Source of the DNA: Kibdelosporangium persicum
GTDB taxonomy: Bacteria > Actinomycetota > Actinomycetes > Mycobacteriales > Pseudonocardiaceae
NCBI RefSeq assembly: GCF_013280595.1
Contig: NZ_JAAATY010000011.1
Location: 186,001-250,000, forward strand
Direction: 5' to 3'
Length of the DNA: 64,000 bases
In this document: positions 1 to 64,000 of the stretch, one piece after another
Layout of the letters: every line of letters begins with the position of its first letter
How positions within the stretch are numbered: position 1 is the stretch's first letter
The notes under the pieces: generated by a model
The model's database searches: none
What the model saw: only the letters and a program-made list of their open reading frames with translations
Told to the model about the DNA's origin: nothing
Program-made: the position numbers and the translations under genes

Positions 1-1559
1 AGGTGTCGCGGGCGCTGGAGGCCTGTGAGGGCGCGATCCTGCTGGTCGACGCCGCACAGGGGATCGAGGCGCAGACCCTGGCGAACCTGTACCTGGCGCT
101 GGAGAACAACCTGGCGATCATCCCGGTGCTGAACAAGATCGACCTGCCCGCGGCCGACCCGGAGAAGTACTCCCGTGAGCTGGCGCACATCATCGGCTGC
201 GAGCCGGAGGACGTGCTGCGGGTCTCCGCGAAGACCGGCGAGGGCGTGCGTGAGCTGCTCGACGCGGTCGTGCGCCAGGTCCCGCCGCCCGTCGGCGAGG
301 ACAACGCGCCCGCCCGGGCGATGATCTTCGACTCGGTCTACGACACCTACCGGGGTGTCGTGACCTACATCCGGGTGGTGGACGGCCGGATCACCCCGCG
401 GGAGCGCATCCGGATGATGTCCACCGGTGCCGTGCACGAGCTGCTCGAGGTCGGCATCATCTCGCCGGAGCCCAAGCCCAGCGCGGGCCTCGGGGTCGGC
501 GAGGTGGGCTACCTGATCACCGGTGTGAAGGACGTCCGCCAGTCCAAGGTCGGTGACACGGTCACCTCCGAACGCAAGGGCGCGACCGAGCCCCTGGCCG
601 GGTACCGCGAGCCGAGGCCGATGGTCTACTCCGGGCTGTACCCGCTGGACGGCTCGGACTACCCGGACCTGCGGGAGGCGCTGGACAAGCTGCGGCTCAA
701 CGACGCGGCGCTGACCTACGAGCCGGAGACCTCGGCGGCCCTGGGCTTCGGTTTCCGCTGCGGCTTCCTCGGCCTGCTGCACCTGGAGATCACCCGCGAC
801 CGGCTGGAGCGCGAGTTCGGCCTGGAGCTGATCTCCACGGCGCCGAACGTGGTCTACCGCGTCGTGACCGACGACGGCACCGAGACGACCGTGACCAACC
901 CGTCCGACTGGGTCGACGGCAAGATCATGGAGGTCTACGAGCCGATCGTGAAGACGACCGTGATCTGCCCGAGCGAGTTCATCGGCACGGTCATGGAGCT
1001 GTGCCAGGCCCGGCGCGGCCAGCTCGGCGGCATGGACTACCTCTCGGAGGACCGGGTCGAGCTGCGCTACACGATGCCGCTCGCGGAGATCATCTTCGAC
1101 TTCTTCGACTCGCTGAAGTCCCGCACCCGCGGCTACGCCTCGCTGGACTACGAGGAGGCGGGCGAGCAGACCGCGAACCTGGTCAAGGTCGACATCCTGT
1201 TGCAGGGCGAACCCGTCGACGCGTTCAGCGCGATCGTGCACCGGGATGCCGCCTACACCTATGGCACCCGGATGGCCACGAAACTGCGCGAGCTCATTCC
1301 GCGGCAGCAGTTCGAGGTGCCCATTCAGGCGGCCATCGGTTCTCGCGTGATCGCCCGGGAGACAATTCGCGCGATGCGCAAGGACGTTCTCGCCAAGTGT
1401 TACGGCGGTGACATCACCCGTAAGCGCAAACTGCTGGAAAAGCAGAAGGAAGGCAAGAAGCGGATGAAGATGGTGGGCCGCGTCGAGGTCCCCCAGGAGG
1501 CGTTCGTCGCGGCCCTGTCGACCGACGAGACGGGCGACAAACCCAAGGGCAAAAAATAG
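1..1559 (+). CDS. lepA: Elongation factor 4 (LepA), C-terminal part
   Basis: Ribosome-associated translational GTPase (EF4), thought to back-translocate or remodel stalled ribosomes. The window opens inside the gene: the readable frame gives about 518 residues of a protein normally near 600-615, so roughly the first 90 residues, including the P-loop, lie upstream. Visible are the guanine-specificity motif NKID (about residue 44 of the fragment), the SAKTG motif (about 75), the EF-G-like domains, and the basic LepA-specific tail with KKRMKMVG followed by an EAFVAAL segment. It ends in TAG just before a strong hairpin. Partial only because of the window edge; otherwise it looks intact. Confidence 0.97.
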
Positions 1560-1570
1560 CACCCGTGTGG

Positions 1571-1596
1571 GTGAGCGGCCGGCTCCGGCCGCTCAC
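1571..1596. terminator. Perfect 12-bp hairpin after lepA
   Basis: Inverted repeat with 12-bp arms (GTGAGCGGCCGG and its complement) around a 2-nt centre. It starts 12 bp after the lepA stop and includes the stop codon of the converging small gene, so it can serve both transcripts. There is no long T-run, as is common for actinobacterial terminators. Confidence 0.75.
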
Positions 1597-1793
1597 TGGT
1601 CGATGGGCGGATGGCAGTCACATGCCCTGACCAGGTGCCAGACCCAGCTCGGGTCGCCGCCGAACGGTGTCCCGGCCCGGACGCATTCCTCGGCGTGGAC
1701 CTGGTTGTTCGGGTAGTAGTAACCGGTGGTCTGGCAGATCGTGCCGCCCCGGGTCAACGGCAGGTCGGTGCCGGTGCCGCGTGTGCTGTCCAT
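1593..1793 (-). CDS. Small Cys-containing hypothetical protein (66 aa)
   Basis: I do not recognise a family. The start at 1793 is chosen because a good Shine-Dalgarno (AGGAGA) lies 5 nt upstream. The 66-residue product is hydrophilic, without a signal peptide or membrane span. It contains a YYYPN stretch and four cysteines (one before YYYPN, one in AEEC, two in a CDC near the C-terminus), which could form disulfides or bind a metal. Convergent with lepA and sharing its hairpin. It could be a small stand-alone gene; codon composition and the ribosome-binding site support that it is real. Confidence 0.55.
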   Translation of the reverse strand: MDSTRGTGTDLPLTRGGTICQTTGYYYPNNQVHAEECVRAGTPFGGDPSWVWHLVRACDCHPPIDQ

Positions 1794-1943
1794 GATTCTT
1801 CTCCTATGTCGTTCGTGACCGGATATCCCGAGAATCCGGATCGCGGCCGGTGAAGTCGAGCGTATTTCCCCCTTCGGGTGACGTGAGCAGGACAACTCGC
1901 CGGGGTGTGCCGGGTGGTCCCGCGGATCTGTAGACTTCGCGGC

Positions 1944-2846
1944 TCAACACCGGTCGGCCGGTTTTCCCGGCGGGGATTCCACCGCCCCGGCACGAATGGC
2001 GTCGTCTCGAGTGAGGTCCGCGGCCGGGAATACAGTTCCCGTGATGGAGGCGCCGGAGAGATCGGCTCCGGACAGGACGGCGCCGGTGAGGTTCGCGCCG
2101 GACAGATCGGCGCCGTGCAGCGTCGCCCCGGACAGGTTCGCGCCGGTCAGGACGGCACCGGACAGGTTCGCCTGCGTCAGGTCGGCCTTGTCGAGGTGCG
2201 CGTGTGCCAGCCGGGCCCGGTTGAGCTGGGCACCCGCCAGCCGCGCCCGGCTCAGCACCGCGCCCTGGGGATGGTCGGACGGCAGGGTGGGCTCGCTGAA
2301 GTTCGCGCCGACGAGATAGGCGCCGGTCAGGTCGGCGTCGATCAGCGTGGCTCCGCGCAACGCGCTGCCCTGCAGCTGGACGCACCGGAATCTGGCTCCG
2401 GGCAATAGGAGCAGGTTGAGGCACGTGTGCCGCAGATCGACAGCGCGACCGGCTTCGAGTCCGGAAAGGACAGTCAGGACGGTGTGCGTTTCGGTGTCGA
2501 TGCCGTCGTAGCCGCACGGTTTCCCGACCAGGGCCCGGTGTTTGCGCACCGAAGCCGCCAGGATCGCGGTGACCGCGGCCCGGTCACGGGGCGATTCCCG
2601 GGCGATGCTGTCCAGTTCGTGGATCCCGCCGAGCTTGACCAGTTCGTCGGTGCTGGCGAAGTGGTCGATCGCCCGGTTGAAGCGATCGGTCACCTGGCCG
2701 CGCTCGGCGATCTCGACCTGCCGCCGCGTCTCGCCCAGGGAAAGGCCGGTGAACACCAGCGCGCCCGCCGCGGTCAGCGCGGTCACCAGTTGAACCCAGT
2801 CGAATGACCCGCGTTTCCTGCGTGATCTGGCCACGTAGGGGAACAT
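1944..2846 (-). CDS. Membrane-anchored pentapeptide-repeat protein
   Basis: 300 residues. A hydrophobic segment at about 20-38 looks like a single membrane anchor, followed by a charged, probably helical region (about 40-110) with an FNRAIDHFAS segment typical of actinobacterial membrane pentapeptide proteins. From about residue 155 to 275 there are consecutive A(D/N)LxG-type pentapeptides (for example ANLSG, ADLSG, ANLTG), expected to form a right-handed quadrilateral beta-helix. Such proteins are usually scaffolds; some mimic DNA and bind gyrase, but nothing here shows that role. Encoded immediately downstream of the broken HD hydrolase on the same strand. Confidence 0.8.
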   Translation of the reverse strand: MFPYVARSRRKRGSFDWVQLVTALTAAGALVFTGLSLGETRRQVEIAERGQVTDRFNRAIDHFASTDELVKLGGIHELDSIARESPRDRAAVTAILAASVRKHRALVGKPCGYDGIDTETHTVLTVLSGLEAGRAVDLRHTCLNLLLLPGARFRCVQLQGSALRGATLIDADLTGAYLVGANFSEPTLPSDHPQGAVLSRARLAGAQLNRARLAHAHLDKADLTQANLSGAVLTGANLSGATLHGADLSGANLTGAVLSGADLSGASITGTVFPAADLTRDDAIRAGAVESPPGKPADRC

Positions 2847-2870
2847 CGGCAGTGCGCCGGCGAGCCAGCA

Positions 2871-3324
2871 CTACTCGAAGGTGTGGGCGGCGAACTCGTC
2901 CAGCAGGCGGATCGCCTCGGCGTACTTCGCGCGAAGCCGATCTTGCGTCTCGGCGTCGAGCGCCGCCAACCGGACCGGATCGGTGGTCGCCGATGTCCGC
3001 GCGTTTGACCTGAACGGCGATCGGGTCCGCGGCCACGCGCCTGAGGTAGTCCGGCATCGCCTCGCCCGGGACCTTGCTCAACGCCACGACCGACGTGATC
3101 ACGTCCTCAGGGCAGCCCGCGGAGCGAAGGTCCGCGGCCGTGAGCGACGTGTCCTCGATGACGTCGTGCAGCACGGCGGTCATCTGGGCATGCGCGCCCC
3201 GCACCCGCGCCATCACGCGCAGCGGGTGGTCGATGTACGGGTTGCCGCTCTTGTCGACCTGGCCGGCGTGTGCCTCGCGGGCGATCCGGATGGCGTCATC
3301 GAGTACGAAACCCATGCGCGTCAT
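2871..3324 (-). pseudogene. HD-domain hydrolase (MESH1/SpoT-like), frameshifted
   Basis: The first two thirds read as an HD phosphohydrolase of the (p)ppGpp-hydrolase-like type: the AHAGQVDKSG...YIDHPLRV opening and the HDVIEDT metal-binding motif are intact. Around 2982-2987 the frame shifts. The expected tail (about 'DPVRLAALDAE ... EFAAHTFE', ending in TAG at 2871) continues in another frame, so one extra or two missing bases separate two otherwise family-like halves. Without correction the frame runs on into the pentapeptide gene. Start taken at the ATG at 3324; 3315 is an alternative. Either a genuine recent mutation or a base-calling error. Confidence 0.7.
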
Positions 3325-3357
3325 TGTGCGCTTCGCACACAAGAGCCGAACTAGGGG

Positions 3358-3401
3358 TTGACAGCGACTATTGGTCTAATCCATTTTAGTGGTGTAGACC
3401 A
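3358..3401 (+). promoter_or_regulatory. Chitinase promoter with two DasR-like (dre) sites
   Basis: A consensus-like -35 TTGACA lies at 3358-3363, with a weak -10 (CATTTT, 3382-3387). Two direct repeats follow 18 bp apart: TGGTCTAATCCA (3372-3383) and TGGTGTAGACCA (3390-3401). Both match the core TGGTCTAGACCA of sites bound by the GlcNAc-responsive GntR regulator DasR, with two and one mismatches. They overlap the promoter, as direct repeats do in Streptomyces chitinase promoters. Function is inferred from family knowledge. Confidence 0.65.
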
Positions 3402-3431
3402 CAAGCCGGGCGCGGGTGTGGAGAAAAGAAC

Positions 3432-5096
3432 ATGGTCAGCAGGACCAGGCGGCTGCTCGCAGCCGTCTCCGCCGCTATTGCCGCGCTCGCTCTGGTACCG
3501 GCCGGGCAGGCCGTCGCCGCCAACATAGTGGGCAACCCGGGCTTCGAGACGGGCACGTTATCCGGCTGGTCGTGCACGGGCGCGACCGTCGTGAGCAGTC
3601 CCGTCCGGTCCGGCACGAAGGCGTTGGCCGGGACGCCGAGCGGGCAGGACTTCGCCCGTTGCACCCAGCAGATCCCCGTGCAGCCCAACACCGCCTACAA
3701 ACTCACCGCGTGGGTCAACGGCAGCTACACCTACCTCGGTGTCAACGGCAACGGCCTGGCCGACCGCAACACCTGGGCACCGGGAACCGGCTGGACGCAG
3801 TTGAGCCTCGACTTCACCACCGCGGCGTCGACGAGCAACGTCACGGTCTACCTGCACGGCTGGTACGGCCAACCCACGTACTACGCCGACGACGTGTCCC
3901 TCGACGGTCCTGGTGGGACACCGACGATCCCCGCCGCACCAACAGGATTGAGCGCGAACGCGACGAGCCCGACGAGCGCGAGCTTGTCCTGGAACGGGCC
4001 GTCCAACGCGACGAGCTACCGCGTCTACCGCAACAACCAACTCGTCGCCTCACCGACGGCCAGTTCGTACAGTGACAGTGGCCTGACGGCGGAAACGACC
4101 TACAGCTACCAGGTCAGCGCCGTGAACTCGGTCGGTGAATCGCCAAGGACCACAGCGGTTTCCGTGACGACACCGCCGACAGGGGGCGGCAACCCGGGCG
4201 GTCCGTTGCCCAAACACGTGCTGACCGGCTACTGGCAGAACTTCTACAACGGCGCCAAGGCGCTGCGGCTCGCCGACGTGCCGACGACCTACGACATCAT
4301 CGCGGTTTCCTTCGCCGACGCGGTCGCGGGCCGTGCGGGCGGTGTCACGTTCACGCTCGACTCCGGTCTTTCCTCGCAGCTGGGCGGATACACCGACGCG
4401 CAGTTCCGGCAGGACGTCAAAACCGTGCAGGCACGCGGCCAGAAGGTGATCATCTCGGTCGGCGGTGAGAAGGGCACGGTGGTGGTCGGCGACAACACCG
4501 CGGCCACCAACTTCGCCAACGACATCAAGAGCCTGATCAGCACCTACGGCTTCGACGGCGTGGACATCGACCTGGAGAACGGCATCCACCCCGGCCCGAT
4601 GGCGACGGCGTTGCGCAGCATCCACGCGGGCGGCGGCAAGATCATCACGATGGCGCCGCAGACCATCGACATGCAGAGCACCCAGGCCGGGTACTTCCAG
4701 CTGGCGCTGAGCATCAAGGACATCCTGACCATCGTCAACATGCAGTACTACAACTCCGGCACCATGCTGGGCTGCGACCAGGGGGTGTACGGCCAGGGCA
4801 CGGTCAACTTCCTGACCGCGCTGGCGTGCATCCAGCTGCAGAACGGCCTGCGCCCCGACCAGGTCGGGCTCGGCCTGCCGGCGTCACCCAGCGGCGCCGG
4901 AGGCGGCTACCAGTCGCCGTCGAACGTCAACAACGCACTGAACTGCCTGGCGCGCGGGACCAACTGCGGGACCTTCAAGCCGAGCACCACCTGGCCGGGC
5001 ATCCGTGGCGCGATGACCTGGTCGATCAACTGGGACGCCTCGAACGGCTACCAGTTCGCGAACACTGTCGCACCGCACCTCGACACCCTGCCTTGA
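3432..5096 (+). CDS. Secreted GH18 chitinase (CBM - Fn3 - GH18)
   Basis: Extracellular enzyme hydrolysing chitin. The 554 residues comprise a Sec signal peptide (about 1-33, basic start, hydrophobic core, cleavage after AVA), a galactose-binding-fold carbohydrate-binding module (about 34-160, opening NPGFETG), a fibronectin type III domain (about 172-250), a Gly/Pro linker and the GH18 barrel (about 262-554). The catalytic DxxDxDxE motif reads DGVDIDLE near residues 375-382, with the acid/base Glu present. Architecture and length match Streptomyces family-18 chitinases. The upstream dre-like repeats suggest induction by chitin breakdown products. A strong hairpin follows, so it is probably monocistronic. 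Confidence 0.95.
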   Translation: MVSRTRRLLAAVSAAIAALALVPAGQAVAANIVGNPGFETGTLSGWSCTGATVVSSPVRSGTKALAGTPSGQDFARCTQQIPVQPNTAYKLTAWVNGSYTYLGVNGNGLADRNTWAPGTGWTQLSLDFTTAASTSNVTVYLHGWYGQPTYYADDVSLDGPGGTPTIPAAPTGLSANATSPTSASLSWNGPSNATSYRVYRNNQLVASPTASSYSDSGLTAETTYSYQVSAVNSVGESPRTTAVSVTTPPTGGGNPGGPLPKHVLTGYWQNFYNGAKALRLADVPTTYDIIAVSFADAVAGRAGGVTFTLDSGLSSQLGGYTDAQFRQDVKTVQARGQKVIISVGGEKGTVVVGDNTAATNFANDIKSLISTYGFDGVDIDLENGIHPGPMATALRSIHAGGGKIITMAPQTIDMQSTQAGYFQLALSIKDILTIVNMQYYNSGTMLGCDQGVYGQGTVNFLTALACIQLQNGLRPDQVGLGLPASPSGAGGGYQSPSNVNNALNCLARGTNCGTFKPSTTWPGIRGAMTWSINWDASNGYQFANTVAPHLDTLP

Positions 5097-5103
5097 GGTG
5101 CAC

Positions 5104-5147
5104 CGGGAGTGGCTCTCGCCTCAGCCCACGGGCGAGAGCCACTCCCG
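5104..5147 (+). terminator. 17-bp hairpin terminator after the chitinase gene
   Basis: Perfect 17-bp arms (CGGGAGTGGCTCTCGCC at 5104-5120 and its complement at 5131-5147) around a 10-nt loop, starting 8 bp after the chitinase stop and ending 17 bp before the next start. Confidence 0.8.
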
Positions 5148-5164
5148 AGTTCTATCCTCGGCTC

Positions 5165-6199
5165 ATGTTCCCTCGTGTCATCGTCGCGCCCATGGCAGGT
5201 GGTCCGTCCACGCCGGAACTCGTCGCGGGGGCGGTGAACGCGGGAGCGTACGGCTTCCTCGCGGCCGGGTACGTCACGCCGGAGGCCCTGGCCGGGCAGA
5301 TCGCCAGGACCAGGGACCTGACCTCGAAACCCTTCGGGGTCAACGTGTTCGTCCCCGGCGAGGAGTCCACTGAGGATGTCGCCGCGGACCTGGCGGCCTA
5401 CCGGGACAGGCTGAAGGCCGCGTACGGCACCGAGCCGGGTGACTCGACGTGGACCGACGACCACTACCCGGCGAAGATCGACGTGCTGGTGGACGACCCG
5501 GTGGACACCGTCTCGTTCACCTTCGGGCTGCCGTCGCGCGACGATGTCGCCCGGTTGCGGGCCGTCGGCAGCAGGATCGTGATCACGGTGACCAGTCCGG
5601 CGGAGGCCCGGCAGGCCGCCGAGCTGAGCCCGGATGCCTTGTGCGTGCAGGGTTTCGAGGCAGGAGCACACCGTGGTGTGTTCGTCGACGACAACGCCCC
5701 GACGTACGGTTTGCTTGCCGCGCTGCGGCTTGTCGGTGCCGCGGTCGACCTTCCGCTGATCGCGGCGGGCGGTCTGGTGCACGGCGCGGACATCGCCGCG
5801 GTGCTCACCGCGGGTGCGGTCGCCGCCCAGCTCGGCACCGCCTTCCTGCGCTGCCCCGAGGCCGGGACCCAGCCGTTGCACCGGGAAGCCCTCGGCGGCA
5901 GCCGGGAAACCGCGATCACCCGGGCGTTCAGCGGCCGGTCCGCCCGGGCCATGGTCAACCGGTTCATGACCGGCAACGACCCGGCTCCGCGGGCGTATCC
6001 GCAGATCAACAGCATGACCAAGCCGATCCGCGCGGCCGCCGCGAAAGCCGGCGATCCCGAGGCGATGTCGTTGTACGCGGGCCAGACCTACTCGCAGGCG
6101 CCGCAGGGACCAGTGGCCGAAGTGGTCGCCCTGCTGGACAAGCAGCTGCGGGACGCGATCAGGTCCGTTGGCTCAGCACTTGACCAGGCCACTCGTTGA
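5165..6199 (+). CDS. Nitronate monooxygenase family protein
   Basis: 344 residues, an FMN-binding TIM barrel of the nitronate monooxygenase (2-nitropropane dioxygenase) family. The N-terminus has the PMAGGPSTPELV motif, and GFEAGAHRG at about residues 163-171 is the family's active-site/flavin segment with the His. The AAGGLVHG phosphate-binding loop follows. Family members oxidise alkyl nitronates such as propionate 3-nitronate, or act as enoyl reductases; the substrate cannot be read here. The last 41 bp overlap the convergent GNAT gene. Confidence 0.88.
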   Translation: MFPRVIVAPMAGGPSTPELVAGAVNAGAYGFLAAGYVTPEALAGQIARTRDLTSKPFGVNVFVPGEESTEDVAADLAAYRDRLKAAYGTEPGDSTWTDDHYPAKIDVLVDDPVDTVSFTFGLPSRDDVARLRAVGSRIVITVTSPAEARQAAELSPDALCVQGFEAGAHRGVFVDDNAPTYGLLAALRLVGAAVDLPLIAAGGLVHGADIAAVLTAGAVAAQLGTAFLRCPEAGTQPLHREALGGSRETAITRAFSGRSARAMVNRFMTGNDPAPRAYPQINSMTKPIRAAAAKAGDPEAMSLYAGQTYSQAPQGPVAEVVALLDKQLRDAIRSVGSALDQATR

Positions 6200-6659
6200 C
6201 GGTGAACGTGTCCGTCTTCACGAAGCCGTTGCGTTCGTAGTAGCGGACGAGCTCGCCGGTGCCACCGGCGTAGCAGTCGACGCGTACCAGCGATATGCCG
6301 CGTTCGCGGGCCAGCGAGACGGCCTTGTCCAGCAGCTGGGAGCCGATCTTCTTGCCCGCGTGCCGCCGCGAGGTCAGCAGGAGCCGGACGTAGATCTCCG
6401 GCTCGTCGACCAGCGGCACGTGCGGATCGGGCTTGCCGGCCGTGACCAACACGCCCACGGGCTCGCCGTCCAGCTCGGCGACCCACAGTTCGCCTTCGGC
6501 GAGGATGTCCCTCACGCGCGTGATCCTCGCGGCGTTCTGTGACCACGGCTGCGTGCCCCATTGCTGGGTGTTCCCCTGGGACACCATCCACGCGACGGCC
6601 TCGTCGCCCAACGCCAGGATCGTGTCGAGGTCGGTGTCGTCACCGGCACGAATTCGCAT
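6159..6659 (-). CDS. GNAT family N-acetyltransferase, copy 1
   Basis: 166 residues with a GNAT fold. The acetyl-CoA motif A region is the RRHAGKKIGSQLL segment (about 97-110), followed by the beta-5/alpha-4 YYERNGF motif near the C-terminus. The substrate is unknown. A second gene immediately upstream on the same strand encodes a close paralogue, and 110 bp across motif A (6265-6374) are identical between them. The pair probably arose by tandem duplication with later gene conversion or purifying selection. Confidence 0.85.
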   Translation of the reverse strand: MRIRAGDDTDLDTILALGDEAVAWMVSQGNTQQWGTQPWSQNAARITRVRDILAEGELWVAELDGEPVGVLVTAGKPDPHVPLVDEPEIYVRLLLTSRRHAGKKIGSQLLDKAVSLARERGISLVRVDCYAGGTGELVRYYERNGFVKTDTFTVNEWPGQVLSQRT

Positions 6660-6673
6660 GTGTTCTGTCTACC

Positions 6674-7177
6674 TCAGATCCGTTGGACCAACACCTGGCC
6701 GGGCCAGTCGTTGATGGCTGTGAATGTCTCTGCTTTCACGAAGCCGTTGCGTTCGTAGTAGCGCACGAGGTCTCCCGTGCCGCCGGCGTAGCAGTCGACG
6801 CGTACCAGCGATATGCCGCGTTCGCGGGCCAGCGAGACGGCCTTGTCCAGCAGCTGGGAGCCGATCTTCTTGCCCGCGTGCCGCCGCGAGGTGATCAGGA
6901 ACCACACGTAGACCTCCGGCTCGTCGACCGGCTGGACGTGCGGCACGGGGTGGTCGCCGGTGATCATGGCACCGACCGGTTCGCCGTCCAGTTCGGCGAT
7001 CCACAGGTCGGCCGCGGCGATCATGTTCCGGACGCTCTGGGCCCGGCCGGCGCTCTGTGTCCACGGCATGGTGCCCCACTGGTGGATGTTGCCGCGCGCC
7101 GCCATCCACGCGACTGCCTCGTCGCCCAACGCCAGGATCGTGTCGAGGTCGGTCTCGTCACCAGCGCGAATTCGCAT
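6674..7177 (-). CDS. GNAT family N-acetyltransferase, copy 2
   Basis: 167 residues, the same fold and length as the downstream neighbour. Motif A (RRHAGKKIG) and the YYERNGF segment are conserved, while residues about 25-95, which should shape the acceptor site, have diverged. The start ATG and the first codons (RIRAGD) are nearly the same as in copy 1. Only 14 bp separate the genes, so they are likely co-transcribed. The divergence outside motif A suggests different acceptors, but neither substrate can be named. Confidence 0.85.
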   Translation of the reverse strand: MRIRAGDETDLDTILALGDEAVAWMAARGNIHQWGTMPWTQSAGRAQSVRNMIAAADLWIAELDGEPVGAMITGDHPVPHVQPVDEPEVYVWFLITSRRHAGKKIGSQLLDKAVSLARERGISLVRVDCYAGGTGDLVRYYERNGFVKAETFTAINDWPGQVLVQRI

Positions 7178-7351
7178 GCGTCATGTCTACCCCACTGGAC
7201 AGAATGGTCTCGTGATCGACGCGGTCGCCGACGAGGCCGCGATCGGGGAGCCTGGTGCCCGGCCGGTCGTGGCGGCGCGGTTGTCGGACCCGTGTGGCAG
7301 ATTGGAACCGGTACCGATGGGCGTACCGGCCGACGTGGTGACGGGGGAGTT

Positions 7352-8983
7352 GTGACCCAGACAGAGAAACTCGCCGACGAGGTCCTCGAGCTGCTGATCG
7401 AACAGGACCCGCTCGGCGAGATGATCCAGGGCCTGCCCGGCGTGGACAGCAGGCTGAGCGACCTCGACGAGGCCGCCGAGGCGAGCCTGCGGTCCCGGGC
7501 GCTCGACGCCGCCCGCCGGGCCCGGGCGCTGGAGACCGACGACTGGGGCACCCGGGCGGTGGCGATCGACCAGGCCGAGGCGATCGTCGCGCGGATCGAC
7601 GCCAAACTGGTCGAGACCGAGGTCGCCGACCTGATGGTCAGCCCGATCGCCCGGCTGCACTCGATGCTGCCGATGGTCCGGCCGAAGGACGCCGAGGCCG
7701 AGCGCGACTACTTCACCCGGCTGGCGACGATTCCGGAGTACCTGGCCAAGGCGGCACAGCGGCACCGGACCGGGATCGCGGCGGGACGCACCCCGGTCGC
7801 GTCGCGGGCCGCGTACGCCCTGACTCACCTGGACAACTACCTCGCCCACCCGGAGTCCGACCCGTTGCGCCAGGTGCCGGTGACGGACACGGCCGAGCGT
7901 GACCGGCTGATCGACGAGCTGGTCCGTCCCGCGTTCGCGAAGTATCGGACGGCGATCGCCGAGGACGTCGCACCGCACGGCCGGCCGGACGACAAGCCCG
8001 GTCTGTGCTGGCTGCCTGACGGCGAGGCGACGTACGCGTCCCTGGCCCGCGTGCACACCACGACCGACCGGACAGCAGAGGATCTGCACCAGACCGGTCT
8101 GGCGTTGATCGAAGCGCTGGCCGAGGAGTACGCCGAGATCGGCGGCCGGGCGTTCGGTGTGCGGACCGTCGCCGAGGTGCACCACCGGCTGCGGACCGAC
8201 CCGGCTCTGAAGTGGACCAGCGCCGAGGAGTTGCTGGCCGGGGCTCGTGCGGCGATGGACCGTGCCGAAGCCGCGGCGCCGCGGTGGTTCGGGTTACTGC
8301 CTTCGCAGGCCTGTGTGCTGGAGAGGAGCCCGGCTGCCAGCGAGGAACACGAGGCGGGTGCGTACTACCACCCGCCCGCGTTGGACGGCAGCAGGCCGGG
8401 CATCTACTACGCCAACACCTACCGGGCGACCGAGCGCGACCGGTACATCTCCGAGGCGACCGCGTTCCACGAGGCCGTGCCGGGACACCACTTCCAGTGC
8501 ACGATCGCGCAGGAGCTCACGTTGCCGATGTTGCGCCGCTGCGCGGCCATCAACGCGTACGCGGAGGGGTGGGGTCTGTACTGCGAGCGGCTGGCGGACG
8601 AGATGGGCCTGTACTCCGACGATGTCGCGCGGCTCGGCATGCTCGCGATGGATTCGGTCCGTGCCGCCCGGCTGGTGGTGGACACCGGGCTGCACGCGTT
8701 CGGCTGGTCGCGGCAGCGGGTCGTGGACTACCTGCGGGACAACACCGTGATGTCCGATGTGGAGATCCAGAGCGAGACGGACCGCTACATCGGGATGCCC
8801 GGCCAGGCACTGTCCTACATGGTCGGCAGGCTGGAGATCCAGCGGCTGCGCGCGCGAGCCGCGGACGAGCTCGGTGCGGCCTTCGACATCAAGGCGTTCC
8901 ACGACCTGGTGCTGGGCAGCGGCCCGTTGCCGATGGCCGCGCTGGACCAGGCCGTCGCGGAGTGGACGAAGGCTGCCGCGTGA
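7352..8983 (+). CDS. DUF885 protein, putative metallopeptidase, copy 1
   Basis: 543 residues, a full-length DUF885 protein. The GTG start at 7352 is preceded by GGGGGAG. The family hallmark FHEAVPGHHFQ places H373, E374, H379 and H380 as probable metal ligands/catalytic residues. Further C-terminal conserved blocks include EGWGLYCERLADEMG and QSETDRYI. DUF885 proteins are helical, resemble zincin peptidases and are poorly characterised; a peptidase role is inference. No signal peptide, so presumably cytoplasmic. Its stop overlaps the start of a second DUF885 gene. Confidence 0.88.
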   Translation: MTQTEKLADEVLELLIEQDPLGEMIQGLPGVDSRLSDLDEAAEASLRSRALDAARRARALETDDWGTRAVAIDQAEAIVARIDAKLVETEVADLMVSPIARLHSMLPMVRPKDAEAERDYFTRLATIPEYLAKAAQRHRTGIAAGRTPVASRAAYALTHLDNYLAHPESDPLRQVPVTDTAERDRLIDELVRPAFAKYRTAIAEDVAPHGRPDDKPGLCWLPDGEATYASLARVHTTTDRTAEDLHQTGLALIEALAEEYAEIGGRAFGVRTVAEVHHRLRTDPALKWTSAEELLAGARAAMDRAEAAAPRWFGLLPSQACVLERSPAASEEHEAGAYYHPPALDGSRPGIYYANTYRATERDRYISEATAFHEAVPGHHFQCTIAQELTLPMLRRCAAINAYAEGWGLYCERLADEMGLYSDDVARLGMLAMDSVRAARLVVDTGLHAFGWSRQRVVDYLRDNTVMSDVEIQSETDRYIGMPGQALSYMVGRLEIQRLRARAADELGAAFDIKAFHDLVLGSGPLPMAALDQAVAEWTKAAA

Positions 8984-10644
8984 ACGGTGGCCGCGTGACC
9001 GCCGGCGAGATCGACCGGATCGCCGACCGGCTGCTGGAGCTGATCGGTTCGGAGGACCCGCTGGAGGCGAGCCTGTCGGGAATCCCGGGACACGACCACG
9101 AGCTGCGTGATCTCAGTGCGGACGGGCGGTTCCGCGACCGTGCGGTGCAGCTCGCCGCCGAGGCCGAACTGGCCGAGCCGAGCGTGACCCGCAGCGTGGT
9201 GCTGCAGCTGGCCGCGTCCTTGGTGGACAAGCTCAACGCGGGCCTGTCCGACCACGTGGTGGCGAACTTCCTCACCGCGCCGGCGATCCGGCTCGCGACG
9301 TACATCCCGCGCGTCGTGCCGATCACCGAACAGGCCGAACGTGCTTACCTGGAGCGGCTTTCGGCGATCCCGCGCTATCTGGGCCAGGCCGCGGAGCGCA
9401 ACCGTGCCGCGGTCGCGGCGCGGCGCTTCCCCGTGGCCAGGATGGTGCGGACCGCGGTCGCGCACATCGACCGTTATCTGAACCAGGACGGTGACTTGTT
9501 CGCCGAGGCGGTGCTGAGCGGCGGCCGGACCGCCGAACGCGACCGGCTGCTCACGGACGCCGTACGCCCGGCGTTCGCGCGGTACCGGGAGGTTCTGGAC
9601 CAGGAGATCGCGCCGCACGGCAGATCGGACGACAAGCCCGGGCTGTGCTGGTTGCCAGGCGGCGACGCGGCGTACGACGCGATGGTCCGCGTGCACACGA
9701 CCACTGCGCGCACGCCGGAACAGTTGCACCGTACGGGCCTGGAGTTGATCGAGGCGCTGGCGGACGAGTACGCGACCATCGGCGGTCGCGTGTTCGGTGT
9801 GCGCACCGCGGCTGAGGTGCAGGAACGCTTGCGGACGGACCATTCGCTTCGCTGGGGGAGCGCCGAGGAGATCCTGACGCACGCCAGGGCGACCATCGAA
9901 CGGGCGGAACGTGCCGCGCCGCAATGGTTCGCGCGCCTGCCGGAGAAGCGGTGCCAGGTCGAGGCGGTTCCGGACGCCGAGGCACCCAACGCCGCCGGCG
10001 CGTACTACACCGCGCCCGCGCTGGACGGGTCACGGGAAGGCACCTACTGGGCGAACACGTACCGGGCGACCGAGCGGGACCGCTACGGCGCCGAGTCGAT
10101 CACGTTCCACGAAGCCGTGCCGGGGCACCACTTCCAGATCGCGCTCGCCCAGCAGTCGACCGGCCTGCACCTGTTGCGGCGGCTGGCGTCGATCACCGCG
10201 TACGTCGAAGGATGGGCGCTGTACGCCGAACGGCTGGCCGACGAGATGGGCCTGTTCTCCGACGACCTGGCGCGGCTCGGCATGCTGGCCGAGGACTCCT
10301 TGCGAGCCGCGCGGCTGGTGGTGGACACCGGTCTGCACGCGATGGGGTGGACGCGTGAGCAGACCGTGGAGTACCTGCGGGCCAACACGGTGATGACCGA
10401 AGTGGACATCCAGTCCGAGACCGACCGCTACATCGAGGACCCGGGGCAGGCGCTGGCGTACATGGTCGGCCGCCTGGAGATCCAGCGGGTCCGCGAACGC
10501 GCCGAACACGACCTCGGGGATCGCTTCGACATCAAGGAGTTCCACGACGTCGTGCTCGGCGGAGGAGCGTTGCCGATGCCCGTGCTCGACGAGGTCGTCG
10601 GCGAGTGGGCGGTCACTCGGGGCGGGGCGTCTCCTGGAACGTGA
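8980..10644 (+). CDS. DUF885 protein, putative metallopeptidase, copy 2
   Basis: 554 residues, a paralogue of the preceding gene with the same HEAVPGHH motif (H377, E378, H383, H384). The GTG start overlaps the upstream stop as GTGA, implying translational coupling. A GTG at 8995 is an alternative start. The catalytic C-terminal half is very similar between copies and the N-terminal half less so, consistent with an old tandem duplication and divergent substrate choice, or with a heterodimer. Its last 32 bp overlap the convergent DUF4230 gene. Confidence 0.88.
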   Translation: MNGGRVTAGEIDRIADRLLELIGSEDPLEASLSGIPGHDHELRDLSADGRFRDRAVQLAAEAELAEPSVTRSVVLQLAASLVDKLNAGLSDHVVANFLTAPAIRLATYIPRVVPITEQAERAYLERLSAIPRYLGQAAERNRAAVAARRFPVARMVRTAVAHIDRYLNQDGDLFAEAVLSGGRTAERDRLLTDAVRPAFARYREVLDQEIAPHGRSDDKPGLCWLPGGDAAYDAMVRVHTTTARTPEQLHRTGLELIEALADEYATIGGRVFGVRTAAEVQERLRTDHSLRWGSAEEILTHARATIERAERAAPQWFARLPEKRCQVEAVPDAEAPNAAGAYYTAPALDGSREGTYWANTYRATERDRYGAESITFHEAVPGHHFQIALAQQSTGLHLLRRLASITAYVEGWALYAERLADEMGLFSDDLARLGMLAEDSLRAARLVVDTGLHAMGWTREQTVEYLRANTVMTEVDIQSETDRYIEDPGQALAYMVGRLEIQRVRERAEHDLGDRFDIKEFHDVVLGGGALPMPVLDEVVGEWAVTRGGASPGT

Positions 10645-11236
10645 CGCGGTAGCCGAGCGCCTGCATCATCCCGGTGAGCATCGACCTGGTGTTGGTGCGG
10701 GCGCGTTCGACCAGCCCTGACCGCTGCGCGGCCTCGCTGATCTTCTGTTCGGCGGCGACGTAGAACTGTTGCTGCTGCGGCGGTTCGATCAGCGCGCCGA
10801 TCGTGTCGATCAGGCCGCGTTCCTGGCTGAACACGTAACTGCGCTGGTTGTCCAGGTTCGGCTTGGCCAACTGCGGCGGCGGCAGCTTCAACTCGACCGA
10901 GGTCCGGTCCTCGGACACGACGATGTTGCCGTCGGCGATCCCGCCGAAGTCGACGAACGCGTCCACCGACCCGGCGGCGACGAACAGGGTCCGTTCACCG
11001 GCGATGGACGACGGCACCCACGGGACGTCCTTCTCGATGTCCACGACGACCTGGTAGTCGCCCGCCGCGGCGTGGTACTGGCTCAGGTCGCGCATCGCCT
11101 GCAGCACAGCGGGTTGTGATCTGTCTATTGTGGACGAACCGAACTTCGGGATCAGGCCGGCGATCTGCAGTGCCGCGGCGATCACGAGCAGTGCCGCGGC
11201 GGTCAGTGCCGCGGGTTTGATCCAGCGTGCTTTCAC
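10613..11236 (-). CDS. DUF4230 membrane-anchored protein
   Basis: 207 residues from a GTG start. One N-terminal transmembrane segment (about 8-27) is followed by an extracytoplasmic domain of the DUF4230 type (AAGDYQVVVDIEKDVPWVPS, then a beta-rich middle and a C-terminal helix). The function of the family is unknown. It lies downstream of the amino-acid permease on the same strand, separated by an inverted repeat. Confidence 0.75.
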   Translation of the reverse strand: MKARWIKPAALTAAALLVIAAALQIAGLIPKFGSSTIDRSQPAVLQAMRDLSQYHAAAGDYQVVVDIEKDVPWVPSSIAGERTLFVAAGSVDAFVDFGGIADGNIVVSEDRTSVELKLPPPQLAKPNLDNQRSYVFSQERGLIDTIGALIEPPQQQQFYVAAEQKISEAAQRSGLVERARTNTRSMLTGMMQALGYRVTFQETPRPE

Positions 11237-11248
11237 GGGCCACCACCG

Positions 11249-11281
11249 CCTCTCAGGCGTGGGGTACCCACTCCTGAGAGG
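11249..11281 (-). terminator. Inverted repeat between permease and DUF4230 genes
   Basis: Arms CCTCTCAG (11249-11256) and CTGAGAGG (11274-11281) enclose a second near-palindrome around GGGTACCC. It is an intercistronic hairpin with no T-run. It may attenuate read-through into the DUF4230 gene or be an mRNA-processing or operator site; the sequence does not decide. Confidence 0.45.
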
Positions 11282-11292
11282 CGGATACTCCG

Positions 11293-12774
11293 CTATTCGG
11301 AGGTGCCGGAGCGGTCGCGGCCGGTGTTCAGCAGCGACTTGCGCCTGCTGTACAGGAAGTAGATCAGCAGACCGGCGGCGAACCACCCGGCGAACCGCAG
11401 CCAGGTCATCGGCTGCAGGAACGTGATCAGCCAGATGGAGAAGACGACGCCGATCGCGGGCACCACCGGCATGCCCGGCAGACGGAACGTGCGCGGCAGG
11501 TCCGGCCTGCGATAACGCAACACGATGACCGCGATGCAGACCACCACGAACGCCAGCAGGATGCCGATGTTCGTCAGCTCGGCGACCTCGATGATCGGCA
11601 GCAGCCCGGCCAGCACGGCCGAGATGATGCCCGCCAGCCACGCCACCCGCACCGGCACCTTGCGCACCGGGTGCGTCTTGGCGAACCACTGCGGCAACAG
11701 ACCGTCACGGCTCATCGCGTACCACACCCGCGTGACACCGAGCATGAACGTGAACATGACGGTCAGGATGCCGACGATCGCTCCCGCCGCGATCACCGTG
11801 CCCAGCCCGCCCAGGCCGACGCTGGCGAAGGCCGTGGAGAACCCGCTGGCCGGGTCGATCTGCGTGTAGTCCTGCATGCCGGTCAGCACCAGGCAGGCCA
11901 GCACGTACAGCACCATCGAGATGACCAGTGAGTAGATGATCGCCTTGGGCATGTGCCGCTGCGCGTCCTTGGACTCCTCGGCCGCGGTGGACATCGCGTC
12001 GTAGCCGAACACCGCGAAGAACACCAGCGCCGCTCCGCTCATCGCGCCGCCGAGACCGTCCGGGGCGAACGGCGTGAGGTTGCCGGTCCGGACGTAGAAG
12101 AACCCGACCACGATGACCAGCAGCACGACCGCGACCTTGATCGCGACCACCGCCGTCTCGAACCGTGCGGCCGACTTGATCCCTCTGGTCAGCAGGAACG
12201 CGATCAGCAGACACAGCACGACCGCGATCAGGTTGACCTTGTACGTGCCCGCCGCCACCCCTTCCGGCTCGGTGCCCGGCGCCCCCAGCATCCACTGCGG
12301 CAGGTCGATGCCGATCTGGTCGACCAGGAAGTTGAAGTACCCCGAGATGCCGATCGCGACCACCGCCACGATGGCCGTGTACTCCAGCAACAGGTCCCAC
12401 CCGATGAACCAGCCGACGACCTCGCCGAGCACGGCGTAGCCGTACGTGTAGGCCGACCCGGCCTTCGGGATCAGCCCCGCGAACTCGGCGTACGAGAACG
12501 CCGCCGCCGCGCTGGCCACCCCGGCGATCAGGAACGAGATGACCACGGCGGGCCCGACCCCCGCCACCCCGTTGGCCGGATCGCCGTGCGCGACACTGCC
12601 TGCCAGGCTGAAGATGCCGGCGCCGATGATCCCGCCGACACCGATCGCCGTGAGCTGCCACAGACCCAGCGTCTTGGTGAGTCCTGTGCCCGTACTGTCC
12701 TCGATCTGCTCGATGGGCTTGCGGCGGAAGATCCCCGACCCGCCACCCAACCCACTTCTCTGTAGGTCAGACAT
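11293..12774 (-). CDS. APC-superfamily amino acid permease
   Basis: 493 residues with about 12-13 hydrophobic spans. The first span carries the glycine-rich GVGGIIGAGIF motif (45-55) of APC transporters, and the overall pattern fits the cationic amino acid transporter (CAT) subfamily that takes up amino acids by proton symport or exchange. The consensus FAVFGYDAMSTAAEESKD segment in the middle is also typical. Substrate specificity cannot be read. Confidence 0.9.
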   Translation of the reverse strand: MSDLQRSGLGGGSGIFRRKPIEQIEDSTGTGLTKTLGLWQLTAIGVGGIIGAGIFSLAGSVAHGDPANGVAGVGPAVVISFLIAGVASAAAAFSYAEFAGLIPKAGSAYTYGYAVLGEVVGWFIGWDLLLEYTAIVAVVAIGISGYFNFLVDQIGIDLPQWMLGAPGTEPEGVAAGTYKVNLIAVVLCLLIAFLLTRGIKSAARFETAVVAIKVAVVLLVIVVGFFYVRTGNLTPFAPDGLGGAMSGAALVFFAVFGYDAMSTAAEESKDAQRHMPKAIIYSLVISMVLYVLACLVLTGMQDYTQIDPASGFSTAFASVGLGGLGTVIAAGAIVGILTVMFTFMLGVTRVWYAMSRDGLLPQWFAKTHPVRKVPVRVAWLAGIISAVLAGLLPIIEVAELTNIGILLAFVVVCIAVIVLRYRRPDLPRTFRLPGMPVVPAIGVVFSIWLITFLQPMTWLRFAGWFAAGLLIYFLYSRRKSLLNTGRDRSGTSE

Positions 12775-12838
12775 CCACCGAACATAGTCCCGTGATCGCC
12801 CGGCGGCCGGATGAGGAAATTCCCACTACGCTCGCGGC

Positions 12839-13804
12839 CTACCGGGTGAAGACGATCTTCCCGGCGGTGTCGCCGTCCAGCATGGCCCGGAAACCCTCCT
12901 CGGCGCGGTCCATCGGCAGCTGAGTGCCGATCTTCGGGCGGACGCCGGTCACGTCGCAGTACGCCAGCAGGTCGGCCAGTTCGTCGCGGGTGCCCATGGT
13001 CGAGCCGATCACGCTCAGCTGCAGGAAGAACAGGCGCTGCAGGTCCGCGTTCGCGTCCGGGCCGCTGGTCGAGCCGGAGACCACCACCACTCCGCCGGGC
13101 TTCAGCGACTTCATCGAATGGGACCAGGTCGCTTTGCCGACCGTCTCGAACACGCCGTCCACCCGCTCCGGCAGGCGGGCGCCGGACTCGAACGTCTCGT
13201 GGGCGCCCAACGACACCGCCAGCTCTCGTTTCTCCGCTGATCGGCCGGTGGCCCAGACGCGGAAGCCCGCCGCGCGGCCGAGCTGGATCAGGGCGGTGGC
13301 CACGCCGCCGGACGCGCCCTGCACGAGGATCGTCTGACCGGGACGCAGACCGGACTTCACGAACAGCATCCGGTAGGCCGTCAGCCATGCCGTTCCCATG
13401 CAGGCCGCTTCGCCGAACGACAGCCCGGCGGGCTTGGGCAGGACGTTGCGCGCCGGGACCACCACGGTCTGGGCGAACGTGCCCTGGTGTTTCTCGGTCA
13501 GCAGGGTGCGCTTCGGGTCGAGGGTCTCGTCGCCGGTCCAGCCCGGCGAGCTGATCACCGAGTGGAGCACGACCTCGGTGCCGTCGTCGAGCACGCCCGC
13601 GCCGTCGCAGCCGAGGATCATCGGGAACTGCTCGGGCTTGATGCCCACCCCGCGCAGCGTCCACAGGTCGTGCATGTTCAGGCTCGCCGCCTTGATCGTG
13701 ACCCGCACCCAGCCGTCCGGCACGTCCGGCGACGGCCGGTCACCGATCGTCAACGCGGCGAGGGGGTTGTCCGGCTGAGGCGACGCTGCATACACGGCGA
13801 ACAT
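12839..13804 (-). CDS. MDR family (quinone oxidoreductase-like) dehydrogenase
   Basis: 321 residues from the ATG at 13804. It has the GroES-like N-terminal domain followed by a Rossmann NADPH domain with the AxGGV-type glycine motif (QGASGGVATALIQL, about mid-protein). The catalytic and structural zinc-binding Cys sets of alcohol dehydrogenases are absent, placing it with zeta-crystallin/quinone oxidoreductase-like enzymes. It would act on an unsaturated carbonyl or quinone with NADPH. Divergent from the small membrane protein gene at 13871. Confidence 0.85.
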   Translation of the reverse strand: MFAVYAASPQPDNPLAALTIGDRPSPDVPDGWVRVTIKAASLNMHDLWTLRGVGIKPEQFPMILGCDGAGVLDDGTEVVLHSVISSPGWTGDETLDPKRTLLTEKHQGTFAQTVVVPARNVLPKPAGLSFGEAACMGTAWLTAYRMLFVKSGLRPGQTILVQGASGGVATALIQLGRAAGFRVWATGRSAEKRELAVSLGAHETFESGARLPERVDGVFETVGKATWSHSMKSLKPGGVVVVSGSTSGPDANADLQRLFFLQLSVIGSTMGTRDELADLLAYCDVTGVRPKIGTQLPMDRAEEGFRAMLDGDTAGKIVFTR

Positions 13805-13870
13805 GCCTTGCAACTTACCGATTACGCCATTCGTGCGCCTGTGGGCTCGGCCACGGCGTAGCCTCGGGGC

Positions 13871-14065
13871 GTGTCATGGTTGTCCGATTGGTGGAACGGC
13901 GTGGAGCTGTGGATCACGCAGCTGCCGTTCCCGGCCCAGTTCGCGATCGTGATCGCGGTCCTGTTGCCGGTCTGCACGGTCGGCGCGTGGGCGATCGACC
14001 GCGTCGTCGACTTCGTCGCGAGCAAGGTCAGCCCGTCGCGCAACGCGGAACCCGACTGCGATTAG
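13871..14065 (+). CDS. Small membrane protein (64 aa)
   Basis: 64 residues from a GTG start with one clear transmembrane helix (about 20-44), an aromatic N-terminus (WLSDWWNGVELW) and a polar acidic C-terminus. No family recognised. It ends 11 bp before the secreted RNase gene and probably heads the RNase/barstar transcription unit. It might be a membrane partner of that pair, which is inference from position only. Confidence 0.6.
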   Translation: MSWLSDWWNGVELWITQLPFPAQFAIVIAVLLPVCTVGAWAIDRVVDFVASKVSPSRNAEPDCD

Positions 14066-14076
14066 GGTTGGGCGCC

Positions 14077-14490
14077 ATGGGGTCGCGCAAACGCATCACG
14101 TTCGCCCTGATCGGCCTGGTCGTGCTGGTGGTGGCGGGCTGGCTGATCCGCGACGCCTCCTCCGGATCGTCCCCGGGACCGGCGCACCTGCCCGGCCACG
14201 ACTCGGGCCTGCCGGTCACCGCGCTGTCGCAGCTGCCGCCGGAGGCCACGGCCACCTGGCGGCTGATCGAGAAGGGCGGCCCCTTCCCGTCCACTCGGGA
14301 CGGTGCGACGTTCGAGAACCGGGAGAAACGCCTGCCGGTCAAGGCCAGGGACTACTACCGCGAGTACACCGTGCCGACGCCGGGCAGTGACGACCGCGGC
14401 GCCCGCCGGTTGGTCCATGGCCAGGAAAGTGAGTTGTACTACACCGAGAACCACTACGACTCGTTCGTTCTGGTGGACCCGGGGAAGTGA
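14077..14490 (+). CDS. Guanyl-specific ribonuclease (RNase Sa/barnase-like), exported
   Basis: 137 residues: signal anchor or signal peptide (about 7-23), a Ser/Pro/His linker, then a microbial RNase domain of the Sa/barnase family. Expected catalytic residues are present: Glu96 in YYREYTV, Arg110/111 in RGARRL and His126 in ENHYDSF, matching E54, R65 and H85 of RNase Sa. The enzyme would cleave RNA 3' of guanine outside the cell, for nutrition or competition. The next gene, overlapping by 4 bp, is a barstar-like inhibitor, which protects the producer. Confidence 0.88.
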   Translation: MGSRKRITFALIGLVVLVVAGWLIRDASSGSSPGPAHLPGHDSGLPVTALSQLPPEATATWRLIEKGGPFPSTRDGATFENREKRLPVKARDYYREYTVPTPGSDDRGARRLVHGQESELYYTENHYDSFVLVDPGK

Positions 14491-14753
14491 CGATGCGCTA
14501 CGTGCTGGACGGCAGTGAGATCCGCACCAAGGCCGCGATGCTGGACGCGCTGGCCGAGGCGATGGACTTCCCGGACTACTTCGGGCGCAACCTGGACGCG
14601 CTCAACGACGTGGTGAACGACCTGCCGCCGGGCGAGCACACGCTGGTCTGGCGGTCGCCGCGGACCCTGCGCGAGGCCGACCCCGGCGACTACGAGCAGT
14701 TCGCCGACATCCTGGGCAACGCCGACCGGCTCACGCTGGTGCTCGAGGACTGA
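14487..14753 (+). CDS. Barstar-family ribonuclease inhibitor
   Basis: 88 residues with the barstar signature: a short beta strand, the MLDALAEAMDFPDYFGRNLDALNDVV helix-loop-helix (typical PxYFGxNLDAL) and a C-terminal strand. Barstar blocks its cognate RNase by inserting an acidic helix into the active site. The GTG start overlaps the RNase stop (GTGA), so inhibitor synthesis is coupled to the toxin; an ATG at 14493 is an alternative. Cytoplasmic, no signal peptide, as expected of an immunity protein. Confidence 0.88.
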   Translation: MTMRYVLDGSEIRTKAAMLDALAEAMDFPDYFGRNLDALNDVVNDLPPGEHTLVWRSPRTLREADPGDYEQFADILGNADRLTLVLED

Positions 14754-14900
14754 TCGGCGACTGGCTGATCGGCGTTGGGCCGCTCGGCCGTTGTCGGTCC
14801 GGACCAACACATCTGCGGCGTGTTGTCGCATCCGCACCACCATCCGGCCGAAGCCTTCCACCGTCGGTAGCTCTGTGAATACCGTGGGAAAGGTCAAGCG

Positions 14901-14929
14901 TTGAAACGTGAGTTACCCTCGGGTACCGA
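14901..14929 (+). promoter_or_regulatory. Putative promoter with embedded inverted repeat
   Basis: TTGAAA (14901-14906) and TACCGA (14924-14929) are spaced 17 bp, with the palindrome TACCC-TC-GGGTA (14914-14925) between and overlapping the -10. This suggests a regulated promoter for the secreted protein gene 33 bp downstream. Weak -10; tentative. Confidence 0.35.
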
Positions 14930-14961
14930 GCCTTGAGGGATTACACCACAAGGAGGCATCG

Positions 14962-15591
14962 ATGAAGCTGGCTCCCCTGCGGCTGGCCACGGTGGCCGCG
15001 TTCGCCCTTGCACCCCTGCTCGCGCTGGGCACGACAGCATCGGCGGCGGTCCAGACCATCAACTACCAGGTCCGCGCCTCAGCCTTCGGGCAGACCGCGG
15101 AACTCGTGCTCAACCAGGACATCGACGCCACCGCGCCGGCCGGCGTCGCCGCGGGCGGCGCGGTGACGGTGACCATCGACCCCGCACCCAACACGGTTCC
15201 GGCCGAGGGCGGCGGCTACGAGATCAGGGAGATCAAGAACATCGCCCTGAAGCTGCCGGTACCGGCCAACTCCACCTTCGTCTCGGCCACCGCGACCGGC
15301 GGCTCGGGCCTCGGCCCGGCCGCGCCGACCGTCGGCCTCGAAGGCGGTGACGTCGTGCTGAAGATCGCCGGTCCGCTGAAGGGCGGCGCGGCCTTCGAAC
15401 TGCCGACGGTGACCATCACGCTGACCGCCGGTTCGTCCGGCACGATCGAGACCAAGCTCGGCGGCACCAGCTACGACGCGCCCGGGCTGACCTTCACCAC
15501 GGTGATCACGGCGTTCGGCCTGCCGATCGACGCGGCCACCGTCGCCTATCCGGACCCGAACCCGGTGCTGACCAGCACGACGATCGGGTGA
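14962..15591 (+). CDS. Secreted beta-rich hypothetical protein
   Basis: 209 residues. An excellent Shine-Dalgarno (AAGGAGG) precedes the ATG. Signal peptide about 1-28 with an AxA cleavage site. The mature part is poor in Cys and charge, rich in Thr, Val, Gly and Ala, with alternating beta-strand patterns, resembling abundant actinobacterial secreted proteins of unknown function. No catalytic motif visible. Followed by a strong hairpin, so probably monocistronic. I cannot assign a function. Confidence 0.75.
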   Translation: MKLAPLRLATVAAFALAPLLALGTTASAAVQTINYQVRASAFGQTAELVLNQDIDATAPAGVAAGGAVTVTIDPAPNTVPAEGGGYEIREIKNIALKLPVPANSTFVSATATGGSGLGPAAPTVGLEGGDVVLKIAGPLKGGAAFELPTVTITLTAGSSGTIETKLGGTSYDAPGLTFTTVITAFGLPIDAATVAYPDPNPVLTSTTIG

Positions 15592-15616
15592 GTTCCGGCC
15601 GGTCAGGAAGAGACAT

Positions 15617-15654
15617 GTGCTGAGGGCCACCCGGCGCGGGGTGGCCCTCAGCAC
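15617..15654 (+). terminator. 16-bp hairpin terminator after the secreted protein gene
   Basis: Perfect arms GTGCTGAGGGCCACCC (15617-15632) and complement (15639-15654) with a 6-nt loop, 25 bp after the stop. Confidence 0.8.
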
Positions 15655-15688
15655 CCGTTCCCGTTCCCCCATCGGCGAAGATTGAGCC

Positions 15689-16441
15689 ATGGCTGACGAA
15701 CTGGTCCACATCGCCGTCGACCGCGGCGTCGCAACCATCACGCTCGACTCACCGCACAACCGCAACGCGTTGTCCCGGCAGCTGCGGAGCGAACTGCGCG
15801 GGCATCTCTCGACCGCGGTCGGCGACGACAACGTCCGCGTGATCGTGCTCGACCACACCGGCCCGGTGTTCTGCGCGGGCATGGACCTCAAGGAGGCGGG
15901 CGGAGCGTCCGCGGGCGACCAGGGCGTCAACGAGTTCCCCGAAATCCTCGAGCAGATCCGTACCAGCCCGAAACCCGTCGTCGCCAAGCTCGCCGGGCCC
16001 GCCCGTGCTGGCGGCGTCGGCATCGTGGCGGCCGCCGACATCGCCGTCGCCGCCTCCACCGCGACTTTCGCCTTCACCGAGGTACGCATCGGCGTCGTGC
16101 CCGCCGTGATCTCCGTGACCGTGTTGCCGCGCCTGCTTCCCCGCGCCGCGCACGAACTTTTCCTCACCGGCGAGACCTTCGACGCGGCCCGTGCCGTGGC
16201 CATCGGCCTGATCAACTCCGCGGTGCCCGCCGAGGAGCTGGACGCCGAAGTCAGGCGCTACACCGGCATGCTGGTCCTCGGCGGCCCGGTCGCCCTGGCC
16301 GCGACGAAGGAGCTGCTGCGCTCCGGACCCGGCGACTTCCCGGCCATGCTGAAGCTCTCAGCCGAGTTCTTCGCCAGCCAGGAAGGCCAGGAAGGCATCA
16401 CGGCCTTCGCGCAGAAGCGCAAACCCACCTGGATCCCCTGA
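15689..16441 (+). CDS. Enoyl-CoA hydratase/isomerase family protein
   Basis: 250 residues of the crotonase fold. The two oxyanion-hole regions are visible as FCAGMDLKEAGG (about 62-73) and the ARAGGVGIVAAADIAVA segment (about 108-124). The second catalytic Glu of true hydratases is not evident in the usual place, so it could be an isomerase or a methylglutaconyl-CoA-type enzyme. Acts on acyl-CoA thioesters in the cytoplasm; exact substrate unknown. Convergent with the sulfur operon, separated by a long hairpin. Confidence 0.85.
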   Translation: MADELVHIAVDRGVATITLDSPHNRNALSRQLRSELRGHLSTAVGDDNVRVIVLDHTGPVFCAGMDLKEAGGASAGDQGVNEFPEILEQIRTSPKPVVAKLAGPARAGGVGIVAAADIAVAASTATFAFTEVRIGVVPAVISVTVLPRLLPRAAHELFLTGETFDAARAVAIGLINSAVPAEELDAEVRRYTGMLVLGGPVALAATKELLRSGPGDFPAMLKLSAEFFASQEGQEGITAFAQKRKPTWIP

Positions 16442-16442
16442 T

Positions 16443-16498
16443 CACCCCTCGTGAGTGTTTATCGGTGTTCTAACCCTGACAAACACTCACGAGGGGTG
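16443..16498. terminator. Bidirectional 18-bp hairpin with CCCCTCGTGAGT core
   Basis: Perfect 18-bp arms (16443-16460 and 16481-16498) with a 20-nt loop, filling the gap between two convergent genes. The core CCCCTCGTGAGT recurs in the hairpin after glyS at 50531, so this is a dispersed terminator-like element. Confidence 0.8.
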
Positions 16499-16499
16499 G

Positions 16500-17237
16500 T
16501 CAGCCGGTTTGTTCGAGGGTGGTGCCCTGGAGGGCTTCGTCGTAGCGGTGCAGGATCAGTTCGGCGACGTCCGGGTCCGCGCCCAACGGGTCGGCGATCA
16601 CGGCATCCGGGTCCATCTTCAGGGCCGCGTCGTAGACCCGGTCGGGAAGCAAGCCCGGAGCCAGGAACCACGACGCCACGGCGATCCGGGACGCTCCGCG
16701 TGCCCGCAGGGCCGCGGCGGCGGTGGGCACGTCGGGAGTCGCCGAGGCCGCGAAAGCCTCGATCGCCCCGGCCCAGCCGGACTGGACGGCCCACCGCTGG
16801 GCGATCGCCGCGACCCGGGCGTTCGCGCGGGCGTCGGACGATCCCGCGCCGGCCAGGATCACGCCCAGCGACGGGTCGCCGAAAGCGGCCCCGGCGGCGG
16901 TCAGCCGACGCAAGGCCGCGGACTCCAACCGGGGTGACGGGCCGAGGACGTCGGTGACCGAGACCGACAACCGGGGATTGCGTTGGCACGCCTCGTGCAC
17001 CAGGGCCGGGACGTCCACCTTGGCGTGGTAGGCCCGGCCGAGCAGCAAAGGCACCACGACGACAGGCCCTCGCAGGCCCGTGAGGACGTCGCCGAGCCGG
17101 GGCGCCGAAAGGTCCATGAAGGACACCCGGGCGTCCAGCCCCGGCCGCATGGCCCGCACGACGCCGACGAGCGAGGTGATCGTCGCGGCGGAACGGGGAT
17201 CGCGGCTGCCGTGGGCGACTGCGATGAGAGGGATCAC
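16500..17237 (-). CDS. Sirohydrochlorin chelatase-like protein (CbiX/SirB family)
   Basis: 245 residues, two CbiX-type halves. The N-terminal active-site motif AVAHGSRDP supplies the chelatase His; the second half begins near GVILAGAGSSD. As last gene of the sulfur operon it most plausibly inserts iron into sirohydrochlorin to make siroheme for the sulfite reductase encoded by the first gene. A cobaltochelatase role in B12 synthesis is the alternative, but no cobalamin genes are nearby. GTG start overlapping the permease stop (GTGA). Confidence 0.85.
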   Translation of the reverse strand: MIPLIAVAHGSRDPRSAATITSLVGVVRAMRPGLDARVSFMDLSAPRLGDVLTGLRGPVVVVPLLLGRAYHAKVDVPALVHEACQRNPRLSVSVTDVLGPSPRLESAALRRLTAAGAAFGDPSLGVILAGAGSSDARANARVAAIAQRWAVQSGWAGAIEAFAASATPDVPTAAAALRARGASRIAVASWFLAPGLLPDRVYDAALKMDPDAVIADPLGADPDVAELILHRYDEALQGTTLEQTG

Positions 17238-18112
17238 GTCAAGGCTCCGGTCAGGCCGCGCGTTCGCAGCACGGCCCGTTCGATCGGGCGGAACACCAGC
17301 AGGTCGATGCCGATCCCGACCAGCAGGATCAGCAGGATCGCCGTGATCACGGTCGGCATGTCGTTGAAGTTCGAGCCCTCGTTGAGGTACGCGCCGAGGC
17401 CGAGCCCCAGGTCCGGGCTCTGCGCGATCAACTCGGCCGCCATCAGCGACCGCCACGAGAACGCCCAGCCCTGTTTCAGGCCGGCGATGTAGCCGGGCAA
17501 CGCGGCGGGCAGCAGGATGTGCCGGGCGGCGGCGAACCGGCCGGCGCCGAGTGTCTTGCCGACGCGCGGCAGGATCGGCGGGATCTGGTCGATCCCGGCC
17601 ACCAGGCCGTTGGCGATCGACGGCACCGAGCCGAGCAGCACCACGAAGTAGATCGTCGCGTCGTTCAGGCCGAACCACAGGATCGCGGCGGGCACCCACG
17701 CCACCGAAGGCAACGACTGCAACCCGCTCAGCAACGGGCCGATCGCGGCCCGGACCACCCGGACCTTGGCGACCAGCAGACCGAGCGGCGTCGCGATCAC
17801 CAGCGCGGTCAGGAACCCGAGCACGGCACGGTGGATGGACGTCCACAGCACTTCCCAGATCCGGCCGGTCTCGGCCAGTTCCTCGAAGCGGGACCACACC
17901 GCCAGCGGCGCGGGCAGCTGGAACTCCGGCCAGAACGCCGCCGCCCACAGCGCCTGCCAGACCGCCACCAGCAGGACCAGCGCGACGAGCGGCGGCAACG
18001 CGGACCGCACGAACCGGCGCCAGCCGGGCTCGGTCCGGGTGGTGGCCGGGCTGTCCAGCGCGTCGAGGCCTTCCTCGACCTTCGACAGGTCCTGGACGTC
18101 AGGACTTGGCAT
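17234..18112 (-). CDS. ABC transporter permease, sulfonate/taurine (SsuC/TauC) type
   Basis: 292 residues, about six transmembrane helices after a charged cytoplasmic N-terminus of about 35 residues. The cytoplasmic EAA loop for ATPase contact lies in the last third (KTLGAGRFAAARHILLPAALPG). The family imports aliphatic sulfonates, taurine or nitrate. The setting between SsuA/SsuB-like genes and cys genes points to a sulfur source. Starts inside the ATPase gene (14-bp overlap). Confidence 0.9.
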   Translation of the reverse strand: MPSPDVQDLSKVEEGLDALDSPATTRTEPGWRRFVRSALPPLVALVLLVAVWQALWAAAFWPEFQLPAPLAVWSRFEELAETGRIWEVLWTSIHRAVLGFLTALVIATPLGLLVAKVRVVRAAIGPLLSGLQSLPSVAWVPAAILWFGLNDATIYFVVLLGSVPSIANGLVAGIDQIPPILPRVGKTLGAGRFAAARHILLPAALPGYIAGLKQGWAFSWRSLMAAELIAQSPDLGLGLGAYLNEGSNFNDMPTVITAILLILLVGIGIDLLVFRPIERAVLRTRGLTGALT

Positions 18113-18875
18113 GGGTGCTGATCACCTCTCGCAGCCGGGCGGTGATCTCCTCGGTGAGCGCCTCGGCGGCACCGTCCTGAGTGGACCATTCCTGGACGAC
18201 ACGACCGGGCCGCGACGACAGCAGGACCACGCGCTGCCCGAGGCGTACGGCCTCACGGACGTCGTGCGTCACGAACAGGACCGCGGTGGACGTCCGCTCG
18301 TAGACGCGCAGCAGTTCGCCCTGCAGCACGTCCCGGGTGATCGCGTCGAGAGCCGCGAACGGCTCGTCCATCAGCAGCAGCGCGGGCTCGTCGGTGCCCT
18401 GCACGCGCTGGGTCGCGGCCAGCGAACGGGCCAGCGCGACCCGCTGGCGCATACCGCCGGACAGCTCGTGCGGACGCTTGTGCCCGGCGCCGCCCAGCCG
18501 CACCAGCTCCAGCAGTTCGGCCACCTTCGCCTTGCGGTCGGCCTTGCCGAACCCGGCCAGCCGCAACGGCAGGTCGATGTTGCGCGCGGCGGTCAGCCAC
18601 GGCATCAGCGCGGCCTCCTGGAACATCACCGCGGGACGGGAGGTGTTCAGCTCGATGCTGCCGCCCGTCGGCGCGTCCAGGCCCGCGACCAGGTTGAGCA
18701 GCGTGGACTTGCCGCAGCCGGACGCGCCGAGCAGGCACACGAACTCGCCCGGCGCGACCTTCAGGTCGACTCCGTCGAGCGCGACCACCGCCTGCGGGCC
18801 CCGGCCGAAGACCTTGCTCACCCCCGAAAGGGACACAGCGGTACCGGACTGCACGTGCTCGAGTGTGGCGGTCAT
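18099..18875 (-). CDS. ABC transporter ATPase, sulfonate/taurine (SsuB/TauB) type
   Basis: 258 residues with all ATPase motifs: Walker A GASGCGKST, Q-loop in MFQEAALMPW, signature LSGGMRQRVALAR, Walker B LLLMDEPFAALD and the H-loop in FVTHDV. Energises uptake by the adjacent permease and lipoprotein. It overlaps the permease gene by 14 bp and begins 13 bp after the binding-protein gene. Confidence 0.93.
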   Translation of the reverse strand: MTATLEHVQSGTAVSLSGVSKVFGRGPQAVVALDGVDLKVAPGEFVCLLGASGCGKSTLLNLVAGLDAPTGGSIELNTSRPAVMFQEAALMPWLTAARNIDLPLRLAGFGKADRKAKVAELLELVRLGGAGHKRPHELSGGMRQRVALARSLAATQRVQGTDEPALLLMDEPFAALDAITRDVLQGELLRVYERTSTAVLFVTHDVREAVRLGQRVVLLSSRPGRVVQEWSTQDGAAEALTEEITARLREVISTHAKS

Positions 18876-18888
18876 GGCCCCTCGTCTC

Positions 18889-19941
18889 CTACTTCTGGTC
18901 CAGTCCGGCGGCGTCCACCGCCGGTTTGCCGGTCGCCCGCAACGCCTCGTTGAGCGCGGACAGGTCCGCGAAGCCCTTCAGGTCGGCGGCGGACTTCACG
19001 ATCCCCGCGGTCACCGAGTCCTTGGCGAGCTGCGGGAACGTCGACGCGATCGGGTCGGTGGTCAGTTCGATCGCGGTGAACGAGCTGTCCAGCACCGGCT
19101 CGCTGAGCGAGTTGCCGGTCAGTTGCCTGAGCGTGTCGTTGACGACCTTCTTCGCGTCCGCCGCATTACCCTTGGCCCACTCGATCGCGTTGACGTGCCC
19201 CCGCAGGATCGCCTGCACGGTCTGCGGGTACTGCCGCAGGAACTCCTGCCGCACGATGATCACCGTGGTCGGGAACCGGCCGCCGGGCCACAGTGACTTC
19301 TCGTCCAGCAGCACCTTCGCGCCGGCGTCCAGCACCAGCCGCGACGACCACGGCTCCGGCAGCCACGCGCCGTCCAGCTCGCCCTTGCGGAACGCGTCCA
19401 GCGTCTTCGGGTTGTCCAGGTTGGTGATCCTGACGTCCGGCAGGTTCTTCTCTGTGATCAGCTTCTTGAGCGCCACGTCCTGGGTGTTGCCGAGTGACGG
19501 TGTGGCGATGCTCTTGCCGGCCAGCTGGTCGATCGACGTGATCTCCGGCCTGGTGACCAGTTGCGCGCCCGCGGACACCGCGCCGGAGACCAGCTGGATG
19601 GTGCCGTTGGACTTGGTGAACGCGTTGATCGCCGGGCCGGAGCCGATGAACCCGATGTCCAGCGACTCGCCCAGCAGCGCGTTGACCTCCTCGGGGCCCG
19701 CGTTGAACGTGGTCACCGAGAGCTTGGTCGAGCCGAGTTCCTTGGCGTAGAACTCCTTCTTGTGCCCGATGACGGCCGGCGCGTGGGTGACGTTCGGGAA
19801 GTACCCGAGCCGCACCTCCGCGGCAGGCCCCTGTGCCTGAGCAACCGGCTCATCGCTTCCGCCGGCACGGGTACACCCCGCTGCGAGGGCTAGTGCCGCC
19901 GCCGCGGCGGCCAGTGAGCGAAGTGCGCGACTCGTGCTCAA
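18889..19941 (-). CDS. Substrate-binding lipoprotein, sulfonate/taurine (SsuA) type
   Basis: 350 residues from a TTG start with GAGGAA upstream. The signal peptide ends in the lipobox LAAGC, so the mature protein is anchored by a lipidated Cys. The rest is a two-lobed NMT1/SsuA-like periplasmic binding fold (VRLGYFPNVTHAP at the mature start, GSGPAINAFTKS in lobe 1). Likely captures organosulfonates for the downstream permease and ATPase. Starts 31 bp after cysN. Confidence 0.9.
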   Translation of the reverse strand: MSTSRALRSLAAAAAALALAAGCTRAGGSDEPVAQAQGPAAEVRLGYFPNVTHAPAVIGHKKEFYAKELGSTKLSVTTFNAGPEEVNALLGESLDIGFIGSGPAINAFTKSNGTIQLVSGAVSAGAQLVTRPEITSIDQLAGKSIATPSLGNTQDVALKKLITEKNLPDVRITNLDNPKTLDAFRKGELDGAWLPEPWSSRLVLDAGAKVLLDEKSLWPGGRFPTTVIIVRQEFLRQYPQTVQAILRGHVNAIEWAKGNAADAKKVVNDTLRQLTGNSLSEPVLDSSFTAIELTTDPIASTFPQLAKDSVTAGIVKSAADLKGFADLSALNEALRATGKPAVDAAGLDQK

Positions 19942-19972
19942 GGACGTTCCTCTCAGGCGCAGGGAAATGGGA

Positions 19973-21262
19973 TCAGGGGCCAGGGTTGACGGCGTCCCGG
20001 ACGGGCAACGGCGCGCCGACCAGGCCGGCGGCCAACGTCGTGCCGTCGCTCGCGTCGATGACCAGGAACGCCCCGGTCCGCCGGTTGACGGTGTAGTCGT
20101 CGACCGGCAGCGGCTCCGCGGTGCGAATCCTGACCTGGCCGATGTCATTCAACTGCAACAAGTCCGGCAACTCCACGCTGGACAGCCTCTGCTCGTCGAA
20201 ACGGGTCACCAGGTCGGTCACGAACGCCTGCGTGGTCTTCGTGCCGTGCTTGACCAGGACCCGCGCTCCCGCGCGCAAAGCCTTGTCCGCCAACCAACAC
20301 AGCGTCGCGTCGAACTCGTCGACCACGGCCGGGGCAGCGTCCGCGGCGGAAATCAAGTCGCCGCGGGAAACATCCAGATCATGGGACAGCACCAGCGTGA
20401 CCGACTGGCCCGCGGTCGCCTCGGCCAGTTCACCGTCCGGGGTGTCGATGCGCTGGACGACGCTGCGCCCGCCGGACGGCAGCACCACGATCTCCTGGCC
20501 GGGCGTGATCGTGCCCGCCGCGACCTGCCCGGCGTAGCCGCGGTAGTCCGGGTACTCCGGCGTGCGCGGGCGGATCACGTACTGCACCGGGAACCGGAAC
20601 GGCACGTGGTGCGGGTCGGGTTCGACCGGCACGGTCTCCAGGTGCTCCAGCAACGTCGGCCCGGTGTACCAGGGCGTGTTGGCCGAGCGTTCCACGACGT
20701 TGTCGCCGACCAGCGCCGACACCGGGATCGTCAGCACGTCGGAGTCCGCGTAGCCCAACGCGTTGGCGTGCGTGGTGAACTCCTTGGCGGTCAGCTTGAA
20801 GTTCGCCTCGTCGTAGCCGACCAGGTCGATCTTGTTGACCGCCAGCACGAGCCGGGGCACACCGAGCAACGCCAGAACCGCCGCGTGCCTGCGGGTCTGC
20901 TCGATCACGCCCTTGCGTGCGTCCACGAGCAGGACGCCCAGTTGCGCGGTCGACGCGCCCGTGACGGTGTTGCGGGTGTACTGCACGTGTCCCGGGGTGT
21001 CGGCGAGCACGAAGGACCGCTTCGGCGTGGCGAAGTACCGGTACGCCACGTCGATCGTGATGCCCTGTTCGCGTTCCGACCGCAGACCGTCCACCAGCAG
21101 CGACAGGTCCGGCGTCGCCAGTCCGCGGTCCGCGCTCGCCCGGTGCACCGCGTCGAGCTGGTCGGCCAGCACCGACTTGGTGTCGTAGAGCAACCGTCCG
21201 ACCAAAGTGGACTTGCCGTCGTCCACGCTGCCCGCGGTCGCGAGCCTGAGCAGATCGCTCAT
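19973..21262 (-). CDS. cysN: Sulfate adenylyltransferase subunit 1 (CysN)
   Basis: 429 residues, the GTPase subunit of ATP sulfurylase that drives formation of adenylyl sulfate. P-loop GSVDDGKST (11-19), DTPGH near 90 and NKID near 145 are intact, followed by the two beta-barrel domains. Length is that of CysN alone, so it is not the CysNC fusion and no APS kinase is attached. This fits direct reduction of APS by the neighbouring CysH. ATGA overlap with cysD. Confidence 0.95.
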   Translation of the reverse strand: MSDLLRLATAGSVDDGKSTLVGRLLYDTKSVLADQLDAVHRASADRGLATPDLSLLVDGLRSEREQGITIDVAYRYFATPKRSFVLADTPGHVQYTRNTVTGASTAQLGVLLVDARKGVIEQTRRHAAVLALLGVPRLVLAVNKIDLVGYDEANFKLTAKEFTTHANALGYADSDVLTIPVSALVGDNVVERSANTPWYTGPTLLEHLETVPVEPDPHHVPFRFPVQYVIRPRTPEYPDYRGYAGQVAAGTITPGQEIVVLPSGGRSVVQRIDTPDGELAEATAGQSVTLVLSHDLDVSRGDLISAADAAPAVVDEFDATLCWLADKALRAGARVLVKHGTKTTQAFVTDLVTRFDEQRLSSVELPDLLQLNDIGQVRIRTAEPLPVDDYTVNRRTGAFLVIDASDGTTLAAGLVGAPLPVRDAVNPGP

Positions 21263-22173
21263 CAGAAGTAACCCTCCCGTTTGCGATCTTCCATGGCGGC
21301 TTCGGAAAGCCGGTCGTCGGCGCGGGTCGCGCCGCGCTCGGTCAGCCGCGACGCGGCCACCTCGGCGATGACGTCCTCGATGGTGCGGGCGTCCGAGTCG
21401 ACCGCACCGGTGCAGGACCCGTCGCCGACCGTGCGGTAGCGAATCGTCCTGCGTTCCAGCGTTTCCCCGTCGCGGGGGCCGCCCCACGGGCCTTCGGCCA
21501 GCCACATGCCGTCGCGCAGGTAGACCTCGCGCTCGTGCGCGTAGTAGATGTCCGGCAGTTCGATCTTCTCGCGGGCGATGTAGTTCCAGACATCCAGTTC
21601 GGTCCAGTTCGACAGCGGGAACACCCGCACATGCTCTCCCGGACGGTGCCTGCCGTTGTACAGGTTCCACAGTTCGGGACGCTGCCGTTTGGGCTCCCAC
21701 TGGCCGAACGCGTTGCGCAGGCTGAAGATCCGTTCCTTCGCGCGGGCCCGCTCCTCGTCACGGCGGCCGCCGCCGAACACCGCGTCGAACTTGTTCTCCG
21801 CGATGGTGTCGAGCAACGGCACTGTCTGCAGCGGATTGCGGGTGCCGTCCGGGCGTTCGGTCAGCCTGCCGTCGTCGATCCAGTCCTGCACGTGCGCGAC
21901 CAGCAGCCGCAGCCCGTGCTTCCCGACCACCCGGTCCCGGAAGTCGATCACCTCGGGGAAGTTGTGCCCGGTGTCCACGTGCAACAGGGCGAACGGCACC
22001 GGCGCGGGCCAGAAGGCCTTGAGCGCCAGGTGCAACAGCACCGTGGAGTCCTTGCCGCCGGAGAACAGGATCACCGGGCGGTCGAACTCGCCGGCCACCT
22101 CACGGAAGATGTGGATCGCCTCGGACTCCAGCGCGTCGAGATTGGCCGTTCTCCGGTCAAGCGCGAGCGTCAC
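21262..22173 (-). CDS. cysD: Sulfate adenylyltransferase subunit 2 (CysD)
   Basis: 303 residues, the catalytic PP-loop subunit of ATP sulfurylase. SGGKDST at 38-44 binds ATP, and the family C-terminus (SEAAMEDRKREGYF) is present. It forms the heterodimer with CysN. It lies 12 bp after cysH and overlaps cysN by 1 bp (ATGA). Confidence 0.96.
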   Translation of the reverse strand: MTLALDRRTANLDALESEAIHIFREVAGEFDRPVILFSGGKDSTVLLHLALKAFWPAPVPFALLHVDTGHNFPEVIDFRDRVVGKHGLRLLVAHVQDWIDDGRLTERPDGTRNPLQTVPLLDTIAENKFDAVFGGGRRDEERARAKERIFSLRNAFGQWEPKRQRPELWNLYNGRHRPGEHVRVFPLSNWTELDVWNYIAREKIELPDIYYAHEREVYLRDGMWLAEGPWGGPRDGETLERRTIRYRTVGDGSCTGAVDSDARTIEDVIAEVAASRLTERGATRADDRLSEAAMEDRKREGYF

Positions 22174-22185
22174 AGATACCCCCTT

Positions 22186-22884
22186 CTAACCGTGCAGTCC
22201 GCACTCGGTCTTGTTCTGGCCCGCCCACCGGCCACTGCGGGGATCGGCGCCGGGCGCGACCTTCGCCGTGCAGGGCGCGCAGCCGATGGACAGGTAGCCC
22301 TCGGCCACCAACAGGTTCTCCAGGATCCCGTTGCGGTCGATGTACGCCCGGAACTCCTCGTCACTCCACGGGGCGATCGGGTTGATCTTCACAAGGTTGT
22401 TGCGCTCGTCCCACTGCACGATCGGAGTGCCCGCACGGGTCGGCGCGTCGACCCGCCGCACCCCGGTCACCCACGCGTCGTAGTTGGCCAGGGTCCGCCG
22501 CAGCGGGATCACCTTGCGCAGGTTGCAGCACTGGTCAGGGGCGCGTTCGTAGAGCTTGGGGCCGTACTCGGCGTCCTGTTCGGCGACGCTCTGGTCGGCG
22601 GCGGCGTTCAGGATGTTGATGCCCGAGTAGGTGGCCGCGACCGCGTCCCGCAACCCGATGGTCTCCGGGAAGTGGTACCCGGTCTGCAGGAACAACACGT
22701 CGAAGTTCGGCTTGACCTTGGCGGCCAGGTCGATCAGCACCGCGTCCTGCATGTTCGACGCCAGAATCCAGTTGTCGCCGAACGTCTCGGCGGTCCACGC
22801 CAACGCCTCCAGCGCGCTGGCGCCGGCCAGTTCCGCCGAGGCCCGCTCGGCGAGGTCCTTCAACTCATCGGTCGCTGTTGTCAC
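22186..22884 (-). CDS. cysH: Adenylyl-sulfate (APS) reductase, Fe-S type (CysH)
   Basis: 232 residues from the GTG at 22884. Reduces activated sulfate to sulfite with thioredoxin. It has the four Fe-S cysteines typical of APS reductases (Cys119-Cys120 and Cys202/Cys205) and the catalytic ECGLH C-terminus (Cys228). The Fe-S set and the absence of APS kinase argue for APS rather than PAPS as substrate. The start overlaps the stop of the 51-aa zinc ribbon gene (GTGA). Confidence 0.94.
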   Translation of the reverse strand: MTTATDELKDLAERASAELAGASALEALAWTAETFGDNWILASNMQDAVLIDLAAKVKPNFDVLFLQTGYHFPETIGLRDAVAATYSGINILNAAADQSVAEQDAEYGPKLYERAPDQCCNLRKVIPLRRTLANYDAWVTGVRRVDAPTRAGTPIVQWDERNNLVKINPIAPWSDEEFRAYIDRNGILENLLVAEGYLSIGCAPCTAKVAPGADPRSGRWAGQNKTECGLHG

Positions 22885-23036
22885 CTGGACACCTGCCCCA
22901 CTGAGATCCCGACGAACTTCACGACGAACACGCGGCGGCAGCCGGTGCACAGCCAGGCCGCGTGCGGCTCCTCCTGCGGGCGAAGGTCCTCGTCACCGCA
23001 GTAGGGGCAGTAGAAGGGTGTTGCGCGCTCAGTCAC
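22881..23036 (-). CDS. 51-aa zinc-ribbon protein of the sulfur operon
   Basis: Short gene wedged between the sulfite reductase and cysH, overlapping both by 4 bp (GTGA at each end), strong evidence that it is translated. The 51 residues contain CPYCGDEDLRP and LCTGCRR: two CxxC pairs about 20 residues apart, a rubredoxin-knuckle zinc ribbon, then a hydrophobic beta tail. I know of similar tiny proteins next to actinobacterial sulfite reductases but no established function. It may help assemble or regulate the reductase or act as an electron or metal adaptor; these are guesses. Confidence 0.85.
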   Translation of the reverse strand: MTERATPFYCPYCGDEDLRPQEEPHAAWLCTGCRRVFVVKFVGISVGQVSR

Positions 23037-24715
23037 TTCAGATCAGCCTCATCCGCGCGCTGGACCCACTGTGCGAACCGCTCGCCTTCGGAGCGCTGCT
23101 TGACGTAGTTGCGCACGACCCGCTCGACGTAGCCGGACAGTTCGGCGCCGGTCACCTTGTGGCCCCGCAGTTTCCGGCCGAACCCGGCGTCCAGGCCCAG
23201 GCCGCCGCCCAGGTGCACCTGGAAGCCCTCGACCTGGTTGCCGTCCTCGTCGGTGACGATCTGGCCCTTGAGCCCGATGTCGGCGGTCTGGATCCGGGCG
23301 CACGAGTTCGGGCAGCCGTTGATGTGCACGGTCACCGGGTGCTCGACGCCCGCCTGGACGTCGGCCAGCCGCTGTTCCATCGCCGAGACCAGTTCGGCCG
23401 CACGGGCCTTCGTCTCGACGATGGCGAGCTTGCAGAACTCGATGCCGGTGCACGCCATCACGCCGCGCCGCCACGGTGACGGGTCGGTGTGCAGGCCCAG
23501 CTTGGTCAGTTCCGCCCGCAGCGCCGGCACCTCCGGCTCGGCGACGTCCAGGACCAGAAGCTTCTGCTGCGGGGTGAACCGGACGCGGGTGGAGCCCGCG
23601 CGTTCCGCGGCTTTGGCGACCTCGACGAGGATCGACCCGGACACCCGGCCCGCGATCGGCGCCGCGCCGACGTAGAACTTGCCGTCCTTCTGCCTGTGCA
23701 CGCCGACGTGGTCGAGGACGACCTCCGGGATCTGCGGCGCGGGGCCGTCGATCATCCGGTAGCCGAGGTACTTCTCCTCCATCACCTCGCGGAACTTCTC
23801 GGGGCCCCAGTCGGCGACGAGGAACTTGATCCGGGCGCGGTGCCGCAGCCGCCGGTAGCCGTAGTCCCGGAAGACGCTGATGACCGCTTCCCAGACCTTG
23901 GGCACCTCGTCGAGCGGAACCCAGGCGCCGAGCCGCTTGCCCAGCATCGGGTTGGTCGACAACCCGCCGCCGACCCACACGTCGAAACCGGGCCCGTGCT
24001 CCGGGTGCACCACGCCGACGAACGCCACGTCGTGCACTTCGTGGGCGACGTCCTGCAGGCCGGAGATCGCGGTCTTGAACTTGCGCGGCAGGTTCGAGAA
24101 GGCCTTGTCGCCGATGTAGGTGTTCCTGATCGCCTCGATGGCCGGGGTGCCGTCGACGATCTCGTCCTCCGCGATGCCCGCGACGGGGGAGCCGAGGATG
24201 ACGCGCGGGCTGTCGCCGCACGCCTCCATCGTGGTCATCCCGGCGGCTTCGAGCTTCTGCCAGATCACCGGCATGTCCTCGATGCGGATCCAGTGGTACT
24301 GGATGTTCTGCCGGTCGGTGATGTCGGCGGTGTCCCGCGCGTACGTCTGGGAGATCTCGCCGATCACGGCCAGCTGCTGCGTGGTGACCGCCCCGCCGTC
24401 GATCCGGATGCGGAGCATGAAGTACTCGTCGTCCAGCTCTTCGGGATCGAGCGTGGCCGTGCGGCCGCCGTCGATCCCGGGCTTGCGCTGGGTGTAGAGG
24501 CCGTACCAGCGGAACCTGCCCCGCAGGTCGGCCGGGTCGATCGAGTCGAAACCACCGTGGGCGTAGATGTTCTCGATCCGGTCACGGACGTTGAGCGGGT
24601 TGTCGTCCTTCTTGCTGCGCTCGTTGGGGTTGAGCGGTTCGCGGTAGCCGAGTGCCCACTGTCCCTCGCCCCGGCGTTGCTTGGCCCGCTTGGGGGTGGT
24701 GGTTGGCGGAGCCAT
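23033..24715 (-). CDS. sirA: Ferredoxin-dependent sulfite reductase (SirA/NirA type)
   Basis: 560 residues from the ATG at 24715 (AGAGGACG upstream). Reduces sulfite to sulfide with siroheme and a [4Fe-4S] cluster. Both ferredoxin-like substrate domains are present, and the cofactor cysteines read CTGIEFC (about 420) and CPNSC (about 467), the C-x5-C/C-x3-C pattern. The sulfur operon context selects sulfite over nitrite. First structural gene; its Shine-Dalgarno is covered by the leader hairpin described separately. Confidence 0.93.
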   Translation of the reverse strand: MAPPTTTPKRAKQRRGEGQWALGYREPLNPNERSKKDDNPLNVRDRIENIYAHGGFDSIDPADLRGRFRWYGLYTQRKPGIDGGRTATLDPEELDDEYFMLRIRIDGGAVTTQQLAVIGEISQTYARDTADITDRQNIQYHWIRIEDMPVIWQKLEAAGMTTMEACGDSPRVILGSPVAGIAEDEIVDGTPAIEAIRNTYIGDKAFSNLPRKFKTAISGLQDVAHEVHDVAFVGVVHPEHGPGFDVWVGGGLSTNPMLGKRLGAWVPLDEVPKVWEAVISVFRDYGYRRLRHRARIKFLVADWGPEKFREVMEEKYLGYRMIDGPAPQIPEVVLDHVGVHRQKDGKFYVGAAPIAGRVSGSILVEVAKAAERAGSTRVRFTPQQKLLVLDVAEPEVPALRAELTKLGLHTDPSPWRRGVMACTGIEFCKLAIVETKARAAELVSAMEQRLADVQAGVEHPVTVHINGCPNSCARIQTADIGLKGQIVTDEDGNQVEGFQVHLGGGLGLDAGFGRKLRGHKVTGAELSGYVERVVRNYVKQRSEGERFAQWVQRADEADLK

Positions 24716-24722
24716 GTGGCGT

Positions 24723-24776
24723 CCTCTTCGGGAGTCGGGGCGCTCGCACACGCCAGCCCCGCCTCACCCGAAGAGG
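24723..24776 (-). promoter_or_regulatory. Hairpin covering the sirA ribosome-binding site
   Basis: Perfect 10-bp inverted repeat: CCTCTTCGGG and CCCGAAGAGG (24767-24776 pairing with 24723-24732). The downstream arm contains the AGAGG of the sirA Shine-Dalgarno, so folding would block initiation. Together with the terminator and leader peptide just upstream it resembles a two-level attenuator. Confidence 0.6.
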
Positions 24777-24778
24777 GG

Positions 24779-24802
24779 AAAACCGGCGTATCCGACGCCG
24801 GT
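24779..24802 (-). terminator. Attenuator-like terminator in the sulfur operon leader
   Basis: On the minus strand ACCGGCG and CGCCGGT (7 bp) flank a 7-nt loop and run straight into TTTTCCCC. It begins 29 nt after the leader peptide stop, the position expected of a transcriptional attenuator. Confidence 0.6.
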
Positions 24803-24831
24803 GAGAAGAAACAACTGTTCCGGCGAACGGG

Positions 24832-24915
24832 TCAACGCCGGCACAAGTCGCTGTTGACGCGCAGGAAATCCACGTGACGACGAGCCACGAGGAGGACCGG
24901 CACGACAGCAGACAT
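24832..24915 (-). CDS. 27-aa leader peptide of the sulfur operon
   Basis: ATG at 24915 to TGA at 24832. The product ends in RRHVDFLRVNSDLCRR, closely resembling the conserved short leader peptides with a terminal Leu-Cys-Arg-Arg found ahead of actinobacterial sulfur-assimilation operons. Ribosome stalling at the Cys codon (fourth... third from the end) when charged tRNA-Cys is scarce could open the downstream hairpins and switch the operon on. The peptide match and the hairpins are seen; the mechanism is inferred. Confidence 0.8.
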   Translation of the reverse strand: MSAVVPVLLVARRHVDFLRVNSDLCRR

Positions 24916-24990
24916 GACTTCAGCGTGCCACGCGTCCATCAGGTGGTCTACTGCCATCCGCATGCTGGGACGATGGTCACCCGCCCTTGA

Positions 24991-25023
24991 CCGTCGCCGG
25001 GTGAACCCTCTGTCCGGCGACGG
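24991..25023 (+). repeat. 10-bp inverted repeat upstream of hemW
   Basis: CCGTCGCCGG (24991-25000) and its complement (25014-25023) with a 13-nt loop, ending 44 bp before the hemW start in the divergent sirA/hemW control region. Could be a 5' UTR hairpin or an operator. Confidence 0.45.
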
Positions 25024-25067
25024 ACGCCTGGATCAGTCCGTCGGCGGCGGGTGCGAGAATCGAAGGC

Positions 25068-26285
25068 GTGGCCTCCACGCTTCCCCCTGGTGATCCCGCC
25101 CCGGCCGACGGCACGCTGCCGCCCGAGGCGGTCGCCGGGCTGGGCAGCAGACCCTTCGGGGTCTACGTCCATGTGCCGTTCTGCGCGACCCGCTGCGGGT
25201 ACTGCGACTTCAACACGTACACCGCCGGTGAGCTGGGGACTTCCGCCTCGCCGCAGTCGTGGCTCGAGGCTCTGCGCCGCGAGCTCGACCTGGCCGCTCG
25301 TGTCCTGGGATCGGCGCCTCCGGCGAGCACGGTCTTCGTCGGCGGCGGGACGCCGTCGCTGCTCGGCGCCGACGGGCTGGCGTCGGTGCTGGACGCGGTC
25401 CGCGGCGCGTTCGGCCTCACCTCGGCGGCGGAGGTCACCACCGAGGCGAACCCGGAGTCGACGTCCCCCGAGTTCTTCGCCGAGATCCTGCGAGCCGGTT
25501 ACACCCGGGTGTCGTTGGGCGCCCAGTCCGTGGCGCCGCACGTGCTGCGGATCCTGGACCGCAAGCACACACCCGGCCGGCCGGTCGCCGCGGCGGGCGA
25601 GGCCCGGGCCGCCGGGTTCGAGCACCTGAACCTGGATCTGATCTACGGCACGCCGGGGGAGCGGCCGGACGACCTGCAGGCGTCGCTGGACGCGGTGCTC
25701 GACGCCGGAGTCGACCACGTGTCGGCGTACGCGTTGATCATCGAGGAAGGCACGGCCATCGAGCGGCGCATCCGCCGTGGCGAGTTGCCGTCGACGGACG
25801 ACGACGTACTGGCCGAGCGGTACGAGCAGGTCGACTCGGTGCTGTCCACGAGTGGCTTCCGGTGGTACGAGGTGTCGAACTGGGCGGCGTCCGTGGCCGC
25901 TCGCTGCCAGCACAACCTCAACTACTGGCGCGGCGGTGACTGGTGGGGCGCCGGGCCGGGAGCACACAGCCACGTCGGTGGTGTGCGGTGGTGGAACGTC
26001 AAGCACCCGGCGCGATACGCCGCGACCCTCGCGGAAGGCAGATCACCGGCCGCCGCGCGGGAGATCCTGTCCGAAGAGGACCGTCGGGTCGAGCGCGTGT
26101 TGCTCGAACTCCGCCTGGCGGAAGGACTTCCGCTGGGCGTGCTCGACGAGTCCGGCGTGGCCGAGGCGAAGGTCGCGGTGTCCGACGGGCTGCTCAGCCA
26201 GTCCGCGTTCGACGCGGGCCGCGCCGTGCTGACCGACGAAGGCCGGCTGCTCGCCGACGGGATCGTGCGCCGCCTGTTGCCCTAA
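25068..26285 (+). CDS. hemW: Heme chaperone HemW (radical SAM)
   Basis: 405 residues from GTG. The radical SAM motif CxxxCxxC reads CATRCGYC (Cys39, 43, 46), and HPFC/HVPF-type heme-associated sequence HVPFC precedes it. The extra fourth Cys of coproporphyrinogen dehydrogenase HemN (CxxxCxxCxC) is absent (CGYCDF), so HemW, a heme-transfer chaperone for respiratory proteins, is the better name. The C-terminal HemN-type domain is complete. Actinobacterial order normally puts it near lepA and hrcA, as here. Confidence 0.93.
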   Translation: MASTLPPGDPAPADGTLPPEAVAGLGSRPFGVYVHVPFCATRCGYCDFNTYTAGELGTSASPQSWLEALRRELDLAARVLGSAPPASTVFVGGGTPSLLGADGLASVLDAVRGAFGLTSAAEVTTEANPESTSPEFFAEILRAGYTRVSLGAQSVAPHVLRILDRKHTPGRPVAAAGEARAAGFEHLNLDLIYGTPGERPDDLQASLDAVLDAGVDHVSAYALIIEEGTAIERRIRRGELPSTDDDVLAERYEQVDSVLSTSGFRWYEVSNWAASVAARCQHNLNYWRGGDWWGAGPGAHSHVGGVRWWNVKHPARYAATLAEGRSPAAAREILSEEDRRVERVLLELRLAEGLPLGVLDESGVAEAKVAVSDGLLSQSAFDAGRAVLTDEGRLLADGIVRRLLP

Positions 26286-26974
26286 GCCTTGATCAGCGCG
26301 TCCAGTCCGGCGATGAACGTGTCGATCGCGAACTCGAAGCGCTCGTGCGCGGTCTGCGCCGAGAACAGCGGTCCGATGGCGATCAGGTTCGGGAACGTCC
26401 CCGCGGGCAGCGACCGCACGTACTCGGTCATCTGACGGGCGCGTTCGGCCATCTCCTCCTGGGAACCGTCCCGCCACGAGGTCACCTCGACCGCGTAGGC
26501 CTTGCCGTACAGGCCAAGCGCGTCGAACGCCCACGCCGCCTGGGATTCCGACAGCCCACCGGCGCGCAGGATCGCCAGCATCGCCTCGCCGTGGCGCAAG
26601 GCGTTGGGGCCGGCGGGGATCATCGCGTTCATCACGACCGCGGCGATCCCCGGATAAGCGATCATCGCCTTCACCTGACCGAAGCACAGCTCTTTCAGTT
26701 GGTCCCGCCAGCGCGCCGGATCCGCTTCGGGCAGCTCCACATCGCCGAGGACGCGGTCGAACATCAGCTCGCACAGCTCGTCGCGGTTGCGGACGTGCGC
26801 GTACAGCGAGGCCGGTCCGGTGTTCAGCGCCTGGGCGACCCGGCGCATCGACAGCGCCTCGATGCCTTCCTTCTCCAGCAGGCCCAGCGCCGTGTCGACG
26901 ATCTTGTCGCGGCTCAGCGGCTGTCGTACGGGCTTACGGGCGCCCGTGCGCCACGGCGGGTCCGGTAGCTCCAC
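26282..26974 (-). CDS. TetR family repressor
   Basis: 230 residues from a GTG start. N-terminal TetR helix-turn-helix (about 20-65: IVDTALGLLEKEGIEALSMRRVAQALNTGPASLYAHVRNR in outline) and a C-terminal ligand/dimer domain of the TetR_C type. Divergent from the FAD monooxygenase gene; the 82-bp gap holds two palindromes overlapping a good promoter. It most likely represses the monooxygenase and itself and releases on an aromatic ligand. Tail-to-tail with hemW, overlapping by 4 bp. Confidence 0.9.
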   Translation of the reverse strand: MELPDPPWRTGARKPVRQPLSRDKIVDTALGLLEKEGIEALSMRRVAQALNTGPASLYAHVRNRDELCELMFDRVLGDVELPEADPARWRDQLKELCFGQVKAMIAYPGIAAVVMNAMIPAGPNALRHGEAMLAILRAGGLSESQAAWAFDALGLYGKAYAVEVTSWRDGSQEEMAERARQMTEYVRSLPAGTFPNLIAIGPLFSAQTAHERFEFAIDTFIAGLDALIKA

Positions 26975-26987
26975 GCGAGCACTCTAC

Positions 26988-27042
26988 TTGACACGAACAT
27001 CGTTCGTAGATAGAACGGTGTTCGTCGAGTCGAACACCGTTC
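26988..27042 (+). promoter_or_regulatory. Monooxygenase promoter with two TetR-type operators
   Basis: -35 TTGACA (26988-26993) and -10 TAGAAC (27011-27016) with 17-bp spacing. Operator 1: ACGAAC-ATC-GTTCGT (26993-27007) inside the spacer. Operator 2: 12-bp arms GAACGGTGTTCG and CGAACACCGTTC (27013-27024, 27031-27042) across the -10 and start site. Both share the GAAC/GTTC half-site. Confidence 0.75.
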
Positions 27043-27056
27043 GTTATGGAGGAATC

Positions 27057-28568
27057 GTGGACGTGTTGGTGGTTGGCGCGGGCTTGTCCGGGCTGTCGAC
27101 GGCGATGTTCCTGGGGCTGCACGGTGTGCAGTCGCTGGTTGTCGAACGGCACGCCACTACGTCGCTGCATCCCAAAGCGCGAGGGCAGTTCCCGCAGACC
27201 ATGGAGGTGTTACGGCTGGCGGGAGTCGATCAGCGGGTGATCGACGCGTCCCCGCCGGACTTCGAATTCCGGATCATCGTCGCCCCGTCGGCCGCCGGGC
27301 CGGTCTTCACCGAGATCCTGGTCGACAGCGAAGGTCCTGACCTCAGTGCGTTCTCGTCGGCGGGCTGGGCCAACACCAGTCAGGAACGACTCGAGCCGAT
27401 CCTCGCCGGCCGCGCCCGTGAGCTCGGCGCCACCATCCGCTTCCGCACCGAACTGGTCGGGTTCACCCAGGACCAGGACGGAATCACGGCGTTGCTGCGT
27501 GACCTGGAGACGGGACGTGAGGAGACCGTCCAAGCCGGGTACATGGTCGGCGCGGACGGCCACCGCAGCCCGATCCGTCAGGCGCTGGGCATCGGCGTGA
27601 CCGGACGGGGCGTGCTCGGCACCGGCGTCGGCGCGATCTTCGAGGCGGACCTGTCGGCCATGTTGCCGCGCAACGCGTTGGTGTACCTGCGGAATCCTGA
27701 CCTGCCCGGTGGCGGTGGCACGCTGGTGAGCACCGACGAACCGGGACGGTATTCGCTCGGGGTCGGCGCGGGGGAGTACACCGACGAACGCTGGATCGAG
27801 ACGATCCGGGTCGCCGCCGGTGTTCCGGGTCTGGACGTGCGGCTGGTGGAAGTCGGCGGCAACACCGACATGAAGCAGTGGGTGGCGGACCGGTTCAGCT
27901 CGGGACGTGTGCACCTGGTCGGCGACGCGGCCAGGGTGATGCCGCCGACCGGTGCCTTCGGCGGGAACACGGCGATCATGGACGGGTTCTGCCTGGCGTG
28001 GAAACTCGCGATGGTGGTCCGTGGTCAGGCAGGTCCTGGGCTGTTGGACAGCCACACGCCCGAACGGCGGCCGTACTCGCAGTACATCGCCGAACAGCAG
28101 TACACCTTCTATGTCCAGCGGATGCGTCCTGACCTGGATGACGGCACGCTGACGCCGATGGCCGACCCGATCTCGATGCTGTTCTTCGGCTATCGGCAGA
28201 TCAGCGACGCCGTCGTGCTCGAACCCGGCGATGAGGGCGAACTGCTGGAGGCCGCGCCGACCGGGCGTCCCGGCTCACGTGCTCCGCACGTCGTGCTGCC
28301 GGACGGGACCTCGACGATCGACCTGTTCGGCCGCGGCTTCGTCGTCCTGACCGGCTCCCAGGCCTGGGTTTCCCAAGCGGAGGCCCTTGGGCTGACAGCT
28401 CACTTGCTCGAAGGCGGCGACTGGGTGAAGGCCTACGGAGTGACGGAGTCGGGTGCGGTACTGGTGCGGCCGGACTTCTTCGTGGCCTGGCGCACGCCGG
28501 ACGCCCACGGAGACCTCGCGGCCGGCCTTCACGACGTCCTGAAGTTGAGCGAATTAGGCTCAAGTTAG
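27057..28568 (+). CDS. FAD-dependent aromatic-ring monooxygenase
   Basis: 503 residues from the GTG at 27057 (GGAGGA upstream). Class A flavin monooxygenase: GxGxxG at 7-12, the DG motif in GADGHRSPIRQ, and the GD motif in VHLVGDAARVMPPTGAFGGN. A C-terminal thioredoxin-like domain (about 395-503) as in phenol hydroxylase and polyketide hydroxylases such as RdmE/MhqA types. Hydroxylates an aromatic compound with NAD(P)H and O2. The TetR gene beside it suggests induction by substrate or a toxic aromatic or antibiotic. Confidence 0.9.
   Translation: MDVLVVGAGLSGLSTAMFLGLHGVQSLVVERHATTSLHPKARGQFPQTMEVLRLAGVDQRVIDASPPDFEFRIIVAPSAAGPVFTEILVDSEGPDLSAFSSAGWANTSQERLEPILAGRARELGATIRFRTELVGFTQDQDGITALLRDLETGREETVQAGYMVGADGHRSPIRQALGIGVTGRGVLGTGVGAIFEADLSAMLPRNALVYLRNPDLPGGGGTLVSTDEPGRYSLGVGAGEYTDERWIETIRVAAGVPGLDVRLVEVGGNTDMKQWVADRFSSGRVHLVGDAARVMPPTGAFGGNTAIMDGFCLAWKLAMVVRGQAGPGLLDSHTPERRPYSQYIAEQQYTFYVQRMRPDLDDGTLTPMADPISMLFFGYRQISDAVVLEPGDEGELLEAAPTGRPGSRAPHVVLPDGTSTIDLFGRGFVVLTGSQAWVSQAEALGLTAHLLEGGDWVKAYGVTESGAVLVRPDFFVAWRTPDAHGDLAAGLHDVLKLSELGSS
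28545..28563 (+). promoter_or_regulatory. HAIR-like element (possible HspR operator)
   Basis: Perfect inverted repeat TTGAGC-N7-GCTCAA. It matches the TTGAG-N9-CTCAA core of HAIR (CTTGAGT-N7-ACTCAAG), the HspR operator of actinobacteria. It overlaps the 3' end of the monooxygenase gene and lies about 85 bp before the hsp20 start. Confidence 0.5.
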
Positions 28569-28648
28569 GGAACAAAGCTTGACTCAACCTCGTTGACACC
28601 GGTGTTCGGCCAGGGTGGCCGAAAGGTGTGATGGGAGGTTTGAGGATC

Positions 28649-29062
28649 ATGGCGCTGCCTGCTGTTCGTACGCTGGACCGCTGGGACCCGTTCCGTGAGT
28701 TCGACAGCCTGTTCACGCAGCTGAGCCGGTACGACCGGGAGGGATGGGCACCCCTGGCGGACGTGACCGAGACCGAGACCGGCTACGTCGTCGAGCTCGA
28801 CGTTCCGGGCGTCCGGCGCGAGGACGTCACCGTCGACCTGACCGGCACCGACCTGTCGGTCACCGGTGAGCTCAAGGAGCGCGAGAAGGTGGGCCTGTTC
28901 CGGCACCGCACTCGCCGCACCGGCAAGTTCTCCTACCGGTTGTCACTGCCGCGTGACCTGGACGCCGACAAGGTGGCGGCCAAGCTCGCCGACGGCGTGC
29001 TGACCGTCACGGTCGCCAAGAAGGACGCGGCCAAGCCACGCCGCATCGAGATCACCGCGTAG
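28649..29062 (+). CDS. hsp20: Small heat shock protein, Hsp20 family
   Basis: 137 residues, an ATP-independent chaperone. An alpha-crystallin domain (about 37-125) has the LDVPGVRREDV strand, the GELKEREK region and the LADGVLTVTVAKK terminal strand. The short N-terminal arm contains DPFREFDSLF. Start at the ATG 28649, 10 nt after GGAGG; ATG 28631 is possible. A HAIR-like palindrome upstream suggests HspR control, in keeping with the Acr2-type genes of mycobacteria. Confidence 0.93.
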   Translation: MALPAVRTLDRWDPFREFDSLFTQLSRYDREGWAPLADVTETETGYVVELDVPGVRREDVTVDLTGTDLSVTGELKEREKVGLFRHRTRRTGKFSYRLSLPRDLDADKVAAKLADGVLTVTVAKKDAAKPRRIEITA

Positions 29063-29546
29063 TGCGGGTGGCCGGGACCGGCCGGGTGCTGCTGGCCGGC
29101 ATGTCACACGGGACCGTCACCTTGGCGGACCCGTACCGCTGTTGCAGGCTCTCGACCAGATCGGCGGTCTGACCGGCGTAGGACACCATCAGCGTAGCCA
29201 CCGCGGGCATCGACTCCGGCCGGGCCCGCGCGAGCAGCTCCGGCTGATCGGCGAACGCGCGCTTGAACCGCTCGTAGTTCTGCGCCTTGGTCATGAACGA
29301 GGCGTAGTGGAACCGGGAGTCGTTCTCCAGGTCGTTCGACGCCTGCTCCATCTCGGCGTCGGTGTCGAACAGGATCTCGATGCTGTCCTGGCAGTTCGGC
29401 GGCCGGGCCGGGTCGCGGGTCGCGAAGGAGTCGTACGGCTGCGGCTCTGTGCGCTGCGGCTGTCTCGCGGTCAGGATGATGACCGCCGCGCCCGCGATGG
29501 CCAGCGCGACCACGGCGATGATCGACAGGAGCAGGCGGGGCTTCAC
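29052..29546 (-). CDS. Lipid-facing protein with FtsX-like extracellular domain
   Basis: 164 residues. An N-terminal membrane anchor or signal (about 5-26) is followed by a single extracytoplasmic domain resembling the FtsX extracellular domain: IEILFDTDAEMEQASNDLENDS and a central YERFKRAFADQPELLARARPE segment. The four-TM permease part of FtsX is absent, so this is a stand-alone domain. Two Cys (one at about 52, one near 149) could form a disulfide. Role unknown; FtsX domains bind peptidoglycan hydrolases. Overlaps hsp20 tail-to-tail by 11 bp. Confidence 0.7.
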   Translation of the reverse strand: MKPRLLLSIIAVVALAIAGAAVIILTARQPQRTEPQPYDSFATRDPARPPNCQDSIEILFDTDAEMEQASNDLENDSRFHYASFMTKAQNYERFKRAFADQPELLARARPESMPAVATLMVSYAGQTADLVESLQQRYGSAKVTVPCDMPASSTRPVPATRTTR

Positions 29547-29587
29547 ATCTCGACCGTAACGCAGTCAGCGTGTGGCGGTCGTCCAGG

Positions 29588-29959
29588 TCAGGATTCGGCC
29601 TGCGGCGGCGCCTTGTGCGGATCGGCGGACGACATGGCCCGCGCGCCGAGTTCGACCAGGCGCGCGCCGAGCCGGACGCGACCGGTGACGTCGTCGGCCT
29701 CCAGGTACTTCAGTTCCTTGAGCGTGTGCACGATCCGGTAGATCGCGCTGCGCGACAGGCCCAGTTGCGTGGCGATCGCGTTCGTGGAGATCTCCTGGCG
29801 CAGCCCGACGTGCTCCAGCACGGCCAGCCCGCGCTCCAGCGTTCCGGTGTGGCTTTTCCTCTCCTTCCCGGCCGGGGGCACGGACGCCTCCTGTGGGGTC
29901 CCGTTGCTGATCGGGACGACATCCCGGTACAGGTTCTCAGCGAGCGAGCCAGCCACCAT
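29588..29959 (-). CDS. IclR-type HTH protein lacking the effector domain
   Basis: 123 residues. The winged HTH of IclR regulators is clear ([11 protein letters not shown], then [28 protein letters not shown], about 40-95), but the roughly 170-residue ligand domain is absent and the protein ends after a short polar tail. Full IclR proteins are about 250 residues, so this is truncated or a naturally short form. It follows and overlaps the broken SDR gene by 23 bp and probably once regulated it. DNA binding might survive, ligand sensing should not. Confidence 0.7.
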
Positions 29960-30700
29960 CCACCGCCAATACGTGTCCAGTTACGTAGTCAGAAGCCGAA
30001 CCGGCCAGGAACACCGCGGCGCCGCCGAGATCCTCCGGGGAGCCCCACCGGCCCATCGGGATACGACCCACGATTTCCGCGTGCGCCGCTGATCGGCGCG
30101 CAGCGCCGCGGTGTTGTCCGTCGCGAAGTAGCCAGGGGCTATCGCGTTGACTTGTACGTTGCTTGCTGCCCATTCGTTGGCCAGCGTCTTCGTCAGCCCC
30201 GCGACCGCGTGCTTGCTCGCGGTGTACGCGGCGACCCTGATCCCGCCCTGGAAGCTGAGCAGGGAGGCGATGGTGATGACCTTGCCGGAGCGCCGCCGCA
30301 GCATCGGCGCGGCGACCGTCTTGGTCAGCTCGAAGACCGAGTCGAGGTTGACCGACATGACCGCGCGCCAGTCCTCATAGGAATGGTCCGCCGCCGCCGA
30401 GCGCCGGATGATGCCCGCGTTGTTGACCAGGATGTCGATCCGGTGCTCCGCCAGGATCTCCCGCGCCTTGGCGGAGACGTCCGCCGGCTCGGACAGGTCC
30501 ACAGTGACCACAGTGGAGCTACGGCCGTGCGCCTCGATCTCCCGCCGCACGGGGCCGAAGTCGCCGCCGTGGCCGAGCAGCACCACATCCGCGCCGGCCC
30601 CGGCCAGGGCGACCGCGACCGCCCGGCCGATGCCGGTGCGGGCCCCGGTCACCAGTGCGGTCCGGCCCGCCAGCGAGAAAAGGCTGTCCAGGTAACTCAT
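29937..30700 (-). pseudogene. Short-chain dehydrogenase, frameshifted near the 3' end
   Basis: Classical SDR of about 250 residues in two frames. The 5' part has TGARTGIGRAVA (NAD(P) binding), NNAG, catalytic Ser in the [12 protein letters not shown] segment and YTASK. Near 30083-30090 one base appears to be missing, and the family tail ([19 protein letters not shown] ... VDGGWLAR) continues in the next frame. Closest in pattern to 2-deoxy-D-gluconate 3-dehydrogenase/KduD-like enzymes. Unshifted, the protein would end in nonsense about 35 residues later. Real mutation or sequencing error. Confidence 0.75.
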
Positions 30701-30894
30701 CGCGGGTCCGCCACGGAACCGGTGTCGTTCCCGGCCAGGTGGTTCCGGCGCGGCGCCGCGGTGCCGAACCCGCGTGCCTCCGCCGGGCTGGTCGAGTACC
30801 GCACGTCGACGGTTCCTCCAATGCGCGTTGACCGGGACGGTGAACCGATGATCGAGGGCGAACGTTAACAAACCTGCCAAACCCAGGGAAGGTT

Positions 30895-30909
30895 TAGACC
30901 ACTGGTCCA
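30895..30909. promoter_or_regulatory. Operator-like palindrome upstream of the SDR gene
   Basis: TAGACCACTGGTCCA contains GACCA-C-TGGTC, the type of symmetric site used by GntR/FadR-family regulators. It is 195 bp ahead of the SDR start, in a 269-bp gene-free gap. No cognate GntR gene is in the window. Confidence 0.35.
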
Positions 30910-30969
30910 TTCGGGTGGTCGTCGGGGACGGCGCCCGGATCTCCGCTGTGAGGCGCTGAACAGGTGAGA

Positions 30970-32070
30970 TCAGCCCGCGCCGTGGATCAGCCGGAGTTTG
31001 GGCCGTGCGTCGGTCAGTCCGATCAACATCCGCAACCGAGGCAGTCCAATGTGGAGCCGTTCGGCCAGGGCGGGCAACGTGAGGCCGTTCGCGGCGGCCA
31101 GATCGATGGCCAGTCGCAGCAGTTCCGGTTGCTCACCCGGATAACCGGAGTTGACCGGCTCGTCCGTGCGCCAGCCGAGCCTGGTGAGCGCGGCCATCAC
31201 GCGTCGCAGCGTGGATTCGCTGTAGACGCCCAGATCCTTGCCCCGGTACGCCAGCGCGACGGTCGAGACCCCGTAGGCGTCGGCGAGTTCCTTGAGCGCG
31301 GCGATGTCGGCGGGTGACGGCAACTGGTCCCGGATCTCGTCGGCGGGCATGAGGAACTCGGCGGCGAACAGATTCGCCTCGCGTTCGTGCCGCGGGCTTC
31401 CGGGCTCCGGTTCCGGATGCAGCAACAGGTGCCCCAGCTCGTGCGCGACCGAGAACCGCTGACGCATCGGATTTCCCTTGTACGTCAACGCGATGACCGG
31501 CCGGCCGTGCAGTGCGGACGAGAAGGCGTCGATGGTGTCGCTGTCCAGCATGGGAATGCGGGTGGTGACGATCCCGCGCGCTTCGAGGTTGCGGACCAGG
31601 TGCGCGGTTGGCCCGGCGTACACGCTCCACGCCTTGCGTACCGTGCGTGCTGTCGTGGCAGGGTCGCCGTGCGGGATGCCCATCGGAATGCCGACGTCCA
31701 CCGCGGGGAGCTCGATCACCCGGTCCAGTTGTTCGACGATCTCCCACAGCAGCTCGACATGGGCGAGCGCCTGCTGGCGTTGCACCGCCGTCGTCGCCCG
31801 CAGTGAACGGAAGTGCGCCTGTGCCGTGTCCAGGTGCAGCTGCGGCCGGCCGACCGTGAAGAACGACGGCGGAACCCCCAGGGCCTCGGCGCACCGCGCC
31901 ACTGTCCCGGCGCTCGGCCGCGACTGGCCCAGCTCGTACTGCGACACCGCCGCCGCGGTCCGGTCGATCGCCTCGGCGAGGTCCCGTTTCCGCCACCCGG
32001 CGAGTTCCCGCGCCATCGTCAGCCGGGCGGGCGCGAACGCCTGGGCGGCCGCGGCGGCATCCGGGTACAC
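30970..32070 (-). CDS. Xre HTH - ImmA/IrrE metallopeptidase fusion
   Basis: 366 residues. N-terminal Xre-type helix-turn-helix (about 18-72, with RKRDLAEAIDRTAAAVSQYE in the recognition region), then an ImmA/IrrE (COG2856) zinc peptidase domain with HELGH at 210-214 and the downstream REANLFAAEFLMP helix supplying the third ligand. Such proteins cleave repressors in ICE, phage and stress circuits. It sits 95 bp downstream of an unknown gene on the same strand, probably its partner. No integrase is nearby. Confidence 0.88.
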   Translation of the reverse strand: MYPDAAAAAQAFAPARLTMARELAGWRKRDLAEAIDRTAAAVSQYELGQSRPSAGTVARCAEALGVPPSFFTVGRPQLHLDTAQAHFRSLRATTAVQRQQALAHVELLWEIVEQLDRVIELPAVDVGIPMGIPHGDPATTARTVRKAWSVYAGPTAHLVRNLEARGIVTTRIPMLDSDTIDAFSSALHGRPVIALTYKGNPMRQRFSVAHELGHLLLHPEPEPGSPRHEREANLFAAEFLMPADEIRDQLPSPADIAALKELADAYGVSTVALAYRGKDLGVYSESTLRRVMAALTRLGWRTDEPVNSGYPGEQPELLRLAIDLAAANGLTLPALAERLHIGLPRLRMLIGLTDARPKLRLIHGAG

Positions 32071-32165
32071 GGTCGAGCTCCCGTCGGGTGGGCGGACAGG
32101 TGATCATCACTGGACGCGTGACATCGTGGTCCAAGTACGGAGAGTGGCGCCAACCGGGCGACCCG

Positions 32166-32846
32166 TCACCCAGCGGATCCGTGCCGCTGCTCCGTCCGTG
32201 GCCGGATCGGGATCTCCGGCGGCGACTGGTCGAACAGGGTCGGCCCCGACGGACTGCCCAGCCATGGACTGGCCTTGCCGGTCTCGGTGGCCGCGATGTC
32301 CTGCAACCGGACGACCCAGTCCCACGTGATGTGCCCGTCGACGAGGGTGCCCTGTCCGGCCCAGGCGTCGGTCAGCCCGCCTTCCTCGGTGCCCGCCCAC
32401 GGCAGCAGGAGCAGCTGCCGCCCGTCGAGCCAGGCGTCCCGTCTGCCGATCAGCGCCTCGTCCTCCCGGGGCGCCAGCAACTCCCGCCGCAGGTCGCTGA
32501 TGTCGCCCAGGGATCCGTGCGGGCCCGCGGGCGCGTTGAACTGGTACACCCCGACGTGGTCCAGCTTGAGCAGCACCGACTGGAACGCCGGATCGGCGTC
32601 GAACCCCGGGAGGTCGACACCCAGCGACTGCGCGGTCCGCAGCAGGTACTCGTAGCGGTCGGTGCCGAAGCTGGTGTTGTTGTTCCAGTTGCCCCGGTGG
32701 TTGTTCTTCCGCAACGGCTGGAGCTCGGCCGCGGCGTCGTGCGCGTCCTGCAGCCACTGGCAGATGTGTGTGACGAAGTCGAGCAGGTCCACCGGCCGGA
32801 GCAAGGCCGCCAGCCGCTCGACGTGCGCCGGATCGTTGCCCGTCAC
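32166..32846 (-). CDS. Hypothetical protein paired with the ImmA/IrrE gene
   Basis: About 226 residues from the GTG at 32846 (AGGAGGG close upstream); an ATG at 32903 would add 19 polar residues. Soluble, no signal or membrane segment, moderately acidic, with the Asn-rich stretch NWNNNTSFGTDRYEYLL and several Trp residues toward the C-terminus. No family recognised. Position ahead of the Xre-ImmA gene suggests it may be substrate, antitoxin-like partner or sensor for that protease. Confidence 0.65.
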   Translation of the reverse strand: MTGNDPAHVERLAALLRPVDLLDFVTHICQWLQDAHDAAAELQPLRKNNHRGNWNNNTSFGTDRYEYLLRTAQSLGVDLPGFDADPAFQSVLLKLDHVGVYQFNAPAGPHGSLGDISDLRRELLAPREDEALIGRRDAWLDGRQLLLLPWAGTEEGGLTDAWAGQGTLVDGHITWDWVVRLQDIAATETGKASPWLGSPSGPTLFDQSPPEIPIRPRTEQRHGSAG

Positions 32847-33093
32847 CACACCCTCCTCACTTGAGTCCTCGTGGCCGCCGTGCTGCCCCTGCTTGATTTT
32901 CACACGCGATCATGTCACCGCCGGGGAGGGGCGGTCGCCGGGCGTGTCGCCGTGGCCCAGGCCCTGAACACGCCGCCCCGGCCCGCCGGGAAGACGTGCT
33001 CCGGGCACTCGGCACCAAGTGGTGGCGCACACCCGGCGGGTGGCTCCGTAAACTTGAGGTGAGCAATGTCAGGGTCGAGCGGGGAGGGCAGTG

Positions 33094-34113
33094 GTGAACG
33101 CGGACGAGCGTCGTTTCGAAGTGTTACGGGCCATCGTCGCCGACTACGTGTCCAACCACGAGCCGGTGGCCTCCAAGGCGATCGTCGACCGGCACAACCT
33201 GGGTGTTTCCAGCGCGACGGTCCGCAACGACATGGCCTCGCTGGAGGAGGACGGCTACATCATGCAGCCGCACACCAGCGCGGGCCGCATCCCGACAGAC
33301 AAGGGCTACCGCCTGTTCGTCGACCGGCTCTCCGAGGCCAAGCCGCTGTCCACGGCCGAGCGCCGGGCGATCGGCACGTTCCTGGAAGGCGCGGTCGACC
33401 TGGACGACGTGCTGCGCCGCAGCGTACGGCTGCTCGCCCAGCTGACCAGGCAGGTCGCCGTCGTGCAGTACCCCACGCTGACCAGGTCCACGGTCCGGCA
33501 CATCGAGCTGGTGCTGATCACACCGGCCAGGCTGATGCTGGTGATGATCACCGACACCGGCCGGGTGGACCAGCGGATGGTCGACCTCGGCGACGTGATC
33601 ACCGACGAATCGCTGGCCAGGATGCGCACCAGCATCAACTCCGCGCTGGCCGGCCAGCGGCTGACCGACGCGGCGGCCAAGGTCGCCGAGCTGATCGACA
33701 GCTCGCCCAACGAGCTGCGGGACGTGATGACGCGGGTCGGCTCGGTGCTGGTGGAGTCCCTGGTCGAGCACCCCGAGGAGCGGCTGGTGCTCGGCGGCAC
33801 GGCCAACCTGACACGCAACGTGGCAGACTTCCCAGGGTCGCTGCGCCAGGTGCTGGAAGCACTCGAGGAGCAGGTCGTCATCCTCAAGTTGCTCGCCTCG
33901 GCGCGCGACGCGGGCACACTGACGGTGCACATCGGCGGCGAGAACGAGGCCGAGGAGATGCGCAGCACTTCCGTCGTCTCCATCGGCTACGGCGGCACGG
34001 AACTGCTCGGTGGGATGGGCGTCGTCGGTCCCACGCGGATGGACTATCCGGGAACTATCGCGGCCGTCCGCGCGGTTGCCAACTACGTCGGGGAGATTCT
34101 GACAGCTCGATGA
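33094..34113 (+). CDS. hrcA: Heat-inducible transcription repressor HrcA
   Basis: 339 residues from the GTG at 33094 (GGGGAGG 6 nt upstream; GTG 33091 also possible). Winged-helix DNA-binding domain in the first 80 residues ([24 protein letters not shown]), then the GAF-like dimer domain. HrcA represses groE-type operons by binding CIRCE with GroEL help. I see no CIRCE copy in this window, so its targets are elsewhere. Followed at 73 bp by dnaJ. Confidence 0.96.
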
Positions 34114-34186
34114 ACCACAAGTCGATTCAAGACGGGGCAGAGCCGGGTGCGGTGTCACACCGCGGACCGCACTGCGGCAGGAGGAC

Positions 34187-35347
34187 ATGACGAAGGTGGC
34201 CAGGGACTACTACGGCATCCTGGGCGTGCAGCGCAATGCGGGTGCCGACGAGATCAAGCGCGCGTACCGCAAGCTGGCGCGTGAGCTGCACCCGGACGTC
34301 AACCCGGATGAGGCGGCGCAGCAGCGGTTCAAGGAGGTGACAGCCGCCTACGAGGTGCTGTCCGACCCACAGAAGCGCAAGATCGTCGACATGGGCGGCG
34401 ACCCGCTGGAGAACGCCGCCGCGGGCGGCGGTATGCGGGACCCGTTCGCCGGGTTCGGTCTCGGCGACATCATGGACGCCTTCTTCGGCGCGGCCGGTGG
34501 CGGCACGCGCGGGCCGCGCAGCCGTGTCCAGCCGGGCGCGGACGCGCTGATCCGGATGCGGCTGACCCTTGAGGAGTGCCTCACCGGCGTGAGCCGTGAG
34601 CTGACGGTGGACACCGCCATCCTCTGCGAGCTGTGCCGCGGTTCGGGGTGTGCCGAGGGCACGTCGCCCGAGGTGTGCGAGACGTGTGGCGGACGCGGCG
34701 AGATCCAGGCCGTGCAGCGGTCGTTCCTCGGTCAGGTCGTCACCGCACGGCCGTGCCCGGTGTGCCGTGGCCTCGGCGAGGTCATCCCGGACCCGTGCCG
34801 CCAGTGCGCGGGCGACGGCCGTGTCCGGTCGCGCCGCACGATCGTGGCCAAGGTGCCGCCGGGTGTCGCGGACGGCATGCGCGTGCGGTTGTCCGGCCAG
34901 GGCGAGGTCGGTCCTGGCGGCGGCCCGGCCGGTGACCTGTACGTCGAGGTCGAGGAACAGCCCCACCAGACGTTCGAGCGGTCCGGCGCGGACCTGCACT
35001 GCACGTTGCGCGTCCCGATGACCACGGCCGCGCTCGGTGCCGTGCTCCCGCTGGAGACGCTCGACGGCGTCGAGGAGCTGGAGCTCGAACCCGGCATCCA
35101 GCACGGCGCCGAGCTTGTGCTGAGCGGCCGGGGCATGCCGAAGCTGCGCCAGTCGGGCCGGGTCGACGGCCGGGGTGACCTGCATGTGCATGTGGACGTG
35201 GAGGTGCCGACGCGCCTGGACGCGCGGCAGCAGGAGCTGTTGCGGGAACTGGCGACGCTGCGTGGTGAGGACGAAGGCGGCCTGGCCACGACGAACGGCA
35301 AGGGCGGCGGGTTCTTCTCCCGGATGCGGTCACACCGTTCCCGGTAA
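34187..35347 (+). CDS. dnaJ: Chaperone protein DnaJ (DnaJ2 type)
   Basis: 386 residues. J domain at about 6-72 with the HPD tripeptide, a Gly/Phe linker, four CxxCxGxG-type zinc repeats ([32 protein letters not shown]) and the C-terminal substrate-binding domains. Co-chaperone of DnaK. The hrcA-dnaJ arrangement is the second, non-dnaK-linked DnaJ of actinobacteria. CAGGAGG precedes the ATG. Confidence 0.97.
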
Positions 35348-35356
35348 GGATCCCCG

Positions 35357-36097
35357 GTGAGCAGCACACCACCGCTGTTTCTCGTCGACGCGCTCCCGAA
35401 CGGGCCGGACATCGTCCTGGACGGCCCTGAAGGACGGCACGCGGCGACGGTGAAACGCTTGCGCGAAGGCGAAATCCTGACGCTGTCGGACGGCGCGGGC
35501 GGCTTGGCGACGTGTGTCGTCGACGGCCCGGCCGGCCGGGATTCGTTGCGGCTGCGGGTGACCGAACGATCCGGCGTGCCCGCGCCGCAGCCGCGCGTGG
35601 TCATCGCGCAGGCGTTGGTCAAGGGCGATCGCGGTGAGCTGGCGGTGGAACTGGCCACGGAGGCGGGCGCCGACGCGATCGTTCCCTGGCGCGCGGCACG
35701 CTGCGTGGCCAAGTGGGACGACGGCCCGCGCGGCGAGAAAGCGTTGGCGCGCTGGCGGAACACGGTACGGGAAGCCGCGAAGCAGGCTCGTCGCGCGTGG
35801 GTGCCGGAGGTGCTCGATCCGGTCGGCACCAAGGGTCTGGTGGACCTGATGGACGGCGCGCTCGGCCTGGTCCTCGAAGGTTCCGCCCAGCGCCGGCTGG
35901 CGGACGTTTCCCTGCCCGCGCAAGGGGACATCGTGATCGTCGTCGGGCCGGAGGGCGGCGTCAGCGACGAGGAGATCGCGGTGCTGGAAAGCGCGGGCGC
36001 GCAGACCGTCCGGCTTGGGCCGAGCGTCCTGCGCGCCTCGACGGCGGCGGCCGTGGCTCTCGGAGCCATCGGCGCGCTCACCGCGCGCTGGTCATGA
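35357..36097 (+). CDS. rsmE: 16S rRNA m3U1498 methyltransferase RsmE
   Basis: 246 residues. PUA-like N-terminal domain followed by the SPOUT trefoil-knot domain with the SAM-binding signatures VGPEGG and LGPSVLRASTA near the C-terminus. Methylates N3 of U1498 in 16S rRNA. Nine bp after dnaJ, in the conserved order. Confidence 0.95.
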   Translation: MSSTPPLFLVDALPNGPDIVLDGPEGRHAATVKRLREGEILTLSDGAGGLATCVVDGPAGRDSLRLRVTERSGVPAPQPRVVIAQALVKGDRGELAVELATEAGADAIVPWRAARCVAKWDDGPRGEKALARWRNTVREAAKQARRAWVPEVLDPVGTKGLVDLMDGALGLVLEGSAQRRLADVSLPAQGDIVIVVGPEGGVSDEEIAVLESAGAQTVRLGPSVLRASTAAAVALGAIGALTARWS

Positions 36098-36118
36098 CCG
36101 TGCTGATGCCGCGAGGTG

Positions 36119-36929
36119 TCAGCCGAACGGGTTCGCGTCTAGCTTGCAGACGTTGCCCGCCTCAGGGAACTTCCCCGAGATCAGGTAGTCCCGCTTGACC
36201 TGCTCGGTGCACGTGCTCGGCGCCAGCATGGTGGAGTGGCCGTAGCCCTCGGTCAGGAAAACCCTTGCCCTGGCGAGCTCCGTGGCCGGAGGAGATCCCG
36301 TGTTAGTTGATCTTCTCCTCGCCGGCCGCTCGCCGGAGCATGTCCCGTGCGGTGTTCGCGGTGGAGGCGTGCCGCAGGATCGGGCCCGCCTTCTGCTCAC
36401 AGCGGTACGCCAGCTCCTTGGACTTGTCGTAGAACGGCGCCTCCCCCGCGGGGGTGACCGGCATTTCGGGGAAATCGCCGAAGAACGCCTGCTGCTCGGC
36501 GAGTGTGTCGAAGCACCGCACGGCCGCGCTGCCGGCGATGCCTCGGGGATCCCACGAGACGAGGTCGAACCGCGACTTCAGCTCGCCGGAGCACAACCAT
36601 GGCCATTTGGCCCGTTCTCGAAGGCGCTGCAACCCGCCCGCGCCGGGCCCGCCGAAGTTCACGAACAGTGTGCCGATCCGTTTCGCCTGATCGGTCACGG
36701 GCAGCTTGATCACCGCGAGGTCGATGCGCGTCCCGAACGGATTGTCGTAGTCCAGCGGCACCGAAACCGTCGAACACTGGAATCCGTCATCGCAGTCCGA
36801 CCAGGTCAGCGCCGGTGCCGCTGCTTCTTGGGCAGCGGCGACGGGTAACACGGCCCCGGAACAGACAGCCGCGGCCGCGCTCGCCATTACGGCGAAACGG
36901 GCCACGACACCCCCAGCAGTCTTGCGCAC
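36119..36929 (-). pseudogene. Tripeptidyl aminopeptidase-like alpha/beta hydrolase, internally deleted
   Basis: The 5' part (36303-36929) encodes a signal peptide and the family N-terminus up to GEEKIN, where TAA occurs exactly at the point preceding the catalytic GFSYG elbow. The 3' part (36119-36302, another frame) is the TAP C-terminal domain with the catalytic-His segment EGYGHSTM and Cys-containing tail. Together about 270 residues of a normal 480-520: the middle with the nucleophile Ser and the Asp is gone. A dead exopeptidase gene by deletion plus frame loss. Confidence 0.85.
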
Positions 36930-37182
36930 AGGCAGGCATCCGTCCTTGGCGAGGGGAACACGGAGCGAACGCCCCGAGCCACTGGACGCGCGTACACTGA
37001 GGGAGGTTGCCGTCCATCGGGAAAGATCAATTTTCTCGACCTGGTGGCGCACTTGGTGATGGACGGTCTACGCTCTGCCTCGAAGGCCGAGGCCTTGGTG
37101 CCCACCTGGGCACCGACACCGACTTGACGTCTGCGAGGGCGTCAGAGAAGCCGCCGGACACCTCCCCCCTCGGTCCGGCGGA

Positions 37183-37221
37183 GCTCCGCTGCGGCGGGCG
37201 TATGCCCAGCCGCAGCGGAGC
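37183..37221. repeat. Extended 17-bp inverted repeat
   Basis: Arms GCTCCGCTGCGGC (37183-37195) and complement (37209-37221), continued inward by GGGC-GTAT-GCCC with a single unpaired base. Very stable cruciform or RNA hairpin without T-run, not adjacent to any stop codon. Confidence 0.7.
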
Positions 37222-37298
37222 GTCCAACTCGCTCGCGCTTCGCGCTCCCGGTTGTGTTGCCCGCCGCGTCTGGGCCTTTCAGCTTCGCCGATTATGTC

Positions 37299-37315
37299 GG
37301 GGGGCCGAGCCCCCC
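37299..37315. repeat. Dispersed GC hairpin, copy 1
   Basis: GGGGGGC-CGA-GCCCCCC followed by a C-rich AAACCCCCACG. A closely related copy with the same CGA loop and following CCCCACG lies at 61950-61964, so this is a repeated terminator-like element of the genome. Confidence 0.6.
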
Positions 37316-37449
37316 AAACCCCCACGAGGCGTGCTCCTCGTTTTCCAGCGTGCCACTGGTGCTTTGACTAGCAGTTTTTCGAGGCCGGTGTCCACTGCAG
37401 TGGACGTGCTCCGTGAAAACCGCCCGAGCGTGCCCATTAGCATTCGCGC

Positions 37450-37800
37450 ATGAACTCCGAGTGCTTGTTCTGCCGGATCGTCGCCGGTGAATTGCCTTCC
37501 ACCGTTGTTCACGAGACCGAGACCACTTTCGCGTTCCGCGATCTGCACCCGCAGGCGAAGACACACATCCTGATCGTGCCGAGGGCGCATTACAGCGACG
37601 CGGTGGACCTCGCCAAGAACGAGCCCGCGCTGCTGGCGGACGTGACGCTCGCCGCCGGCCGGATCGCCGAGCAGGAGGGCCTGGCCGAGCCGGGCTACCG
37701 GCTGGTGTTCAACACCGGCCGGGACGCCGGCCAGACCGTTTTCCACGTGCACATGCACCTGCTCGGCGGCGAGCAGCTGGGTCACTTCGGCGCCCCGTGA
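37450..37800 (+). CDS. HIT family hydrolase
   Basis: 116 residues of the Hint branch of the histidine triad superfamily. N-terminal CLFCRI zinc-type motif and the catalytic triad HVHMH at 99-103 followed by LLGG. Hydrolyses nucleoside phosphoramidates or acyl-AMP. Conserved neighbour of rsmE and phoH in actinobacteria. Confidence 0.94.
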   Translation: MNSECLFCRIVAGELPSTVVHETETTFAFRDLHPQAKTHILIVPRAHYSDAVDLAKNEPALLADVTLAAGRIAEQEGLAEPGYRLVFNTGRDAGQTVFHVHMHLLGGEQLGHFGAP

Positions 37801-37905
37801 ACAGGTATTCGCTGCGACTTGCCGGTGCGTCCGGCTAGCATCGTCTCTTGTCAGCACCGAACGACTAGCAGGGCGCGTCAGCGCAGAAAGCAGGCCAGAG
37901 GCCTC

Positions 37906-39030
37906 GTGGCCGGTACCGCACCGGGTGGAGCCGCCCGATCATCCGAGACTCCCCTCACCGGGAAGAACGGCTCATCTCAGGTGGACCCGAACGCGTCCGC
38001 CGACTCCTCGGACCAGCCCGCCCACACGGCGCAGTCCAGGTTCTCCGTGCCCGACGCGACGTTGTTGTCGCTGCTCGGCTCGCGTGACGAGAACCTCCGC
38101 ATGGTCGAGGAACTGCTCGCCGCGGACGTGCACGTCCGCGGCAACGAGGTCACCTTGTCCGGCGCGCCCGCCGACGTGGCGTTCGGCGAGCGGGTCTTCG
38201 CCGAGCTGTCCACCCTCGCGGGCAGCGGCCAGCCGTTGACCGTCGACGCGGTGCGCCGCTCGATCGCGATGCTGTCCGCGGGCACCGCCGAGTCACCCGC
38301 CGAGGTGCTCAGCCTGGACATCCTGTCCCGGCGCGGCCGCACCATCCGGCCGAAGACGCTCAACCAGAAGCACTACGTCGACGCGATCGACAAGCACACC
38401 GTCGTGTTCGGCATCGGCCCGGCCGGTACCGGCAAGACGTACCTGGCGATGGCCAAGGCCGTGCAGGCGCTGCAGGCCAAGCAGGTCAACCGGATCATCC
38501 TGACCCGGCCGGCGGTCGAGGCGGGGGAGCGGCTGGGCTACCTGCCCGGCACCCTCTACGAGAAGATCGACCCGTACCTGCGGCCGCTGTACGACGCGCT
38601 GCACGACATGGTCGACCCGGAGTCGATCCCGCGGCTGACGCAGGCGGGCACGATCGAGGTCGCGCCGCTGGCGTACATGCGTGGCCGCACGCTCAACGAC
38701 GCGTTCATCATCCTGGACGAGGCGCAGAACACCACGCCGGAACAGATGAAGATGTTCCTGACCCGGCTCGGCTTCTCGTCCAAGATCGTGGTGACCGGTG
38801 ACGTGACCCAGGTCGACCTGCCCGGCGGGCAGCGCAGCGGCCTGAAAGTGGTCCGGGAGATCCTCGACGGCGTCGAAGACGTCCACTTCTCCACGCTGAC
38901 CAGCGCGGACGTGGTCCGCCACAAGCTGGTCGCGGACATCGTGGACGCCTACGAGCGCTGGCAGGCGGTCGACGACCAGGCCGAGATCCGCAAGCCACGC
39001 ACCGGCAGTGACCACCGCCGGGGTCGATGA
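37906..39030 (+). CDS. phoH: PhoH family ATPase
   Basis: 374 residues if the GTG at 37906 is used; GTG 37981 would remove a polar disordered-looking 25-residue leader. Walker A GPAGTGKT at about 172-179 and Walker [12 protein letters not shown] are intact, within a RecA-like core preceded by a KH-like domain. PhoH proteins act in RNA metabolism; the neighbour YbeY is an rRNA endonuclease, a common pairing. The stop overlaps nothing; ybeY starts 10 bp later. Confidence 0.92.
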
Positions 39031-39040
39031 GGTTTCCGCA

Positions 39041-39589
39041 GTGAGCATCGAGATAGCCAACGAATCCGGCGTGGCGGTCGACGAGGCGTCGATCGTCGCC
39101 GCCGCCCGGTTCGCCCTGGACCGGATGGGCGTGAGCAGGCTGGCCGAGCTGTCGGTCATGCTGGTCGACCTGGACGTGATGGCCGACCTGCACGAGCGGT
39201 GGATGGACCTGCCGGGCCCGACCGACGTGATGGCCTTCCCGCAGGACGAACTGGACTCCGTGCGCCGCCCGGACGCCTCCGAGGCCGGTCCGGCGCTGCT
39301 CGGCGACATCGTGCTGTGCCCGGCGTTCGCCAAGGACCAGGCCCGCAAGGCCGGTCACAGCCTGCTGGACGAGCTGCACCTGCTGACCGTGCACGGCGTG
39401 CTGCACCTGCTCGGCTACGACCACGCCGAGCCGGCCGAGGAGCGGGAGATGTTCTCCCTGCAGAACCGGATCCTCGCCGACTTCCGGGTGGCCAGAGCCG
39501 AGGCCAGGCGGCTGGCCGTCCAGCGCAGCGCCGACGACAAGGTGCTCGGCGCGGTGGGGCTGGACGAGCCGAAACGTCCCCATAACTGA
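39041..39589 (+). CDS. ybeY: Endoribonuclease YbeY
   Basis: 182 residues from the GTG at 39041 (family-typical SIEIANESG start; an upstream GTG at 39008 is less likely). Zinc motif [11 protein letters not shown] with His118, His122 and His128. Processes the 3' end of 16S rRNA and takes part in ribosome quality control. Confidence 0.95.
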
Positions 39590-39601
39590 ATCGAGGCCGC
39601 G

Positions 39602-40918
39602 GTGACGTCGAACTCCGCCACGCTGCTCGTAGTCGCGGTGTTACTGGTGCTGTTCGCGGGTTTGTTCGCCGCGGCCGACGCGGCGCTCAGCGCGGTCTCC
39701 CGGGCCCGTGTCGAAGGGCTGGCCCGGGCCGGGCGGGCGGGTGCGCGTCAGTTGCTGTACGTCGTGGCCGACCGGCCACGGCACGTGAACCTGTTGCTGC
39801 TGCTGCGGTTGACGTGCGAGCTCGTCGCGACGGTGTTGTTGACGGTCGCGTGCCTGAACCTGATCCAGCCGGACGGTCTGGCCGTGCTCATCGCGGGCGT
39901 GGGCATGGTCGTCGTGTCGTACGTGCTGGTCGGTGTCGGTCCCCGGACCCTGGGCCGTCAGCACCCGTACACCGTGAGTCTCGTCGCCGCGGCGCCTGTG
40001 CGTGCGCTCGGCCTGGTGCTCGGGCCGTTGAGCCGTCTGCTGATCGTGATCGGTAACGCGATCACGCCGGGTCGTGGTTTCCGGGAGGGTCCGTTCTCGT
40101 CCGAGGTGGAACTGCGGGAACTGGTCGACCTGGCGCAGGAGCGCGGCGTGGTGGACGAGGACGAGCGGGAGATGATCCACTCGGTCTTCGAGCTGCGGGC
40201 GACCATCGCGCGTGAGGTGATGGTGCCGCGCACCGAGATCATCTGGATCGAGCAGTCGAAGTCCGTGCGGCAAGCGCTTGCGCTGTCGCTGCGCACCGGG
40301 TTCACCCGGCTGCCGGTGATCGGCGAGACCGTCGACGACATCGTCGGCGTGGTGAACCTCAAGGACCTGGTCCAGGGAGTGCTCGACGGCGGTGACATGA
40401 CCCGCCAGGTCCAGGACCTGATGCGGTCCGCCGAGTTCGTGCCGGACACCAAGCGCCTCGACGACCTGCTCAAGGAGATGCAGTTGTCGCGCAACCACAT
40501 GGCGATCGCGGTCGACGAGTACGGCGGCACCGCGGGCCTGCTGACCATCGAGGACATCATCGAGGAGATCGTCGGCGAGATCACCGACGAGTCCGACACC
40601 GACGACCGCCCGCCGATCGAGCACCTCGAGGACGGCGCTGTCCGCGTCAGTTCCCGGTTGCCCGTCGAGGACCTCGGCGAGTTGTTCGGCGCCGAGTTCG
40701 ACGACCTGGACGTGGAGACCGTCGGCGGCCTGCTGGCGCAGAGCCTCGGGCGGGTGCCGCTGCCGGGCGCCGAGGCCGAGGTCGCCGGGCTGCGGATGCG
40801 CGCGGAGGGCGGCAAGGACAATCGTGGCCGGATGCGTATCACGACCGTGGTGGTGTGCCGTTCGGCCAAGTCGCTGGACGACGTACCGGTGAAGGAAAGG
40901 AGCGGCGAGCGTGGCTGA
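39602..40918 (+). CDS. CorC/HlyC-type membrane protein with CBS domains
   Basis: 438 residues: DUF21/CNNM transmembrane domain (about 1-150), a CBS pair (about 190-320; [10 protein letters not shown] and [22 protein letters not shown]) and a C-terminal CorC_HlyC domain. Homologues are linked to Mg2+/Co2+ efflux. Conserved between ybeY and era in actinobacteria. Overlaps the next gene by 8 bp. Confidence 0.92.
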
Positions 40919-41234
40919 GCTCGACCCGGAGGACAGCAAGATCATCACGCTGGCGCGGTCGGCGCGGGCTCGGACCGGCGCCGCCGAGGGCGCCGCGGTG
41001 CGCGACACGATGGGCCGGACGTACGCCGCGTGCACGGTCTCGTTGCCCTCCTTGAAACTGACCGCGTTGCAGGCCGCTGTCGCCGCCGCCGTGGCCAGTG
41101 GCGCCGACGGTCTTGAGGCGGCCGCTGTCGTGACCGAAGCGGACTCCGTGGACGCCGATTCGCTCGCCGCGGTGCACGATCTGGCGCCGACCGCGCCGGT
41201 GTTGCGTGCCAATACCAAGGGCGAACTGCCGTAG
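40911..41234 (+). CDS. Cytidine-deaminase-like protein without the zinc site
   Basis: 107 residues, in the position of the conserved small gene between corC-like and era. The fold elements of cytidine deaminase can be traced ([27 protein letters not shown], then [14 protein letters not shown]), but the HAE/CAE and PCxxC zinc-binding motifs are missing: the helix that should read CAE...A reads TALQAA. Probably a non-catalytic structural or regulatory descendant. Confidence 0.8.
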
Positions 41235-41248
41235 GCGAGAATGGACCG

Positions 41249-42154
41249 GTGAACATTCCCGACGGCCACCGGTCAGGTTTCGCGTGCTTCGTGGGTCGCC
41301 CCAACGCGGGCAAGTCCACCCTGACCAACGCGCTGGTCGGCACCAAGGTCGCGATCACCTCGAGCAAGCCGCAGACCACCCGGCACGCCATCCGGGGCAT
41401 CGTGCACCGGCCGGACGCCCAACTGGTCATTGTGGACACGCCGGGGCTGCACCGGCCGCGCACGCTGCTCGGCCAGCGGCTCAACGACCTGGTCATGTCC
41501 ACGTGGTCCGAAGTGGACGTGATCGGCTTCTGCCTGCCCGCGGACCAGCGGATCGGGCCCGGCGACCGGTTCATCGCCCAGCAGCTGGCCAAAGTGTCCA
41601 AGCGGACCCCGGTGGTCGGCGTGGTCACCAAGACCGACCTGGCGAGCCCCGCGCAGATCGCCGAGCAGCTGGTGGCCGCGCAGTCGCTGATGGAGTTCGC
41701 CGAGATCATCCCGGTGTCGGCGGTGGACGGTTTCCAGGTGGGCCAGCTCAGCGATCTGCTGGTGGCGCAGCTGCCCGACGGACCGCCGCTGTACCCGGAA
41801 GGCGAGCTGACCGACGAACCCGAGGTCACGCTGGTCGCCGAGCTGGTCCGGGAGGCCGCGCTGGAGGGCGTGCGGGACGAACTGCCGCACTCGATCGCCG
41901 TCGTGGTGGAGGAGATGGCGTTCCGGGAGGGCCGGGACGACCTGATCGACGTGTACGCCGAGCTGTACGTGGAACGCCCGAGCCAGAAGGGCATCATCCT
42001 CGGGCACAAGGGCGAACGGCTCAAGAAGGTCGGTACCGCGGCGCGGACCCAGATCGAGGCGCTGCTGGGCGCCAAGGTGTTCCTGGACCTGCACGTGAAG
42101 GTCGCCAAGGACTGGCAGCGCGATCCGAAACAGTTGCGCCGGCTGGGTTTCTGA
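41249..42154 (+). CDS. era: GTPase Era
   Basis: 301 residues. G1 GRPNAGKST (16-24), G3 DTPG, G4 TKTD and the C-terminal type II KH domain with GIILGHKGERLKKVG, which binds the 3' end of 16S rRNA. Assists 30S assembly. GTG start. Confidence 0.97.
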   Translation: MNIPDGHRSGFACFVGRPNAGKSTLTNALVGTKVAITSSKPQTTRHAIRGIVHRPDAQLVIVDTPGLHRPRTLLGQRLNDLVMSTWSEVDVIGFCLPADQRIGPGDRFIAQQLAKVSKRTPVVGVVTKTDLASPAQIAEQLVAAQSLMEFAEIIPVSAVDGFQVGQLSDLLVAQLPDGPPLYPEGELTDEPEVTLVAELVREAALEGVRDELPHSIAVVVEEMAFREGRDDLIDVYAELYVERPSQKGIILGHKGERLKKVGTAARTQIEALLGAKVFLDLHVKVAKDWQRDPKQLRRLGF

Positions 42155-42588
42155 TGCTCGGGCGGCACCGGCTCGACGTGCGGACGGCCGAGGCCGGCGG
42201 GCGCGGCGAAGTGGCGTTGGCCACGCCCGGCGGCCGGATCGCCGCGCGGCTGGTCGACGTCCTGATCGTGTTCCTGCCGGTGTACGTCGTGCTCAGCGTC
42301 GTCAGCCCGGACAATCTCCTGGCCGTGATCGGGACCGTCGTGCTCGGCATGGTGCCCTACGACACCCTGCTGACCATGAGGACCGGTGCCACACCGGGAA
42401 AGCGCATAGCCCGGGTCAGGGTCGTGCGGACGGACACAGGGGCGCCGCCCGGCTTATCGCGGGCGTTCGTCCGAGCGGTTCTCGGTGTGCCCCTCAGCCT
42501 GGTGCCCGCCGTGACGGCGCTGTTCGACGAACGCACACACCGCGGCTGGCACGACCGTGTGGCCGGAACCCTCGTCATTGCCGAATGA
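42154..42588 (+). CDS. RDD family membrane protein
   Basis: 144 residues from the ATG overlapping the era stop (TGATG). Three hydrophobic spans; the N-terminal RLVDVLIVFLPVYVV carries the Arg-Asp part of the RDD signature, and the family's GATPGKRIARVRVV loop and DERTHRGWHDRVAGT end are clear. RDD proteins are small membrane proteins, some linked to ion exchange. Coupled to era. Confidence 0.85.
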   Translation: MLGRHRLDVRTAEAGGRGEVALATPGGRIAARLVDVLIVFLPVYVVLSVVSPDNLLAVIGTVVLGMVPYDTLLTMRTGATPGKRIARVRVVRTDTGAPPGLSRAFVRAVLGVPLSLVPAVTALFDERTHRGWHDRVAGTLVIAE

Positions 42589-42615
42589 CGCCCTGGTAGG
42601 TGCGATAATCGCCGG

Positions 42616-43353
42616 GTGACCCTGTACCGCGACACCGGCGTTGTGCTGCGTGTGCAGAAACTCGGTGAAGCCGACCGGATCATCACCCTGATCACGCGCC
42701 GCCACGGCAAGCTGCGCGCGGTGGCCAAGGGAGTGCGCCGGACGACCTCGCGGTTCGGTGCGCGCCTCGAGCCGTTCTGCCACGTCGACGTGCAGTGCTA
42801 CACCGGCCGGACGCTGGACGTGATCACCCAGGTCGAGACCATCGACGCGTTCGCCCCGCGCCTGGTGGACGACTACCAGCGCTACACCGCGGGCTGCGCG
42901 GTCCTGGAGACAGCCGAACGCCTGTCGGCCGAAGAGGGCGAGCCGGTGATGCGGCTCTACATGCTCGTCGCCGGGTGTTTACGAGCCCTGTCAGCGGGCG
43001 AGCGCGACCCGTCCCTGCTGCTCGACGCCTTCCTGATGCGCGCGATGGCCTTCGCGGGCTGGGCCCCGGCCGTGTTCGAGTGCGCCAAATGCGGCGCCCC
43101 CGGGCCGCACCAGGCCTTCAGCGTGCCCGCCGGGGGCGCGGTGTGCCCCACCTGCCGCCCGCCTGGCTCGGCCAGCCCCGCACGCGACACCCTCGTCCTG
43201 ATGGACGCCCTCATGCACGGCGTGTGGGACACCGCGGACCTCTCCACACCCGCCACCCGCCGGGAAGCCAGCGGGCTCGTGGCGGCCCATCTGCAGTGGC
43301 ACCTGGAACGCCAGCTGCGGTCCCTGCCCCTGGTGGAACGCCGCAGCCAGTAG
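42616..43353 (+). CDS. recO: DNA repair protein RecO
   Basis: 245 residues. N-terminal OB-fold (LYRDTGVVLRVQKLGEADRIITL), helical middle and a zinc-binding set CAKC (156, 159) and CPTC (177, 180). Loads RecA with RecR at gaps. Conserved neighbour of era and uppS. Confidence 0.95.
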   Translation: MTLYRDTGVVLRVQKLGEADRIITLITRRHGKLRAVAKGVRRTTSRFGARLEPFCHVDVQCYTGRTLDVITQVETIDAFAPRLVDDYQRYTAGCAVLETAERLSAEEGEPVMRLYMLVAGCLRALSAGERDPSLLLDAFLMRAMAFAGWAPAVFECAKCGAPGPHQAFSVPAGGAVCPTCRPPGSASPARDTLVLMDALMHGVWDTADLSTPATRREASGLVAAHLQWHLERQLRSLPLVERRSQ

Positions 43354-43440
43354 CCGCTCCGGCGAGAACCCCTGGCCGCGGCCGGGCCCGGTCGATCGGA
43401 GGGTGCGCCGGCGAGTGAGTACCTTGTTGGTGCCAGTGTT

Positions 43441-43467
43441 GTTCGCATCTTTGCCAGTTCGCATCTT
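43441..43467 (+). repeat. Short direct repeat ahead of uppS
   Basis: GTTCGCATCTT occurs twice with a 16-bp period (43441-43451, 43457-43467), ending just before the uppS Shine-Dalgarno (AAGGAG at 43469). Confidence 0.6.
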
Positions 43468-43482
43468 GAAGGAGCAGTACCG

Positions 43483-44310
43483 TTGCTTCGCCGACGCCGC
43501 GACCGCGAGCGGCCTGAGTTCCGTCCGCCGGATCCGCATCCGTCCGGCGCCAAGCCGCCCGTGCTCGACCAGGTGCCCGCCCACGTCGCCATCGTCATGG
43601 ACGGCAACGGGCGGTGGGCCAACCAGCGCGGCCTGCCTCGCACCGAAGGCCACAAGCGAGGCGAGGAGGTCGTCCTCGACGTGGTCAAGGGCTGCATCGA
43701 GATCGGCGTGAAGTGGCTCTCGGTGTACGCGTTCTCCACCGAGAACTGGAAGCGCAGCCCCGACGAGGTCCGCTTCCTGATGAACTTCAACCGCGACGTC
43801 ATCCACCGCCGCGTCGACGAGCTCGACGCGCTGGGCGTGCACGTGCGGTGGGCCGGCCGGCTGCCCAAGCTGTGGCGCAGCGTGGTCAACGAGCTCAAGA
43901 TCGCCGACGAGCGCACCAAGGACAACGACGTGCTCAACCTGACCATGTGCGTCAACTACGGCGGCCGGGCCGAGATCGCGGACGCCGCCAGGGAGATCGC
44001 CAAGCTCGCCGCGGCCGGCAAGATCAACCCGGACCGGGTGGACGAGCGGACCATCGCCAAGTACCTGTACCAGCCCGAGATGCCCGAGGTGGACCTGTTC
44101 ATCCGGCCGTCGGGTGAGCAGCGCACCTCGAACTTCATGCTGTGGCAGGCCGCCTACGCCGAGATGGTGTTCCAGGACATCCTCTGGCCCGACTTCGACC
44201 GCCGTGACCTCTGGCGCGCCTGCGAGGCGTACGCCAACCGCGACCGTCGCTTCGGCAGTGCCATCGACGCAGCCATCGACGCGGCCGAAGCCGCCAAGGA
44301 GACGACGTGA
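43483..44310 (+). CDS. uppS: Isoprenyl transferase (cis-polyprenyl diphosphate synthase)
   Basis: 275 residues from a TTG start set by AAGGAG 8 nt upstream. The active-site Asp40 lies in [18 protein letters not shown] and the C-terminal [15 protein letters not shown] complete the signature. Makes the long-chain (deca/undecaprenyl) diphosphate carrier for cell-wall synthesis. N-terminal extension of about 30 residues with a basic start, as in the Rv2361c-type enzymes. Confidence 0.95.
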
Positions 44311-44726
44311 CGAGCGAGGCCGCGCGCACGGCCGCGCTGTTGACCAGGGCCCGTGAGGCGCTGGAGCTGTACCACGAGATCTTCATCGACGACGACGGCA
44401 CGCTGACCTTCCGGCACGGCGACGTACCCTGCGCCGTGCAGGCGATGCAGCTGGCGGAAGGCCTCAACGTGCTGAGCGTGCAGTGCGTGGTGGCGTGGGA
44501 TCTGCCGGATTCCCCGGAGGTCGTGACGTCGGTCGCCGACAGGGGCGGAGAAGCTCTGTTCGGCACGGCGGCGGTCGTGCACACTGATCACGGCATCGAC
44601 GTGACCCTGCGCTACACGTTCCCCGCGGAGGGTCTTGACGTCAACGCACTGGGCACGTTGTTCATGCTGGTCGTGTCCGGTGCGTCCCAGTTCCGGACGG
44701 ACCTACTGGCGGGATCGCAACGGTGA
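44307..44726 (+). CDS. YbjN-like hypothetical protein
   Basis: 139 residues, coupled to uppS by a GTGA overlap and to the next gene the same way. An alternating alpha/beta pattern with an N-terminal helix, [11 protein letters not shown] strand and a C-terminal helix resembles the YbjN/type III chaperone-like fold common in actinobacteria. No catalytic residues apparent. Confidence 0.7.
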
Positions 44727-45742
44727 CCACAGTCGCGGCGGACCAAGAAGACACGCATCACCATCCCAAACCCAGACGGCGGCTGCCGATCGGATCACTG
44801 GAGATCCTCTGCGTCCTGCTCGTGGTCGCGGTGGTGTTCCAGGACTCGCTGGCGAGCCTGCTCGGCTCCGAACTGATCCGCACCGCGGCGACGAGATTCG
44901 TCGCGGTATGCGTACAGGCGATCCCGTTCCTCGTGCTCGGCGTGCTCATCAGCGGCGCGATCGCGGCGTTCATCCCCGCCAGCGCGTTGCGGAAAGTCCT
45001 GCCGCGCAGGCAAGCGCTGGCCGTGCCGGTCGCGGGCGTCGCCGGTGTGGCCCTGCCCGGCTGCGAATGCGCGTCCGTGCCTGTGTCGCGGCGGCTGATG
45101 CAGCAAGGCGTGGCCCCGTCGGTCGCGCTGGCGTTCCTGCTCGCCGCACCCGCGGTCAACCCGATCGTTCTGGTCGCGACGGCTGTGGCGTTCCCCGGCA
45201 ATCCGGAGATGGTGGCAGGCCGGTTCTTCGGCTCGTTGGCCACGGCCATCGTGATGGGGTGGCTGTGGGCCCGTTTCGGCAAGCTGGAGTGGATGGCGGA
45301 GCGCGCGTTGCGGCGCATCCCCGACCGCGACGGCCGTTCGCGTTGGCTGACCTTCGTCGAGACGGCCCGGCACGACCTGGTTGACTCCGGCGGGTTCCTG
45401 GTGATCGGTGGCCTGACCGCGGCGATCCTGGGCGTGGTGGTGCCCGCGTCGTGGCTGGACAGCCTGAGCGAGCAGATCGTTCTGAGCGTGATCGTGATGG
45501 CGTTGCTCGCGGTGATCCTGGCGATCTGCAGTGAGGCGGACGCGTTCGTGGCCGCGTCGCTGTCGATGCTGCCGCTGTTGCCGCGACTGGTGTTCCTGGT
45601 GGTCGGCCCGGCGGTGGACGTCAAGCTGGTCGCCCTGCAGGCGGGCACGTTCGGCAAGTCGTTCGCGTTCCGGTTCGCGCCGGCGACGTTCCTGGTGGCG
45701 ATCGCCTGCGCGCTGGCGGCGGGATATCTGGTGGGTGTGTGA
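44723..45742 (+). CDS. UPF0718/DUF318 permease
   Basis: 339 residues, about eight transmembrane helices in two related halves. The first half has the family motif LPGCECASVPV (Cys114, Cys116), the second a CSEADAF segment. Cytoplasmic N-terminus with a HHH cluster. Related proteins (ArsP, YcgR) export organoarsenicals or other metals. The downstream TIGR03943 partner and the nearby zinc-type regulators suggest metal transport. Confidence 0.85.
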   Translation: MTTVAADQEDTHHHPKPRRRLPIGSLEILCVLLVVAVVFQDSLASLLGSELIRTAATRFVAVCVQAIPFLVLGVLISGAIAAFIPASALRKVLPRRQALAVPVAGVAGVALPGCECASVPVSRRLMQQGVAPSVALAFLLAAPAVNPIVLVATAVAFPGNPEMVAGRFFGSLATAIVMGWLWARFGKLEWMAERALRRIPDRDGRSRWLTFVETARHDLVDSGGFLVIGGLTAAILGVVVPASWLDSLSEQIVLSVIVMALLAVILAICSEADAFVAASLSMLPLLPRLVFLVVGPAVDVKLVALQAGTFGKSFAFRFAPATFLVAIACALAAGYLVGV

Positions 45743-46479
45743 TGAAGCGTGAGACGCAGAACATCCTGCTCGTGCTGCTCGGCGGCGCGCTGCTGAAAAT
45801 CGCCTTGAACGGCACGTACCTGCGCTACGTCAAGCCCGGTCAGCAGGCCTGGCTGATCGGCGCGGGCGCGATCATGGTCGTGCTGGCCTTCGTGTCGATC
45901 ACCCGCGACATCATCGCGGCCCGGCGGCCCGAACAGGTGGTGGCCGAAGTCGACGACCACGGTCACAGCCACGGCGGCTTCCAGTCGCACAGCACGTGGT
46001 TGCTGATCCTGCCTGTCCTGGCGGTCTTCCTGGCGCCACCAGCCCTCGGCGAGGACGCCGTCAACCGCGCGGCGGGCCGGACGCCACCGCCGCCGTCGTC
46101 CAGTCAGGACTTCAGCTTCCCGGCACTGCCCGCCGGTGACGTCATCGACCAGCGCGTGATGGACTTCGTCGAACGCGCGGCGTGGGACAAGTCCGGCTCG
46201 CTGAACGACCGCAACGTCCGGCTGACCGGGTTCATCGTGCACAAGGACGACTCGACGTACCTGGCACGCCTGGCCATCGGTTGCTGCGCGGCCGACGCGT
46301 ATCCGGTGAAGGTGAAGCTCGACGGTCCCGGGCTGGGCACGCTTGTCAGCGACACGTGGGTGAAGGCGGTCGTGCGCTACCAGCCTGGTTCGTCGACGAC
46401 GGAATCCCGCCACGTGCCGACGGTGACGCTGGCGGACATCCAGTCGGTCCCGGAGCCACCGGACCCCTACGAGTACTGA
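45742..46479 (+). CDS. TIGR03943 family (YcgQ-like) metal-associated membrane protein
   Basis: 245 residues from the ATG 45742, which shares one base with the permease stop. Two N-terminal transmembrane helices, a His-rich cytoplasmic or loop stretch DDHGHSHGGFQSHS (71-84), a third helix, then a soluble domain with a GCCAAD Cys pair (about 174-175). Always found with the UPF0718 permease. The His-rich loop is a likely Zn2+/Cu2+ binding site. Confidence 0.85.
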   Translation: MKRETQNILLVLLGGALLKIALNGTYLRYVKPGQQAWLIGAGAIMVVLAFVSITRDIIAARRPEQVVAEVDDHGHSHGGFQSHSTWLLILPVLAVFLAPPALGEDAVNRAAGRTPPPPSSSQDFSFPALPAGDVIDQRVMDFVERAAWDKSGSLNDRNVRLTGFIVHKDDSTYLARLAIGCCAADAYPVKVKLDGPGLGTLVSDTWVKAVVRYQPGSSTTESRHVPTVTLADIQSVPEPPDPYEY

Positions 46480-46530
46480 CCCGTGTCATGGCGCCGCGTC
46501 CCGCACGCGGCGCCCCAGCCGAGCCGTGCC

Positions 46531-46947
46531 TCAGTTCGACTTGGTGCACTCCGCGCACGTGCCGAAGATCTCGACGGTGTGGCTGACCTCGGAGAACCCG
46601 TTCTCCTCGGCGACCCGGTCGGCCCACTTCTCCACCGCGGGTCCTTCGACCTCGACGGTGCGGCCGCACACCCGGCACACCAGGTGATGGTGGTGGTGGC
46701 TGGAGCACCGGCGGTAGATGGCCTCGCCGGTGTCCGTGCGCAGCACGTCGACCTCGCCCGCGTCCGCCAGGGACTGCAACGTCCGGTAGACCGTCGTCAG
46801 CCCGATGCCCTCACCACGTTTGCGCAGTTCCTCGTGCAGGTCCTGAGCGGACCTGAAGTCGTCGAGGTCGTTGAGGAGTTCGGCGACCGCGGCGCGCTGC
46901 TTGGTCGAGCGCCGGGCCGTGGCCGGCGGCGTGCGGTTGATCGTCAT
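46531..46947 (-). CDS. zur: Fur family regulator, Zur-like
   Basis: 138 residues. Winged HTH (GIGLTTVYRTLQSLADAGEV) followed by the dimer/metal domain: HHHHH with LVCRVC and the C-terminal CAEC forming the structural zinc site, and the regulatory His set. Pattern and setting fit Zur, the zinc-responsive repressor. ATG overlaps the ArsR stop, so both regulators are translated from one transcript. Convergent with the TIGR03943 gene. Confidence 0.88.
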   Translation of the reverse strand: MTINRTPPATARRSTKQRAAVAELLNDLDDFRSAQDLHEELRKRGEGIGLTTVYRTLQSLADAGEVDVLRTDTGEAIYRRCSSHHHHHLVCRVCGRTVEVEGPAVEKWADRVAEENGFSEVSHTVEIFGTCAECTKSN

Positions 46948-47327
46948 CAATTGTGAGCCTCCTCCACATGGGTGACCGCGTCCACCACGATATGCGAGAG
47001 ATGCTCATCGACCAGCCGGTAGACCACCTCCCGGCCGTGCCGCTCGCCGTGCACGACCCCCGCGGACTTGAGCACCCGCAGATGCTGGCTGATCAGAGGC
47101 TGGGCCACGCCCAGAGCGTCGACCAGTTCGTGCACACACCGGTCCGACTCGCGCAGCTGCAGGACGATCGAGATCCGCACCGGCGCGGCCAACGCACGCA
47201 GCAGATCACCCGCGGCCGTCAGCGTCGCCGGGGCGCGTGCGGGCGCGGGTTCTGTGGACGTCCGGCCCGGCGAATGCTCGCTGGTGGCCGGGTCAACGCT
47301 CACGTCTGTGGTCGACTCCTCGAACAT
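46947..47327 (-). CDS. ArsR/SmtB family metal-sensing repressor
   Basis: 126 residues from ATG 47327 (GAGGTGG upstream). Core winged HTH at about 38-105. The last helix carries Asp107, His109, His120 and Glu123, exactly the D-x-H-x10-H-x2-E alpha-5 zinc site of SmtB/CzrA-type sensors, so it should release DNA when zinc is in excess. A disordered 30-residue leader precedes the domain. Coupled to the Zur-like gene, the same architecture as the smtB-furB pair of mycobacteria. Confidence 0.9.
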   Translation of the reverse strand: MFEESTTDVSVDPATSEHSPGRTSTEPAPARAPATLTAAGDLLRALAAPVRISIVLQLRESDRCVHELVDALGVAQPLISQHLRVLKSAGVVHGERHGREVVYRLVDEHLSHIVVDAVTHVEEAHN

Positions 47328-47344
47328 CAGCCACCTCACTGACT

Positions 47345-47356
47345 AGGGTGCACCCT
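47345..47356 (-). promoter_or_regulatory. Palindrome ahead of the ArsR gene
   Basis: AGGGTGCACCCT, a perfect 12-bp palindrome 18 bp before the ArsR start, flanked by TGACT direct repeats. Probable autoregulatory operator; not the A/T-rich consensus of classical SmtB sites. Confidence 0.4.
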
Positions 47357-47397
47357 GGTGACTCAAGTCTAGTCGCTAATGAATTCGGTAGTCGTGT

Positions 47398-47655
47398 TCA
47401 GCGCAGCTGAGCGATCGCAACGGCGACGAGAATGCCGAGAACAAGCACCCGCAGCAACCGTTCGTTGACGCTGAGTACGGACCACGTGGTGGCCAGCAGC
47501 ACCCCGACGCCCACCACGAGCACCCCGAGCAAAGCGGCACCGAGCACGCCGCCGACCAGCACACCAGCGGCGAAAATCCCGATGACCACGACGAAGACCG
47601 CGATCGGCCGCACCCGGGCCAGCGGCCCGTCCCCGGAGATCAGCGGCGCCCGCAT
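47398..47655 (-). CDS. Small two-helix membrane protein (85 aa)
   Basis: 85 residues from the ATG at 47655 (AGAAGGAAC upstream). Three hydrophobic stretches covering most of the protein, rich in Val, Gly and Ala, with a short basic cytoplasmic N-terminus. No family recognised. Upstream of and in line with the ArsR-Zur genes. Confidence 0.6.
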   Translation of the reverse strand: MRAPLISGDGPLARVRPIAVFVVVIGIFAAGVLVGGVLGAALLGVLVVGVGVLLATTWSVLSVNERLLRVLVLGILVAVAIAQLR

Positions 47656-47741
47656 GTTCCTTCTGCCTCGCACGGCGTGCCTCCTCGGCTCGGCGATACC
47701 GTGTCGTCGCATCGTAGTGTCGTGCAGAGAGGCGCAAGCGC

Positions 47742-48116
47742 GTGCTGTTGGTCTGCGGTTTCACCGTGCCGGACACGGACTCGGCCGGATTCACGGCCCA
47801 AGCCACCAGAGCGGTGGAGCTGTTGACGGCCCAGCCCGGCTGCGTCCGCGCAGTCCTCGGCCGCTCCGCCGACGAACCCGACCGCTGGGCACTGACAGTC
47901 GAGTTCACGTCCGTGGTCGCCTACCGCCGAGCGATGTCGCCCTTCGACGTCCGCGAGCACGTGATCCCCTTCCTGTCCCGCGGAGACGCGTCGGCCTACG
48001 AAATCCTGGCAACCGGCACCGACGGCGCCGTGGACCAGCGAGTCAGTGTGGTCGCCGCCGATGCGGGCACCGCAGGGCCCCGCGACGCCAGCGGCCCCGC
48101 CACTCCTCGCGCCTGA
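47742..48116 (+). CDS. Antibiotic-biosynthesis-monooxygenase-like protein
   Basis: 124 residues. The first 95 fit the ABM dimeric alpha/beta barrel fold (LLVCGFTVPD strand, a helix over FTAQATRAVELLTAQPGCV, the RWALTVEFTS strand and the YRRAMSPFDVREHV helix). A polar Ala/Thr/Pro tail follows. The family includes quinol monooxygenases and heme-degrading enzymes, but no heme-binding residue is evident. Divergent from the small membrane protein. Confidence 0.75.
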   Translation: MLLVCGFTVPDTDSAGFTAQATRAVELLTAQPGCVRAVLGRSADEPDRWALTVEFTSVVAYRRAMSPFDVREHVIPFLSRGDASAYEILATGTDGAVDQRVSVVAADAGTAGPRDASGPATPRA

Positions 48117-48597
48117 CCCTCACCGGCCTCCTTCGGTCTCTTCGGCCTGTTCCTGCCATCCCGTCGCGCCCATTACCTGCCCGCGCCTACCCACCCCTGC
48201 CATGCCATCACCGTGCTGCGTCATCACCGCGTCGCGCCTGTTGCCCCGTCGCCCCTATCGCCCCCCGTCGCGCCGTCACCGCGCCGCGCCCCATACCCCT
48301 CTCCGTCTGGCCCCTTGGGCCCGCCCCGCCCCCGCCACCACCTCCGTGAGCTGGGCCGATGTGGCTTCGGCGACCTGGGAGGGCGCGCTCGTCACAGCCT
48401 CATCCGGCCCGGGACGTCGGTTTGTCCCGGGCGAGCGCGCAGGAATGAGAGCCGTCGGGCGAAGACCCCCTGGTTGGGCCAGTGCCGTGGCGAGCTCAGG
48501 GCACTGACGATCGGGTTAGTGCCGTGGCCGAGATCGCCGGGCGGGCGTCTTCGGGTGCTGTTCGGTTGTGCGGTGTGCGGCCTGGCGGAGGCGTTAA
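48117..48597. other. 481-bp gene-free segment, first half C-rich low complexity
   Basis: No supported gene on either strand. From 48117 to about 48350 the plus strand is very C-rich and G-poor, built from degenerate CCCGTCGCGCC / CCGCGC units; after that the composition returns to normal and G-rich. Downstream ends of two convergent genes face each other here. Confidence 0.55.
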
Positions 48598-48930
48598 TCA
48601 CGCTGCGTGTGCGCAGGTGGGGCAGGTGCAGTCTGCGCACGTGCAGTTCGCGCACGAGTCCGCACAAGACCCGCACGAGCAGGCCGCGTGGTTGCACGTC
48701 GGGCAGGCGCAGTCCGAGCAGGAACACACCGCACAAGAGTCCGAGCAATGCGGACAGGTGCAGGCGTCGCACTCGTCGTAGTGCACTCCGCGGTCGGTCA
48801 CGTGCTCCCGGTGCACGTGACCGTCGTGCAGGTAGTCCACGTGGTCGGCGTGCACGATCGCCTCGTGTCCGCAACTTGGGCCATGGGTGTGGCGGTGGGC
48901 TTCGGCCTGCTGGTGCGCGACCGTGGTCAT
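48598..48930 (-). CDS. His-rich protein with duplicated nine-Cys metallothionein-like modules
   Basis: 110 residues from ATG 48930 (AAGGGA upstream). Residues 1-53 hold 12 His and resemble small actinobacterial His-rich proteins with a GHEAIVHADHVDYLHDGH core. Residues 57-83 and 84-110 are two tandem 27-residue modules with identical cysteine spacing (C-x-C-x2-C-x3-C-x2-C-x-C-x2-C-x-C-x2-C, nine Cys each), plus Cys20 and Cys54: 20 Cys in total. Likely a soluble zinc or copper buffer. The ArsR/Zur pair about 1.3 kb away makes zinc the first guess. No transmembrane segment. Confidence 0.85.
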   Translation of the reverse strand: MTTVAHQQAEAHRHTHGPSCGHEAIVHADHVDYLHDGHVHREHVTDRGVHYDECDACTCPHCSDSCAVCSCSDCACPTCNHAACSCGSCADSCANCTCADCTCPTCAHAA

Positions 48931-49113
48931 GGTTGGTCCCTTCGGCGGTATCCTTCCTACTGAATGGTCGTATTCGTATCCGTGCATCACAACTCGGATC
49001 CGTGACGATCAAGCCAATGGAGTGATAGGGGAATCCCCTCGTGGTGGCCGGTGACAGGCGGCTACCCTGGCACTCCCCGAGCTTTTCCCCGTGTACCTGC
49101 ATATGGAGTGTTC

Positions 49114-50499
49114 GTGCCCGCCGATCGGATAGATACCATCGTCAGCCTTTGCAAGCGCCGTGGCTTCGTCTACCCGTCCGGGGAGATCTACGGTGGCACG
49201 AGGTCAGCTTGGGACTACGGGCCGCTCGGTGTCGAGCTCAAGGAGAACATCAAGCGCCAGTGGTGGAAGGCCGTCGTCCAGGGCCGTGAGGACGTCGTCG
49301 GCATCGACTCCTCGGTGATCCTGCCCCGTGAGGTGTGGGTCGCCTCCGGCCACGAGAAGGTCTTCACCGACCCGCTCGTGGAGTGCCTGAGCTGCCACAA
49401 GCGCTTCCGTGCCGACCAGCTGGCCGAGGAGTACGAGCAGCGGTCCGGCAAGCCGACCGACGAAGCCGACCTGTCCGACGTGCCGTGCCCCAACTGTGGC
49501 ACCCGCGGCCAGTACACCGAGCCGCGCGCGTTCAACATGATGCTCAAGACCTTCCTCGGCCCGGTCGAGACCGCCGAGGGCATGGCCTACCTGCGCCCCG
49601 AGACCGCGCAGGGCATCTTCGTGAACTACCTGAACGTGCAGACCACCTCCCGCCGCAAGCCGCCGTTCGGCATCGGCCAGATGGGCAAGTCGTTCCGCAA
49701 CGAGATCACGCCCGGTAACTTCATCTTCCGCACCCGCGAGTTCGAGCAGATGGAGATGGAGTTCTTCGTCGAGCCCGGCACCGATGAAGAGTGGCACCAG
49801 ACCTGGATCGACGAGCGCATGCGCTGGTACGTCGACTTGGGCATCAACCCGGACAACCTCCGTCTCTACGAACACCCCAAGGAGAAGTTGTCCCACTACT
49901 CCAAGAGGACTGTGGACATCGAATACCGCTACGGCCTGGCCAGCGGTGAGTGGGGCGAGCTGGAAGGCATCGCCAACCGGACGGACTTCGACCTGACGAC
50001 GCACTCCACCCATTCCGGTGTGGACCTGTCCTACTTCGACCAGACCACGGACTCCCGCTACCGCCCGTACGTGATCGAACCGGCCGCCGGTGTCGGCCGC
50101 TCGCTGATGGCGTTCATGCTGGACGCCTACCACGAGGACGAGGCACCCAACGCCAAGGGCGGCGTGGACAAGCGGACTGTGCTGCGGCTCGACCGCCGGC
50201 TCGCGCCGGTGAAGGTCGCGGTGCTTCCCCTTTCCCGTAACGCGGACCTCTCGCCGAAGGCGCGCGATGTCGCCTCGACGTTGCGCCGCAACTGGAACAC
50301 GGACTTCGATGACGCCGGCGCGATCGGCCGTCGCTACCGTCGCCAGGACGAGATCGGTACTCCCTTCTGTGTCACGGTCGACTTCGACTCGCTCAACGAC
50401 CAAGCCGTCACCGTCCGGGAACGGGACAGCATGACCCAGGAGCGAATCTCGATCGACAAGCTCGAGGCCTACCTGGCCGCTCAGTTGCCGGGCTGCTGA
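49114..50499 (+). CDS. glyS: Glycyl-tRNA synthetase (single-chain type)
   Basis: 461 residues from the GTG at 49114 (GGAG upstream), the alpha-2 (GlyQS) type. Class II motifs: [11 protein letters not shown], motif 2 [22 protein letters not shown] and motif 3 in [11 protein letters not shown] zinc ribbon insertion with CLSC and CPNC is present. Charges tRNA-Gly. A palindrome AGGGGAATCCCCT lies in the upstream region. Confidence 0.97.
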
Positions 50500-50530
50500 G
50501 CAGCCTGTTCGACGGCTGTGGCTTTCCCGG

Positions 50531-50569
50531 CCCCTCGTGAGTACTCAGCCAGCGAGTACTCACGAGGGG
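50531..50569 (+). terminator. 16-bp hairpin after glyS with CCCCTCGTGAGT core
   Basis: Perfect arms CCCCTCGTGAGTACTC (50531-50546) and complement (50554-50569) with a 7-nt loop, 31 bp after the stop. Shares the 12-bp core with the hairpin at 16443. Confidence 0.8.
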
Positions 50570-51085
50570 GTATCGGGGAGGTCCGGGTGCGCGCCGCCAC
50601 GTCGCATTCCCGGCCGTCACCCTTCGCATCCCATCGGCTGTCCGGCTCCACCTGTCGTCGCCGTGGGAAGGTCCGAGGTGCGGCTGCGAGAGCCGTCAAG
50701 CGTTGTTCCTGATCGACCTCAGGGTCTCAGTGATCACTCCTTTCCGGGCGTTGCCGGACTCCGGACGGTGTGCGGGAGGCGCCTGCCCGGGCCGCGGTCG
50801 GGACACGGTCCGAACTGGTCACATGGCGCCAGGGCATGAGTGAGGAGAGGGCCGGAGCGGTAGGGGGAAGCCGGTATCCGGCCCTCTGTGTGGTGCCTCG
50901 GCTGGTGACCGCCCCGCGACGCGGAGACCATCAGGATGGCCCGTGTGGACGGTCAGTGCGTGGCGTCATAAGGGCACTAGGATCTCCTTTCCGTTGAAGT
51001 GACAGGGTTCCGCGTGATCGGGCGGGCTGGGGCGGTGAACCCGGCCACGCGGGGTCTGCGGCTGTCGAAGGGGCGGTGCCGCGGG
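50570..51085. other. 516-bp gene-free segment
   Basis: Between the glyS terminator and the 3' end of the AbiEi-like gene. Short frames exist but lack ribosome-binding sites and family resemblance. No RNA gene, repeat or operator recognised. Confidence 0.5.
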
Positions 51086-52012
51086 TCAGACGCGGGCGCG
51101 GGCCTGGTCGAAGACGGCCATCAGTTCGGCGATCACTCCTTCCGGGTCGGAGCGGATCCGGGCGGCGGGCGTGTGCAGGACGAGGAGGCCGGTCGCGGCC
51201 AGCCGGGAACCTCGTTTCAGTGCGGTCGGGTAACTGGCCGGAGCGGGGTCGAAGTCGAAGGCGTGCACATCCCACGCGAGCTTCGCCTCCTCCCATGTCC
51301 CTGTGACGGTGCCCAAGGGATTGCCTCGGGCGTCGTCGACAGGCACGTTCCACCGCGGCGGGGGTAGCCCAGCGCGGAGGACAAGACCGCGGGCGGAGGA
51401 CGCGACGCCTGAGCGGATGCGGGCGCCGATGTCCTGCAACACCTCCAGACACAGTGCGGTGCCACGGTGTTTGCCCATGACCAACTGGGTGTTCAACTCG
51501 TCGAGCCGGACACCCTTCTGGAACACGACTTCGGCGAACAGGGCGCTCACCAAAACCCGGCTGGTGATCCGCCGCGCCGCGTCAACGGCGGCCCGGGCGA
51601 GCGGGACCGTCAACAATCCTTGCCGCAGCACAGGACGAGGCGGAGTCGGCGTTCGTTCCACGAGTACGTCCACACTGCTGCGGACAAAACGCTTGCTGGG
51701 GATCAGAAGGTGTACGCGCCCGTGGGGAAGAGCCGTGCGGACACCATGGAGTGCGAGCGCGTCATGGCCTGTGACGACAGCATCTTGGCCCGCGTAGCGC
51801 AGTGCTGCCTGAACGAGCTGCCCCCGGGTGGGCGCCCTGCTGTCCAGGAGCAGGACACCGGGTAAAAGACTCTGCCACGGCCCGCCCGGCGAGCATCTTC
51901 GTTTGACTGTGGCACCCGTCAGACCGAGATCCACCAGATCCGAGGTACGGGCGATGCGATGGGGAAAGAGAGTGGAGAGAGCGTCGAGGTTGATGAGGTC
52001 GCGGTTCGTCAT
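51086..52012 (-). CDS. AbiEi-like HTH protein with PD-(D/E)XK-type C-terminus
   Basis: 308 residues from ATG 52012. The N-terminus has the AbiEi antitoxin-type winged helix (IARTSDLVDLGLTGATVKRRC) and a middle DALALHG segment typical of actinobacterial orphan AbiEi proteins. The C-terminal 100 residues resemble the DUF559/Vsr-like nuclease fold (AKLAWDVHAFDFD, then RLAATGLLVLHTPAARI), with acidic residues where the catalytic Asp/Glu sit but without the canonical (D/E)xK Lys, so activity is doubtful. No AbiEii toxin is adjacent. Confidence 0.65.
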   Translation of the reverse strand: MTNRDLINLDALSTLFPHRIARTSDLVDLGLTGATVKRRCSPGGPWQSLLPGVLLLDSRAPTRGQLVQAALRYAGQDAVVTGHDALALHGVRTALPHGRVHLLIPSKRFVRSSVDVLVERTPTPPRPVLRQGLLTVPLARAAVDAARRITSRVLVSALFAEVVFQKGVRLDELNTQLVMGKHRGTALCLEVLQDIGARIRSGVASSARGLVLRAGLPPPRWNVPVDDARGNPLGTVTGTWEEAKLAWDVHAFDFDPAPASYPTALKRGSRLAATGLLVLHTPAARIRSDPEGVIAELMAVFDQARARV

Positions 52013-52064
52013 GCGTCCACTCTCGCGGGCGGGGGCGCTGGGCGAAAGCGGACGGGTTGCGGGC

Positions 52065-52090
52065 TGTGGACAACTGTCGACTGTGGATAA
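52065..52090 (-). promoter_or_regulatory. Two DnaA-box-like sites in tandem
   Basis: On the minus strand TTATCCACA (52082-52090) and TTGTCCACA (52065-52073), both perfect to DnaA-box consensus forms, 17 bp apart and in the same orientation, 53 bp ahead of the AbiEi-like start. Part of a longer direct repeat CTGTGGAYAACT. Confidence 0.5.
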
Positions 52091-52435
52091 CTCGACGTAG
52101 ATGATCTTTGTGGCGCGCGGATTGTCGGCGGTTCGTGGTAGAGGGCCCACGACAGATGTCATGGGTGTGATCGTGACGGGCGGCCTGATGCTCAGGGTCG
52201 GAAACGAGCGATCATGGCCACCATGCGAGAGCGCGGAGCGGCGATCCGGATCGCCGGATTGGCGCCGGATACCTTGTAGCAAAAAGACTTGTCGGCATGA
52301 AGATCGCCTACCGGCGGTCCTGCTCGTCAGGGCCGAGGCGGCCGGACTCGCCGGGAACGGGGCTTGCTCTGCCCGGATTCAGGCCTGGACCAGCGGCGAA
52401 CGAGAACTGTCGGACCCGTCTGGGATGATGCCGGA
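52091..52435. other. 345-bp gene-free divergent intergenic region
   Basis: Between the divergent AbiEi-like and DUF218 genes. Beyond the DnaA-box-like repeat at its edge I find no gene, hairpin or clear promoter pair. Confidence 0.5.
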
Positions 52436-53080
52436 GTGAACGTCGAAACCCGGACTGTGGGGATCAAGAAGTGGATCAGGCGAGGCCTGATCGGCTTCGT
52501 GCTGATGCTCGCCCTGGTCATCGGCGGCACGGGGTTCCAGGTCTGGCAGCATGCCCGTCAGGACGATCGGACCAAAGCGGACGCGGTGGTCGTGCTGGGC
52601 GCGGCGCAGTACGCGGGCCGCCCGTCACCGATCCTGGAGGCCCGGCTGCAACACGCGAAGAACCTCTACGACCGTGGCGTGGCCGAACACATCATCACCG
52701 GCGGCGGCCGCCAGACAGGCGACCTTTACACCGAGGCCGAAGCGGGGTCGCGGTGGTTGACGTCGCGTGGTGTGCCGCAGGACAAAGTGATCGCTGTCGG
52801 CGAGGGCAGCGACACGTTGGGCACGATCGACGCGGTGGCGAAGACCGCGTTGGACCGGGGCTGGCACACCGCGGTGATCGTCAGCGACCCATGGCACTCT
52901 TTACGCGCCCGCACCATGGCGCACGACGCGGGGCTGTCGGCGTGGACATCGCCGACGCACCGGGGCCCGGTCGTGCAGACCAGGGAGATCCAGGCGCGCT
53001 ACATCCTCAGGGAGACGGCCGCGCTGCTGTACTACCGCGTTTTCAACGCCCCGGCCGACGACATCGGTGTTGATCTGTAG
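52436..53080 (+). CDS. DUF218 (SanA/YdcF-like) membrane-anchored protein
   Basis: 214 residues from GTG 52436. One membrane span (about 17-37), then a Rossmann-like DUF218 domain: [32 protein letters not shown] and the SDPWHSLRA His motif. Homologue SanA affects envelope permeability and vancomycin tolerance in enterobacteria. The stop overlaps the dgt start. Confidence 0.85.
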
Positions 53081-54342
53081 TGAGCGGGACCAGACCGGGC
53101 TACACCGAGCACGACGTGGCTCGGATGCTCAACGAGCCAACGAAAGGAGGTGGGCTGCCGGGTTTGGCGAAGCCGAGACGAAGTCCGTTCGCGCGGGACC
53201 GCGCGAGGGTGCTGCATTCGGCGGCCCTCCGCAGGCTCGCGGGCAAGACGCAGGTCGTCGGCCCCGGTGAGGGCACCGAGGTCTACGGCGTGCCGAGGAC
53301 ACGGCTGACGCATTCGCTCGAAGTGGCGCAGATCGGCCGGGAGATCGCCGAGGAACTGGGCTGCGACCCCGACATCGTGGACACCGCCGGACTGGCCCAC
53401 GACATCGGCCACCCGCCGTTCGGTCACAACGGCGAGTCGGCACTGGACAAGGCCGCGGCCGAGTACGGCGGATTCGAAGGCAACGCGCAGACGCTCCGGA
53501 TCCTGACCAGGCTCGAACCGAAGGCCGGGGATGTCGGGCTGAACCTGACCAGGGCCGTGCTGGACGCGTCGGTGAAGTACCCGTGGCCGCGGACGGCGGG
53601 GACGCGCAAGTTCGGCGTGTACGAGGACGACCGGGCGGTGTTCGACTGGCTCCGGCAGGGCGCGCCGGAGCGGCGGTGCTGCATCGAGGCCCAGGTGATG
53701 GACTGGTCGGACGACGTGGCGTACTCGGTGCACGACGTGGAAGACGGCGTACGGGCGGGCCGGATCGTTCTCGGCGTGCTGGCGGACGCGGAGGAACGGG
53801 CGGCCATCGCGGAACTGGCCGCCAAGCACTTCTCCGCCGAGCCGTTCTCCGAACTGGAGGCCGGCGCGGCGCACCTGCTGGACCTGCCCGCTGTCGCGGC
53901 GGCGGTCGGGTACGACGGGTCGATCGGCGCGCAGGTCGCGTTGAAGCGGTTGACGAGCGAACTGGTCGGGCGGTTCGCGTCAGCGGCGGTCAGCGAGACC
54001 AGGCGGGTGCACGGCGAGGGGGAACTGACCAGGTACGGGGCGGGCCTGGTGGTGCCACGGCAGGCGGCTGTCGAGGTGGCGTTGCTGAAATCCTTGGCGC
54101 TGCGGTACGTGATGAGCGACCCGGTGCGGCTCGCGATGCAGGACCGGCAGCGTGTGCTGTTGACCGAGTTGCTCAGTGCGCTGCAGGAGCGAGCACCCGA
54201 GAAGCTGGAACCGGCGTTCCAGCCCGCGTGGCGAGACGCGGGTGACGACACGCAGCGGTTCCGGGTGCTGATCGACCAGGTCGCGTCGTTGACCGACGCA
54301 CAGGCCGTGGCCTGGCACGCGGCGCTCGTTCGCTCGCGGTGA
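53080..54342 (+). CDS. dgt: dGTPase family deoxynucleotide triphosphohydrolase
   Basis: 420 residues. HD superfamily: H in [10 protein letters not shown], the HD pair at 107-108 in [16 protein letters not shown] and a downstream Asp in the [13 protein letters not shown] region complete the metal site. Removes triphosphate from dNTPs to balance pools. Conserved upstream of dnaG in actinobacteria. Confidence 0.94.
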
Positions 54343-54378
54343 ACTGCCGTCAGGTGTGGCCAATGGCACACTCGGGAT

Positions 54379-54600
54379 ATGGCCAACCCACTTAAGCGCG
54401 CGATTCGCTCGGTACTCCGGCGACTACTGCGACGCCGGGTGCCCGCCGGTGGCGGGCCGGGGCGCCCCGGCGAGGCAGGCGGTTCGGCAGGAGTCCGCGA
54501 GCCGCGCCGCCCGAAACCCACAGGCCCGCAGTCCGCCGCGGGCGTCAAACCGGACCCCCAGGAGGGACAGACGATCACATTGCAGGACCCGCGCCGGTGA
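54379..54600 (+). CDS. Small basic protein coupled to the serpin gene
   Basis: 73 residues. An Arg-rich amphipathic N-terminus (about 5-21), then a Gly/Pro/Arg-rich, probably disordered tail. No family recognised. Its TGA overlaps the serpin GTG start (GTGA), which supports translation and a functional link. 36 bp after dgt. Confidence 0.55.
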   Translation: MANPLKRAIRSVLRRLLRRRVPAGGGPGRPGEAGGSAGVREPRRPKPTGPQSAAGVKPDPQEGQTITLQDPRR

Positions 54601-55742
54601 GCCGGCAGTCGCTGAACGTGCGGGCGCATCTGGATTTCACGGTCGCGTTGCAGGACGTCATCGCGGCGGCCGGTGACCCGGCGGGCAACACCGTCTGGTC
54701 GCCGTTCTCGGTCGCCAGCGCCTTGGCGCTGGTCACCCGTGGTGCGGCGGGCACGACCAAGGACGAACTGGTCTCGCTGCTGCTCGGCGACAAGTCGGCT
54801 CAGGTCGAGGACCTGATCCGGTTGCTGGACAAGGCCGAACGGCTCGCCGAGCCGCACGGGGACCAGCAGACGCCGGTCCTGGAAGTGGCCAACACGTTGT
54901 GGGCGGACAAGCGCGTCAGGATCCGGCAGGCGTTCGCCGCGGCGCTCGAGGCCATGCCGAGCGGTTCGGTCCGTCCGGCGCCGTTCCGCGACGACCCGGA
55001 GGGCGCGCGTGGGCAGATCAACGCCGACGTGGCGGCGACGACCAGGGACCTGATCCCCGAGTTGCTTCCACCCGGCGTGATCCAGGCGGACACCATCGCC
55101 GCACTGGTCAACGCGCTGTACTTGAAGGTCTCCTGGCGCAACAGGTTCGAGGAGGCCGCCACGGAGCCGCGCCCGTTCCACACGCCGGGTGGTGTGGTGC
55201 GGGTGCCGACCATGTGGCTCAGTGAAACGCTGGGCTACGCAAGGACTTCCGGCTGGCAGGTGGTGGTGATGCCGGCGGTCGGCGGCGTCGAGGCGGTCGT
55301 GCTGCTTCCGGACGATGACTCGTCCACAGTGGACCGGCTGGCGGTGGACGCGACGACGTTGGAGACCTTGCTGGACAAGCCGAAGCGGCAGAAGGTCAGC
55401 CTGCGGATGCCGAAGTTGCGGCTGAAGCTGGGTGCCGAGCTGACCGACGCGCTGAACCAGCTCGGGGTGCGGACCGTCTTCACCGACGACGCGGACCTGA
55501 GTGGGATCAGTGCGGACCCGTTGGCCGTCCAGGCGGTCATCCACGAGTCGGTGCTCAAGATCGACGAGCAGGGGCTGGAGGGTGCGGCCGCGACCGCGGT
55601 GATGATGCGGACGCTGTCACTCGACCTCACACCGCCGGTCGAGGTCGACGTGGACCGTCCGTTCCTGTTGCTGGTGCGGCACAAGGACAGCGGTGTCGTG
55701 TACTTCTCGGCACGGGTCAACGACCCGGCCAAGACGGACTGA
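54597..55742 (+). CDS. Serpin (serine/cysteine protease inhibitor)
   Basis: 381 residues with no signal peptide. The serpin core is complete: NTVWSPFSVASALALV near the start, IAALVNALYLKVSWRNRF, and the reactive-centre loop at about 326-345, hinge EGAAATAV followed by MMRTLSLDL. The small residues of the hinge match inhibitory serpins. Alignment with alpha-1-antitrypsin puts P1-P1' near Leu-Ser, suggesting chymotrypsin- or elastase-like targets, uncertain by a residue or two. Cytoplasmic location suggests an intracellular protease target. Confidence 0.92.
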   Translation: MSRQSLNVRAHLDFTVALQDVIAAAGDPAGNTVWSPFSVASALALVTRGAAGTTKDELVSLLLGDKSAQVEDLIRLLDKAERLAEPHGDQQTPVLEVANTLWADKRVRIRQAFAAALEAMPSGSVRPAPFRDDPEGARGQINADVAATTRDLIPELLPPGVIQADTIAALVNALYLKVSWRNRFEEAATEPRPFHTPGGVVRVPTMWLSETLGYARTSGWQVVVMPAVGGVEAVVLLPDDDSSTVDRLAVDATTLETLLDKPKRQKVSLRMPKLRLKLGAELTDALNQLGVRTVFTDDADLSGISADPLAVQAVIHESVLKIDEQGLEGAAATAVMMRTLSLDLTPPVEVDVDRPFLLLVRHKDSGVVYFSARVNDPAKTD

Positions 55743-55768
55743 GGAGTCCGTCGGCATAGGCTGGCGCG

Positions 55769-56545
55769 ATGTCACCTGTGCGAGTTGAGCGGTCTGGGCC
55801 CGTGTGGACGGTCGTGCTGTCGCGGCCGGAGGCACGCAATGCCGTGGACGGGGAAACGGCACACGCGCTGGCGGACGCGTTCCGCCAGTTCGACGCGGCC
55901 GAGGACGCGTCGGTCGCGGTGTTGTGGGGCGAAGGAGGAACGTTCTGTGCCGGGGCGGACCTGAAGGCGGTCGGCACCCGGAAGGGCAACCGGGTCGAGC
56001 GGGACGGCGACGGTCCGATGGGACCTACCCGGATGCGGCTGGGCAAGCCGGTGATCGCGGCCGTGGCCGGGTACGCGGTGGCGGGCGGGCTTGAACTGGC
56101 CACGTGGTGCGACCTGCGGGTGGCGGCGCAGGACGCGGTCTTCGGCGTGTTCTGCCGGCGGTGGGGCGTGCCGCTGGTCGACGGCGGCACTGTCCGGCTG
56201 CCGCGACTGATCGGGCAGAGCCGGGCCATGGACATGATCCTGACCGGGCGGGCCGTGCCGGCGGAGGAAGCGCTGGCGATGGGCTTGGTGAACAGGGTCG
56301 TTCCGGTGGGTGAGGAGCGTGTGGCCGCCGAGTCGCTCGCGGCCGACCTGGCGCGGCTGCCGCAGACGTGCATGCGTCAGGACCGGCTGTCGGTGCTGGA
56401 CCAGTGGGGCTTGGACGAGCGGGCGGCGATGGCACAGGAACTCGAGCACGGGCTGATCTCGCTGGCGGATAAGGCGCTGGCGGGCGCGGCACGGTTCGCC
56501 GCCGGTGCGGGACGTCATGGCGCCACGGCCGCCGAGGAACAGTGA
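55769..56545 (+). CDS. Enoyl-CoA hydratase/isomerase family protein
   Basis: 258 residues of crotonase fold: SRPEARNAVDGETA start, oxyanion-hole GTFCAGADLKAV and AVAGYAVAGGLELATWCDLRVA; the catalytic Glu positions of hydratases are occupied by Asp-rich VPLVDGGTVRLPR. Often annotated as carnitinyl-CoA dehydratase-like. Starts 26 bp after the serpin gene. Confidence 0.88.
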   Translation: MSPVRVERSGPVWTVVLSRPEARNAVDGETAHALADAFRQFDAAEDASVAVLWGEGGTFCAGADLKAVGTRKGNRVERDGDGPMGPTRMRLGKPVIAAVAGYAVAGGLELATWCDLRVAAQDAVFGVFCRRWGVPLVDGGTVRLPRLIGQSRAMDMILTGRAVPAEEALAMGLVNRVVPVGEERVAAESLAADLARLPQTCMRQDRLSVLDQWGLDERAAMAQELEHGLISLADKALAGAARFAAGAGRHGATAAEEQ

Positions 56546-56552
56546 ACTGGGC

Positions 56553-56579
56553 TGTCACACAGTCCGGGGCTGTCTCGTC
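56553..56579 (+). promoter_or_regulatory. ECF41-type promoter of the CMD gene
   Basis: TGTCACA (56553-56559), exactly 16 bp, then CGTC (56576-56579): the published consensus of ECF41 sigma factors. It lies 32 bp before the start of the CMD gene, and an ECF41 sigma gene faces that gene from the other side. Confidence 0.85.
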
Positions 56580-56611
56580 TGAGGGGTGACCCAGACGAGA
56601 GGACGAGGACG

Positions 56612-57181
56612 ATGTCTCGGATTGTTGGTGTGGCACCGAAGAAAGCGGGTTTCTTCGGCCGGATGATCTACCGGATGGCGGCCAAGCGGTACGGCGTCCT
56701 GATGGAGCCGCTGGCCGTCTCCCGGCACCACGGCGGCGTGTTCTACACGTACGCGGTCCACGAGCTGATGGCCGAACGTGTCAGCAGGACGCTGCCGAAA
56801 TCCGTGCGTGAGCTGGCGGTCTACCGGGCCGCGGTGCGGCTCGGCTGTGAGTGGTGCATCGACTTCGGCACGATGCTTCAGCGGCTGGACGGGCTGGACG
56901 TGGAGCGGCTGCGGGAGATCGACGACTACGCCACCTCGCCGAGGTTCACCCACGAGGAGCGGCTCGCGATCGCCTACGCGGACGCGATGACCGCGACACC
57001 CGTACAGGTCACCGACGAGCAGGTCGCCGAGTTGACGGAGGCGTTCGGCGAGAAGGGCGTGATCGAACTCACCTATCAGATCGCGTTGGAGAACATGCGG
57101 GCTCGCTTCAACAGCGGGCTGGGCATCACCGAACAGGGCTTCTCGTCCGGCGACGCCTGCCGGGTACCGCTCACCCGGTGA
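56612..57181 (+). CDS. Carboxymuconolactone decarboxylase-like (AhpD fold) protein
   Basis: 189 residues. CMD/AhpD fold with the redox CEWC (Cys79, Cys82) at the start of the core helix, preceded by RELAVYRAAVRLG. The His four residues after the second Cys in AhpD is Gly86 here, so the proton relay may differ. Members reduce peroxides or act as decarboxylases; those next to ECF41 sigma genes are its standard targets. Promoter of ECF41 type in front. Confidence 0.9.
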   Translation: MSRIVGVAPKKAGFFGRMIYRMAAKRYGVLMEPLAVSRHHGGVFYTYAVHELMAERVSRTLPKSVRELAVYRAAVRLGCEWCIDFGTMLQRLDGLDVERLREIDDYATSPRFTHEERLAIAYADAMTATPVQVTDEQVAELTEAFGEKGVIELTYQIALENMRARFNSGLGITEQGFSSGDACRVPLTR

Positions 57182-57190
57182 CGCCTGGCC

Positions 57191-58117
57191 CTAGAAAGTG
57201 ACGCGGGTGAGTTTCTCCGGGTTCGCCACGTCGTAGAACCCGGCGATCTTCCCGTCCCGGATGGCGAACGCGGACACCCGGCGGGTGAGGTCCAGGTGTT
57301 CCGCGTCGCCGGGACGGTCAGGGAACAACACGCCGAGATCGCCGTTGACCAGCACCGGCTGCCCGACGCCTGCCATGCCCGTCTCGGCGAGGCCGTAGCG
57401 GACCATGAGGCCGAGCAGGAAGCGGGCGACCTTGTCCGCGCCGTGGATGACCTGGCGCGCGGTGCGGGCCTTGCCGTCCGCGTCGCCGACCAGCGCCACG
57501 TCCGGGTGCAGCAGTTCGACGACCGCCTGCATGTCACCGCTGGCCAGCGCGGTCATGAAGCGTTCCAGCAGGTCCCGCTGCTCGTCCAGGGACGCCCGGG
57601 GCGGGGGATTGGCGTCGGCGACGGCTTTGCGGCCCCGGGAGGCGTACTGGCGGGCGGTCGCCGGGGAGACACCGAGGATCTCGGCGATCTCGTCGAACGG
57701 GACACCGAAGGCGTCGTGGAGCACGAACGCGACCCGCTGTTCCGGCGTCATCTTGTCGAGCACGATGAGAGCCGCCATACGAACGCCGTCGTCGCGCACG
57801 ATCGTATCCAGCGGGTCCTCGCTCGGCTGCCCGCCGAAGGAGGTCACGACCGGCTCGGGCAGCCAGGAACCGGTGTAGCGCTCACGGCGAACAGCCGCGG
57901 ATCGCAGGCGGTCCAGGCAGATCCGGCCGACCACGGTGGTCAGCCACCCCTTGAGGTCCCTGATCTCCGAACGGTCCACAGTGGACAGTCGAAGCCATGC
58001 CTCCTGCACCGCGTCCTCGGCGTCGGCGAGCGTGCTCGTCAGCCGGTACGCCACCCCGAGCAGGTGGCTCCGGTACTCGGAGAACTCGTCGGCGAGAGTG
58101 TCCAGGCTGACCGTCAC
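57191..58117 (-). CDS. ECF41-group RNA polymerase sigma factor (SigJ-like)
   Basis: 308 residues from GTG 58117. Sigma regions 2 (about 10-75) and 4 (about 115-168), then a fused SnoaL-like C-terminal domain that replaces a separate anti-sigma factor. The group's three signatures are present: WLPEP (85-89), a DxDGKA form of DGGGK (212-217) and NPEKL (299-303). Convergent with the CMD gene it presumably transcribes. Confidence 0.94.
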   Translation of the reverse strand: MTVSLDTLADEFSEYRSHLLGVAYRLTSTLADAEDAVQEAWLRLSTVDRSEIRDLKGWLTTVVGRICLDRLRSAAVRRERYTGSWLPEPVVTSFGGQPSEDPLDTIVRDDGVRMAALIVLDKMTPEQRVAFVLHDAFGVPFDEIAEILGVSPATARQYASRGRKAVADANPPPRASLDEQRDLLERFMTALASGDMQAVVELLHPDVALVGDADGKARTARQVIHGADKVARFLLGLMVRYGLAETGMAGVGQPVLVNGDLGVLFPDRPGDAEHLDLTRRVSAFAIRDGKIAGFYDVANPEKLTRVTF

Positions 58118-58153
58118 AATCGCATCGTAGGCGCCAGGCCTAACATGGACCGT

Positions 58154-60058
58154 GTGGCAGGACGGATCCGGGAGAGCGACATCGCCCTCGTGCGTGAGCG
58201 CGTCAGGATCGACGACGTAATCGGCGAGTATGTCGCTTTGCGTCAAGTCGGTGGGGGAGCGGTCAAAGGCCTGTGCCCGTTCCACGACGAGAAGACGCCG
58301 TCGTTCAACGTGCGCCCGACGCACGGCACGTTCCACTGCTTCGGCTGTGGTGAAGGCGGCGATGTCATCGCCTTCCTGTGCAAGATCGATCACCTGAGCT
58401 TCGTCGAGTCCGTCGAGCGGCTCGCCGAACGTGCCGGGATCAAACTGACCTACGAGGGCGGCGGCGCGAGCGTCCAGCGTGATCGCGGCACCCGGACCAG
58501 GCTGATCGACGCGCACCGCGCGGCCGCCGAGTTCTACGCCGAGCAACTGCACACCCCGGAGGCCAAACCGGCGCGCGAGTTCCTCGCCGAGCGCGGGTTC
58601 GACCAGGCCGCCGCCGTGATGTTCGGCTGCGGGTACGCGCCGGCGGGCTGGGACACCCTGACGAAATACCTGCTCAGCCGCGGCTTCGAGCTGACCGAGC
58701 TGGAGAAGGCCGGGCTGTCCAAACCGGGCAGGCGGGGCCCGATCGACCAGTTCCACCGCAGGCTGCTGTGGCCGATCAAGGATCTGGGCGGCGACGTGGT
58801 GGGCTTCGGTGCCCGCCGGATCTACGACGACGACCCGATCCAGGCCAAGTACCTCAACACCCGGGACTCGCCGATCTACCACAAGTCGCAGGTGTTGTTC
58901 GGCCTGGACCTGGCGAAACGGGAGATCTCCAAGCGCCACCAGGTCGTGGTGGTCGAGGGCTACACCGACGTGATGGCGATGCACCTGGCGGGTGTCCCGA
59001 CCGCGGTGGCGTCCTGTGGCACGGCGTTCGGCAACGAGCACATCGCTGTGCTGCGCCGGCTGCTGATGGACGACAAGTTCTTCCGTGGCGAGGTCATCTA
59101 CACCTTCGACGGTGACGAAGCGGGCCAGAAGGCCGCGATGAAAGCGTTCGAGGAGGACCAGCGGTTCGCCTCGCAGACGTTCATCGCCGTCGCCCCGGAC
59201 GGCATGGACCCGTGCGAACTGCGCCAGGCCAAGGGCGACACGGCGGTGCGTGACCTGGTCGCCCGGCGGCAGCGGCTGATCGAGTTCTGGATCCGGTCGG
59301 AGCTGGCCGGGCACGATCTCGACGCCGCTGAGGGGCGCGTCCAGGCGCTGCGCCGGACCGTTCCGATGGTCGCGCAGATCAAGGACTTCTCCCTGCGGGA
59401 CGAGTACGCGCGCCAGCTCGCCGGCTGGATCGGCTGGGACGACATCCAGACCGTGGTCCGCCGGGTCCGGGAGACGGCCAACGGCAAACCCGCGCCCACG
59501 CCGGCGCGCAAGGCGCCTGCCGTCGACCAGAACCAGGGCGCGCTGGCGATCGAGGTCGAAGGCCCGAAGCGCCCGAAGCCCAACGACCCGGAGCTGCACC
59601 TGCAGCGGGAGGCGCTCAAAGCGGCGTTGCAGGTCCCGCACCTGGCCGGGCCGCATTTCGACAGCCTGCCCAGCGAGGCGTTCACCGAGCCCGCGTACCT
59701 CGAGCTGCACAAGGCGCTGCACGCCGCCGGTGGCGCGTCCTGCGGGCTGGCCGGGCCCGCGTTGTTCGACGCGGTCAGCAAGAACTGCCAGCACCAGGTC
59801 GTCCAGTCGCTGGTCAGCGAGTTGTCCGTGGAGGCGATGCACTCGCACGGCGAGCCGAGCCTGCGGTACGTGGACAGCCTGATCGCGGCGCTGAACAAGA
59901 GCCTGGTGGCGCGGCAGATCGCGGACATCAAGTCCCGGCTGCAGCGGCTGAGCCCGCTGGAGAACGCCGACGAGTACCGGCAGCTGTTCGGCGATCTGGT
60001 GGCCATGGAGCAGTACCACAAAGCGCTGGGGGAGCAGGCCGCCGGGAGCTACCCGTGA
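58154..60058 (+). CDS. dnaG: DNA primase DnaG
   Basis: 634 residues from GTG 58154 (ATG 58145 is in frame and possible). CHC2 zinc finger with Cys41, His44, Cys62 and Cys65, Toprim domain with EGYTD and DGDEAG, and a C-terminal helicase-binding domain. Makes RNA primers for replication. Confidence 0.97.
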   Translation: MAGRIRESDIALVRERVRIDDVIGEYVALRQVGGGAVKGLCPFHDEKTPSFNVRPTHGTFHCFGCGEGGDVIAFLCKIDHLSFVESVERLAERAGIKLTYEGGGASVQRDRGTRTRLIDAHRAAAEFYAEQLHTPEAKPAREFLAERGFDQAAAVMFGCGYAPAGWDTLTKYLLSRGFELTELEKAGLSKPGRRGPIDQFHRRLLWPIKDLGGDVVGFGARRIYDDDPIQAKYLNTRDSPIYHKSQVLFGLDLAKREISKRHQVVVVEGYTDVMAMHLAGVPTAVASCGTAFGNEHIAVLRRLLMDDKFFRGEVIYTFDGDEAGQKAAMKAFEEDQRFASQTFIAVAPDGMDPCELRQAKGDTAVRDLVARRQRLIEFWIRSELAGHDLDAAEGRVQALRRTVPMVAQIKDFSLRDEYARQLAGWIGWDDIQTVVRRVRETANGKPAPTPARKAPAVDQNQGALAIEVEGPKRPKPNDPELHLQREALKAALQVPHLAGPHFDSLPSEAFTEPAYLELHKALHAAGGASCGLAGPALFDAVSKNCQHQVVQSLVSELSVEAMHSHGEPSLRYVDSLIAALNKSLVARQIADIKSRLQRLSPLENADEYRQLFGDLVAMEQYHKALGEQAAGSYP

Positions 60059-60588
60059 TCCTGCGCCGATTCGTCAACCGGCTGACCGGCCGGCGGACGC
60101 CCGACGACTTCGACGGCACCCTCGAAGACGGCGAGTACGTGATCGCCTCGGCGGAGGTGAAGTCGGGCGGGCACATGGTGGCCACCTCGCGAGGCCTCTG
60201 GCTGCCGGGGTCCCGCCGGGTCGGCTGGCACATGATCAGCAAGGCGACCTGGGGCGGCGGCACGCTGGTGCTGATCGAGGCGGTCGAGGCGGCCAAGGCC
60301 GGGGACGCGGTCGTACTGGCGGACCAGCCGCCGGTGCGGTTCGTGTTCGTGCAGAGCGGCAAGCTGCCGGACATCGTCCACGCACGGGTGACGAAGTCCA
60401 TCGTGTCCCGCCATCGCCAGGAACTGCCCGGTGGCGGCGCGTGGTTCGTGCAGCGCAGAGTGCCTGGGCAGGATGGCGTCGTGCTGCAGGTGCGGCCGGA
60501 CAAAGGGACCGACGAGGCCGCGGTGCGGCGGGTGGCCGAGGAGGTCGCCGCGAAGTTGAGGTTGATGAAGCCGGACCTCGAGCAATAA
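60055..60588 (+). CDS. Conserved hypothetical protein coupled to dnaG
   Basis: 177 residues; GTG start overlaps the dnaG stop. Beta-rich with an N-terminal basic helix and LEDGEYVIASAEVKSGGHMVATSRGLWLPG strands, a PH-like pattern. Commonly follows dnaG in actinobacteria. Function unknown. Confidence 0.8.
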   Translation: MILRRFVNRLTGRRTPDDFDGTLEDGEYVIASAEVKSGGHMVATSRGLWLPGSRRVGWHMISKATWGGGTLVLIEAVEAAKAGDAVVLADQPPVRFVFVQSGKLPDIVHARVTKSIVSRHRQELPGGGAWFVQRRVPGQDGVVLQVRPDKGTDEAAVRRVAEEVAAKLRLMKPDLEQ

Positions 60589-60621
60589 AGTACGTACGTA
60601 CGGTTTGCTGGAGGTGGTTCT

Positions 60622-61377
60622 ATGTGGGATCCGGACAAGTACCTGACCTTTGCTGATCACCGCGCACGCCCGTTCTACGAGCTGATCGCCCGCATCCAGG
60701 CCAAGGCGCCCCGTCGTGTGGTCGATGTCGGATGCGGCCCCGGCAATCTGACCACGGTCCTCGCTGACCGCTGGCCCGACGCGAAGATCGAGGCGCTCGA
60801 CTCGTCCCCTGAAATGGTGGAGGCGGCGCGAGCGCGTGGCATCGACGCCTACGTCGGCGACGTCACCACGTGGAAACCGCAGCCGGACACCGATGTCGTC
60901 GTCACCAACGCCGTACTGCAGTGGGTGCCTGGGCACCCGGACATCCTGCGCCGTTGGGTGACGGAACTGCCCTCGGGCGCGTGGATAGCCATGCAGGTGC
61001 CTGGCAACTTCGACGGCCCGTCGCACACGCTGGTCCGTGAACTCGTCGCGACCTCGTGGCGCTCACGTCTGGCTGACGTCGACCTTCGCCCCGCGGACGC
61101 CGTGCTCACGCCAGTCGGCTACGCCGACGTCTTCGACGGCTGCGAAGTCGACACGTGGGAGACGACGTACACCCAGGTACTGACCGGCGACGACCCCGTG
61201 CTGGAGTGGATCACCGGGACAGCACTGCGCCCGATCCGCGCGGCTCTGACCGACGACGAATGGGCGCGGTTCCGTGCCGACCTGGCGCCCGCTCTGCGCG
61301 AGGCCTACCCGCCCAGGAACGACGGCCGCACCTGGTTCCCGTTCCGCAGGGTGTTCGCTGTCGCGCGGGTCAGCTGA
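60622..61377 (+). CDS. tam: Trans-aconitate 2-methyltransferase-like enzyme
   Basis: 251 residues, SAM-dependent. Motif [17 protein letters not shown] (about 35-50), motif II acid [11 protein letters not shown], and the family opening [21 protein letters not shown] and C-terminal [10 protein letters not shown]. Methylates trans-aconitate, an aconitase inhibitor formed from cis-aconitate. Upstream lies the self-complementary GTACGTACGTAC (60590-60601). Confidence 0.88.
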
Positions 61378-61564
61378 CCGGCTGCCGGTTGTTGTTGCGG
61401 CCCAGTTTCTCGCCGATCTTCTGCCGGGCGACCCCGGCCGCGCTCTGCAACGCCGGGTGCTCGATCAGGCTGTGGTACGCGCGCATGATCTGGTCGTACC
61501 GTTCGCGTCCGGCCTTCGCGCCGAGCACGTAGCCAACAGCAACTCCAGCCAGGAACACCTTCAT
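61370..61564 (-). CDS. YtxH-like small protein (64 aa)
   Basis: 64 residues from ATG 61564 with AGGAGGC upstream. A hydrophobic N-terminus with the [16 protein letters not shown] signature, then an amphipathic helix. Small membrane-associated proteins of this type are common in actinobacteria; role unknown. Overlaps tam tail-to-tail by 8 bp. Confidence 0.75.
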
Positions 61565-61700
61565 CGTCACTGCCTCCTGTGCGTCGACTGCGTGAAGTCC
61601 ATCTTCCCGCAACAACCACCCCCCTGCCGCGCTGCCCCGGGGGTATGCGCTAGAGTTACCCCCTGTCAGGCCAAGGCAACCCCAGGCCGGGCAGCGGCAG

Positions 61701-61773
61701 TCCTCCATAGCTCAATTGGCAGAGCATTCGACTGTTAATCGAAGGGTTGCTGGTTCGAGTCCAGCTGGAGGAG
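61701..61773 (+). tRNA. tRNA-Asn (GTT)
   Basis: 73-nt cloverleaf. Acceptor arms TCCTCCA and TGGAGGA pair fully, D-loop AGCTCAATTGGCAGAGC, anticodon loop CTGTTAA with GTT at 61734-61736, T-arm GGTTCGAGTCC. Discriminator G. CCA is not encoded. A factor-independent terminator follows. Confidence 0.95.
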
Positions 61774-61778
61774 CAAAA

Positions 61779-61808
61779 CCCCAGGTCAGCGCACCTGGGG
61801 TTCTTTAT
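61779..61808 (+). terminator. Rho-independent terminator after tRNA-Asn
   Basis: CCCCAGGT-CAGCGC-ACCTGGGG (61779-61800) followed by TTCTTTAT, preceded by AAAA. 8-bp stem, 6-nt loop. Confidence 0.9.
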
Positions 61809-61814
61809 ATCCGA

Positions 61815-61888
61815 GGGCCGGTAGCTCAGTTGGTCAGAGCAGGGGACTCATAATCCCTTGGCCGTGGGTTCGAGCCCCACCCGGCCCA
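61815..61888 (+). tRNA. tRNA with CAT anticodon (Ile2 more likely than Met)
   Basis: 74-nt cloverleaf: acceptor GGGCCGG / CCGGCCC with A discriminator, anticodon loop CTCATAA, T-arm GTGGG-TTCGAGC-CCCAC. CCA not encoded. The anticodon stem and variable region (AGGGGA...TCCCTTGGCCG) resemble tRNA-Ile2 of other bacteria, where C34 becomes lysidine, rather than elongator Met. Not initiator (no C1-A72, no GGG/CCC anticodon stem in that register). Confidence 0.9.
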
Positions 61889-61896
61889 CGGGCTCT

Positions 61897-61964
61897 GGGC
61901 GACCCTGCTCGGCGCTGGAGCGCCTCGCCGGGTCGCCCGTCATCATTTTGGGGGCCGAGCCCCC
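61897..61964 (+). terminator. Two hairpins after the CAT tRNA (includes GC repeat copy 2)
   Basis: GGGCGACCC (61897-61905) pairs with GGGTCGCCC (61930-61938), then GGGGGC-CGA-GCCCCC (61950-61964), the second copy of the dispersed GC hairpin at 37299. Likely end of the tRNA transcript. Confidence 0.6.
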
Positions 61965-62160
61965 ATATCCCCACGGTCGGGTTTCTTGCGTTCGCAGTGG
62001 GTTCGGGCGTTCTGTGGTGTTGGACCACTGAGGACCGGCGGTGATGTCCGGATATGGCCGGGCTCGGGGGTTGGCGTACTCGATCACGAGGTATGAGTCG
62101 AGCGGATGACGTGGTGTACCAAGGGTTTCGGGCGTTGCGGTTTTCGCTGCGCCAACGCGG

Positions 62161-62634
62161 CTAGCGGGTCGGCAGGACTGGGCCGCCGGTCCAGGTGGAG
62201 AAGATCAGGTGGGTCTCCACTCGGCCGACCTCGCGGCGGGCCGTGTACTCGTCGAGCACGAGGCGCTGGAGGTCGGCCGTGCTCGTGCAGGCGACGTGCA
62301 CGACGAAGTCGCTGGCTCCGGTCACGTGGTGCAGGGCCAAGGTTTCCGGCAGCGACAGCACATGCTTGACGAACGGGTCCACCAACGGCCGTGCGTGCGG
62401 CTGGACCTGTACCGCCAGCAGGGCCTGGATGCTGCGGCCGACCGCTTCGGGAGCCACCGTCGCGGTGTAGCCGGTGATCACGCCGAGGCGCTTGAGCCGC
62501 GCCACCCGGTCGAGGCAGGTCGACGGCGCCACGCCGACCTGGGCGGCGAGGTCCTTGTTGGCGATCCGGCCGTCGGCCTGCAGGATCCGCAGGATCGCGA
62601 CGTCCACCGAATCCAGGGTCTCGTTGTCGGGCAT
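62161..62634 (-). CDS. Lrp/AsnC family regulator
   Basis: 157 residues from ATG 62634. N-terminal AsnC HTH (DSVDVAILRILQADGRIANKDLAAQVGVAPSTCLDRV in outline) and a C-terminal RAM ligand-binding domain. Divergent, 131 bp from the PLP lyase gene, so it probably senses an amino acid handled by that enzyme, as MdeR/BkdR-type regulators do. Confidence 0.9.
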   Translation of the reverse strand: MPDNETLDSVDVAILRILQADGRIANKDLAAQVGVAPSTCLDRVARLKRLGVITGYTATVAPEAVGRSIQALLAVQVQPHARPLVDPFVKHVLSLPETLALHHVTGASDFVVHVACTSTADLQRLVLDEYTARREVGRVETHLIFSTWTGGPVLPTR

Positions 62635-62765
62635 GCGCCGAACCGTATCCGGTCGACACCAGGTTAACGACTCGTGCACCGAATCGGGAGGAACGATCAG
62701 GGCGGACAACCGAACTGAATACGGAGAACGTGCCACGAACCCGGATGGCCAGGCACGCTGCGGTC

Positions 62766-63878
62766 ATGACTCTCGACACCCGTGCGATCCACGCTGGTCG
62801 TGATGATCTCGTTGACCTCGGCGTCCACGCCGTTCCGCTGGACCTGTCCACCACCTACCCGGCGAGGGACAGCGGCGCCGAAGCGTCCCGGCTCGATGCC
62901 TTCGCCACCGGCGAACTGGACGGTGGCCTGCCCATCTACGGCCGGGTGAGCAACCCGACGGTGGAGCGGTTCGAAACGGCCCTCGCCGAACTGGAGGGAT
63001 GCGACGCCGCTGTCGCGTTCGCCAGTGGCATGGCTGCCCTCTCGGCGTGCCTGCTGGCCGCCGTCACCCAGGGCAAGCCGCATGTCGTCGGTATCAGGCC
63101 GTTGTACGGCACGACCGATCACCTCGTGGCGTCCGGACTGCTGGGCAACTTCGTCACCTGGGCCAGCGCCGACCTGGTCGCGGGCGCGATCCGCCCGGAC
63201 ACCGGACTGGTCATCGTCGAATCACCCGCCAACCCCACCCTGACCGAAGTGGACATCGCACGGCTCGTCGACGCCGCCGGTGACGTGCCTGTGTTGGTGG
63301 ACAACACGTTCGCGACTCCCGTGCTGCAGCGGCCCGTCGAGTACGGCGCCAAGATCGTGCTGCACAGCGCGACGAAATTCCTGGGCGGGCACGGCGATGT
63401 GATGGGCGGGATCGTCGCGTGCGACGAGGAGTACGCCCGTCTGCTGCGTCAGCTGCGGTTCGCCACCGGCGGAGTCCTGCATCCGCTGGCGGGATACCTG
63501 TTGCTGCGCGGCCTTTCCACGCTTCCGGTCCGCATCCGCGCGGCCTCGGCCAACGCCGCCGTGCTCGCCGAGCGGCTCACGCGGCACCCGAAGGTCCAGC
63601 GCGTGCACTACCCCAAGATCGGGGGAGCGCTGGTGTCCATCGAGGTGGCCGGTGACCCGCTCGCGGTCGTCTCCGGGGTACGGGTGTTCACGCCCGCGGT
63701 CAGCCTGGGCAGCGTCGACAGTCTCATCCAGCACCCGGGATCGCTGACCCACCGCATCATGACGGAGGCCGACCGCGGCGACGCGGGGATCAGCGACCAG
63801 CTGCTGCGGCTGTCGGTCGGCCTCGAGGACGTCGAAGACCTCTGGCACGACCTCGACCAGGCACTGCAGAAGGCCTAG
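62766..63878 (+). CDS. Cys/Met metabolism PLP-dependent lyase
   Basis: 370 residues from ATG 62766. Fold type I gamma-family: YGRVSNPTVERFE, SGMAALSACLLA, DNTFATPVLQRP and the Schiff-base Lys in LHSATKFLGGHGD. C-terminal SLIQHPGSLTHRIM is typical. Cystathionine gamma-lyase, gamma-synthase or methionine gamma-lyase activity are all possible. The loop between VHYP and GGALVS is about 15 residues shorter than usual. Confidence 0.9.
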   Translation: MTLDTRAIHAGRDDLVDLGVHAVPLDLSTTYPARDSGAEASRLDAFATGELDGGLPIYGRVSNPTVERFETALAELEGCDAAVAFASGMAALSACLLAAVTQGKPHVVGIRPLYGTTDHLVASGLLGNFVTWASADLVAGAIRPDTGLVIVESPANPTLTEVDIARLVDAAGDVPVLVDNTFATPVLQRPVEYGAKIVLHSATKFLGGHGDVMGGIVACDEEYARLLRQLRFATGGVLHPLAGYLLLRGLSTLPVRIRAASANAAVLAERLTRHPKVQRVHYPKIGGALVSIEVAGDPLAVVSGVRVFTPAVSLGSVDSLIQHPGSLTHRIMTEADRGDAGISDQLLRLSVGLEDVEDLWHDLDQALQKA

Positions 63879-63886
63879 AAACAGGC

Positions 63887-64000
63887 CTACTTGTTCGGCG
63901 ACACCATGATCGGTGATCCCTGCGGCACCGGCAGCACCTGGACCTTGCCGGACTTGATCGCCTCGTTGACCGCCTGCTGTTGCTGGTAGGCCTGGTATCC
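63887..64000 (-). CDS. C-terminal fragment of an unidentified protein
   Basis: Only the last 37 codons lie in the window, ending in TAG at 63887. The fragment has a Gln-rich YQAYQQQQAVNEAIKSG start, then VQVLPVPQGSPIMVSPNK. Probably a secreted or membrane protein tail; no family can be named. Convergent with the PLP lyase, only 8 bp apart. Confidence 0.6.
   Translation of the reverse strand, partial: GYQAYQQQQAVNEAIKSGKVQVLPVPQGSPIMVSPNK

Follow-up and report, generated by a model that had tools for sequence, protein, structure and literature searches.

A two-module Cys-rich protein of actinobacteria fused to a zinc-importer-type His domain: a candidate SmtB-controlled zinc metallothionein

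Among the small metal-binding proteins of bacteria, cyanobacterial SmtA consists of a nine-Cys unit with His. An SmtB-family repressor gene adjoins the metallothionein gene in the smtB-smtA organisation, according to a passage of PMC7387436. The same portion of that source describes Zn3Cys9His and Cd4Cys9His clusters in the Pseudomonas metallothionein PflQ2, names MymT as the copper metallothionein of mycobacteria, and states that by 2020 biological function had been investigated for just two bacterial metallothioneins. A GATA-type zinc-finger fold is given as a trait of known prokaryotic metallothioneins in an excerpt of PMC10612145. On the regulatory side, a section of PMC7174638 reports that SmtB of M. 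smegmatis represses the exporter ZitA and that the SmtB binding site was not identified; smtB-zur co-transcription is known in mycobacteria from extracts of PMC7174638 and PMC6103462. An in silico survey of actinobacterial metallothioneins and metallohistins from 2010 is cited in a passage of PMC4531530. In the open-access literature, to which our search was confined, we found no experimental work on the family described below. The survey of Schmidt et al. (2010, J Basic Microbiol 50:562), which going by its title deals with actinobacterial Cys-rich and His-rich proteins, may list members of it.

The window (the whole stretch of DNA that was analysed, 64,000 nucleotides of Kibdelosporangium persicum) holds a metallothionein-like gene that is present in one copy in the genome (Table 1). 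Its product has 20 Cys in 110 residues, as counted on the translation of 48598-48930, and displays the traits of the metallothionein class, being small and Cys-rich with CxC/CxxC throughout and few aromatics. An alternative longer frame with a GTG start would encode 130 aa; we favour the ATG because the family alignment starts near it. Searches of Pfam, NCBIfam and PHROGs returned no match for the 110-aa protein, and searches of the PDB by sequence gave chance-level matches only (best E 0.098 with the protein and 0.092 with the profile). AlphaFold modelled both the whole protein (mean pLDDT 55.8) and the His domain (49.9) at low confidence, and the whole-protein model depicts a Cys tail without notable strand or helix.

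Table 1. Coordinates of the features discussed, numbered from the first letter of the window
Feature	Position	Strand	Basis or remark
Metallothionein-like gene	48598..48930	-	110 aa + stop; ATG at 48930
His-rich domain, residues 1-53 (12 His, Cys20)	48772..48930	-	homologous to ZnuB-type permease tail
Cys module 1, residues 57-83, nine Cys + C-x-H	48682..48762	-	translation, family pattern
Cys module 2, residues 84-110, nine Cys + C-x-H	48601..48681	-	translation, family pattern
Predicted SmtB-type operator over spacer and -10	48963..48979	-	PWM match 14.6
Putative -35 TTGTGA	48987..48992	-	17 bases from -10 GACCAT at 48964-48969
ArsR/SmtB repressor, alpha5 DxHx10HxxE (DEHLSHIVVDAVTHVEE)	46947..47339	-	NF033788 87 bits, cut-off 55
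Fur/Zur-family regulator	46531..46950	-	Fur-type models all under cut-offs; NF008646 (zinc Zur) 42.7 bits, cut-off 167
Permease beside TIGR03943, metal-transport candidate	44723..45742	+	NF033936 81.7 bits, below cut-off 300
TIGR03943 family putative permease subunit	45739..46479	+	133.8 bits, cut-off 88.8

Across 84,980 species genomes, a scan yielded at least 582 relatives, and the analysis went on with the 80 best. The Cys tail is found in 62 of these 80 best-scoring loci (L001-L061 and L065), all actinobacterial and including entries labelled Rothia, Actinomyces, Cutibacterium and Lentzea; the other 18 carry the His domain only, single or doubled. Together with the window gene the 62 loci make up 63 fused sequences. 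The fusion of His and Cys domains, which the sequence-only reading had presented as without known precedent, is thus real and not singular, at least 62 actinobacterial loci carrying it. The fused form is uncommon in even genome samples: in a sample of the phylum, 44 of 396 genomes match at E 1e-5 and just 2 along the whole model, and in a sample of the class, 14 of 394 have a match at E 1e-20, which in 13 extends to the end or nearly so, several even-sample matches being the same contigs as in the large scan. A tblastn search for mobile copies gave one partial plasmid match and one partial phage match. With the L036 protein as query, 14 plasmid records matched and none of the 14 covered 80%; the annotated neighbourhoods of two plasmid records (L131 and L132) held no obvious metal genes, and a third record (L133) carries no annotation. 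One contig labelled Rhodococcus rhodnii (L001) has the Kibdelosporangium gene order and a GlyS 97% identical to that of the window, and is probably a mislabelled or contaminated assembly.

Both Cys modules fit the pattern C.C..C...C..C.C..C.C..C.... with nine Cys each, and the Cys outside them are Cys20 and Cys54. The tandem 27-residue modules with nine Cys in register at an offset of 27, as claimed beforehand, were confirmed by counting on the translation, and the description of a metallothionein-like, modular protein gains from the family, in which 61 of 63 members keep the Cys pattern. Up to the ninth Cys the two modules agree at 6 of 14 non-Cys positions, and we therefore regard them as a true repeat. 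Two nine-Cys modules occur in 61 of the 63 fused sequences, with a strict 27-residue register in 45 as judged by our pattern; the exceptions are L058, with a single module, and L035, one Cys short. One member (L061) has 24 Cys. Modules 1 and 2 of the same protein share a mean identity of 0.45 at non-Cys positions (47 members), compared with 0.43 and 0.45 for like modules and 0.39 for unlike modules between species. They are near-identical in L034 (0.93 of non-Cys positions) and L032 (0.79). These values suggest an old module duplication with occasional re-copying.

The metal ligands stand out in the same comparison. Cys and His ligands dominate the columns that are invariant or at least 90% conserved in the 63-row alignment (A1), and C-x-H terminates both modules in all 61 two-module members. 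From nine Cys and an invariant C-x-H we derive a ligand set of Cys9His1 per module. The likeness to the vertebrate beta M3S9 cluster drawn in the sequence-only reading therefore holds for the nine Cys and falls short in omitting the C-x-H (61/61). By analogy with described clusters, each module would be expected to bind about three Zn or up to four Cd, and the tail six to eight ions.

The N-terminal half had been set apart as a separate His-rich domain with 12 His, a number that we recovered by counting in residues 1-53. An alignment of this domain (A2) has 61 rows and 15 invariant columns. When homologues of the half were searched for, its counterpart turned out to be the tail of ZnuB-type permeases: in nine of nine long ORFs tested, picked for length (L062, L063, L064, L067, L070, L072, L079, L089 and L107), the PF00950 ABC-3 permease stands in front of the same His domain. 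Sequence comparison thus shows residues 1-53 to be homologous to the domain at the C-terminus of these zinc importer permeases. The domain also occurs in stand-alone or doubled forms (L066, L068, L071, L084, L086, L090 and L105), while L095 and L100 yielded no reading. Stand-alone copies on the scale of 52 residues lie on plasmids (L131, 4962-5117; L132, 3702-3860 and 4956-5114) and are annotated 'zinc transporter permease', a label probably taken over from ZnuB proteins with the His domain at their end.

Near the gene are two regulators, both placed about 1.3 kb away by the sequence-only reading. The ArsR/SmtB gene starts at 47339, 1.26 kb off, and the Zur-like gene at 46950, 1.65 kb off. The end of smtB and the Zur-like gene overlap by 4 bases, and this smtB-zur pair does not form an operon with the metallothionein-like gene in the window; in the window's clade the gene is flanked by glyS and smtB-zur. 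The adjoining pair of permease and TIGR03943 genes (44723-46479), likely a second metal-transport unit, recurs next to the metallothionein gene of L026. In the wider family, tblastn detected an SmtB relative within the fetched locus DNA in 44 of 62 loci. By motif search, 28 of the 62 have SmtB immediately upstream in the same orientation, with the alpha5 pattern in 27 of those 28, and 15 more have it within 3 kb (alpha5 pattern in 15/15). The same search found none in 19 of 62; of these, L053 has SmtB by tblastn, and L035 begins at the locus edge. Clusters of flanking ORFs were mostly antisense noise and were used for the SmtB count only. The alpha5 pattern DxHx10HxxE is what we take to be the zinc site of SmtB, so an adjacent repressor with this pattern is found at the level of the family, the smtB of the window being the more distant copy described above. 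Two loci add zinc-import genes: the order is ZnuA, ABC-3 permease, SmtB and metallothionein-like gene in L049, and znuC, znuB and metallothionein-like gene in L057. In Rothia aeria (L028), the SmtB frame before the gene ends early and is without the alpha5 pattern.

A candidate binding site for the repressor was modelled as a position weight matrix (PWM) of 12 distinct 17-base sites around CGCATATGAGCAT, taken from 17 loci that each have their own promoter and none of which belongs to the window's clade. Over 64 kb and both strands, the best match falls at the predicted operator of Table 1, with 14.6 against 9.5 for the runner-up; 6 of 500 column-permuted PWMs likewise scored highest, within the window, just ahead of this gene. 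The layout TTGTGA-N17-GACCAT in the window recurs in relatives with the same N17 spacing, and the predicted operator overlaps this putative promoter, as far as sequence evidence goes. In smtB-first operons, with 1.5 kb searched, the best site lies within 140 bases before smtB in 18 of 28 and elsewhere in 10. Permuted PWMs averaged 9.3, and 6 of 300 reached 18; the mean best score was 11.5 against 7.4 for permuted PWMs, none of 300 attaining 11.5. Part of the excess before smtB reflects base composition, since the permuted mean of 9.3 exceeds a uniform expectation of 2.6, and permuted PWMs were chosen over a binomial P because intergenic DNA is AT-rich. The supposed link between regulator and gene is strengthened by the adjacency of SmtB in relatives and by the predicted operator just upstream of the gene.

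The position of the site varies. It precedes the start codon by 6-8 bases in ten loci (L005-L008, L010, L013, L016, L017, L020 and L027), a spacing that would fit leaderless transcripts, and by 34 bases in the window. Eight solo loci (L014, L015, L022, L024, L025, L029, L030 and L042) gave no site above 8.6. Upstream of the Actinomyces member L024, at about -155, lies a Zur-like box that departs from the published consensus at 3 positions and may point to another regulator for that member. Across the window's own genome, the operator pattern with up to 2 mismatches had 9 matches against 6 for a backwards control, and its perfect match arises by construction, the pattern having used the window's letters. 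In the other seven pattern loci viewed, no metal gene was recognised by eye, and with 9 matches against 6 and no metal genes alongside we claim no operator regulon in this genome. The stretch from the gene to glyS (48931-49050), including GGGGATTCCCC, is strongly conserved in the clade (L001-L004, L009 and L011).

We hold it likely that the protein is a cytosolic zinc, and probably cadmium, metallothionein that is derepressed through SmtB and carries a zinc-importer-type His domain. At low zinc, the gene would be silent, with apo-SmtB bound to the operator that overlaps the promoter. A rise in zinc or cadmium would load the alpha5 site and release SmtB; the protein would then be made and buffer the excess. 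By analogy with PflQ2, its two Cys9His modules could take up about six Zn, or as many as eight Cd, and the N-terminal His domain may offer weaker, faster-exchanging zinc sites that load and unload the clusters. The family would thus provide a candidate for a zinc metallothionein whose regulator and metal-ligand set are defined and whose operator is predicted; an operator can be proposed for an actinobacterial SmtB, and a metallothionein is tied to a zinc importer by a common His domain. A bolder version, in which we place rather little confidence, makes the protein a two-stage buffer whose His domain docks or relays zinc at or near the importer to and from the Cys9His clusters, with the conserved operator as the actinobacterial SmtB binding site. 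If so, one mobile protein would join zinc entry, storage and release.

Other readings were weighed against this one. Long antisense ORFs run across the gene, as they might if it were a spurious ORF or antisense artefact of high-GC DNA. In the sense frame, however, comparison with six relatives (L001-L004, L009 and L011) gives a dN/dS of 0.05-0.12, and the ligands are invariant over 63 rows; in an antisense control, pN exceeds pS in two of three frames, and in the remaining one pN is lower than pS, though by less than in the sense frame. Sequence data of this kind refute a spurious ORF, an explanation we regard as next to impossible, and indicate that 48598-48930 is a genuine gene kept by purifying selection. 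A more serious competitor is a store or ferry for zinc starvation that takes zinc from ZnuB and releases it in shortage under Zur. It would account for the ZnuB tail in the His half, for the znu genes that adjoin the gene in L049 and L057, for a Zur gene that closely follows it in L049, L053, L056 and L057, and for Zur-like boxes upstream of L024 (3 mismatches), L025 and L027 (4 mismatches). The recurrent partner is nevertheless SmtB, a sensor of excess, and the window gene lacks an upstream Zur box with up to 6 mismatches among the 20 best matches listed, at a weak threshold that allowed 111 matches in 139 kb of flanks. Zur control of the window gene thus found no support among those 20 best Zur-box matches, and we consider a starvation store improbable.

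The remaining alternatives concern what the thiolates bind. Thiolate clusters bind Cu(I) well, which would suit a copper metallothionein like MymT of mycobacteria. That protein is an actinobacterial copper metallothionein, as a portion of PMC7387436 records. By contrast, the neighbouring genes found here encode Zur, Znu proteins and an SmtB that carries the zinc alpha5 pattern, and the conserved His ligands would favour divalent metals, so that a copper role appears very unlikely. A thiol-based scavenger of chromate or oxidants would match the ChrB-type gene and major-facilitator transporter near the gene in L017, the transporter-like ORF, so named from its sequence, that adjoins it in L036, and a Frankia candidate chromate gene whose product, with CXXC motifs and numerous His, an excerpt of PMC4531530 describes as a possible metallothionein. 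Pfam-confirmed chr context was nonetheless found in just 1 of the loci examined, and SmtB is a far commoner partner; we give such a scavenger even less credence than the copper protein.

Returning to the SmtB-controlled zinc metallothionein, we compared it with the known systems. Homology to the SmtA/BmtA/PflQ2 family was found neither in Pfam nor in NCBIfam, and phmmer and profile searches of the PDB to E 10 returned no SmtA-type chain, in searches whose HMMER filters drop weak matches and whose libraries were taken without a by-name check for an SmtA entry. As no homology to solved metallothioneins was found, we speak of a protein that would work like a metallothionein rather than of membership of a known sequence family. 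The cyanobacterial SmtA/SmtB system is alike in its small Cys-rich protein, its nine-Cys unit with His and its adjacent SmtB-family gene. It differs in having one module where there are two here, and no His domain in front; smtB is divergent there and is usually upstream in the same direction here. The Cys spacing is far more compact in the present family than in SmtA. The vertebrate beta domain likewise has nine Cys in one module, but these are its only ligands, without His, whereas C-x-H ends each module here; searches of Pfam and the PDB found no homology to vertebrate metallothionein. MymT, compared by description only, is also an actinobacterial metallothionein, but a copper protein. PflQ2 shares the Cys9His1 ligand set per cluster with no detectable match in PDB phmmer and profile searches, and unlike the present protein it is a single domain with no metal regulator alongside, as a passage of PMC7387436 describes it. 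The ZnuB (ABC-3) tail is the same domain as residues 1-53, joined there to a membrane permease and here to Cys modules.
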